The notes under the pieces were generated by a model, which did not search any database, had not been told where the DNA came from, and saw only the letters and a list, made by a program, of their open reading frames with translations. Shown here piece after piece: positions 1 to 39,041 of a DNA stretch of 39,041 nt; position 1 is the stretch's first letter; the number at the start of each line of letters is the position of its first letter. This DNA comes from Candidatus Woesearchaeota archaeon (GTDB taxonomy: Archaea > Nanobdellota > Nanobdellia > Woesearchaeales > GW2011-AR9): NCBI GenBank assembly GCA_018655525.1, contig JABIJM010000017.1:1-39041 (forward strand), written 5' to 3'. The translations under genes were made by a program, and so were the position numbers.

Positions 1-955
<955 letters not shown>

Positions 956-1146
956 TATTTCTAAATTATTTTACATCCCTTTTATTAGAAGTATTCGTTT
1001 TGTTATAGATCTTAGATCTACAAAGCTGTTATTAAAGGAATAGTGTCATGTTGTCGTCCAAGATTTAACTTGGATCACCTTATTCACACTCAAGATTAAT
1101 TGAGCATACATTGTGTTTTGTTCAAGGAAACGAGTTTGTTTATAAA
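956..1146 (-). promoter_or_regulatory. 16S rRNA promoter and leader with three hairpins
   Basis: On the minus strand a TATA box (TTTATAAA) lies at 1139-1146, predicting transcription from about 1117 and a leader of roughly 160 nt before the 16S 5' end. The leader contains three short inverted repeats: TAGATC/GATCTA (1006-1020, 6 bp), GTCCAAG/CTTGGAT (1056-1075, 7 pairs including one G-U) and CTCAA/TTGAG (1089-1104, 5 bp). Archaeal pre-rRNA leaders usually pair with sequence downstream of 16S to form a processing stem. That partner is outside the window, so the role of these hairpins is an inference. Confidence 0.5.
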
Positions 1147-1234
1147 GCTTTCTATTATAAATAAGAGAGGTATATCGAGGAGAAATTAGATTAAAAATTA
1201 TAAAACAGAAATAATTGATAGAAATGATGAAAAT

Positions 1235-1342
1235 CTAACTTGCTTGAATCCTACGTCTACGTTTAGCCTTTTTCATTTTCTTACGTTGCCACTTCCAACG
1301 CATTTGACCTTTTTTCTTCCAACGTCTTGAACTTCTTTTCAT
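1235..1342 (-). CDS. rpl41e: Large-subunit ribosomal protein eL41
   Basis: This is a 35-codon ORF on the minus strand that is easily missed because of its size. Its second half reads MRWKWQRKKMKKAKRRRR, very close to eL41 (archaeal and eukaryotic forms are about 25 residues, almost all Arg, Lys, Trp and Met). eL41 is a single helix that sits at the bridge between the ribosomal subunits. A start at Met14 (position 1303) would give a 22-residue protein of classical size. However, a TATA box at 1366-1373 lies about 28 nt from the ATG at 1342, which is the spacing for a leaderless start, so the longer 35-residue form with an extra basic N-terminus is favoured. It lies next to the 16S promoter region and is divergent from the membrane-protein gene at 1444. 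Confidence 0.85.
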   Translation of the reverse strand: MKRSSRRWKKKGQMRWKWQRKKMKKAKRRRRIQAS

Positions 1343-1365
1343 GTTTTGATTGGGAGAAGTAAGTG

Positions 1366-1382
1366 TTTTATAAAGGTATCGG
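1366..1382. promoter_or_regulatory. Strong BRE/TATA element for eL41, possibly bidirectional
   Basis: On the minus strand this reads CCGATACCTTTATAAAA, a TFB-recognition-like element followed by a TATA box, about 28 nt from the eL41 ATG. Nearly the same element occurs at 24681-24696 and 38726-38739. Because TTTATAAA is self-complementary, it could also serve the divergent membrane-protein gene, although a second TATA-like stretch (TTTATAA) at 1411-1417 is better placed for the ATG at 1444. Confidence 0.6.
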
Positions 1383-1443
1383 AAAAGAAGATACCATTAA
1401 GGCAATCAAAAGATTTATAATGGCCAAAATAGTTTCTAGAATT

Positions 1444-1737
1444 ATGAAAAAAGGTGTTGGATTATTTATGCTATTGTTTATCGTTGTATGTTCCTTTATA
1501 GCGGTTGCTGCCGACAACATAACAGAGAATATAACTCAAGAAAACACTCCAGAAGTTAAAGACAAATTAGACTTTGCACTTTCTACAACTATGATTATTG
1601 GTATTATACTAGCAGGGATATTGATTTATTTTGCAGTAAAATTACATTTAAAAATCATAAAAATAACCACATACATAATAATATTATTAATTGGATTATT
1701 TATTGCTTATTCTATATATCACTACAGTTTAATTTAA
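1444..1737 (+). CDS. Small membrane protein with signal peptide, function unknown
   Basis: I do not recognise this 97-residue protein. From the chosen start it has a basic N-terminus (MKKG), a hydrophobic segment ending in AVAAD that looks like a cleavable signal peptide, a short polar stretch containing NITENIT (possible N-glycosylation sites), and two further hydrophobic helices covering most of the C-terminal half. In-frame upstream starts at 1363 and 1420 would add a lysine-rich tail, but the TATA-like TTTATAA at 1411-1417 fits a leaderless start at 1444. The stop codon overlaps the stop of the convergent signal-peptidase gene by three bases. Confidence 0.7.
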   Translation: MKKGVGLFMLLFIVVCSFIAVAADNITENITQENTPEVKDKLDFALSTTMIIGIILAGILIYFAVKLHLKIIKITTYIIILLIGLFIAYSIYHYSLI

Positions 1738-2201
1738 TAAATAATAGCAACAACAACGCCTTTCACGTCTTTAAATCTTATTTTAGAAGGATCTTTAAAT
1801 GGTGAATTGTCTCCTTTTGTGATATAATAGATACCTTGATTGTCTTCCCCTTTCTCAATAACACGATGAATTATAACACCATATGAACTTTGATAGGAGA
1901 TAACATCTCCAACATTAATATCATCTGCTTTGTTTGGGAGTATTTCAATCGCGTTTGAATCTTGATCTAAGAATGGATCCATAGAGTTGGTATTTGTAAA
2001 TTTCGCCCAGATAGAATTTTTTATGTTTAAAGTGACTTTATTTTTAGAAACTTGAATTTGATTTTCGTGAATCCAGTTACTTGGAGAAGGATGTTCTTCT
2101 AAGACGAAGGGATTGATGGAATCTTGCGACAATGCTGCAACTGAAAAAATTAGAATGATTAGAATTGTCATGAAAATGATAGTTTTTTTCCAGATTCGCA
2201 T
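1734..2201 (-). CDS. Signal peptidase I, S26 family (archaeal/ER type)
   Basis: This 155-residue protein has one N-terminal membrane helix (about residues 7-24) and a C-terminal peptidase fold. The motifs match S26B signal peptidases, which use Ser, His and Asp. The nucleophile is likely Ser73 in TNSMDP; His112 lies in IIHRVIE and Asp131 in TKGDNSPFKDP. The phrase DINVGDVISY is also typical. It would cut signal peptides from exported proteins such as those at 1444 and 2275. About 48 residues separate the helix from the catalytic Ser, more than in many short archaeal signal peptidases. A TATA-like CTTAAATAC lies near 2224-2232, so the start is probably leaderless. It may be a specialised paralogue rather than the main enzyme. 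Confidence 0.85.
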   Translation of the reverse strand: MRIWKKTIIFMTILIILIFSVAALSQDSINPFVLEEHPSPSNWIHENQIQVSKNKVTLNIKNSIWAKFTNTNSMDPFLDQDSNAIEILPNKADDINVGDVISYQSSYGVIIHRVIEKGEDNQGIYYITKGDNSPFKDPSKIRFKDVKGVVVAIIY

Positions 2202-2274
2202 AAATTATTTGAATAGACGATGTATTTAAGTTTTATGAATGTAATATATATGTTGGAGAAGTTATTAAAAAAAA

Positions 2275-2787
2275 TTAATATTGTTCAGACTGAACAGCAG
2301 GTAAATATTCACCAACAATTTTACAGACTAAACCAGCAATCTTTGATGCATTCTCGGGATTTCCCTGTAAGGTCCTACATTCAACGCCTTGACCATTATT
2401 AAAACAATTAAATGATTCGTCAGGGTGAATAGTTCCTTCATACATTTGAGAAAATTTTCCAGTAGTGGTATTGACCATTGCAAGATCATTGTTAGAGATT
2501 TGAACATTCGCTTCCCTATTATTACCCCAGATCCATGCAACGCCTGCAGGAGTATCAATAGAAAATTTATATATCTTATTATGGCAATTTTTGTCTGGAA
2601 CTTCAAAATTTATTGTTGAATCACCAGATTCAAATGTCCCTTTGTAAGTTTTTGTTGGTTCACACATTTCAAAATATGGAACACATCTTCGTCCTGCATA
2701 ATGAGTAGGACCTATACACCCACCTCCTAAAATTGTTAATAGACTTGTAGCTAGTATATTTTTAATTCTGGATTTATTTATTACCAT
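2275..2787 (-). CDS. Putative lipoprotein, function unknown
   Basis: I do not recognise this 170-residue protein. It begins MVINKSRIKNILAT and has a hydrophobic stretch ending LTILGGGC, a lipobox-like site where Cys would be lipid-modified. The mature part is rich in Cys (eight or so) and looks like a secreted beta-rich domain, possibly disulphide-bonded. The frame stays open 18 codons further upstream to an ATG at 2841. A TATA box (TTTATAAA on the minus strand) lies at about 2812-2819, inside that extension, and would place the transcript start near 2787, so the shorter form is chosen. Confidence 0.75.
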   Translation of the reverse strand: MVINKSRIKNILATSLLTILGGGCIGPTHYAGRRCVPYFEMCEPTKTYKGTFESGDSTINFEVPDKNCHNKIYKFSIDTPAGVAWIWGNNREANVQISNNDLAMVNTTTGKFSQMYEGTIHPDESFNCFNNGQGVECRTLQGNPENASKIAGLVCKIVGEYLPAVQSEQY

Positions 2788-2919
2788 TTCATTTATTAAA
2801 ATAGCCAGCCATTTATAAACTTTGTCACTGAAAAGAGACAATCAGGGAATTGGAGTGCATCAGAACAACAAGAAACCTACACAACAACCTTTATATAATT
2901 CTCAAGACTCTGACATAAG

Positions 2920-4617
2920 ATGGATTTTCAGAAATTAGTTGATGTGTACGAAGAGTTAGAAAAGGTATCTTCAGGGAACAAGATGCGAGAAATTCTTGCG
3001 GATTTCTTTAAGACTGTTCCGAAAGAGGACATTGCAATTGTTGCATACCTGACACTTGGAAAATTTTCATCTGATTATGAGAATGCAGTTCTTGGATTTG
3101 CTGAAAGATCAATTTTGAAAGCAATTAGTTCTGCTGCAGGTGTTTCTTCTGGAAAAGTCAGAGAGTCTAATCAGAAAACAGGAGATGCAGGATTGACCGC
3201 TGAAATATTTCTAAAACATAAACCACAAACACTTGTTCCTGTGGGAAAATTAACGATTCATGATTTATTTGATAACTTAAAGAAACTTGCAGATACTAGC
3301 GGAACTGGTTCTCAAGATCAAAAATCAATTATGCTTGTTAGAATGTATCAACAAGTTTCATCTAAAGGTGCTAAGTATCTTACGAGGATTGTTCTTGGAA
3401 CGTTACGGATGGGTGTGGGAGATATGACAGTTCTTGATGCGCTTGCAATTGCATATACGGGTGAAAAGAAAAATAAAGAAATACTTGAAAATGCATATAA
3501 TATATGTCCAGATGTTGGTGTGATGGCAGAAACAATAGCAAAGAAAGGTTTGAAAGGTTTGGAGAAAATTGAGGTACAAGTCGGACGTCCAATTAAGATG
3601 ATGCTTGCGCAACGTATTGGAGATTTAGATGATCTTGAAAAAAAGATGCCAGGGAAAGTTTCTGTTGAAGGAAAGTATGATGGTGAACGTGTGCAAGCCC
3701 ATAAAACAAAGGATGGAAAGATCCAATTATTTTCACGTCGTTTAGATAATACGACAGCACAATTTCCAGATTTGGTGAAGTATCTTGAAGATATTAAAGC
3801 AAAGGAATTTATCTTAGAAGGAGAAATTCTTGCAATAGATGAAAATGGAAAACCTTTAGCGTTTCAAACATTGATGCAGAGACGTCGGAAAAATGATGTG
3901 GAAGAATATATCAAAAAAGTGCCTGTCCAAATTAAAGTGTTTGATTTATTATATGTAAATGGAAAAACTGTATTTAATGATCCATTTCAAGAACGACGAA
4001 AGATCATCAATAAAATCGTACCGAAAGGAAAACACATCATGCCTGCTGAAGAGATATTAACTGATGACGTTGAAGAAATTAATGACTTCTTTCAAAAAAT
4101 GTTGGATGATGGATACGAAGGCATTATGATTAAAGCGTTAGACGGAGTTTACCAAGCAGGCACACGAGGATGGAATTGGATTAAATGGAAGAAAGAATAT
4201 GTTAAAGAGATGTCTGATACATTTGATTTAGTTGTTGTTGGTGCATATTACGGGAGAGGTCGGCGAAGTGGTGTCTATGGTGCATTGTTATGTGCGGTTT
4301 ATGATTCTGAAAATGATTCTTTTGAAACATTATGTAAACTGGGAACAGGTTTAACTGATTCTGTATTAGAGGAGTTACCTGAGAAGTTGAAAAGGTACGA
4401 ATCTTCAAAGAAACCCGCACGTGTGAATTGCAAAAAGGAAATGATCCCAGACGTGTGGTTCAAACCAGGTGTTGTTGTTGACGTTCTTGCTGCTGAGTTG
4501 ACTAAAAGTCCGTTCCATACAGCTGGTGTGGCCTTACGATTTCCACGGTTCTTGAGGTTCAGAGATGATAAGAAGGCTGAGCAAGCAACAACTGTTAAGG
4601 AAGTTTCTGAGATCTAA
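2920..4617 (+). CDS. lig: ATP-dependent DNA ligase
   Basis: This 565-residue protein has the usual length and order of archaeal replicative DNA ligases: an N-terminal DNA-binding domain (about 1-220), an adenylation domain (about 225-420) and an OB-fold domain (about 425-550). The nucleotidyl-transfer lysine is K252 in the motif EGKYDGER. Further motifs are EGEILAID (motif III), DGYEGIMIK (motif IV) and WIKWKK (motif V). It seals nicks between Okazaki fragments and in repair. A TATA box (CTTTATATAA, about 2889-2898) lies 22-30 nt before the ATG, so the transcript is probably leaderless. It is monocistronic, with 124 nt before the next gene. Confidence 0.97.
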   Translation: MDFQKLVDVYEELEKVSSGNKMREILADFFKTVPKEDIAIVAYLTLGKFSSDYENAVLGFAERSILKAISSAAGVSSGKVRESNQKTGDAGLTAEIFLKHKPQTLVPVGKLTIHDLFDNLKKLADTSGTGSQDQKSIMLVRMYQQVSSKGAKYLTRIVLGTLRMGVGDMTVLDALAIAYTGEKKNKEILENAYNICPDVGVMAETIAKKGLKGLEKIEVQVGRPIKMMLAQRIGDLDDLEKKMPGKVSVEGKYDGERVQAHKTKDGKIQLFSRRLDNTTAQFPDLVKYLEDIKAKEFILEGEILAIDENGKPLAFQTLMQRRRKNDVEEYIKKVPVQIKVFDLLYVNGKTVFNDPFQERRKIINKIVPKGKHIMPAEEILTDDVEEINDFFQKMLDDGYEGIMIKALDGVYQAGTRGWNWIKWKKEYVKEMSDTFDLVVVGAYYGRGRRSGVYGALLCAVYDSENDSFETLCKLGTGLTDSVLEELPEKLKRYESSKKPARVNCKKEMIPDVWFKPGVVVDVLAAELTKSPFHTAGVALRFPRFLRFRDDKKAEQATTVKEVSEI

Positions 4618-4741
4618 GGGTTGATGTAAGAATATTTTTTATTGATTAGGTTTGTTTTAGAAAATGTGAATAAATAGAGGGAATTAATCTAATATTTTAT
4701 TAAACGATAGATTTTTATAGGGTTATAAGTTTCTAGGAAAC

Positions 4742-5080
4742 ATGTTAGGATTTTCAAAGAAGGATAAAATTAAGTCCTTTATAAAAATATTGAAAAAGGC
4801 TGCTGCTGAAATGGAAGCAATAGGGTTTGATGATTCCAATCTTGTAACTGGCTTTGCTGAAATGGAGGCAGAGATTACAGAACTTGAGGATAACCACACA
4901 GAGTTGAAAAATCATCTTGAACGAGAATTCTTTGATGTGAAAAGTAATATAACTGCTTTACTTAAAAGCAGCAGACATCCAACAGAACGGAAACAAAGAA
5001 TGATGAAGAATAAGGATAAATTAGAAGCAATCTCCGAAAGAATTGAGAATGCTGCAAAAAATCTTTATAGTAAACTTTAA
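4742..5080 (+). CDS. Helical, charged protein of unknown function
   Basis: This is a 112-residue soluble protein I cannot assign. Composition and spacing suggest it is almost wholly helical, with a likely coiled coil around residues 35-70 (alternating Glu, Leu, Ile and Asn) and a basic stretch near 78-90 (RHPTERKQRMMKNKDK). A TATA-like TTTTTATAG at 4711-4719 lies 23-30 nt before the ATG, supporting a leaderless transcript. It stands between ligase and a membrane-anchored protein, each with its own promoter, so neighbours give no clue to function. Confidence 0.7.
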   Translation: MLGFSKKDKIKSFIKILKKAAAEMEAIGFDDSNLVTGFAEMEAEITELEDNHTELKNHLEREFFDVKSNITALLKSSRHPTERKQRMMKNKDKLEAISERIENAAKNLYSKL

Positions 5081-5251
5081 ACTTCTCAATTTAAGATGCC
5101 CATCTAGATTTCTCCATTTTTTTGTAATATTAATATTTTCTAATAAAGAAGTTTATAACTTTCCCAGCGGTTTTAAGATTTGAGAATTCTTTATAGAGGA
5201 AATTTGGATTACAAAAAACTTTATAAACGATGAAGTTTTCTTAAATGCAAC

Positions 5252-6070
5252 ATGGCAAGTAAAAAAGGTGTTGATATTGCGGAATTAATCAAAGCTAAAG
5301 AAGCACAAAGAAAAAAAGTATTAGAACCAGAAGTAGAAGCTGAAGAGGAAACAAAAGAAACAAAAGTAACTTCTGAAGCAGCAGTAGAAAAGAAGAAAAT
5401 GTTGGATAAGCAGATGTCTATAAACATCAATCCTCGAGGTATTCTAAAAGTCTGTGCAATTGTAGTTGTTCTTATGTTAGTATTCTTTGCGGGTAGATTT
5501 AGTGTAGGCGATATTGGTATTGTAGATAGTGGTAGTGATTCTGGAAGTTGGTTAACAGGCTTATTTAGTGGTGTTGACGCAGTGGATGAAGTTACCGGAG
5601 AAGCAGTTCCTAAAGCTGATGAACCCGTAGTAGTAGAAGAACCTAAAGTAGAGCCAAAGGAAGAACCTAAAGTTGAGGAAGTCGTTGATGTACCTGAGAA
5701 AACAGTTACAACATACGATAACACCCAACTTGTATTAAACAACGTAAAAGTTGATTGGAAGGAAACATGGGGAAAAATTATTCAACTGGATTATACTATT
5801 ATTAATGGAGAAGACGGAACAATTAAACCATCTTACATTAGTATTAGAGTTGAAGGATACGGAGATTTTGAAAAGAAAATGCCACTCCCAACATCTGGAA
5901 AAACAGTTAAAAAAGGTCAACGCTTTGAAGCAATCACAAATGTACCGAAAGGATTTGCATACAGTGAAAGCACAACAGGAGATCTAACAAGTGTGACTGT
6001 TACTGCAACTCTTTACGATGCAAATGATAACATAATGGGTTCATTCATTAGCGACTTTAGTTTAAAGTAA
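5252..6070 (+). CDS. Membrane-anchored protein with extracytoplasmic domain, unknown
   Basis: This 272-residue protein has a charged, lysine/glutamate-rich cytoplasmic N-terminus (about 1-62), one membrane helix (about 64-82, ILKVCAIVVVLMLVFFAG), a Ser/Gly/Asp linker, a Val/Glu/Pro/Lys-rich stalk (about 125-150) and a C-terminal domain of about 115 residues with alternating beta-strand character. The C-terminal part resembles small beta-sandwich domains of archaeal surface proteins, but I cannot name a family. The promoter is CTTTATAAAC at 5219-5228, with the ATG 24 nt further on, so it is leaderless. The low-complexity stalk and single anchor suggest display on the cell surface. Confidence 0.75.
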   Translation: MASKKGVDIAELIKAKEAQRKKVLEPEVEAEEETKETKVTSEAAVEKKKMLDKQMSININPRGILKVCAIVVVLMLVFFAGRFSVGDIGIVDSGSDSGSWLTGLFSGVDAVDEVTGEAVPKADEPVVVEEPKVEPKEEPKVEEVVDVPEKTVTTYDNTQLVLNNVKVDWKETWGKIIQLDYTIINGEDGTIKPSYISIRVEGYGDFEKKMPLPTSGKTVKKGQRFEAITNVPKGFAYSESTTGDLTSVTVTATLYDANDNIMGSFISDFSLK

Positions 6071-6352
6071 ATATTTTTTCTTTTTATTTTTTTATTTATT
6101 AATCTAGATGTAGTAGTAAGAAATCTATATATAGATTCTTTCTTTCCCAATGTTACCAGATGGACGTATAAAATAAGAGGGAGTTTAGCTTATAAAATCC
6201 AGCTGGTTAATCTAAAGGGTTGTCAAACTTCCTGTTGTAAAGAGTCTGTCTGGTTGTTTTCTTACAGAGTGTAGTATTGAATATTATCCACATTACCACA
6301 ACCTTTATAAACAAGAAATAAAACAATTATCCATAACAAAGAGGGAGTTTTA
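6071..6352 (+). other. Intergenic region before smc with palindrome, hairpin and promoter
   Basis: No gene is seen here. The stretch holds a perfect 16-bp palindrome (AATCTATATATAGATT, 6122-6137), a TATA-like GTATAAAAT (6167-6175), and a potential hairpin whose 8-bp outer stem joins GGGAGTTT (6179-6186) to AAACTTCC (6225-6232) with an inner AGCT/AGCT pairing. The smc promoter is probably CCTTTATAAAC near 6302-6312, giving a leader of about 20 nt with the Shine-Dalgarno sequence GAGGGAG (6341-6347). The 11-mer AGAGGGAGTTT occurs both at 6176-6186 and at 6340-6350. A small RNA is possible but unproven. Confidence 0.4.
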
Positions 6353-9300
6353 ATGACGAAGATTAACAGACTTACAATCCATGGTTTCAAAAGTTTTGCA
6401 CACAAAACTGATATACCTTTTAATAATGAATTTAATTGTATTCTAGGACCTAACGGTTCCGGTAAATCTAATATTGGAGATGCGATGTGTTTCGTTCTTG
6501 GAAGAATTTCTGCGAAATCTATGCGTGCTGAGAAAGCTGCAAATTTAATATTCAATGGTGGAAAATCTAAGAAACCTGCAAATTCTGGTACTGTTGAAAT
6601 GGCCTTCTGTAATAAAAATAAAGTATTTCCAACCGATGATAAAGAAGTTGTCATTGGAAGAACGATTACAAAAAAAGGAAGTAGTATCTACAAAATTAAT
6701 GGAAAGAAAAGAACACGTTCTGAGATTGTAGAACTAATGGGAAATGCTCGGATTAACCCTGATGGATATAATATTATTTTACAAGGTGATATCACACGAT
6801 TTGTCACGATGTCTTCAACTGAAAGACGAAAAATCATTGAAGGGATTAGTGATGTTGCAATTTACGAAGAAAAAAAACATAAAGCAGATTTAGAATTGAA
6901 TAAAGTAGAAGAAAAATTAAATTCTGCAGCTATTATTCTTAAAGAACGAAAGGTATATTTGAAAGAATTGAAAAAAGATAGAGATCAAGCACTTCAATTT
7001 AAGGAAGTTAAAGATAAAATTGATTCTCATAAAGCAACATATTTAGATATGCAAATTAAAGAAAAAGAAACAATTCATGCAAAACATCTAGGAGAAGTTC
7101 AGAAACATGAAACTAGATTGAAAGAAGCTGAAGAAAAAGTAGACGTATTAAAAGCAGAAATTCTAAAACATAAAGAAGAGATTTCTGCAATTAATAAAGA
7201 TATTGAACAAAAAGGAGAAAAGGAGCAAGTTAAAGTTCATAAGGAGATTGAAGATTTGAAAGTTTCTGTTACCCGTGATAAAACACGGATGTCTACATTA
7301 AAGGATGAAATTAATAAAATCAAATTACGAAAAGATCAATTTAAACAGGAATTAAAAGATCTTGAATTAAAAACTTCTGGATTCACAAAGAAACAAAAAG
7401 AAATGCAAGATGCAGTTGGAAGAAAACAGCGTGAATTAAATCAATTAAATGGAAAAATTGCGGAATTCCGTAAAAAAAATAAAATTGAAACATCTCAAGA
7501 ATTAGATCAAGATATTGAAGCGAAAGATAAATTGATTGATGTTAAACAAGAAGAAGTTCAACAGATTCGTCAACGTCAACAAGAATTATTGCGTGAGAAA
7601 GATAAAATTGAATATCAACTTGAAACACTTGATGAACGGATCAATAAGGTTAAAGAAGTTGCTTCTGAAAACAAAGAACAAGTTAGAGAATTACAACAAT
7701 TAAAAACGAATTTTAAGAATGCTACACTACGATTAAATACATGTTTAGATCAAGATAGTAGTTTTACATCCCAATTAGCAAATGCACGACGAAATTTACA
7801 AGACGTGCAAGAGAAACATGCAAATTTAAATGCAAAGGCAATGAATATTAAAGCGGGTATTGCAAGTAATAATGCAGTACGTTCAATCCTTGAAAATAAA
7901 ACAATGTTTAAAGGTGTTCATGGAACTGTTGGTGAATTAGGTCAAGTAAATAAAAGATATGCACAAGCTCTTGAAACCGCAGCGGGATCACGAATGAATT
8001 TTCTTGTAGTTGATAATGATGGTATCGCTGCAGATTGTATTAAATATTTGAAATCTAACAAATTAGGAAGTGCGTCATTTATTCCATTAAACAAAATCAG
8101 ATATAGAGAAGTTGAATCTTCCGATAAAAGTTTATTGAAAGAATCAGGAACACATGATTTTGCAATCAATTTAATTTCATATAAATCTCAATATAAAAAA
8201 GCATTTCAATCAGTATTTGGAAATACATTAATTGTTGAAGATATTAACGCAGCACGGAACGTTGGTGTTGGAAAAATTAAAATGACAACACTTGATGGAA
8301 GTTCCATTGAATCAAGTGGAGTTATGCGTGGTGGATTCATGGCTAAGAAAAGGTCTGGTGGATTCCAAGAACGTGATTCATTAGAAGCTTTGGAACGCGT
8401 TGAAGGTGAAATTGCTGAATATCAAAGTATTCTTTCAAATATTCAAACTAAACGTGGTGTAAATGAAGAAGAAATTTCTGCATTACGTAAAAGTAAAGCT
8501 GAGATGGAAGGAAGTATTATTACATTAGAAAAGACATTACATCTTAATACTGATGATCTTGACGCAACAAAAGATCTTAAAAAAGAATTAAAAGAAAATT
8601 TAATAAAAGTAGATGATGAATTACGAGAAGTTATGAAAAACATTTCTATGAATAATAGAGATCTTGCGGATTTAAAATCCAAGAAAAATATTTTACGTTC
8701 TCAAGTAACTGCGTTACGAAATCCACGATTACTTGCACAAATGAGTGCATTTGAAGAATCTCGTCAAGGATTACGTGAAGATATTTTACGTCTTGAAAGT
8801 GATCTAAAGAATGGTGCAATCCAAGTGGATCAAATGTTAGCTCCTGAGAGAATCAAAATTTTAGAGATTATGAAACAACATGAAAAAGAAGAATCAGAAT
8901 TTACAACTGAAATTTCTGGATTAAATACAGATATTAAAGAAAAAGATGCTGCATTAAATCTTAAAGAGAAAGCAAGTAAAGAGTTCTATGCAAAATATAA
9001 AGAATTATTTAACAAGCGTGAAAAATTAAGTAGTTTCATTAATACATCTGATAATAAAGTTGAATCTTTACGTGATAAATCACGTGTAAGTGAACGTGAA
9101 TTAAATTTAATTTCTTTAAAGAATGCAGAAGTTAAAGCGAAATTAGCTGGGTTACAAGAAGAGTTTGAAAGATATAAAGAAGCACCTCTTCTTAAGAATA
9201 AACAAATTGATGAATTACGAAAAGAAGTTGCACGGTTTGAAGTAATTTTATCTCAGATGTCTGCAGTGAATATGAAAGCTTTAGAGATCTATGAAAAAGT

Positions 9301-9844
9301 TGAAACCGAATATACGGCATTAGTAGATAAACGAGAATCTTTGATTGGAGAAAAAACAGATGTTATGACTCTAATGAATGAAATTGAAACAAAGAAGAAA
9401 GAACATTTCATGACAACTTTCAATAAAGCAAATGAAAATTTCACAAAAGTTTTCGGAAACCTATTCAACAAAGGAAAAGCATTCCTTCAGTTAGATAACC
9501 CTAACAAGCCATTTGATGATGGTCTAAGCATTAAAGTGAAGTTATCCGGAAATAGATATATGGATCTTAAATCTTTGAGCGGTGGAGAGAAAACATTGAC
9601 TGCGTTAAGTTTCATATTTGCAATTCAAGAATATCAACCAGCTTCTTTCTACATCTTAGATGAGATTGATGCTGCTCTTGATAAACATAATGCTGAAAGG
9701 CTTGCAAAATTAATTAGAAATTATTCTAATGGTGCACAATATATTACCATTTCACACAACGATTCTGTGATTTCTGAAGCTGACACCTTGTTTGGTGTAA
9801 GTATGAAAGAAGGTGTGAGTAAGGTAACTAGTTTAGAGATTTGA
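6353..9844 (+). CDS. smc: Chromosome segregation ATPase SMC
   Basis: This is a 1163-residue SMC protein of full length. The Walker A motif GPNGSGKS is at residues 32-39. A first coiled coil covers about 165-510, the hinge about 515-670 (beginning with the typical FKGVHGTVGEL), and a second coiled coil about 675-1010. The ABC signature LSGGEKTLTAL starts at 1075 and Walker B FYILDEIDAALD has its Asp-Glu at 1103-1104. SMC dimers entrap and extrude DNA loops with a kleisin. The usual partner genes scpA and scpB do not follow; instead a cassette of unknown genes does (9907-11173). The start is supported by GAGGGAG 5 nt before the ATG. Confidence 0.98.
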   Translation: MTKINRLTIHGFKSFAHKTDIPFNNEFNCILGPNGSGKSNIGDAMCFVLGRISAKSMRAEKAANLIFNGGKSKKPANSGTVEMAFCNKNKVFPTDDKEVVIGRTITKKGSSIYKINGKKRTRSEIVELMGNARINPDGYNIILQGDITRFVTMSSTERRKIIEGISDVAIYEEKKHKADLELNKVEEKLNSAAIILKERKVYLKELKKDRDQALQFKEVKDKIDSHKATYLDMQIKEKETIHAKHLGEVQKHETRLKEAEEKVDVLKAEILKHKEEISAINKDIEQKGEKEQVKVHKEIEDLKVSVTRDKTRMSTLKDEINKIKLRKDQFKQELKDLELKTSGFTKKQKEMQDAVGRKQRELNQLNGKIAEFRKKNKIETSQELDQDIEAKDKLIDVKQEEVQQIRQRQQELLREKDKIEYQLETLDERINKVKEVASENKEQVRELQQLKTNFKNATLRLNTCLDQDSSFTSQLANARRNLQDVQEKHANLNAKAMNIKAGIASNNAVRSILENKTMFKGVHGTVGELGQVNKRYAQALETAAGSRMNFLVVDNDGIAADCIKYLKSNKLGSASFIPLNKIRYREVESSDKSLLKESGTHDFAINLISYKSQYKKAFQSVFGNTLIVEDINAARNVGVGKIKMTTLDGSSIESSGVMRGGFMAKKRSGGFQERDSLEALERVEGEIAEYQSILSNIQTKRGVNEEEISALRKSKAEMEGSIITLEKTLHLNTDDLDATKDLKKELKENLIKVDDELREVMKNISMNNRDLADLKSKKNILRSQVTALRNPRLLAQMSAFEESRQGLREDILRLESDLKNGAIQVDQMLAPERIKILEIMKQHEKEESEFTTEISGLNTDIKEKDAALNLKEKASKEFYAKYKELFNKREKLSSFINTSDNKVESLRDKSRVSERELNLISLKNAEVKAKLAGLQEEFERYKEAPLLKNKQIDELRKEVARFEVILSQMSAVNMKALEIYEKVETEYTALVDKRESLIGEKTDVMTLMNEIETKKKEHFMTTFNKANENFTKVFGNLFNKGKAFLQLDNPNKPFDDGLSIKVKLSGNRYMDLKSLSGGEKTLTALSFIFAIQEYQPASFYILDEIDAALDKHNAERLAKLIRNYSNGAQYITISHNDSVISEADTLFGVSMKEGVSKVTSLEI

Positions 9845-9906
9845 GTTTGTTCTTACAAAAGAGTAGTCATGTTTATATGAAAGGCTGTTTTATAGCCTAA
9901 TATAGC

Positions 9907-10038
9907 ATGAAATCACCAATTAGTTTAACGATAGATAAGGACGTTTTGGAAAAAGTAGAGCAGATGTTAGGCTCTGGAATCTTTCGTAGCAAGAGTCATG
10001 TTTTTGAATATGCTGTTAGGAGATTGTTAGAAAAATGA
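9907..10038 (+). CDS. Ribbon-helix-helix DNA-binding protein (43 aa)
   Basis: This short ORF encodes 43 residues with the pattern of a ribbon-helix-helix (Arc/MetJ/CopG) protein. A polar-alternating strand (SPISLTIDKDVL) is followed by helix A, the turn SGIFRSKSHVFEYAV typical of CopG-like proteins, and a C-terminal helix ending RRLLEK. Such dimers bind DNA through the strand and often regulate their own operon, including toxin-antitoxin operons. Its stop overlaps the start of the next gene as ATGA, so the two are translationally coupled. A TATA-like TTTATATGA near 9871-9879 lies about 30 nt upstream of the ATG. It is the first gene of a three-gene cassette. Confidence 0.85.
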   Translation: MKSPISLTIDKDVLEKVEQMLGSGIFRSKSHVFEYAVRRLLEK

Positions 10039-10544
10039 ATCTTGCAGACTTATTAACTGATGAACACATCCTTCATGTAGAAGAAGGAGAATACTTTGCA
10101 CCATTAGATTGGTCTAATGTTTCTGGGGATCAGGAAAATCTGAATAAGCTTTATTCTGAGATTATGGAGCATTTATCTGTTGGATATTGTGTAGATGATT
10201 TTGAAAATCATAACGAAAGACAATCATATAGAACAGGAGATAACCATGAACTTAATATGATCATGCAAAAAAATTCTTTACGGGCAAATCATATTAGTGG
10301 ATTAGTTTTGGCTACATTAGCAATACGTACGGCATATCGTGGACAACATTTAAGAAATATTTCAATAGAATCAAAAAGGATTTATAACGGAGTTGTTGAA
10401 TTAATGAATTCAATAAAATTACCTTCAGGGGAATGGACTTGCAATTATGATCAAATGAAACCTTTTGAAAAACTAGCTCTCGTAAAAGACTTAAAGCAAG
10501 AAGTATACGGTGTCATGGAACTTGTTGCAGAGGTAAATCAATGA
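10035..10544 (+). CDS. Unknown protein, second gene of RHH-led cassette
   Basis: I do not recognise this 169-residue soluble protein. It has no signal peptide or membrane helix. The N-terminal third is acidic (LLTDEHILHVEEGEYFAPLDW); the middle and C-terminal parts look helical, with a conserved-looking block ANHISGLVLATLAIRTAYRG (about residues 84-103). Its start overlaps the ribbon-helix-helix gene (ATGA) and its stop overlaps the next gene in the same way, so the three are made from one message. The context directly after smc raises the idea of a chromosome-related or toxin-antitoxin role, but no motif proves either. Confidence 0.75.
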   Translation: MNLADLLTDEHILHVEEGEYFAPLDWSNVSGDQENLNKLYSEIMEHLSVGYCVDDFENHNERQSYRTGDNHELNMIMQKNSLRANHISGLVLATLAIRTAYRGQHLRNISIESKRIYNGVVELMNSIKLPSGEWTCNYDQMKPFEKLALVKDLKQEVYGVMELVAEVNQ

Positions 10545-11173
10545 AACAATTTTTAGAAAAATATTTTGAATTAGAAAAAGAATTTGAAAGCAGATTTAGA
10601 ATGACCTGTCAAAGAAATGAATTAGATTTACCAATGAATACACGTTTATATAAACATCCTCAACTTGCATTATATGTTGCACACAGAGATATTGAAACAG
10701 ATATTAATCTTGCTTCTTGGTTTCCTTTTAATCCTGCTGTAAGTCTCTTTGCAATCTTTAAAGAATTAGCTTATGAAGCATTAGATGGTCCTTTAGCTCA
10801 AACTCATTATCATCCTCAAAATACAGGAAGTTTACTTCATCCATTAGAAGACCCTATAAGTAATGATGAATTTTTAAGAACCTTCGGAACGGATGATTAT
10901 AAGCCATTAATTGATGATAGAGAACCTTTAAATGCAGCTTTTTTGTTAATGAGACCATATTATATCAGGACTGAAGACACCGAAGTAGCTACAAGAATCA
11001 GTTTAGTAGAAACTTTAAATGACTTTACTAGAAGAATGCGTTTAGTTGAAGGAAGTTTTGATTTTGATGTACATCGCCATAATATATTTCCTGAATTTAT
11101 TGCTGGAGTAGAATTTCCTGTTTTAGCTGAAAACGAAGAAATGATAAAACGTTCTAAGGAAATTATGAGATAA
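10541..11173 (+). CDS. Unknown protein, third gene of RHH-led cassette
   Basis: This is a 210-residue soluble protein with no family I can name. A helical N-terminus (about 1-30) leads to a region with several His and aromatic residues, for instance AQTHYHPQNTGSLLHPLEDP (about residues 86-105) and DVHRHNIFPEF near the C-terminus. The His clusters could bind a metal, but this is a guess. It overlaps the preceding gene by ATGA and closes the cassette; the next gene has its own TATA box. It is about the size of a kleisin-like ScpA fragment, but I see no ScpA sequence pattern. Confidence 0.75.
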   Translation: MKQFLEKYFELEKEFESRFRMTCQRNELDLPMNTRLYKHPQLALYVAHRDIETDINLASWFPFNPAVSLFAIFKELAYEALDGPLAQTHYHPQNTGSLLHPLEDPISNDEFLRTFGTDDYKPLIDDREPLNAAFLLMRPYYIRTEDTEVATRISLVETLNDFTRRMRLVEGSFDFDVHRHNIFPEFIAGVEFPVLAENEEMIKRSKEIMR

Positions 11174-11252
11174 AATTATTTTTGACACCAATCCGTTACA
11201 TTTATAAACTACAAAATAGTTCTTCTAGTACATAAATGAGGTGAATATAGAT

Positions 11253-11669
11253 ATGGTTAAGAAAAAATCACGTTCTACAAAAAAAGCAGTACGAAAAGCA
11301 AGTACAAAAAGAGTTGCTCCTAAACGACGAGCAGCACCTAAAAAGAGAGTAGTAAAAAGGAAAGCAGCTCCTAAAAGAAAGGCTCCTGCGAAAAGAAAAT
11401 CTTCTAAAAGAGCAACAACAATTAGAATCGCAGCACCAAAAGTACGAACACGTTTAAGCCCATATTCCTTAGCATACAGTTTAGGAATTATTAAAGCATT
11501 AAGTGTTCTTGCAATGAGTGTTCTCGGAAAAGGCCAAGATCTTTTAAGCAGTATGTTGTTCTCATATTCAACAACCGTTCAAGGTGTTATTGTTGGAATG
11601 ATAGAAGCAGCAATTTGGGGATTAGTAGCAGGTTTCGCATTAGGTTGGTTATACAACAAGTTTAACTAA
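11253..11669 (+). CDS. Membrane protein with histone-tail-like basic N-terminus
   Basis: This 138-residue protein has two parts. Residues 1-60 are nearly all Lys, Arg, Ala, Pro, Ser and Thr in repeats such as RKAAPKRKAPAKRK, like a histone H1 tail. Residues 70-138 form two hydrophobic helices (around SLGIIKALSVLAMSVLG and GVIVGMIEAAIWGLVAGFAL). The basic part would lie in the cytoplasm and could touch nucleic acid or ribosomes at the membrane. The chosen ATG has GAGGTGA (11238-11244) 8 nt upstream; an in-frame GTG at 11241 lies inside that site and is less likely. CATTTATAAAC at 11198-11208 is the promoter. No function is known to me. Confidence 0.8.
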   Translation: MVKKKSRSTKKAVRKASTKRVAPKRRAAPKKRVVKRKAAPKRKAPAKRKSSKRATTIRIAAPKVRTRLSPYSLAYSLGIIKALSVLAMSVLGKGQDLLSSMLFSYSTTVQGVIVGMIEAAIWGLVAGFALGWLYNKFN

Positions 11670-11730
11670 TTTTTATTTTTTTTAATTTATTTTTTCTAGA
11701 ATTTTAATATAATAATAAAAAATAAAAAGA

Positions 11731-11967
11731 TTACAAATGCTCTTTAGCTTTTTCCATTAACGGAAGAACTGCTTCTACTTCTTCTTTTGTTAATCTTCCA
11801 AGCTTTGCAAAGGATAATTCTCCATCTGCACGTTTATTCTGTCTTCCTAATTGTAGTTTCGCTGTTCCTTCATTATAGGACATTACTGAAACTTTCACTA
11901 CACTTCTTTCAAAATCTGCTGATTCTGACCATAATTCTTTATCTAATTCTTTGTCAAAGGCTGCCAT
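11731..11967 (-). CDS. Small conserved-looking protein, unknown (PC4-like?)
   Basis: This 78-residue protein has a predicted beta-rich core (VVKVSVMSYNEGTAKLQLGRQ) and a C-terminal helix (LTKEEVEAVLPLMEKAKEHL). The layout recalls PC4-like single-strand-DNA-binding domains, but the match is weak and I do not claim it. The start ATG directly follows the stop of a 17-codon upstream ORF (TAA then ATG), with AGGAG 13-17 nt before it, so its translation is probably coupled to that ORF and to gyrB. Confidence 0.65.
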   Translation of the reverse strand: MAAFDKELDKELWSESADFERSVVKVSVMSYNEGTAKLQLGRQNKRADGELSFAKLGRLTKEEVEAVLPLMEKAKEHL

Positions 11968-12021
11968 TTATTTTATTCTCCTGGCAGGCTCAAAAATGTA
12001 TTTATTTTTGTTGGCTGCCAT
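11968..12021 (-). CDS. Possible 17-residue leader peptide between gyrB and next gene
   Basis: An 18-codon ORF begins at 12021 (MAANKNKYIF...) behind a good ribosome-binding site (AGGAG at about 12030-12034), 18 nt after the gyrB stop. It ends in TAA directly abutting the next ATG. The 22 nt around its start (AGGAGATAATAAAATGGCAG followed by CC) are nearly repeated around the start of the next gene (AGGAGAATAAAATAAATGG followed by CAGCC), so the region looks like a duplicated initiation site. The peptide could be translated to couple ribosomes into the downstream gene, or be a leftover of the duplication. Confidence 0.4.
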   Translation of the reverse strand: MAANKNKYIFEPARRIK

Positions 12022-12039
12022 TTTATTATCTCCTCACTA

Positions 12040-14055
<2,016 letters not shown>

Positions 14056-14174
14056 TCACCCTTCTTTTTTGATTATAATATAAGATTCTAAAGAATCCTT
14101 TTAACGACGATAAACTACAAAGAGAATTAGAATTTTGGCCTTTATAAAGGTTTCTAGTTTAGAGGCGTAAGATA

Positions 14175-15149
14175 TCAAACTTCATCAGTTCGCCAGTGTG
14201 GAATGACTTCTTCGTCACCATAATCTTTCATTCTAAGGAATCCTTCCCACGCAATCATTGCGCCTTGATCTCCTGCAAGATCCATAGGAACTTTATGGAA
14301 CTTAGCGCCACGTTCTTTACACATGAGATCTAACATTTCACAGAATCGTTTGTTTGCACCAACACCACCAACAAGCAATAATTCTTTTTTTCCGGTATGT
14401 GCCATTGCTCTTTCTACAACTTCTGCAAGCATTGCAAAACATGTTTCTTGAATGCTAAAGCAAAGATCTTCTTTTGTGATTGCATCATCAGAATCCTTAT
14501 GAGTTGTTTTTCGTTCAAATATCTGCTGACATTTCGTCAAAATTCCAGAAAACGACATGTCCATTCCTTTGACTGTATAAGGTAATTCAACATATGTTCC
14601 TTTCTTTGCAAGTTTTTCTATCTCTTGACCAGCTGGGAATCCTAACCCAATGGTTCTTCCAAATTTATCAAGTAAATTTCCTAAACCAATGTCAAGTGTT
14701 TCACCAATAATTCTATATTTTCCTTCTTCAAAAACAATAATTTGTGTGTTTACACCTGAAACATAAAGGTAACAAGGATCTTTTAATTTATTGAAGACTT
14801 TTCCAATGCTTAAGTGTGCACAACAATGATTTACGCCAACTAATTTTTTATTATATTTTTGAGATAAATCTTTTGCAAAATGATATCCAAACCACAAACA
14901 CGGATCTAAACCTGGTCCTGCCGAATATGAAATGAGATCAACATCATCCCAATCTAACTTTGCTTCCTTTAAAGCTGTTTTTAAGACCTTTTCAGCCACA
15001 TTTTTGTGATGGAGGGTAACTTCATCAAGAATCATCCCTGCGTCCTTAGAAGTGTAACTATCCTTTTCATTTGAAAGAACTTTACCTTTATTTGTAATAA
15101 TTCCTACACCAAAAGTATGTGCTGTTGATTCTATGCCTAAGATGTTCAT
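14175..15149 (-). CDS. kae1: KEOPS catalytic subunit Kae1 (tRNA t6A synthesis)
   Basis: This 324-residue protein is the archaeal TsaD/Kae1 enzyme, which transfers threonylcarbamoyl from its adenylate to A37 of ANN-decoding tRNAs. It has the ASKHA fold signature GIESTAHTFGVGI at the N-terminus, the metal-binding pair H108 and H112 in VNHCCAHLSIG, GLGFPAGQEIEKLA in the middle and LLVGGVGANKRF near the C-terminus. It is not fused to the Bud32 kinase, and no other KEOPS gene is nearby. In the nucleotide loop usually written SGGNTQ the second Gly is Val133 (SGVNTQ). TTTTTAAATAC about 25 nt upstream suggests a leaderless transcript separate from the ribosomal operon. Confidence 0.95.
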   Translation of the reverse strand: MNILGIESTAHTFGVGIITNKGKVLSNEKDSYTSKDAGMILDEVTLHHKNVAEKVLKTALKEAKLDWDDVDLISYSAGPGLDPCLWFGYHFAKDLSQKYNKKLVGVNHCCAHLSIGKVFNKLKDPCYLYVSGVNTQIIVFEEGKYRIIGETLDIGLGNLLDKFGRTIGLGFPAGQEIEKLAKKGTYVELPYTVKGMDMSFSGILTKCQQIFERKTTHKDSDDAITKEDLCFSIQETCFAMLAEVVERAMAHTGKKELLLVGGVGANKRFCEMLDLMCKERGAKFHKVPMDLAGDQGAMIAWEGFLRMKDYGDEEVIPHWRTDEV

Positions 15150-15208
15150 AAAGAATGTAATTTAAACAGTATTTAAAAATGTTAAGGTAGAAATTTAATA
15201 AATAAAAA

Positions 15209-15808
15209 TTATTTACTTGAAGATGCTTGTCGTTCTAAGTCACGTTTCTTTGCAATTGCGCCACTTTTTACGCTTCCTTGATATGCATTAATGATTTCTT
15301 CCGCTAATGCGTCTTCAATTGCAACTTTTTTATTAAAAGATTTAACATAAGAACCTTGAACAAATGATCGTAATACAATATCAATTCTTCTTTGAGGAGC
15401 TACATCAACTGCTTTTGGATATCGTGCTCCACCATATTCAATTGCGATTACTTCTTCACGAGGTGCCGCTTTCTCAATTGCTGTTACAAGAATTTGAAGA
15501 GGATTTACTTTTAATTTCTGTTCAGCCTTTGCTAAAGCTTTCTCAACAATACGTAATACTTTGTTTTTCTTACCTGTATTGTGACCTGAAGAGATAAAAT
15601 GTTTTTTACCTTTATGACCTGAAGACATTAATTTAGCTGCAAGTCTTTCTACAACAAATGTATGTGATTTGTGGAATCTATTTCCTGCATATCTTGCACC
15701 AGTTTTAGGTAAGATACGTGGGTCTAAAGTCATATATCTTTGAAGACCTAAATCTTCAACTTTAACTCCTTCTGTGTCCCATCTGTTAAAAAATTTTATT
15801 TCGCTCAT
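15209..15808 (-). CDS. rpsG: 30S ribosomal protein uS7
   Basis: This is a 199-residue uS7 of normal archaeal length. It nucleates folding of the 3' major domain of 16S rRNA and lines the mRNA exit and the E site. Family patterns visible are KTGARYAGNRFHKSHTFVVE, NTGKKNKVLRIVEKA, NPLQILVTAIEKAAPREEV and DVAPQRRIDIVLRSFVQG. It is the last gene of the RNA polymerase-ribosomal operon, 7 nt after uS12. In many archaea EF-2 and EF-1 alpha follow; here kae1 follows instead, so the classic str-type gene order stops at uS7. Confidence 0.98.
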   Translation of the reverse strand: MSEIKFFNRWDTEGVKVEDLGLQRYMTLDPRILPKTGARYAGNRFHKSHTFVVERLAAKLMSSGHKGKKHFISSGHNTGKKNKVLRIVEKALAKAEQKLKVNPLQILVTAIEKAAPREEVIAIEYGGARYPKAVDVAPQRRIDIVLRSFVQGSYVKSFNKKVAIEDALAEEIINAYQGSVKSGAIAKKRDLERQASSSK

Positions 15809-15815
15809 TTTATCC

Positions 15816-16238
15816 TTATCTTCTTGCTTTCTCTAATTTACCACGTAATAACGCGTTTAAACTTTGATCGTTAACTTTTAGTACTTGCCATCTAACTCCA
15901 GGAATATCTCCTTTAGCACGGCCCATTTTACCACCAATACATTCAATGATTACTTCATCGTGTTCATTAATCATTTTCATTGCACCGTCTCCAGGCATAA
16001 ATGCAGTGATTTGTTTTCCATTTTTAACTAGTTGAACTCTAGCACATTTTCGCATTGCAGAATTTGGTTGCTTTGCTTCAATTTGAATTTTTTCTAAGAC
16101 AATTGCTTTTGCTTGTGCAGCTCCAGCTAAAGGATCATGTTTCTGTTTGAAGATTTGTCTTTTCTTCTTAAGCTTAAAGCTAGACCTTCGTTTCTGAAGT
16201 TTCTTTGCTGCTCCTAATCCTTTTGATTTCTTTGCCAT
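15816..16238 (-). CDS. rpsL: 30S ribosomal protein uS12
   Basis: This 140-residue archaeal uS12 sits at the decoding centre of the small subunit. The hallmark [20 protein letters not shown], the loop touching the A-site helix, is intact, as are [29 protein letters not shown] and [10 protein letters not shown]. The basic N-terminus fits the archaeal form. It begins one base after the NusA stop and is followed 7 nt later by uS7. Confidence 0.98.
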
Positions 16239-16239
16239 T

Positions 16240-16653
16240 TTATTCTATTTTGATATCAATGTTAAAAAAACGAGTTACTGCCCTTTTTAACATGTTTAAG
16301 TTCCTACTTTGGCGTCCTATTAATAAACTTTTCGTCTTTTTGCTACTATCTTGGATCTTAACATAATTTTCCTCTAAAGTTACACTTTCTATTTTTAAAG
16401 GATATGCTACATTCCGGACGAATTTACAGACGTCATCATTGAACTCAATAATCTTAATTTTTTTGTTGAACTTTTCTTGAAGGCGCTTGATGTTTATTGC
16501 ACCTTTTCCTAAAGCTTTGCCCATTTGACCAAACCCTACAACAAAATAGATTGTTTCTTCATCCTTGAAGCAATCTTTGACACGTGCATGTGTCATTTGC
16601 TCCATAAGATTTGAAAAACCTATTGTCTCAGGATCAAGCTTTAAACGAGCCAT
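16240..16653 (-). CDS. nusA: Archaeal NusA-like transcription factor (two KH domains)
   Basis: This 137-residue protein lacks the N-terminal and S1 domains of bacterial NusA and consists of two KH RNA-binding domains, as in other archaea. The first KH core is [22 protein letters not shown] (Gly-rich GxxG loop, about residues 38-58) and the second ends in [18 protein letters not shown]. It probably binds the nascent transcript near RNA polymerase. It lies between eL30 and uS12, its usual place in archaeal RNA polymerase operons, with one base between the eL30 stop and its start. Confidence 0.95.
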
Positions 16654-16654
16654 C

Positions 16655-16942
16655 TTATGCTGTTATTGCGAGAACGGAGATGAAAAAGTTCTTTTTACAA
16701 AAAACACCTAATTCTTCATTATCCATTTCTAAGGAAATTACTTGAACATCTGCTAAACTTGCATAATGTTGAATATCCTCTACGGTAGTTTTAGGACAAT
16801 TTTTTGAAAGGTAAACCTTCTCAACACCTTTAGCTTGTAGAGCTTTAAGTGTTTTATCTGTTCCAAGAATTACGTTATTTTCTAATAACTTAGACCGTAA
16901 TTCCTTTAAATCCTCACTGATTTCTTTTTTAATTTTTGCCAT
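16655..16942 (-). CDS. rpl30e: 50S ribosomal protein eL30
   Basis: This 95-residue protein has the L7Ae/L30e fold: a lysine-rich helix (KKEISEDLKELRSKL), GTDKTLKALQAKGVEKVYLSKNC, then TVEDIQHYASLADVQVISL and EELGVFCKKNFFISVLAI. eL30 is part of the large subunit near the subunit interface. Its position after rpoA2 and before nusA is the standard archaeal order, which supports the assignment over other L7Ae-like proteins. Confidence 0.95.
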   Translation of the reverse strand: MAKIKKEISEDLKELRSKLLENNVILGTDKTLKALQAKGVEKVYLSKNCPKTTVEDIQHYASLADVQVISLEMDNEELGVFCKKNFFISVLAITA

Positions 16943-16963
16943 TTTTCTATATAATCCTCATAA

Positions 16964-18103
16964 TTATTTCATTTTTGTTACTAAACCAGGTAATCCTGTT
17001 CCTAACGGAACTGGCTGGTTAATCATTACATTTTCTACAACTGAAGATAAGTTATCAATTTCACCTTCTAATGCTGCATTAATTAAATGTTTGATAGGTG
17101 TCTCAAATGATGCTCGTGCAAGTACACTTGCCTTTTCACTTACAACACCGTAACGGGTAATTCCTTTTACTTGACCATTCGCACACATGATATCTGCAAC
17201 AAGCATAATATGTCTGATGTTTACATTCAAACCTTGTGATTCAATTACTTTGTAAACTTCATCAATAATTAATTGACGTGTTGCTTCAATTCCAAGCACT
17301 GCAAATGTTTCATAAAGATCATTACTTACTGTTTTTGTGGTATCAACTTCATCAAGAGCTAGAACATCTTTTAAGTTTGTTCCAGCTGTTAAAACAATGT
17401 ATTCTTCTCCACGTTTTACAGGAAGAACTTGTTTAAGACCTTTAATTCCGCCAACTTTAACTGCTTTGATTTTTTCTTTTAAGTTATATAAGTCTTTAAT
17501 TTCTTCAGTTTTACCTTTTTGGGAAAATATAATTTTATTTTCTTCAAATTCAATGTTAAATCCTTTTGCTTTCGTCTTCAATGATTTCACTAATTCTTTA
17601 ACAGCTAAACCAAAATTATCTAATAATTCCTTGCTTAAGTTAACAGTTAATGTTTGTTCAAAAATATTTAATGAAAATTCTTGTACTAATTCACCAAAAA
17701 CTTTTTCTTTGATTCGTGCTGCAAATTTTCCGATGTTCTCAAGTTTGTTATGAGGACTTTTCAAATAAATTTCCATCATAGGAGTTTTAATTGTTTTTTG
17801 AGCATCAAAAAGTTCAATAATACGAGGAAGACCAGTTGTTACTTGTACTTCAGCAACCCCAGCTAAATGAAATGTGTTCAATGTCATTTGTGTACCTGGT
17901 TCTCCGATACTTTCAGCACTAACTAAACCAACACATTCTCCAGGGTTAATTTTTGCATCTTCATAAGATTGAACTGTGCTATCTAAAACTGTTGTTAATT
18001 TTTTATCAGTTCCTGCGCTTGGAAACAAATCTTTAATTTCTTCTAAAATTGAAGGAGGAAGTTTCTTCTTGTATGAATTTAATACTTTTGTGTGATCTGC
18101 CAT
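16964..18103 (-). CDS. rpoA2: DNA-directed RNA polymerase subunit A''
   Basis: This 379-residue protein is the C-terminal part of the largest RNA polymerase subunit, separate from A' as in all archaea. Recognisable stretches are [20 protein letters not shown] with [20 protein letters not shown] right after it (the trigger loop region and bridge-helix neighbourhood), and the C-terminal [23 protein letters not shown] and [17 protein letters not shown]. It is complete for the family (about 380-400). Its ATG overlaps the stop of rpoA1 by one base (TAATG), and GGAGGG lies just upstream. Confidence 0.98.
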
Positions 18104-20676
18104 TAGTTTTTCCCTCCTACTACTTCATGCACAATTTTTTGAACATCCAATTCTCCGTTCTTTGTTTTGGAGACATCTAAACCATCTTCTCCATATGAGA
18201 ATTGTACAATACGTCCACTAGCATCCCTTACGGAACCATCATAATCTACTTTAAGATCTTGCATTGCATTTGATAATCTTCTATAAAGATATCCTGATTT
18301 TGGTGTTCGTAAAGCTGTATCCATTAAAGCGTCACGTCCTGTCATTGCACCAAAGAAAAATTCATGTGGTTTCATTCCAGATTTGTAATTATTTCTAATA
18401 AATCCACGTGCTTTTGGACTTAAATCTTCTCTCTTGAAATAGGTTAATGTTCTTCCTGAGAATCCTCGTGAAATTCGTTGACCACGTAAAGCTTGCTGCC
18501 CTACGATTGCTGTCATCTGTGCAATTTGTAAAGGGTTTCCTCGTGATCCACAACGAGCCATGGTTACTGCTGCTGAATTTTGTACTTTCTTCATTGCAAT
18601 ATCTCCACTTTTATTCCTAGATCTATTTAAAACTTCAAGGATTCGTACTTCTAAAGTTTCCATGATTGTTCGTCCTGGAAGAGCTTCAAGATTTCCTGCA
18701 TAATACGTATCAATTAATCGTAATGCATCCTGTTCAGCTTTATCAATAACATTTATAATTTCTTCTTTTGCTTCTTTTGGAAGATCAATGTCACTTAATC
18801 CAATTGAAAATCCACGACGCGCAAGAACAGTTACACCTAATTTTGAAATCTTTCCTAATAAATCAGCAGTATAGGAAGGTCCATATTTTTCATAGATGTT
18901 TCGTAACATTAATCCACTTTCTTGACCTAGGTTTGCTTTATCCATGTAACCACATTTAAGTTTACCATCAACAATTTTAACATCATTTCCACTTTTATCT
19001 TTACCAATGAAATTAAAATCATTAGGTAATAAAATAGAAAAGACTTCCAAACCGTCAATTTTATCCTTGTTTGATAAATCAGATAAATCAGTTTGTCCAC
19101 AAGCATAAAGTAAATCAACAGCTTCATTTCGTGATAACACTAATTCTTTTGTAAGTAGATAATTTCCTGTGATTGCATCTTGAATACATCCTACAACACT
19201 TAGTCCATATCTTGGTGAAATGATTTGTGTTTCAACAAGCATTAAGATTTTTGCTTCAGCACGTGCTTCTTCAGTTTGAGGGATGTGTAAGTTCATTTCA
19301 TCACCATCAAAATCTGCATTATATGGGTTACATACAGCAGGATTTAAACGGAAAGTTTTTCCTGGAAGAACTTTTACTTTATGACACATCATACTCATTC
19401 TATGCAAAGATGGTTGTCTGTTGAAAAGAGCAACATCACCATCAATTAAATGACGTTCAATAATAAATCCATTTTCTAATGATTCAAGAATTTCTTCTTG
19501 AGTTTCAACAGTAATTGCTTTACGTTTTCCATCAGGTGTGATTATGTAATTTGCTCCAGGATATTTCTTAGGACCATTTTTCACATAATTTTTCAAATAT
19601 TCTTTGTTCCATTCACTAACACGTTCTGGCACTGTAAGATGCATTGCCATTTTTGTAGGAACTCCCACTTCATTTAATTCAATTAATGGATCAGGTGAAA
19701 TAACCGTACGTGCAGAAAAGTCTGTTCTTTTTCCTGCTAAATTATGTCTAATACGACCTTCTTTACTACTAATTCTACTTGATAATGTTTTTAGAACTTG
19801 TCCACCTCTATGACGAGCTGGTGGTAATTGTGCCACTGCATTATCAAAGAATGTTGTAATATGATACTGTAGTAAATCCCATAAATCTTCAATAATAACT
19901 TCAGGAGCACCAGCATTAATATTCTCAAATAATCTTTGATTAATCCTTACAATGTCCCCTAATTTATGTGTTAAATCATCTTCACTTCGTTCACCTGATT
20001 CCAAAGTAATGGAAGGTCTCATGGTTACTGGAGGGATTTGCATAACGGTAATAATTAACCATTCTGGTCTGAAATCTTTTTGTTTAAATCCAAAGATCCG
20101 TAAATCTTCATCAGATAATTTTTCTAATCGTGCACGAACTTCAATTGGACTTAATCTGATATCATTTTCATAGAAATTATATGGTTTTTCTAATTTAATT
20201 TTATCTTGTTTTGTACCACAATGAGGACATTTTTCTTTTAATTTATATTTTCGTACAATCTCTTTAATTTTTCTTCTACGAGCTTCAAATCCTTCTTCTT
20301 CTCCTATTTTATCTAAGATTGCAACGTAACGTTTCATACTTTCATCTGGAATAATAATTCTTCCACATGATTTACAAGAAGATTTTAACAGGTCTAAAAT
20401 TTGACGTACAAATTTAATGTGAACAACAGGTCTAGCTAAATCAATGAATCCAAAATGTCCTGGACATTCTTTTAATTTCTGACCGCAAGTCTTACATCGC
20501 AATCCTGGATCAATTACTCCTAAACGAAGATCCATTAATCCTCCATCTACAGGATAACCTTCCTTATCATATAATTCCGGTGTTACAACTTTCGCTGTGG
20601 ATGCTTCTGTAATTTGTTTTGGTGAAAAGATTCCAAATGAGATACTCTCGACTTTTTTATGCACCTGTTGATTCAT
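18103..20676 (-). CDS. rpoA1: DNA-directed RNA polymerase subunit A'
   Basis: This is an 857-residue A' subunit. The zinc-binding clamp starts [20 protein letters not shown] (about 58-77), and the second zinc site is CKSCGR ... CPHCGTK (about 99-155). The catalytic aspartates are D455, D457 and D459 in [12 protein letters not shown], which bind the two Mg ions. [11 protein letters not shown] and [14 protein letters not shown] are also standard. It starts behind GAGGAAA, 16 nt after rpoB1, and runs into rpoA2 with a one-base overlap. Confidence 0.98.
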
Positions 20677-20692
20677 TTTTCGTTTTCCTCAG

Positions 20693-22498
20693 TTAATATT
20701 TATTTTTTAAATTAAGCTTGGTATATACTCCAAGACTTCTAATTTCATCAAGTAAGAGTTTGAATGCGTAACTCATTTCAACATTTGCCATATCCGAATT
20801 ATCTCCGAATAAAGGCGAAACTGATCTTCCTGCTTTCCGTGCATCATAGAATCCCATTAAACCTGATTGTTCACAAACAGGAATAACTGCTCTATCAGCA
20901 TTAAATCTTTCTTTTAACAGCAAAGATGCCCCATGGGCAATGAATGTATCTTTCTCCATCTCTCCCAATCTTAAACCACCTTCTTTAGCTTTACCTTCAG
21001 TTGGTTGTCTTGTTAGAAGTTGGATTGGACCTCGCGCACGTGATTGCATTTTATTTGCAACCATATGACGTAATCGTAAATAATACATGTTTCCAACGTA
21101 AATACGTGCAAGCATTTGTTTACCGGTTCTTCCATCAACAAATACTTCTTTCCCGTCTTCATTAAAACCTAATTGTGTTAATTCTTGACGTAAATCTTCT
21201 TCAGCTTCTGATTTGAATAATGTTCCGTCAACAAATCTTCCACCTAAAGCTCCAACTTTACCACCAACTAACTCAATTAAATGAGATATGGTCATACGTG
21301 AAGATACTCCATGCGGTGTGAAAATTAAATCTGGAACAACACCAGAGATTGAAAAAGGAACATCTGATTGTGGAACTAATATTCCTGTAACTCCTTTCTG
21401 TCCGTGACGTGATGTAAATTTATCACCAATTTCTGGGATTCTTTCTTGACGTAAACGAACTTGTACAAGTTTATTACCTTCTTCATTTTCAGTGATTGCA
21501 ACAAAATCTGCAACACCTTTTTCTCCATGTTTTAATGAAACTGAACTTTCTCGTCTAATAGCAGCAGATAAATTGTATTCATCTAAACTACTTAAGAAAC
21601 GCGGAGGAGATGTTCGTCCAATCACAACATTTCCTTCTTGAACTGTTGCTTCTGGATAAATGATTCCATCTCCTTCTAAGAATGCATAATCTGCTTCTGT
21701 CCTATATCCTTTTACTTCTTTATCTGGAACGGAAACTTCATCAATAAGTCCACCTGAATACCGTAATTCTTCAGCACTCACTGGTCTAAAATATGTACTT
21801 CTTGCTAATCCACGTTGAACGGAACCTTTGTTTAAGATTACACCGTCCTCCATATTATAACCATCATAACACATAATTGCAACAATCATGTTTTGTCCAG
21901 AAGGATGTTCATGATAATCTGTTACATCGTGAATTGCGGTTTTTACAAGCGGGAAGTGTGGATAATGTAAGATGTTTGCATCCATGTCCATACGTAAATG
22001 ATAATTTGCTGCATAGAATCCTAAAGATTGTTTCTGGTTTTTACTTCCAATAATTAAACGTGAGGAAGGCGTATAGTTTCCGAATGGAACTAATGCTGCT
22101 GTGATTCCACTAATTGCAAAAGATTCAATTTCTAAATGCGTATGTTCTTCTGTTAAATCTTCTACATTATATGCAACAAGTGCATTTTCTTCTTCACCAG
22201 CATCTATGTATTCAACAATTCCTTGTCGTACAAGATCTGCCCATGTAATTTCATTTGAGTCTAATTGTTGTAAATGTTTTTCTGTTAAAAGAGATTTTCC
22301 TTCTTTTGAAACAATTAAAGGTCGTCTTGCACGTCCAGCATCACTCCAAATGAAAACATCATTTGCAGTTTCGTTGAAATAAACATTAACTTCTCCTGAA
22401 AGAGAACCTTTTCTTCGTAAATCACGAATGTCTTGTGTAAATGTTGAGGCATTATCAACTTTTCCAACATATTGTGAATTAATAAAAACGTCAGCCAT
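20693..22498 (-). CDS. rpoB1: DNA-directed RNA polymerase subunit B' (C-terminal half)
   Basis: This 601-residue protein is the C-terminal half of the second-largest subunit. The B subunit is split in methanogens, haloarchaea and many DPANN. It contains GQNMIVAIMCYDGYNMEDG, RQERIPEIGDKFTSRHGQKG, PDLIFTPHGVSSRMTI and RLGEMEKDTFIAHGA, all near the active centre. The C-terminal zinc ribbon normally formed by two CxxC pairs is degenerate: only C542 in VCEQSG remains, and the second pair is absent before MSYAFKLLLDE. Its ribosome-binding site AGGAGG is inside the last codons of rpoB2, and the ATG is one base after that stop. Confidence 0.98.
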   Translation of the reverse strand: MADVFINSQYVGKVDNASTFTQDIRDLRRKGSLSGEVNVYFNETANDVFIWSDAGRARRPLIVSKEGKSLLTEKHLQQLDSNEITWADLVRQGIVEYIDAGEEENALVAYNVEDLTEEHTHLEIESFAISGITAALVPFGNYTPSSRLIIGSKNQKQSLGFYAANYHLRMDMDANILHYPHFPLVKTAIHDVTDYHEHPSGQNMIVAIMCYDGYNMEDGVILNKGSVQRGLARSTYFRPVSAEELRYSGGLIDEVSVPDKEVKGYRTEADYAFLEGDGIIYPEATVQEGNVVIGRTSPPRFLSSLDEYNLSAAIRRESSVSLKHGEKGVADFVAITENEEGNKLVQVRLRQERIPEIGDKFTSRHGQKGVTGILVPQSDVPFSISGVVPDLIFTPHGVSSRMTISHLIELVGGKVGALGGRFVDGTLFKSEAEEDLRQELTQLGFNEDGKEVFVDGRTGKQMLARIYVGNMYYLRLRHMVANKMQSRARGPIQLLTRQPTEGKAKEGGLRLGEMEKDTFIAHGASLLLKERFNADRAVIPVCEQSGLMGFYDARKAGRSVSPLFGDNSDMANVEMSYAFKLLLDEIRSLGVYTKLNLKNKY

Positions 22499-22499
22499 T

Positions 22500-23975
22500 T
22501 TATTGAGCCTCCTGTAATCCTAATGATTTGATTGCATCAAGGACTTCTTTTTCATCTGTATTTTGCGATAAAGAACATAACATTGCTAAATTTTTACGTA
22601 GCCCAATGTTTGTACCTTCTGGTGTTTCAATAGGACATAATCTTCCAATATGTGTACAATGTAAAGCACGTGCATCAAAGTTCTCTTGAGAACTTGATAA
22701 AGGGCTTACAACTCTTTGTAAATGGGAAACCATATCTAAAAAGTTAATTCTACTAATTCTCTGCGAAACTCCCTGACGACCACCAACCCATTCTCCGGTT
22801 GCCATAGCTGAATAAAGTCTAGAAGTTAATAGTTTATCACGAATTATAACTCTCACTGATGGAAGTTTTCCACGTTTAATGATTCTTTGGAAATTATATA
22901 AAATATCTCCAACTAATACTTTAAAATTCGCTCGGAATAAATCAAGTAATAAATCTCCACTCATCCGTAATCTTTTGTTCATGTAATGGTCTTTATCATC
23001 TGAATTTTGTTGACCATTTGAAACGTCAATAAATTTTTTCAACATTTTACAAATGTTACGAGCTTTTGCTTCACGCATTTTGTCGCCAGCACCCATATTT
23101 GGAAGTAAAAATTTATCAAGAATATCTTTTGTACGTTCCATACGGATTTCTTTTGCTTGTGCAATTCCAATTCTTTTTGCAATATAATCAATTGCATCAT
23201 CTTGTGTTTTTACATCTACGAATTCAAATAAGTTTAAAATAACTTCATCATAAGTTTTTTCTGTTGAAATTGCTTTCATAATTTCTTCGTCTTTAAGTAA
23301 GCCAATTGCTTTTAAAACTACGACAATAGGCATCTGTTTCACACGTGTGAAAGACATATAGAAAATTCCATCTTTCTTCCTTTCAAAAGTATGTGGGATT
23401 TTGTAAGAACCTGCTGCTGAAAAGAAACGTCCACTAAAGTCACCAGTTTTTGTTTTCTCAACAACAAAGTTATTTCCTGCAAGATCTTCTACATTTACAA
23501 TAACTCTTTCAGTTCCATTGACTATAAAATATCCACCTGGGTCAGTTGGATCTTCTCCACGTTTGATTAATTCTTCACGTGATAAACTATCAAGATTACA
23601 ATATTTTGATTTTAACATGATTGGTAATTTTCCAACCTCAGCAACAAAATTTTCTCGTTGCACATCGTTAATATACGTACTAACTTCTAAGAAGATAGGT
23701 GCGGTATAAGAAATTTTTCGTAAACGTGATTCCATGGGATAAATTGCTCGTTTAGAACCATCAGCTTCTGTGATTTCTGGTTTCCCTACGGTAATTCGTC
23801 CAAATCTAATTTTAAATCTCTCAATATTATGAGGGATAATTGTTGGTTCTGCTTCTTTATTTTCTTCAATGACAATTTGAAGCCCTTTATCAAGAAGTGT
23901 ATTAAATGATTGAATACTACTATCTACAAACCTTTTTTCTTCAAAGTACTTTTTTACTAATATTGAACGATCCAT
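22500..23975 (-). CDS. rpoB2: DNA-directed RNA polymerase subunit B'' (N-terminal half)
   Basis: This 491-residue protein is the N-terminal half of the second-largest subunit. It has SYTAPIFLEVSTYIND, GGYFIVNGTERVIVN, DKDHYMNKRLRMSGDLLLDLF and, at the end, ARALHCTHIGRLCPIETPEGTNIGL, the fork region of the active-site cleft. The frame is open eight codons further upstream to 23999, but that would overlap rpoH; GAGGT lies about 13 nt before the ATG at 23975, giving the usual N-terminus MDRSILVKKYF. There is a 13-nt gap after rpoH and one base before rpoB1. Confidence 0.97.
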   Translation of the reverse strand: MDRSILVKKYFEEKRFVDSSIQSFNTLLDKGLQIVIEENKEAEPTIIPHNIERFKIRFGRITVGKPEITEADGSKRAIYPMESRLRKISYTAPIFLEVSTYINDVQRENFVAEVGKLPIMLKSKYCNLDSLSREELIKRGEDPTDPGGYFIVNGTERVIVNVEDLAGNNFVVEKTKTGDFSGRFFSAAGSYKIPHTFERKKDGIFYMSFTRVKQMPIVVVLKAIGLLKDEEIMKAISTEKTYDEVILNLFEFVDVKTQDDAIDYIAKRIGIAQAKEIRMERTKDILDKFLLPNMGAGDKMREAKARNICKMLKKFIDVSNGQQNSDDKDHYMNKRLRMSGDLLLDLFRANFKVLVGDILYNFQRIIKRGKLPSVRVIIRDKLLTSRLYSAMATGEWVGGRQGVSQRISRINFLDMVSHLQRVVSPLSSSQENFDARALHCTHIGRLCPIETPEGTNIGLRKNLAMLCSLSQNTDEKEVLDAIKSLGLQEAQ

Positions 23976-23988
23976 TATTATTTTACCT

Positions 23989-24225
23989 CTACCCTTCAAC
24001 TACCAACCTATAATATTCTGTTGTTCCAGCAGTTCTGCTAGTTCTTTCTATTTTGATGACATCACCGGCTTTTATACCTAAACTTGATATTGCGGGGTCA
24101 GTTATAAGAATTTTTGGAAGATGTTTTGACTCAATTGTATGAGTTGCAAATAGTTTTTCTTTATCAGAATCACTTACTTTTGAATGTTTTGGGACGAATT
24201 GATGTTGTAGGACGTTTAGGGTCAT
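23989..24225 (-). CDS. rpoH: DNA-directed RNA polymerase subunit H
   Basis: This 78-residue protein matches the archaeal H subunit, equivalent to the C-terminal domain of eukaryotic Rpb5, which touches DNA entering the enzyme. Typical phrases are LQHQFVPKHSKVS near the start, LPKILITDPAISSLGIKAGDVIKIERTS and EYYRLVVEG at the end. A longer frame reaches 24291, but GGAGG 10-15 nt before the ATG at 24225 and the family length support the shorter form. It is the first gene of the RNA polymerase operon. A TTTATGGAGG stretch near 24307-24316 could be the promoter; tRNA-Lys lies upstream on the same strand. Confidence 0.95.
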   Translation of the reverse strand: MTLNVLQHQFVPKHSKVSDSDKEKLFATHTIESKHLPKILITDPAISSLGIKAGDVIKIERTSRTAGTTEYYRLVVEG

Positions 24226-24338
24226 GTTGTGTGTTCCTCCATGGAATGTTTGTTGTTGATTGTGAACGGGCCGGAAGATGACGAAACTCATCGTTTCGGA
24301 CCTTCCTATCCTCCATAAACAATTTCATTGATTATGAG

Positions 24339-24429
24339 CGGGCCGGAAGGGATTTGAACCCTCGACCGCCTGATTGCTTTGACTTTATGCTTAAAAGTCA
24401 GGCGCTCTACCAAGCTAAGCTACCGGCCC
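24339..24429 (-). tRNA. tRNA-Lys (UUU) with 17-nt intron
   Basis: It folds with a 7-bp acceptor stem (GGGCCGG/CCGGCCC), a D arm (GCTT..GAGC), an anticodon stem CCTGA/TCAGG and a T arm containing TTCAAAT. The anticodon TTT lies at 24393-24395. A 17-nt insertion at about 24375-24391 sits after position 37, the canonical place of archaeal introns cut by the bulge-helix-bulge endonuclease. The discriminator is G73, and CCA is not encoded. Confidence 0.93.
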
Positions 24430-24482
24430 ATGAGTTGGTGAACTGATTTGTTCACTTACATGGTTCGCTTTCCACAGGAAAG

Positions 24483-24586
24483 CGCCCTGGCCGGGATTCG
24501 AACCCGGGTCGTTGCCTTTATGCGGTAGCTTCTTACTAAACCACCTCGACAGGGCAACATGCTAGGCCGAGCTACACTACCAGGGC
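24483..24586 (-). tRNA. tRNA-Asp (GUC) with intron of about 29 nt
   Basis: The acceptor stem is GCCCTGG/CCAGGGC with discriminator G73. The D arm reads GTGTAGCTCGGCCTAGCAT, as in other archaeal tRNA-Asp. The anticodon GTC is at 24548-24550, inside the stem TTGCC/GGCAA. The extra bases at about 24518-24546 lie after position 37 and fit a canonical intron. CCA is not encoded. A TATA box of the CCGATACCTTTATAAA kind lies at 24681-24696, leaving a long 5' leader of about 70 nt. Confidence 0.93.
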
Positions 24587-24808
24587 ATGTTTGTAAGACA
24601 GCAAATTATCTACAGATTTATCTTTTAGAGACGTATATGTAGAAGGTTTCCTGCCATTTTGTGACTAGTGAGATGGTTTGTTTATAAAGGTATCGGTTTA
24701 ATTAAAGAGAGAAGCACAATACACATGGGATAAGAGAAAATAAGAAGCACTGGACAACTAGACAAGTCCCCGTAGAGTTTATAAATTTACAAGTTCATAG
24801 GATTATTG
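24587..24808. promoter_or_regulatory. Region between tRNA-Asp and endonuclease gene: two promoters
   Basis: No gene is seen here. At 24681-24696 the minus strand reads CCGATACCTTTATAAA, the same strong BRE/TATA element as at eL41. It points towards tRNA-Asp and tRNA-Lys with a predicted start near 24657. On the plus strand GTTTATAAAT at 24778-24787 lies 22-31 nt before the ATG of the endonuclease gene, as expected for a leaderless transcript. Confidence 0.5.
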
Positions 24809-25444
24809 ATGCAAATTAAAAAACTAAAACCAGGTTATAGGAAACTTACTTCTGCAAAAGCTAGGTTAATTGCCCACCTAATTGGAGATGGATGTGTTTT
24901 TCAGTCTAAAACTAACTATAACCTCCAATATGACATTATTGATGATGAATTAATCAAAATATTTGTAAAAGATTTAGACAAAGTTTATGGACTAAAAGCA
25001 AAAATAAAATTCAAAAAATCAGGTAAGACAGAAAAATATCTTCCTTGCGTATATGTACGATCTAAAAATGCATTTCTTGATTTGAAGAAATATTGTGATT
25101 ATTATTCATATACTTGGTCTGTACCAAGCCAAATCATGAATAGCTCAAAATCAATAAAAAAAGAATTCTTAATGGCACTTTATGATGACGAGGGAAGTGT
25201 TGTGCCTCAAGGAAAAAAAGCCGAGATTAGACTGTATTCAGTGAATCTAAAAGGGTTAAAACAAATACAGAAAATACTCCTTGAGTTCGGTATTGAAAAT
25301 AGACTTAGAGAAGGATATGGTTCACGAAGAAATGTATATGGGGTCATTGTTAAAAACCTCAAATTATTTCATAAAGAGATTGGCTTCTACTGTATAAGAA
25401 AACAACAAAAACTGGAAAAAATGAGTCCCCCCACCCGGATTTGA
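24809..25444 (+). CDS. Free-standing LAGLIDADG homing endonuclease
   Basis: This 211-residue protein carries two LAGLIDADG helices, LIAHLIGDGCV (about residues 22-32) and FLMALYDDEGSV (about 115-126). The acidic residues that bind catalytic metal are present in both (GDG and DDEG), so it looks like an intact single-chain enzyme that cuts a long asymmetric DNA site. It is not inside an intron or intein: it has its own TATA box and stands among tRNA genes that carry introns. Its last codons run antisense into the 3' end of tRNA-Tyr (overlap 25426-25444). A role as an RNA maturase or a host-adapted regulator is an alternative. Confidence 0.85.
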   Translation: MQIKKLKPGYRKLTSAKARLIAHLIGDGCVFQSKTNYNLQYDIIDDELIKIFVKDLDKVYGLKAKIKFKKSGKTEKYLPCVYVRSKNAFLDLKKYCDYYSYTWSVPSQIMNSSKSIKKEFLMALYDDEGSVVPQGKKAEIRLYSVNLKGLKQIQKILLEFGIENRLREGYGSRRNVYGVIVKNLKLFHKEIGFYCIRKQQKLEKMSPPTRI

Positions 25445-25556
25445 ACCGGGGACCTCTCGATGACTACATGACTGAAAGTGTTTCATCCAGACGTCTCTAA
25501 GACGTTTGTCACACATCTGCTACAGTCGAGCGTTCTAGCCACTGAACTATGGAGGG
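25426..25556 (-). tRNA. tRNA-Tyr (GUA) with intron of about 58 nt
   Basis: The acceptor stem CCCTCCA/TGGGGGG has the archaeal tyrosine identity pair C1-G72, and A73. The D arm (GTTCAGTGGCTAGAAC), the anticodon stem CTCGA/TCGAG and the T arm (CCCGGTTCAAATCCGGG) fold well. The anticodon GTA is at 25521-25523. About 58 extra bases (25462-25519) lie after position 37; they contain a self-complementary stretch around ACGTCT...AGACGT. The 3' end overlaps the end of the homing endonuclease gene on the other strand. The TATA box is at 25581-25588, 25-32 nt upstream. Confidence 0.92.
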
Positions 25557-25580
25557 ATTTTAGAGTTTAGTCCTAGTGTG

Positions 25581-25588
25581 TTTATAAA
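25581..25588. promoter_or_regulatory. TATA box of tRNA-Tyr
   Basis: TTTATAAA is 25-32 nt before the 5' end of tRNA-Tyr on the minus strand, so transcription would start almost exactly at the mature end. The box is self-complementary and could also fire on the plus strand, with a start near 25610 where an 8-codon ORF (25612-25638) begins. Confidence 0.6.
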
Positions 25589-25589
25589 A

Positions 25590-25692
25590 CTTTTCGAGAG
25601 GAAAGTCCAAGATGAAATCTGGTTATTTTTTGAAATAGTGAGAATAAGCCAGAAACCAAGAACCTACAGCCCACAGGCCATATTTTCGAAAG
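25590..25692 (+). other. Structured non-coding stretch of unknown role
   Basis: No gene is seen between tRNA-Tyr and 25763. This part can fold: CTTTTCGA (25590-25597) pairs with TCGAAAG (25686-25692) except for one bulge, and CTGGTTATT (25619-25627) pairs with AATAAGCCAG (25643-25652). It contains GAGAGGAAAGTCC, which resembles a conserved box of RNase P RNA, but the rest does not fit that RNA. It may be an RNA element or leader for the membrane protein at 25763. Confidence 0.3.
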
Positions 25693-25762
25693 TCTTTTAA
25701 AGGAAAAATGTTTTCTTAGACTATACTTAATTTAATTAAGTTAAAAAAGAGGTGATTGTAAA

Positions 25763-26146
25763 TTGGCTAAAAAAAGAAAAGCAAGTAGTAAAGTTAGTAG
25801 TCGTGTTCCAAGTCACTTAATCGGAAGTTGGTCATTCTTAGTAGGAATTATTTTAGCAGTAATTCTGGGTCTAGGTTATGCAGGCGCATTCCATGCAACA
25901 ATGGTATGGGTAGTCTTCTTATTAGGTATCGTGGTAGGTCTATTAAATGTTACACACGGAGAAGCAGACCATTTTGTCAGAGGAGGAACAATTTTAGTAT
26001 TAGTTTCTTTCTTAGGAGTACAAATCGGTGTGTTTAAGTTTGTAGCACCAGTAATTGCGAATATTTTAAAGAGCATCTTAACATTATTCGTACCTGCAAC
26101 TTTGATCGTTGTACTGAAGTCATTGTTTAGTATCTCACGAAACTAA
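25763..26146 (+). CDS. Small multi-pass membrane protein, unknown
   Basis: This 127-residue protein has a short basic serine-rich N-terminus (KKRKASSKVSSR) and three or four hydrophobic helices covering residues 22-122 (for instance WSFLVGIILAVILGLGYAG, MVWVVFLLGIVVGLLNV and LVLVSFLGVQIGVF). No family is recognised. The start is TTG behind GAGGTGA (25751-25757), the same Shine-Dalgarno sequence and arrangement as the lysine-tailed membrane protein at 11253. A run of T after the stop (26150-26175) may end transcription. Confidence 0.8.
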   Translation: MAKKRKASSKVSSRVPSHLIGSWSFLVGIILAVILGLGYAGAFHATMVWVVFLLGIVVGLLNVTHGEADHFVRGGTILVLVSFLGVQIGVFKFVAPVIANILKSILTLFVPATLIVVLKSLFSISRN

Positions 26147-26273
26147 GCATTTTTTTTGTTTTTTTTCTTTTGTTTTTCAGTAAACATACTGAAATTAAGA
26201 ATTTCTGAGGTTCCTAAAAATCAAAAGATTTTCCGTAACTTTTATTAAGAAGATATTTCTCTAGATGAATTGT

Positions 26274-26345
26274 GCGTGGGTAGTATAGTGGTTAGTATAC
26301 GGCGTTGCCAACGCTGTGACCCGGGTTCAAGTCCCGGCCTGCGCA
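26274..26345 (+). tRNA. tRNA-Gly (GCC), no intron
   Basis: This is a 72-nt tRNA. The acceptor stem GCGTGGG/CCTGCGC has two G-U pairs and the discriminator is A73. The D arm is GTAT..GTAT, the anticodon stem CGGCG/CGCTG encloses TTGCCAA (anticodon GCC), and the T arm is CCGGGTTCAAGTCCCGG. It has no intron and no encoded CCA. The TATA-like CTTTTATTAAG at about 26239-26249 is properly placed. One base separates it from the stop of the convergent Lrp-like gene. Confidence 0.95.
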
Positions 26346-26346
26346 C

Positions 26347-27369
26347 TCATTCTTCTAATAATACAGAAGGAAATGGATTGAAGTATAATTCTTTGTAAAT
26401 TACCCATGTTTCGTAAGTTCGCATGAGGTTACTAAATTGTTTCTTTATATCTTTAATAAGAAGATGGAGATCTTGATTGTTTTTTACAACTACGTAAACT
26501 TTCATATCCCATGTACCTAACATTTTCTTGACAGAGATAACATGAGGAGTTTGGGACATTTTATAGAAAAACTTTTGTTCATCTTGTACAGATAAACTTG
26601 ATGTTGTAAAACAAAAAACATAACCTTGATAATCTAAATCTGAAAAATTTACCAACGTTGCATATCGTTTAATCAAATGGTTTTTTTCTAACTTTTTAAG
26701 ACGCAACCCTATTGCATCTGCACTTAAACCTACAGAAGGTGCAATTTTATATGTTGATTGTCGTGCATCTTTTGCAAGTTGTTGAAGAATTTTAAGATCT
26801 TTTTGATCATATGAGATTTCTACATTTTTTTTATGTTCAATTTTTTCTTTTGGTCCATGTTTTCTCCGTACTTCTGGAAAACATCCGTCATCAAGAAGAT
26901 CAATTAAAGCTTCAGTATCTTTATTTATAATTAAACCTTCAAAAGGTAAAAGTAAATCACGTTCTACCTCATCAAAATGTCGTAAAGATTTTGCAAGTAT
27001 TACAATTTCTAAATCCCAGTTATCACTAAATTCCATAACACGCATGACATTCGAATGATTTTCCAAAGCTTCCATAAATTTTTTACGTTCTGCATCTTTT
27101 CCTTCTTCTAATAATAGTAAAAGATGATATTTTTGAAAACCTAATGCTTCAAAATTTACCACAGGATATGTTTTTAGAATCACACCATTTTCAATTAGTT
27201 TCTTGTAACGGTATTGCACGGATTCTTTTGACAATAATGTTTTTTTTGCTATGTCTGTGAAGCTTCTTCGTGAATTATGTACAAGGTAATAAAGAATTTT
27301 TTTATCTTTCACATCTAATTTTAGATGGTTCTTGTGATTTACATCAAATGAAAGGTTTTCTATTGGCAT
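26347..27369 (-). CDS. Double-length Lrp/AsnC family transcription regulator
   Basis: This 340-residue protein contains two tandem copies of the Lrp/AsnC unit. Copy one: winged helix-turn-helix about 18-65 (KLDVKDKKILYYLVHNSRRS, then DIAKKTLLSKESVQYRYKKL) and a ligand-sensing alpha/beta domain about 70-150. Copy two: HTH about 188-240 (DQKDLKILQQLAKDARQSTY, GLSADAIGLRLKKLEKNHLI) and sensing domain about 245-330. Most Lrp proteins are about 150 residues and dimerise; here two units are fused. It probably senses an amino acid or other small molecule; targets are unknown. CGAAGATTTTATAAAT about 25-40 nt upstream serves as promoter. Confidence 0.9.
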   Translation of the reverse strand: MPIENLSFDVNHKNHLKLDVKDKKILYYLVHNSRRSFTDIAKKTLLSKESVQYRYKKLIENGVILKTYPVVNFEALGFQKYHLLLLLEEGKDAERKKFMEALENHSNVMRVMEFSDNWDLEIVILAKSLRHFDEVERDLLLPFEGLIINKDTEALIDLLDDGCFPEVRRKHGPKEKIEHKKNVEISYDQKDLKILQQLAKDARQSTYKIAPSVGLSADAIGLRLKKLEKNHLIKRYATLVNFSDLDYQGYVFCFTTSSLSVQDEQKFFYKMSQTPHVISVKKMLGTWDMKVYVVVKNNQDLHLLIKDIKKQFSNLMRTYETWVIYKELYFNPFPSVLLEE

Positions 27370-27481
27370 GTTTTTGTTATATCCTTGATTATTTATAAAA
27401 TCTTCGGCAAAAATTGAAGATCTTGTAATTTGGTTTAATATACTGATTTTGTTTTGAAAACATTATCAGGAGGAAATTAAA

Positions 27482-27748
27482 ATGAAAAAAGGATTAACAG
27501 CTCTGCTTGTTGCCGGAGCAATTGGACTGGGGGCATTGGGTGGATGTGCAGAAAAAAATGACGGGTTATATGAAGCCATCAGACAAGGATGGACAAATGT
27601 TGAAATCGAACACGAAGCATGGGTAGTTAATCGTGAGTGCCAAGCAGGAGAATACGCGTTGTTTATCAAAGGCACGAATCCAGAAGGAAAAAAAGATACA
27701 CGTGCAACGATTTGTTGTGGATATAGTCAGTGTGAAGTGAAATATTAA
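27482..27748 (+). CDS. Small lipoprotein, unknown
   Basis: This 88-residue protein starts with a lipoprotein signal (MKKGLTALLVAGAIGLGALGGC), so the Cys at about 22 would be lipidated. The mature part has four more cysteines (REC, ICCGYSQC), which could form disulphides. No family is recognised. GGAGG lies about 10 nt before the ATG, and a TATA-like GTTTAATATAC sits near 27432-27442. The SPFH protein gene follows 55 nt later on the same strand, so the two are likely cotranscribed. Confidence 0.8.
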   Translation: MKKGLTALLVAGAIGLGALGGCAEKNDGLYEAIRQGWTNVEIEHEAWVVNRECQAGEYALFIKGTNPEGKKDTRATICCGYSQCEVKY

Positions 27749-27758
27749 ATTTTAAGTG

Positions 27759-27790
27759 GAGAGAGTTTTCCAACTAGCGTTAGCTCTCTC
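27759..27790 (+). promoter_or_regulatory. Hairpin between lipoprotein and SPFH genes
   Basis: GAGAGAG (27759-27765) and CTCTCTC (27784-27790) form a perfect 7-bp stem with an 18-nt loop, which itself has a 3-bp AAC/GTT inner pairing. It ends just before GGAG (27791-27794), the ribosome-binding site of the SPFH gene. It may be an RNA processing signal or a translation control element; there is no T-run that would make it a terminator. Confidence 0.4.
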
Positions 27791-27803
27791 GGAGAAAAAG
27801 AAA

Positions 27804-28694
27804 ATGACAAGACACGGAAGAAGTGGATCAAGAATGAAGGGAAAATTAGCAGCAATTGTTACAGCAGCAGCAATCGGAATTGGAGGTATAGGAGCTTATG
27901 CAATAGGAGGAACCAACCCGAGGACAGATGCCGGATTTGAGGGTTATGTCTATCATGACCCATTAGTTTTAGGAGAAAGAATTTTTGAAAGTACCCAGGT
28001 TGGTCCAAGTTCAACAGGATTGGTATGGAGAGAATATGTAAATAATATTGATATGAGACCAGACACATATTCCGAAGAATATGAAATTGTTACAAAAAAA
28101 GACATGAACCTAACTTTTGATTCACATGTAAGAATTAGTTTGAAATCAGGTTCAATAAAAGAAGTCGTAGAAAAATTTGGTGGAAAACAGTGGTACGAAA
28201 ATAATGTAAAACGACCTTACAGAAGCACAGTTAGAGAAGAAGTAAGAACGTATAAACCATTTGAAGTAAAATTACACACAGAAAAAATAGCAAAAGCTGT
28301 ATTAGGAAAGCTTCAAGAGAGGTATAAAGGAACACCAATCATCTTTGAATCATTAGATATTGGAAACATTGATTATCCTGGATCCGTAAAAAAGGAAATT
28401 GAAGCAAAAGTAGCTTCACAACAAAAATTACAGAGAAAGGATATTGAAAAAGATATCGAAAGACGTAATGCTGACATCCGTGTGATTAAAGCTGAAGGGT
28501 TAGCAGAAGCACAAAGAGTAATTAATAAAACATTAACTCCACTTTATGTGCAACACGAGGCAATTGAAGCTTATAAAACATTAGCTGGTTCAGAAAACAC
28601 GACATTTATTATTGCACCAACAAGTCCAAATGGAACAGGAATGCCAATAATTATTGATGGAGCAAATGTTAATAAAGTACCAGGAAGTAAATAG
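27804..28694 (+). CDS. SPFH/band 7 (prohibitin-like) membrane protein
   Basis: This 296-residue protein has a basic N-terminus (MTRHGRSGSRMKGK), one membrane helix (about 13-35, Ala/Gly/Ile-rich), an SPFH domain (about 40-190, starting GFEGYVYHDP and including NLTFDSHVRISLKSG) and a helical, charged segment (about 190-245, QQKLQRKDIEKDIERRNADI, then AEGLAEAQR). This is the standard design of prohibitin/HflC proteins, which build ring-like scaffolds at membranes and often control proteases. No protease gene is adjacent. The ATG at 27804 with GGAG 10 nt upstream is chosen over an in-frame GTG at 27756, which lies before the hairpin. Confidence 0.88.
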   Translation: MTRHGRSGSRMKGKLAAIVTAAAIGIGGIGAYAIGGTNPRTDAGFEGYVYHDPLVLGERIFESTQVGPSSTGLVWREYVNNIDMRPDTYSEEYEIVTKKDMNLTFDSHVRISLKSGSIKEVVEKFGGKQWYENNVKRPYRSTVREEVRTYKPFEVKLHTEKIAKAVLGKLQERYKGTPIIFESLDIGNIDYPGSVKKEIEAKVASQQKLQRKDIEKDIERRNADIRVIKAEGLAEAQRVINKTLTPLYVQHEAIEAYKTLAGSENTTFIIAPTSPNGTGMPIIIDGANVNKVPGSK

Positions 28695-28708
28695 AATTTT
28701 TTTATTTT

Positions 28709-30460
28709 TTATTCTTTCAATAAAACAGCTTTAATTCTTCTAACACCAGCAGAACTACTTTGTTCTTTTTTGATTTTAAATTTACCTAGTTCAGAAGTGT
28801 TCTTTACATGCGGGCCACCACAGAATTCTTTGGAAAAATCTCCAATAAAATAAACACTAACACGTTCTGGATACTTTGCACCGAATTCCATCTGTGCTCC
28901 TAGAGTAACAGCTTCTTCTTTTGACATTTCTTCTCTACGTACTTCCATTCCTGCATCAATGATACGATTCATTTCATCTTCTACTTTTTTCTTTTCTTCA
29001 TCTGTTAATTTTCTATCAAAAGAGAAGTCAAATCGTAATCGTTCTGGTGTGATGTTTGAACCACGCTGTTTGATGTTTGAATCTACAACTCTCCGTAGTA
29101 CTTCAAGCAGTAAATGTGTTGCTGTATGTAACTGTGTGGTTTCAGGAGAATCATCTGCGAGTCCTCCTTTGAATTTTCCTGCTGCAGCAGTTCTTGATGT
29201 AGATTGATGTTTCTCAAATTCTTCTTTAAAGATAGCTTCATCTACAGAAATGTTTTGTTCTGCAGCTAATTCTTGCGTCATTTCTAACGGAAATCCATAA
29301 CTTTGGAATAATAAGAATGCATCCTTACCAGAGATCACATCTGAATTTACTGCAATCTTTTGAAATTCACGTAACCCTTTTTCTAAAGTCAATGCAAATT
29401 TCTGTTCTTCTTGATCTAATTCTTGAAAAATAAACAATTTATTCTTTTCAATCTCTTTGTAATAATCTCCATAATCCTTAACAACAAGTCTTGCTAGATC
29501 TGAAAGAAATGGTTTTTGAATGTCTAACATTTTTCCATACCTTACTGCACGTCTGATTAATCTTCTGAGAATGTATCCTCTATCAACATTTGATGGAGTG
29601 ATTGCATTTTCATCTCCAAGAACAAATACTGCTGCACGAATATGATCTGCGATAATACGCATTTCTTTTTGATGGTCTCGGTAGGATTTTTTAGATAATT
29701 GTTCTATTTTCTTAACAACTGGTTGGAACAATTCTGTTTCATATGCAGATTCTTTTCCTTGTAATACTGCAACAGTCCTTTCAAGTCCCATTCCGGTATC
29801 TACGTTTTTTTGTTTTAATTCAGAGATAGAACCATCTTTGTTTTTCTCTAGACACATAAAAACATCGTTCCATATCTCTACCCAGGTATCGTCATTCGGA
29901 TCAAATTTCTTAGGTGCTGGTTTCTTTCCAGTCCAATAAAACATTTCTGAAGATGGTCCGCAAGGTCCTGTTTCTCCAGCTGACCAAAAATTATCTTTTG
30001 TAAGGAATACGATTCTTTCATCAGGGATACCAAGAGATTTCCATTTCTTTGCTGCTTCTGTATCCTTGGAAACACCTTTTGATCCTTTGTAACATGTAAA
30101 CGCAAGCATGTCTAAAGGAAGTTTTAGGATTTTTGTAAGGAATTCAAAACTCATGTCAATCGCTTCTTCTTTGAAATAATCACCTAATGACCAATTTCCA
30201 AGCATCTGAAAGAATGTATGGTGAGAATTGTCACCAATATTTTCAAAGTCAACAGTTCTTAAACATTTTTGAACATTAACAATTCTTTTTCCAGAAGGAT
30301 GTGTTTGACCAAGAAAAAATGGTACAAGTGGTTGCATCCCTGCTGTATTAAATAAGACAGAGGCATCATTTTGTGGGATTAAAGATGCTGATTCAATTAA
30401 TTGATGTCCTTTTGATTGGAAGAATTTAAAGTACAATTCTCTAAGCTTTTTAGGATGCAT
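28709..30460 (-). CDS. alaS: Alanyl-tRNA synthetase, bacterial type, short form
   Basis: This 583-residue protein charges tRNA-Ala. The N-terminal catalytic domain (about 1-240) reads like bacterial AlaRS (SKGHQLIESASLIPQNDASV, FFQMLGNWSLGDYFKEEAI, GETGPCGPSSEMFY); the tRNA-recognition domain follows (about 245-420). The editing domain (about 430-583) has the zinc ligands H445, H449, C547 and H551 (HTATH and CGGPH). The protein stops there. The oligomerising C-Ala/DHHA1 region of ordinary AlaRS (total about 870-900) is missing. I see no trace of it downstream: the next gene begins within 15 nt on the opposite strand. Archaeal AlaRS is longer and differs in the N-terminal part, so acquisition from bacteria is likely. 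TATA-like CCTTATATAT precedes the ATG by about 25 nt. Confidence 0.95.
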   Translation of the reverse strand: MHPKKLRELYFKFFQSKGHQLIESASLIPQNDASVLFNTAGMQPLVPFFLGQTHPSGKRIVNVQKCLRTVDFENIGDNSHHTFFQMLGNWSLGDYFKEEAIDMSFEFLTKILKLPLDMLAFTCYKGSKGVSKDTEAAKKWKSLGIPDERIVFLTKDNFWSAGETGPCGPSSEMFYWTGKKPAPKKFDPNDDTWVEIWNDVFMCLEKNKDGSISELKQKNVDTGMGLERTVAVLQGKESAYETELFQPVVKKIEQLSKKSYRDHQKEMRIIADHIRAAVFVLGDENAITPSNVDRGYILRRLIRRAVRYGKMLDIQKPFLSDLARLVVKDYGDYYKEIEKNKLFIFQELDQEEQKFALTLEKGLREFQKIAVNSDVISGKDAFLLFQSYGFPLEMTQELAAEQNISVDEAIFKEEFEKHQSTSRTAAAGKFKGGLADDSPETTQLHTATHLLLEVLRRVVDSNIKQRGSNITPERLRFDFSFDRKLTDEEKKKVEDEMNRIIDAGMEVRREEMSKEEAVTLGAQMEFGAKYPERVSVYFIGDFSKEFCGGPHVKNTSELGKFKIKKEQSSSAGVRRIKAVLLKE

Positions 30461-30520
30461 TTAGAGTAGGAGTAATTGAAGATATATAAGGATTTTGGAT
30501 TGATTAAAAGGATTAAAACT

Positions 30521-31435
30521 CTAAAATTTTATTTTTTCAGCCAAGGATTCCTGAAAGATAGGTTTTGGAATCGCTGCAATTCTCTTTCGGAGTATTGGAT
30601 CTAATCGTTTTAATTCTCCTTCTTTTAATTCTTTGATTCTATTCCCATACCAAGCATCATGTTCTTGAAGTGTAAAGAATTTGTCAATAACACCATAAAC
30701 TAATGGTTTAGAGATACCAGAAACTCTCAAGATCGTTATTGGATCAAAACTTCCTACTGTTGGTAAATGAGCTTTTGATTTTGCAGAATTCTCACGAAAG
30801 GAAAAATGAAGAACTTTTCCTTTAGGGAATCCTTCGCCATGTTCTAAATAATACATTGGCGTTCCTCCAGGTTTACCAAGACTTTGAGGATGTAATAAGT
30901 TTGCGTGTTCATCAAAAACGTAAAAACGATTATTGTCTGTCCAAACGGCAGAAGCCATGTCTTGAGATTTTTCATGACCTCGTGATAAAAAAGCACGCAT
31001 AATTAGATCTTCAAAATTTACTGGTGTAATTGAATCAGAAGACATTTGCGATTTTTTAAGAATAAAGGAACGTGCAACTTCAGCACGCGTTTCTTCAGCT
31101 TCAATTGAAGATACATACTGTTGTACTTTGCTATCATGATGTTCTAAAATTTTTGCTAAATCCTCTTCTCGTAATCTTCCTACTCGTTCAATCTGTCCTG
31201 CATCTTCTAAATGTGAGAAGTTGTTCAAACCATTCAATTGAAAAGCCGCCAATTCATACCCTTCACGTAATTGGTCTGTACGTATCTCAAGATGACTTTT
31301 ATATCCCAAAAAAACATCAATTTTGTCTAATGGCATTCCAGAATTTGTAGGTAATTCTGGTATTAAAATCCTATTTTGAGATGGACTTGTAATATACGTT
31401 CCAACAGATGTCCTATAGATATGAGGGTGAGCCAT
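30521..31435 (-). CDS. Unknown protein (304 aa)
   Basis: I do not recognise this soluble protein. The N-terminal part (1-70) seems beta-rich; residues 90-140 are helical and charged (RLREEDLAKILEHHDSKVQQ); the middle part resembles an alpha/beta domain (ASAVWTDNNRFYVFDEHANL, MYYLEHGEGF, KVLHFSFREN); and the C-terminus is again helical (GNRIKELKEGELKRLDPILR). No signal peptide or membrane helix is seen. A TATA-like GATATAAAC lies about 25 nt before the ATG, so it has its own leaderless promoter. It stands next to another unknown protein (31489) on the same strand. Confidence 0.75.
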   Translation of the reverse strand: MAHPHIYRTSVGTYITSPSQNRILIPELPTNSGMPLDKIDVFLGYKSHLEIRTDQLREGYELAAFQLNGLNNFSHLEDAGQIERVGRLREEDLAKILEHHDSKVQQYVSSIEAEETRAEVARSFILKKSQMSSDSITPVNFEDLIMRAFLSRGHEKSQDMASAVWTDNNRFYVFDEHANLLHPQSLGKPGGTPMYYLEHGEGFPKGKVLHFSFRENSAKSKAHLPTVGSFDPITILRVSGISKPLVYGVIDKFFTLQEHDAWYGNRIKELKEGELKRLDPILRKRIAAIPKPIFQESLAEKIKF

Positions 31436-31488
31436 AAAAGATGTGTCAAGAAGGTGTTTATATCATTTATGTAATTAAAAGAAAAAAA

Positions 31489-32319
31489 TTAAAACAGGTC
31501 TTGTGTAATTTCTACAAGGGATTTAGCCGTCCAGTACACTGGTTCAACCTTTGAAATTCCAAGTTCACGTATTGCTGTCGGATGATCCATAGAAGATCCA
31601 GTAGTTGCATAGAACTCTGGAAGTGCATGATAAGCTCCTTGTGAGTCTCCCGAAACAAATTGATTCCTAATTACATCAAGCTTTGTTTGTTCTGAAGGTG
31701 CAAGGTCTGCTGCTCTTCTAAGATACACTGCTGCAAGTTCGTGTTTCCCTTGGTTAAAAGCAATCGTTCCCAAGAATGTATTAGCTTCTGGTGATGTTGC
31801 AATTAGGTGTCCAAGTTTACCTTCGTGAAATCTTATGTCTCGTTTACCTACATCATATCTTGCTGCAGATTTAACAACCTTAGCGTGGGTTGTTTGTAAA
31901 GGACAATCTTTGAAATGGTTCAATGCTTTCCTCGGTTCAACTAATTTATATGCAACTAAACCCATTACTTCACGTTCTCCAAAACTAGGATGAGTTAATC
32001 TAATTAAAGATTCATATCCTATAATGGGATTTTCAACAAGAATTGCTGCTTTTGCATGAAGCCCATATAATCTTCTTGAACCAATTTCATGAACATCATT
32101 TGTATAATCCACAACAGCTTGCGCAAGAAAATCAACATCTTTATTACGTATTGAACGTGCAAACTCCCGTTCTAAACCTTCTTGCCTACAACTTAAAGGT
32201 GTTTTTCTTACAGCCTCACGGGCAGTATTACGTGCCCTTTGTCGCAATTCATCTAAACCTTCTTTTGAAATGCCATCAAGACCATCTAATAAAATATCTA
32301 AAAAACTTTTTTGTGCCAT
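31489..32319 (-). CDS. Unknown helical repeat protein (TPR-like?)
   Basis: This 276-residue protein is probably all-helical. Blocks such as SRRLYGLHAKAAILVENPII, EANTFLGTIAFNQGKHELAA and VYLRRAADLAPSEQTKLDVI resemble tetratricopeptide repeats, most clearly the pair near residues 180-215. TPR proteins act as protein-binding scaffolds; the partner is unknown. The frame is open six codons further upstream to 32337, but GGAGG lies about 10 nt before the ATG at 32319 and is preferred. AAATATATAAATC at 32340-32352 is the likely promoter. Confidence 0.75.
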   Translation of the reverse strand: MAQKSFLDILLDGLDGISKEGLDELRQRARNTAREAVRKTPLSCRQEGLEREFARSIRNKDVDFLAQAVVDYTNDVHEIGSRRLYGLHAKAAILVENPIIGYESLIRLTHPSFGEREVMGLVAYKLVEPRKALNHFKDCPLQTTHAKVVKSAARYDVGKRDIRFHEGKLGHLIATSPEANTFLGTIAFNQGKHELAAVYLRRAADLAPSEQTKLDVIRNQFVSGDSQGAYHALPEFYATTGSSMDHPTAIRELGISKVEPVYWTAKSLVEITQDLF

Positions 32320-32411
32320 ATAATTCCTCCAAATCATGTGATTTATATATTTTGAAGGAAAAGAGGATTATTAAACATCTTAATAGAAATTTTATTTTTA
32401 CCGAATAAGAA

Positions 32412-33770
32412 TTAGAAACCAAGCCTACCTAAAATCACATCAGCATCAAACTTCTCAAAATCTTTGTATTCTTGCCCAACACCTAGATATAAGATTGGTT
32501 TTTTGATTGTGTAAGAAATACTTAATGGTGCGCCACCTTTTTCATCAACATCTACTTTTGTAAGAATTGCACCGTCCATTTGTACAAGCTCATTAAATTT
32601 CCTTGCTTGCTCAATACAGTCATTTCCTGTGATGGATTCTCCAACAAAGATCTTCATATCTGGGTTGGTTACACGAATGATTTTTTCTAATTCTGCCATT
32701 AAGTTCGTGTTTGAATGTAATCTTCCAGCGGTATCAATCATTACGACATCAATGTTATTTTTTTCTGCATATTTGATTGCATCAAAAGCAACTGCTGCTG
32801 CATCTGAATTATAATCATGTTTAATTATTTTCACACCAAGATTGTTAGCATGTTCTTCAAGTTGATCAATTGCTGCTGCCCTAAATGTATCACATGCTGC
32901 TAATACTACAGACATATTACTTTGTTGTAAGAGATGTGTTAATTTTGCAATTGACGTTGTTTTTCCAACACCGTTGATTCCGAAGAATGTAATTACAAAT
33001 GGTCCTTTCTTATCTTTTATTTTTTGTAATAGATCTATGGAGTCAATTGTAAGAATCTCTTTCATCGTACGTTTCAATGTTTCTTGAATCTTCCCTTCAA
33101 CATCTCGTGGAAGTGGTTTGTCAACAAGTTCTTCTTTAAGATCTTCTTTGATTTTTTCAATCACTTCAACTGATACGTTGTTTTCAAGTAATACTAATTC
33201 TAAATTCCAGAATAAGTCTTCATATTTTTCTTCAGAGATTGTTTTTGTTGTGATAGATTTTTTGATTTTAGAGAAGAATCCTGCTTCAGATTCTTCTTTG
33301 GGTTTTGGAGTTTCTTCAACTTCAGATTTAATTTCTTCAACTTTTTCTTTTGGTACTGTTTGTGTTTCTTTGATAACTTCTTTAGGTTCTTCAATTACTT
33401 TCTCTTCCTTAGCTGGTTCTTCTACTGTTTCTTCAGTTTCATCAGGTGCTGAAAATTTATCTTTTAATTTTGAAAAGAATCCTTTTTCTTCTTTTGGTTC
33501 CTCGGATTTTGCTTCTTCAATAACCTTCTCTTCAACTTCTTCTTTAATCTCTTCCTTTGGTTCTTCAACAATTACTTCTTTAACAACTTCTTTCTTTGGC
33601 TTCTCTTTTTTCTCAGCCTTTTTCTTTTCCTTTACAGGTTTCTCTTCTACTTTCTTTTCTTCCTTAACAGGTTCTTCTACTTCAATCTCTTTAACTTCAG
33701 CTACTTCTTCAGCTTCACTAGAAAAAACGGATAAGGCGCTTTTCAGCTTGTCTTTAAGTTTACCGAACAT
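32412..33770 (-). CDS. ftsY: Signal recognition particle receptor FtsY
   Basis: This 452-residue GTPase docks SRP-ribosome complexes at the membrane. The C-terminal NG domain (about 165-452) has the P-loop GINGVGKTT, DTAGRLHSN, TKVDVDEKGGAPLS and the final LGVGQEYKDFEKFD. The N-terminal 160 residues are a Lys/Glu/Val-rich low-complexity region containing three similar amphipathic patches: MFGKLKDKLKSAL at the start, GFFSKLKDKFSA (about 97-108) and GFFSKIKKSITTK just before the N domain. Such helices bind lipid in other FtsY proteins. It overlaps prefoldin alpha by one base (TAATG), an order common in archaea. Confidence 0.97.
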   Translation of the reverse strand: MFGKLKDKLKSALSVFSSEAEEVAEVKEIEVEEPVKEEKKVEEKPVKEKKKAEKKEKPKKEVVKEVIVEEPKEEIKEEVEEKVIEEAKSEEPKEEKGFFSKLKDKFSAPDETEETVEEPAKEEKVIEEPKEVIKETQTVPKEKVEEIKSEVEETPKPKEESEAGFFSKIKKSITTKTISEEKYEDLFWNLELVLLENNVSVEVIEKIKEDLKEELVDKPLPRDVEGKIQETLKRTMKEILTIDSIDLLQKIKDKKGPFVITFFGINGVGKTTSIAKLTHLLQQSNMSVVLAACDTFRAAAIDQLEEHANNLGVKIIKHDYNSDAAAVAFDAIKYAEKNNIDVVMIDTAGRLHSNTNLMAELEKIIRVTNPDMKIFVGESITGNDCIEQARKFNELVQMDGAILTKVDVDEKGGAPLSISYTIKKPILYLGVGQEYKDFEKFDADVILGRLGF

Positions 33771-34177
33771 TATTGTTCAACTGCCTCAACTTCTTTATGT
33801 ATTGCCATTGTTTGTTGATGTAAATCTTGTAACATTGCTTCTGCTTCTACAACTCTTGTTCGGATTTTAATATGTTCCTTTTCCAACAATGCAACTGCTT
33901 CAGGAATTGTCCGTTCAACTGTGGTGTTGCTTCCAACGTTTACAATAACCTTTTTATTATCTACAAGATTTGATTTAATAAAAATTCCATTTGATAATGG
34001 TGCAAGAATCTCTGTACCGGTTTCAGTTTTTGTTAATTCAACTAATGCATTCTTAGAAATTTCTAATTCTTCAGATTGTTGTCCTAACATCTGCACATGA
34101 TGAGTCATCTGTTCTATGTGTTCCTGTAGCATTTGAAAATGCTTGTACTTTTCTTGCCAATCTTGTTCTTGCGTCAT
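33770..34177 (-). CDS. pfdA: Prefoldin alpha subunit
   Basis: This 135-residue protein has the prefoldin alpha layout: an N-terminal helix (KYKHFQMLQEHIEQMTHHVQ), a beta-hairpin core (GTEILAPLSNGIFIKSNLVD and KVIVNVGSNTTVERTIPEAV) and a C-terminal helix (HIKIRTRVVEAEAMLQDLHQ). With the beta subunit it forms a hexameric holdase that passes unfolded proteins to the thermosome. It overlaps ftsY (TAATG) and follows a small unknown gene by one base, so the three form an operon. Confidence 0.93.
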   Translation of the reverse strand: MTQEQDWQEKYKHFQMLQEHIEQMTHHVQMLGQQSEELEISKNALVELTKTETGTEILAPLSNGIFIKSNLVDNKKVIVNVGSNTTVERTIPEAVALLEKEHIKIRTRVVEAEAMLQDLHQQTMAIHKEVEAVEQ

Positions 34178-34178
34178 A

Positions 34179-34382
34179 TTATAATTTTGTTAATATTCCT
34201 AAGAGGAATTTCTGATAATCTGCTTCTGATTTCATAAATGCAAGATCTGATTGATCTCCTTCAATTTTCGTTAAAAATGGTGAATTACTAATCATCAATT
34301 TATCTGCATCCTTGCTCACGTGGTCCAATTCTTTTTCGACCAAAACTTTCAATACATCCATCTCTTCTTTTGTTAGTGTCAT
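34179..34382 (-). CDS. Small helical protein at head of pfdA-ftsY operon
   Basis: This 67-residue protein is largely helical (TKEEMDVLKVLVEKELDHVS, then KSEADYQKFLLGILTKL). In many archaea the gene before pfdA is ribosomal protein LX (eL20); this one does not look like LX. Function is unknown. TTATAAAT at about 34404-34411 on the minus strand, in the context AACCTTATAAAT, lies 22-30 nt upstream, marking it as the first gene of the operon. Confidence 0.75.
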   Translation of the reverse strand: MTLTKEEMDVLKVLVEKELDHVSKDADKLMISNSPFLTKIEGDQSDLAFMKSEADYQKFLLGILTKL

Positions 34383-34496
34383 ATGATGTTATTAATAGAG
34401 TGTATTTATAAGGTTTTTGTGTTAAAAGTAAGGTGTGGAATAGATATGATTTAGTGAGGAAATGGTTATAAGGAAAGAAAATGTTTTATTTAATAA

Positions 34497-35729
34497 ATGG
34501 CGAGTAAAACAAAACTTCTTGTGGTTCCTTGTTCCGGTGAAAGAACTGCTGAATTAGCTAATAAAGTCACAAAAATTCTTAGAGATGATTATGGACTAGA
34601 GGATAAAGTAGAATTATTAACAAGTTTACGAAGATCAGGGATAGAGAAAGGAACACCTAAAAATCATCAACACGAATTGGTTTCTGATTATTTTCCTGAT
34701 GTTGAAGCGCAAATTGATATTGGAAGAAACCAATTATATGATATAATTAGGGGATCACATGTGGCGTTGGTAGAGCATATGTTAACTCCAGATAGATTTG
34801 TAACAGAAGGACAACCACAATGTATTTCCGTAAATGATCATTTAATGACCGTAAGAGGATATCTAGATGTGTTAAAAAATACAGATACTCTACAAAGAAC
34901 ACTCCTTGCGCCATATTTGACATATGTCAGATCACATAGTATTAATAAATATAAAAAAAGAGGGTTTTTTCAATTTGACTCATTAAAAATAATGATGGAA
35001 GACCTTCAAAGAGGAAAATTAAATTCTTTAATTACTATAGATCCTCATGCAAAAGAAGCAGCTCAGATAGCAGAATCTTTAGGTATGGACTTCCATAGTA
35101 TTAATCCTTTCCATTCAGCTCGTGCCATTAATCCATATAAGTTAGGTATTTCTGGTGAGAAATCAAAAGATGTAAGAAAAAGATTGCGACCTTTTCAAGA
35201 AAGATTTGCAGAATTAAGAAAAGAAAAAAAAGGAGATTTATATGTAATTGTTGTAGATTCAGGTTCAGAATCAAAATGTGAAAATTTTATTGAGCGTGCA
35301 TGTCCTGATTTAACTCCTGAAGAATTTTATGCCTTACTGGTTAATTTTGATAAAGATCGTAATGCGTATGATCGATCAAGTACAGACATAAAATCATTTA
35401 GTCCAATAAACAGATCAAATATGAATCCTGAAGGGACATACATCATTATTGATGATATGGCTTTTAGTTTAGGAACCGCTAATGGTGCAGGAAAAATTGT
35501 AAAAGAAGCCACAGGTGGAAAAGGAAGAGTCGAATTATGGACTAGTCATGCAGTAACAATGCCAGACCAACATGAAAAAGCAAACAATAGAAGTTATATT
35601 GACAAAGTTGTTTGTTTAGATACTGTTCCCCAACATACTGCTCTAGATTTTGAATATATCCATGCAAGCGCACATTTACTTGCATCTGGGCTATATAAAA
35701 CTCATCAAAGGTTAGTTGCTTCACGATAA
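34497..35729 (+). CDS. Divergent PRPP synthetase-like protein
   Basis: This 410-residue protein has the double phosphoribosyltransferase fold of ribose-phosphate pyrophosphokinase. In the first half there are GRNQLYDIIRGSHVALVEHM and LLAPYLTYVRSH (about 136-147), matching the PY-x-YxRQDR loop of Prs with Gln and Asp changed. D182 and H184 in IDPHAKEAAQIAE correspond to the family DxH. The second half holds a PRPP-loop-like motif IIIDDMAFSLGTANG (D319-T327), in which the usual DDxxxTG(G)T is altered. It is about 90 residues longer than typical Prs, with insertions around 210-300. It may still make PRPP or may be a phosphoribosyl-binding regulator. TTATAAGG at 34467-34474 gives a leaderless start. 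Confidence 0.75.
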   Translation: MASKTKLLVVPCSGERTAELANKVTKILRDDYGLEDKVELLTSLRRSGIEKGTPKNHQHELVSDYFPDVEAQIDIGRNQLYDIIRGSHVALVEHMLTPDRFVTEGQPQCISVNDHLMTVRGYLDVLKNTDTLQRTLLAPYLTYVRSHSINKYKKRGFFQFDSLKIMMEDLQRGKLNSLITIDPHAKEAAQIAESLGMDFHSINPFHSARAINPYKLGISGEKSKDVRKRLRPFQERFAELRKEKKGDLYVIVVDSGSESKCENFIERACPDLTPEEFYALLVNFDKDRNAYDRSSTDIKSFSPINRSNMNPEGTYIIIDDMAFSLGTANGAGKIVKEATGGKGRVELWTSHAVTMPDQHEKANNRSYIDKVVCLDTVPQHTALDFEYIHASAHLLASGLYKTHQRLVASR

Positions 35730-35733
35730 TCAT

Positions 35734-36978
35734 CTAATTTTCATAAAAACTCAATTCATTTGTTTCTTCATCTACAAATAAATGTTTGTTTTCTTTGAGA
35801 AATTTTTCTTTAATATGATCCTGCATCTGATTCCAGGTTCCTTTTCCAGACAATCCTGTATTTGGTGTTTTTTTAAGATAATCATCAGAGGTAAATTCTT
35901 TTCCTGAATTTGCAAGTTCTTCAAACTTCGGAAAATCAATCCACGTATACCATCCGTCTTCTTTTTTGAACTTCTTTTTTGCAACCATGATTACACGCGA
36001 GGGAATATGTTCAGAAACAATTTCATAGTCTTCTAAAGAAAGCATCATTTTTTGCGTGAATTTAATAATCTCTTCATGAATAGGCATGTTTCTCCTTCCT
36101 AAACGTTCACGTGATTCTCCAACATGCATGTAACCTTTTACTTCAATAAAATCTGCGTCACTTCGTTTAATGAGATTTGCATAGTTTTCTGGTTCTACAT
36201 CATTAATAGATTTAATTAATGTTAGTCTGATACAAGTTCTCGCTTTCTTTTCTGCAAGGTAATCTAATGCTAAAAGCAATCGTTCCCAATAATCTGCAAA
36301 TAAAGGTTTATCTACTTCCTTCAATAATTCTTTGTTTGGTGCATCTACAGAAATGTAAAGTTGTGTAATTGGTTTTAAATCTTTTACTTGTTCTGGATAT
36401 TGTCCATTAGTCACAATAAATGTTGAAACCCCATCTTTGTGAAATTTATCAAGCAATTCATTCATTTTCGGATAAATAATTGGTTCACCTGTTAATGAAA
36501 GTGCAACATGTTTTACAGTTTTAGAGGTTTCATAAGCTTGCTTATTTGCTTTATCAGATCCACCATATCCTACAAGTAATTTATGGTGTGCTTCTAGACT
36601 TTTTTCAACAATCATTTCTGGTTCATCTACTTCCCATGTCCATTCCTTTGAAACTGGTGCTTTGTATCCTCTCCAACAAAATGTGCATCTGTTTGCACAG
36701 CTAATGGAAGTCGTCATTTGAAGACATTGATGCGACATTATACCATAGAACTTTAATTTGTAACATCCACCTTCACCATTGATCATGTTTCTTGTCCAAC
36801 CACAGGTTTTCACAGCTGAATGAGTTCCAACTACTCGGTACTTTTGTCTTTCCAAACTTTCAGTTTGGAGCTCAGAAAGCTGTGCTTTCCGTTGTTCTAG
36901 TTCTGTGATTGATTCTGGTGTTAACATAGAAGGATATTTTTTCACGTTGTTTAAAAAGGTTTTGGGAGAATGAATCAT
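35734..36978 (-). CDS. taw1: tRNA 4-demethylwyosine synthase Taw1 (radical SAM)
   Basis: This 414-residue enzyme turns m1G37 of tRNA-Phe into the tricyclic base imG-14 using pyruvate. The radical SAM cluster is bound by C94, C98 and C101 (SCANRCTFC). The three N-terminal cysteines C59, C72 and C85, spaced by 12 residues, are those that bind the second 4Fe-4S cluster in archaeal TYW1. LSLTGEPIIYP, STFIVTNGQYP and QLYISVDAPNKELLKEVDKP are also typical. It converges with the PRPP-synthetase-like gene at 4 nt. Wyosine-type bases are found in archaea and eukaryotes, which supports the archaeal origin of the window. Confidence 0.96.
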   Translation of the reverse strand: MIHSPKTFLNNVKKYPSMLTPESITELEQRKAQLSELQTESLERQKYRVVGTHSAVKTCGWTRNMINGEGGCYKLKFYGIMSHQCLQMTTSISCANRCTFCWRGYKAPVSKEWTWEVDEPEMIVEKSLEAHHKLLVGYGGSDKANKQAYETSKTVKHVALSLTGEPIIYPKMNELLDKFHKDGVSTFIVTNGQYPEQVKDLKPITQLYISVDAPNKELLKEVDKPLFADYWERLLLALDYLAEKKARTCIRLTLIKSINDVEPENYANLIKRSDADFIEVKGYMHVGESRERLGRRNMPIHEEIIKFTQKMMLSLEDYEIVSEHIPSRVIMVAKKKFKKEDGWYTWIDFPKFEELANSGKEFTSDDYLKKTPNTGLSGKGTWNQMQDHIKEKFLKENKHLFVDEETNELSFYEN

Positions 36979-37025
36979 TTTCCTGAACCTTCCAAAAAAT
37001 TTGTTTTTTGATAGGTTTTGTACTA

Positions 37026-37112
37026 TTACGAGAGATAATAGGTTAACGTAAAAGATGTAGCTACAATAAGAAGAAAGAGAACTGCTGCTGTTGCATTTGC
37101 TTTTCTGTTCAT
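37026..37112 (-). CDS. 28-residue single-helix membrane peptide
   Basis: This small ORF encodes a short basic start (MNRKANATAA), a hydrophobic helix (VLFLLIVATSFTLTYYL) and a final Ser, so the product would be a one-span membrane peptide. A long A/T-rich TATA-like element (ATTTAAATATTTAAAA, about 37122-37137) lies 10-28 nt upstream, consistent with a leaderless transcript. It fills much of the gap between taw1 and the NMD3-like gene. No function is known; translation is unproven. Confidence 0.5.
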   Translation of the reverse strand: MNRKANATAAVLFLLIVATSFTLTYYLS

Positions 37113-37208
37113 GTTATTAGGATTATTTTTAAATATTTAAATATTACGGATTAATCTTTTTACAAATAATCAGAAACCTTAATATAAACACATACTTTTT
37201 CTCTCTAT

Positions 37209-37670
37209 ATGGTTAGATCCCTAGAAGGTAAGCATGCAAAGTACTTTGAAGCAATTCTCCAACTTAGAGATACATCCGATGAAGTGAAGGCTTGGGTGGA
37301 TAAAACTATCAAGGAACAAAAAATTGTTGTTCCAAGAATTGAAGAAGCAAAAAAAACAAAGAACGGATGGGATTATTATCTTGCTGATAACAATCAGGGA
37401 CGTCAATTGGGTTCTCAGTTACAAAAAAAGTTTGGTGGACATTATCACGTTACAGCAACTTTACATACCGCAATTGATAGTAAAGAGAAATATAGAGTAA
37501 CAATTCTATTTAGAGAAGCACCTTTTAGAAAAAATGATATTGTAGATTATCAAGGTGAAGAATATACTGTTAAAATGATGATTAAAGATATTTTCTTACA
37601 GAATAATAAAACTGGTAAGAAAATTCATTTGAAGTATAGAGTGATGGATCAGATCAAAAAAATCAATTGA
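37209..37670 (+). CDS. NMD3-like protein lacking zinc-finger domain
   Basis: This 153-residue protein matches the C-terminal part of archaeal NMD3 proteins: HAKYFEAILQLRD at the start, KTKNGWDYYLADNNQGRQLG, LQKKFGGHYHVTATL, YRVTILFREAPFRKNDIVDY and DIFLQNNKTGKKI. NMD3 binds the large ribosomal subunit; in eukaryotes it is an export adaptor. The N-terminal CxxC zinc fingers of full-length NMD3 are absent. The truncation appears genuine because TTAATATAAAC at 37180-37190 sits at leaderless distance before this ATG, and the upstream sequence has no matching frame. The role is probably ribosome-related, but this form is uncharacterised to my knowledge. Confidence 0.8.
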   Translation: MVRSLEGKHAKYFEAILQLRDTSDEVKAWVDKTIKEQKIVVPRIEEAKKTKNGWDYYLADNNQGRQLGSQLQKKFGGHYHVTATLHTAIDSKEKYRVTILFREAPFRKNDIVDYQGEEYTVKMMIKDIFLQNNKTGKKIHLKYRVMDQIKKIN

Positions 37671-37727
37671 ATGTAGATTTTTTTAGCCAATCTTGTTAAC
37701 CAAGATTAGATCAAGAAAATCAATTGA
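37652..37727. repeat. 19-nt direct repeat flanking a hairpin, between convergent genes
   Basis: GATCAAAAAAATCAATTGA (37652-37670, the last codons and stop of the NMD3-like gene) recurs with one mismatch as GATCAAGAAAATCAATTGA (37709-37727), ending right at the stop of the patatin gene. Between the copies AATCTTG (37689-37695) and CAAGATT (37701-37707) make a 7-bp hairpin with a 5-nt loop, preceded by a T-run (37678-37684). The hairpin may help end transcription of both convergent genes. Confidence 0.6.
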
Positions 37728-38702
37728 TTAAACGAGTTTAAGTTTTTTCTTTAATCTTGGAATTTCTTTCTTCATTGCACGTTCACCAATTTTAATGAAT
37801 TTTTCAGCTTGATCAAAATCTGCCCAATCTATATCTTTAATTTTTGGTGCTATTTTAAAATCAATGTCTGCATGTTTCATACGTTCATTTGCATAACTGT
37901 TGGAAAGAATTTCAATAGAGGAGTTCATTATTTGTGTGATGTCTGGAACTTGTTTTCCAGAAAGAATTCTTAAAACTTTTGCAGGATAAAGAATTTTATC
38001 AAATAACCAATATAAAATTTTCCTGATTAAACGTGGCCATCGTTCCGGAAAAAGATAATTTTTAATATTTAATAGTTCAACAACAACAAATTCCTGTCTT
38101 AAATCTTCAAAGAAACTTCCTTTCTTAACTTTTGGTGCTTTTACACGTTTTTCTTTATTATACAAATCTACGGCTATAACAACATCTGCCCCCATATCCT
38201 GAACAACGTCAAAAGGTGTCGGATCTGTAACAACACCATCTATATAACGATCTCCGTTAATTATTGGTGGTGTGAAAACACCTGGGATAGAAATAGATGC
38301 ACGTAACGCTCTCGCTAAATTTCCTTCTGTAAAAACAACACGTTCTCGTTTTGTAAGATTATAGGATACTGCTCCAAATTTAATATCTAAATCTTTGAAT
38401 TCTTTTCCTTTAACAATTTCATTAATTCTTTTTTCAACAAGGTCTCCTTTTAGAATTCCTGATTTTGGTATTGTAAAATCTATAATTTTCTTCCAATCAG
38501 TGGTTGTTGCAATTTTTTCTAAATCTTCGGGGGAATTTCCTGCTGCATATGCTGCACCAATCACTGAACCCATAGAAGTACCTGCAATGTAATGAGGTTT
38601 TATACCATGTTTATGAAGAACTTTTAACACTCCAATATGAATTAATCCTCTAGCTGCACCTGCACCTAACGCTAATCCTAACTTAATCCTCTTTTTTGAC
38701 AT
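37728..38702 (-). CDS. Patatin-like phospholipase (RssA/NTE family)
   Basis: This 324-residue protein has the patatin catalytic dyad. Ser43 sits in GTSMG after the oxyanion loop LGAGAARG (residues 11-18), and Asp155 lies in YIDGVV. The glycine-rich start RIKLGLALGAGAARGLIHIG is typical of RssA-like serine hydrolases that cleave acyl groups from lipids. The frame extends 22 codons upstream to 38768, but CGATACCTTTAAAA (38726-38739, minus strand) is placed about 27 nt before the ATG at 38702, so the shorter form is used. The substrate is unknown; archaeal ether lipids lack ester-linked acyl chains, so it may act on host or bacterial lipids or other esters. Confidence 0.9.
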   Translation of the reverse strand: MSKKRIKLGLALGAGAARGLIHIGVLKVLHKHGIKPHYIAGTSMGSVIGAAYAAGNSPEDLEKIATTTDWKKIIDFTIPKSGILKGDLVEKRINEIVKGKEFKDLDIKFGAVSYNLTKRERVVFTEGNLARALRASISIPGVFTPPIINGDRYIDGVVTDPTPFDVVQDMGADVVIAVDLYNKEKRVKAPKVKKGSFFEDLRQEFVVVELLNIKNYLFPERWPRLIRKILYWLFDKILYPAKVLRILSGKQVPDITQIMNSSIEILSNSYANERMKHADIDFKIAPKIKDIDWADFDQAEKFIKIGERAMKKEIPRLKKKLKLV

Positions 38703-38725
38703 CAGTATTAGAATATTTTTGGAAG

Positions 38726-38739
38726 TTTTAAAGGTATCG
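38726..38739 (-). promoter_or_regulatory. BRE/TATA promoter of patatin gene
   Basis: The minus strand reads CGATACCTTTAAAA, the third copy of the element seen at 1366-1382 and 24681-24696. Distance to the ATG at 38702 is about 27 nt, so the transcript should be leaderless. Confidence 0.6.
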
Positions 38740-38951
38740 AAAATATGAATATTTTTTCGGACCTCCAAAAAACCCTGTTTGTTGATAGGTTTGGTTTGGA
38801 GAAAGGAAGGGAATGTTTTTTATTGGGAATTTTTTTATGGAAAATGATTACGCTATTACATTAATCAATATTATTAAGATATAATCTAAAATAGCGAATA
38901 GGCTCCGTAGAATTGCTATTTAAAGTAATGACTTTCACTGGTGAATTATTT
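38740..38951. other. Intergenic stretch without a confident gene
   Basis: No gene is seen. The sequence is A/T-rich and has a 7-bp inverted repeat CGCTATT (38851-38857)/AATAGCG (38890-38896) and a TATA-like CTATTTAAAG at 38926-38935. A 15-codon ORF (from 38837) is too short and lacks support. Confidence 0.4.
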
Positions 38952-39038
38952 GTATGTTCTATGTTAATAGTGCACGGCGCGGTAGATTTGTTCGTAAACT
39001 CACAAATGCGCCTCCATTGGCACTATTAACCCACATAC
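38952..39038. repeat. 87-nt palindrome (long hairpin) at right edge
   Basis: Four nested arms pair exactly: GTATGT (38952-38957) with ACATAC (39033-39038), GTTAATAGTGC (38963-38973) with GCACTATTAAC (39020-39030), GGCGC (38976-38980) with GCGCC (39008-39012), and ATTTGT (38986-38991) with ACAAAT (39002-39007), around a 10-nt loop. The core is more G/C-rich than its surroundings. A frame opening at 38954 runs to the window edge behind a TATA-like box, but its sequence lies almost wholly in the palindrome and is probably not a gene. It could be an RNA hairpin, the end of a mobile element or a recombination site. Confidence 0.65.
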
Positions 39039-39041
39039 TAA

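Follow-up and report, generated by a model that had tools for sequence, protein, structure and literature searches.

Why does an archaeal genome carry a LAGLIDADG endonuclease gene that lies in no intron and yet ends within a tRNA gene, and what might the enzyme's target be? The locus is found in a stretch of 39,041 nt (referred to below as the window, and always meaning that whole stretch) which is contig 21 of a small woesearchaeal genome of 963 kb that is 94% complete. The features involved are the following.

24338..24429, minus strand: tRNA-Lys (TTT) with a 17-nt intron, a conserved neighbour (ARAGORN)
24482..24586, minus strand: tRNA-Asp (GTC) with a 29-nt intron, a conserved neighbour (ARAGORN)
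24748..24785, plus strand: putative promoter of the endonuclease gene, 38 nt, with the box CACTGGACAAC at its start and the TATA box TTTATAAA at 24778-24785
24809..25444, plus strand: free-standing LAGLIDADG_3 homing endonuclease gene, 211 aa plus stop, with an alternative TTG start at 24806
24866..24892, plus strand: LAGLIDADG motif 1, LIAHLIGDG, with acidic residue D27, invariant in the first five relatives aligned
25169..25195, plus strand: LAGLIDADG motif 2, LMALYDDEG, with acidic residue E128, invariant in the first five relatives aligned
25425..25444, no strand assigned: overlap of the 3' ends of the endonuclease and tRNA-Tyr genes, read directly from the sequence
25425..25556, minus strand: tRNA-Tyr (GTA), the presumed homing target and host gene (ARAGORN; Rfam RF00005, 54.9 bits)
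25461..25518, minus strand: tRNA-Tyr intron in the anticodon loop, 58 nt, as placed by ARAGORN
26274..26346, plus strand: tRNA-Gly, the fourth tRNA, without intron

The ORF matches PF14528 (LAGLIDADG_3) in Pfam with an E value of 8e-15, and an AlphaFold2 model based on 28 homologues has the two-domain LAGLIDADG fold (pLDDT 95.5, pTM 0.92); in an alignment of 28 homologues E128 is nearly invariant. The best fold matches in the PDB (Foldseek) are the TliVMA intein and I-DmoI, both with E about 1e-10, and PI-PfuI is also among them; by sequence, the PDB gave a marginal match only (PI-PfuI, 1dq3, E 0.11). Two motifs with acidic active-site residues and a two-domain monomer fold are what characterises a LAGLIDADG homing endonuclease. 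The gene is a short frame of its own that is not part of an intein frame, Rfam detected no group I intron around it, and the tRNAs flanking it on either side are complete according to ARAGORN, so that the ORF lies outside any intron, be it group I or BHB. This sets it apart from I-DmoI, the closest non-intein fold, which is an archaeal endonuclease encoded inside an rRNA intron.

An earlier note on this DNA had described a free-standing gene with both catalytic motifs and its own promoter, and the analysis agrees on each point, the promoter being a predicted TATA box plus an upstream box ahead of the ATG. Also confirmed was its statement that the three neighbouring tRNA genes on the opposite strand all carry introns (17, 29 and 58 nt, found by ARAGORN with introns allowed; the three genes were also found by Rfam), as was the antisense overlap, in which the codons for SPPTRI and the TGA stop (25424-25444) run antisense to the 3' end of tRNA-Tyr. 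Two further features of the neighbourhood were observed. The gap between tRNA-Tyr and tRNA-Asp (about 24587-24690) contains a conserved leader, ATGGCAG...CTACA...TGTAG, with its own TATA box, and a matching leader occurs in the same gap of five other loci (L067, L070, L072, L074, L084); it is possibly a small RNA or a tRNA leader. The RNA polymerase B subunit is seemingly split into two adjacent ORFs of 499 and 601 aa (20693-23999, minus strand), a split that occurs in some archaea.

Among 353 genomes of the order, a profile search separated nine endonucleases, with 286-370 bits, from all others, which reached at most 98 bits. The window gene thus has eight close relatives, and all nine members of this clade, in either orientation, abut the 3' end of a tRNA-Tyr gene (in G188, where the locus lies at a contig edge, this end is all that remains of the tRNA), so that the placement is not due to chance and the gene is indeed tied to its tRNA. 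The endonuclease is antisense to tRNA-Tyr in the window genome (G000), G035, G041 and G309, and on the tRNA strand in G064, G074, G188, G255 and G346. The gene order Tyr-Asp-Lys-rpoH is kept within the family, and the locus is common to G000 and G035 (antisense) and G346 (tRNA strand), a difference in orientation that suggests either independent arrivals or an inversion.

In several hosts ARAGORN reports a GTG anticodon, and in four loci (L007, L009, L071, L096) the spliced anticodon seems to be GTG rather than GTA. A reading of these genes as tRNA-His was rejected, as an ordinary tRNA-His gene occurs elsewhere in G035 and G041, and as C1-G72 and A73 are present in the host tRNA, which lies in the Tyr-Asp-Lys setting, the apparent G36 notwithstanding; because of these ends and the gene order we regard the host tRNAs as tRNA-Tyr. 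A scan of a contig database gave no match with the single protein and 27 loci with the alignment; the relatives recovered there are named Candidatus Woesearchaeota or Nanoarchaeota.

The clade is patchily distributed (9 of 353 genomes), and no member was found in two congeners of the window genome, the assemblies of which are incomplete. At one and the same site the gene is present in G041 and absent from G023, a genome of the same genus, and it is absent from several other family members. An ORF of its own outside any intron or intein, coupled with presence or absence at the same site, is typical of a free-standing homing endonuclease. These data also bear on the idea that the protein has been domesticated, for example as a host regulator or tRNA-processing factor. 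Its good conservation in nine genomes and the occurrence of the same fold in the bacterial regulator WhiA would fit such a role; however, both acidic motifs are intact, the orientation varies, and the distribution is as patchy as just described, the congeners included, so that we consider domestication to be very improbable.

As to the target, the earlier note had suggested an intronless tRNA allele, the endonuclease thereby spreading a tRNA intron in trans (collaborative homing). For the tRNA-Tyr gene this proposal fails. The same tRNA-Tyr anticodon intron of roughly 76 nt is present at the same locus in G041, which has the endonuclease gene, and in G023, which does not, and at least seven other relatives from the same family that are devoid of the endonuclease retain a tRNA-Tyr anticodon intron. 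Relatives without the gene thus keep their introns, which, as far as relatives go, is the outcome that had been named in advance as speaking against the proposal. Intronless tRNA-Tyr genes are almost absent, being found in about one of the 353 genomes by a pattern that allows two mismatches and may miss some. G023 even has one intron more, an additional 31-nt tRNA-Tyr intron in the variable loop, where the tRNA remnant of G255 described below begins.

A different type of evidence comes from second copies of the host-gene end. In three members of the tRNA-Tyr clade, the far side of the endonuclease gene carries such a copy: 24 nt of exact tRNA-Tyr 3' end beyond the endonuclease promoter in G035, 25 nt from the variable loop onwards, beginning directly at the endonuclease stop, in G255, and 19 nt in G064. 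These copies score 33-48, compared to shuffle maxima of 25-31. No second copy was detectable in the window (shuffle fraction 0.07), G074 and G309, and the match in G346 is marginal at best. Upstream of the window gene, AAGTCCCCG was considered as a tRNA remnant, a reading that was dropped because the G035 relative has a matching sequence in its promoter region (GACAAGTC....TAGAGTTTATA).

In a target-free test, the two flanks of every locus were compared with each other, and the clear hits were host-gene ends only. They comprise the three tRNA-Tyr copies, about 187 nt of rtcB (L022), 40 to 73 nt of 5S rRNA genes (L170, L171, L016, L186), 22 nt, exact, of tRNA-Phe (L115) and 19 nt of tRNA-Ser (L113), so that a second host-gene end is found beyond the endonuclease gene in 10 of about 80 loci, three at tRNA-Tyr and seven at other genes. 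Matches in the far flanks of L114, L019 and L110 were set aside, being short or of low complexity. The bracketing repeats look similar to att sites, and integration at the 3' end of a tRNA gene is a classical pattern. The tRNA 3' end might have served as attachment site for an integrase- or virus-type element, with the endonuclease as a mere passenger between the repeats. This we regard as very improbable: the inserts are about 0.7 kb long with the endonuclease as their sole ORF, other lineages reside at the 5' ends of tRNA-Ser and rtcB, and viral contigs yielded no relative.

The tRNA-Tyr clade does not stand alone. Short LAGLIDADG_3 genes of the order are also located at tRNA-Phe, Trp, Met, Asn and Ser genes and at 5S rRNA genes, and about 12 endonucleases form a clade at the rtcB gene. 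Rfam in lax mode confirmed several of the tRNA hosts as well as six 5S genes, two of the latter scoring above the gathering threshold, and the other identities come from reading the anticodon loops by eye. At one Micrarchaeota endonuclease locus a 5S rRNA gene is found 53 nt downstream. The window genome itself has further endonucleases at tRNA-Phe, Asn and Cys, at two Met genes and at rtcB; the LAGLIDADG genes at tRNA-Cys and the two tRNA-Met genes (L221, L225, L228) were found only through the promoter box described below.

In a tree of 81 endonucleases, the host label changes 11 times, compared to 36.2 times upon shuffling, and none of 200 shuffles was as low (the rtcB clade was unlabelled in this count, and support is weak in parts of the tree, with bootstrapping not settled). 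This speaks to the possibility that endonuclease genes merely accumulate in safe spots near small RNA genes, without site-specific targeting. Intergenic sites beside tRNA genes do tolerate insertions, and many loci are devoid of a duplicated gene end; against this, the host gene is constant per clade across families, ten loci have a copied gene end, and one lineage is associated with a protein gene, rtcB. Accumulation in safe spots is thus very unlikely.

Introns are nevertheless not irrelevant to these endonucleases. For tRNA-Ser(GGA), a D-arm intron between TGCGC and A is present in 6 of 6 genomes with a tRNA-Ser endonuclease (decayed in one of them) compared to 12 of 91 without (Fisher 1.9e-5), a count that is limited to genomes fitting one pattern and ignores phylogeny, the genomes coming from many families. 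In five more genomes with a tRNA-Ser endonuclease an intron was read by eye there or close by, while G266 has the gene and no intron; when these five as well as G266 and its congener G265 (counted with G266, its tRNA not having been read) are included, the p value is 3.7e-7, again uncorrected for phylogeny. The correlation of intron and endonuclease that the earlier note had proposed to look for is therefore absent for tRNA-Tyr and present for tRNA-Ser.

At rtcB, all eight readable loci with an endonuclease gene upstream (L002, L022, L023, L032, L177, L190, L185, L204) carry an insert of about 30 nt between the codons for MPDGH and WG, mostly with stop codons. This is probably an intron that is spliced out of a protein-coding gene, the product of that gene being the tRNA ligase itself. 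rtcB is uninterrupted in most genomes of the window's family, with G033 as a possible exception, and the association is similar to that for tRNA-Ser but weaker. For tRNA-Phe, the window genome (L005) has introns and an antisense endonuclease, and the congener G001 (L215) has neither.

All three cases would agree with intron spread in trans. The tRNA-Tyr data contradict it, however, as do the intronless tRNA-Trp hosts (L112, L174), the 5S rRNA hosts, in which no intron is apparent, and the apparent tRNA-Ser exceptions G265 and G266, so that we consider it unlikely overall. A plausible reading is that introns are linked to these endonucleases, but in another way than first proposed for the tRNA-Tyr gene; that they protect the target site is attractive but unproven. 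Many additional inserts were noted in tRNA genes of this family, in the T loop, D loop, variable loop and anticodon loop (L007, L067, L070, L072, L074, L081), and many of the T-loop inserts end with GAAAG or GAAAA before the 3' exon. A literature search returned no report of noncanonical tRNA introns in DPANN archaea.

We favour a process where the window gene acts as a free-standing homing endonuclease specific for tRNA-Tyr, very probably with the tRNA-Tyr gene as its target, and homes together with a replacement gene end, the tRNA-Tyr clade being one branch of a radiation whose clades each keep to a single essential gene, RNA genes in particular. To these two statements taken together we assign a probability of about 0.7. 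The enzyme would cut the 3' half of the tRNA-Tyr gene in an allele devoid of the endonuclease. Homologous recombination with an endonuclease-bearing allele would then repair the break and thereby copy in both the endonuclease gene and a replacement 3' end of the tRNA. The tRNA would stay intact, while the native 3' end would be pushed beyond the new gene and decay there. This reading is based on the intact fold, the association with tRNA-Tyr in nine genomes, the host label following phylogeny, and the bracketing copies in ten relatives. What speaks against it is that the window shows no detectable second copy, and that the likely target sequence is seemingly restored once the tRNA has been rebuilt. 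The presumed cut site is a guess from the start points of the remnants only.

The mechanism is likely similar to that of fungal mitochondrial mORFs. There, an essential gene has a free LAGLIDADG or GIY-YIG endonuclease gene at its 3' end, which supplies a new end for it, with the native end displaced to the far side, as described with C-terminal gene duplication for atp6 of Allomyces and for atp6, atp9, cox2 and nad3 of Glomus (PMC3630166). The ten woesearchaeal loci with a second host-gene end beyond the endonuclease, to which the window does not belong, have this anatomy, and the second end would be the displaced native one. The two systems differ in that the fungal hosts are mitochondrial protein genes while the hosts here are tRNA, 5S rRNA and rtcB genes, and in that the woesearchaeal endonuclease frequently lies antisense to its host and 5' ends serve as sites too. 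Phage T4 SegB is also a free-standing homing endonuclease gene in a tRNA gene region, but it belongs to the GIY-YIG type and cuts tRNA intergenic DNA, and the excerpt of PMC2988022 that covers it mentions no duplication of gene ends. According to the same excerpt, collaborative or trans homing in phages involves a free-standing endonuclease with its target occupied by an intron; the tRNA-Ser lineage fits this pattern, whereas the tRNA-Tyr lineage lacks the required intron correlation (PMC2988022). LAGLIDADG ORFs, including PF14528, have been described from archaeal group I introns in DPANN, including Woesearchaeota, with all 39 introns in 16S or 23S rRNA genes (PMC6125680); those ORFs are intron-borne, unlike the window gene, which has no surrounding intron. 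Full-text searches of openly licensed papers yielded no earlier report of a system such as the one proposed here.

The box at the start of the endonuclease promoter is not confined to this gene. The pattern CACTSGACA-N6..24-TATA has 12 sites in the whole genome compared to none for a reversed control, and in G000 the box precedes six endonuclease genes, the radA operon, and genes for an Lhr-type helicase, Bro-N, ORF6N and Sua5. In G010, G012 and G017 it precedes radA or its partner ORF, hef, uvrA, an xer-type recombinase, Sua5 and KilA-N, and further endonuclease genes are also found behind it. This suggests that the box marks a candidate regulon for DNA repair or recombination that includes endonuclease genes; a literature search for an archaeal repair regulon gave no match.

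A fuller reading, which we advance only tentatively and hold to be rather doubtful in its entirety, is that the radiation invades essential small-RNA genes and the tRNA ligase gene with replacement ends and under a repair-type promoter box, and that target-site introns are resistance alleles. If true, this would help to explain the multiplication of tRNA introns in Woesearchaea. If our interpretation is right, free-standing endonucleases of an archaeal order would home directly into tRNA and 5S rRNA genes, and gene-end replacement would extend beyond fungal mitochondria, the sole setting found for it in the literature consulted. It would also offer a testable idea for the numerous tRNA introns encountered here, namely protection of the target site, and a candidate for a control that repair genes have in common with selfish endonucleases.
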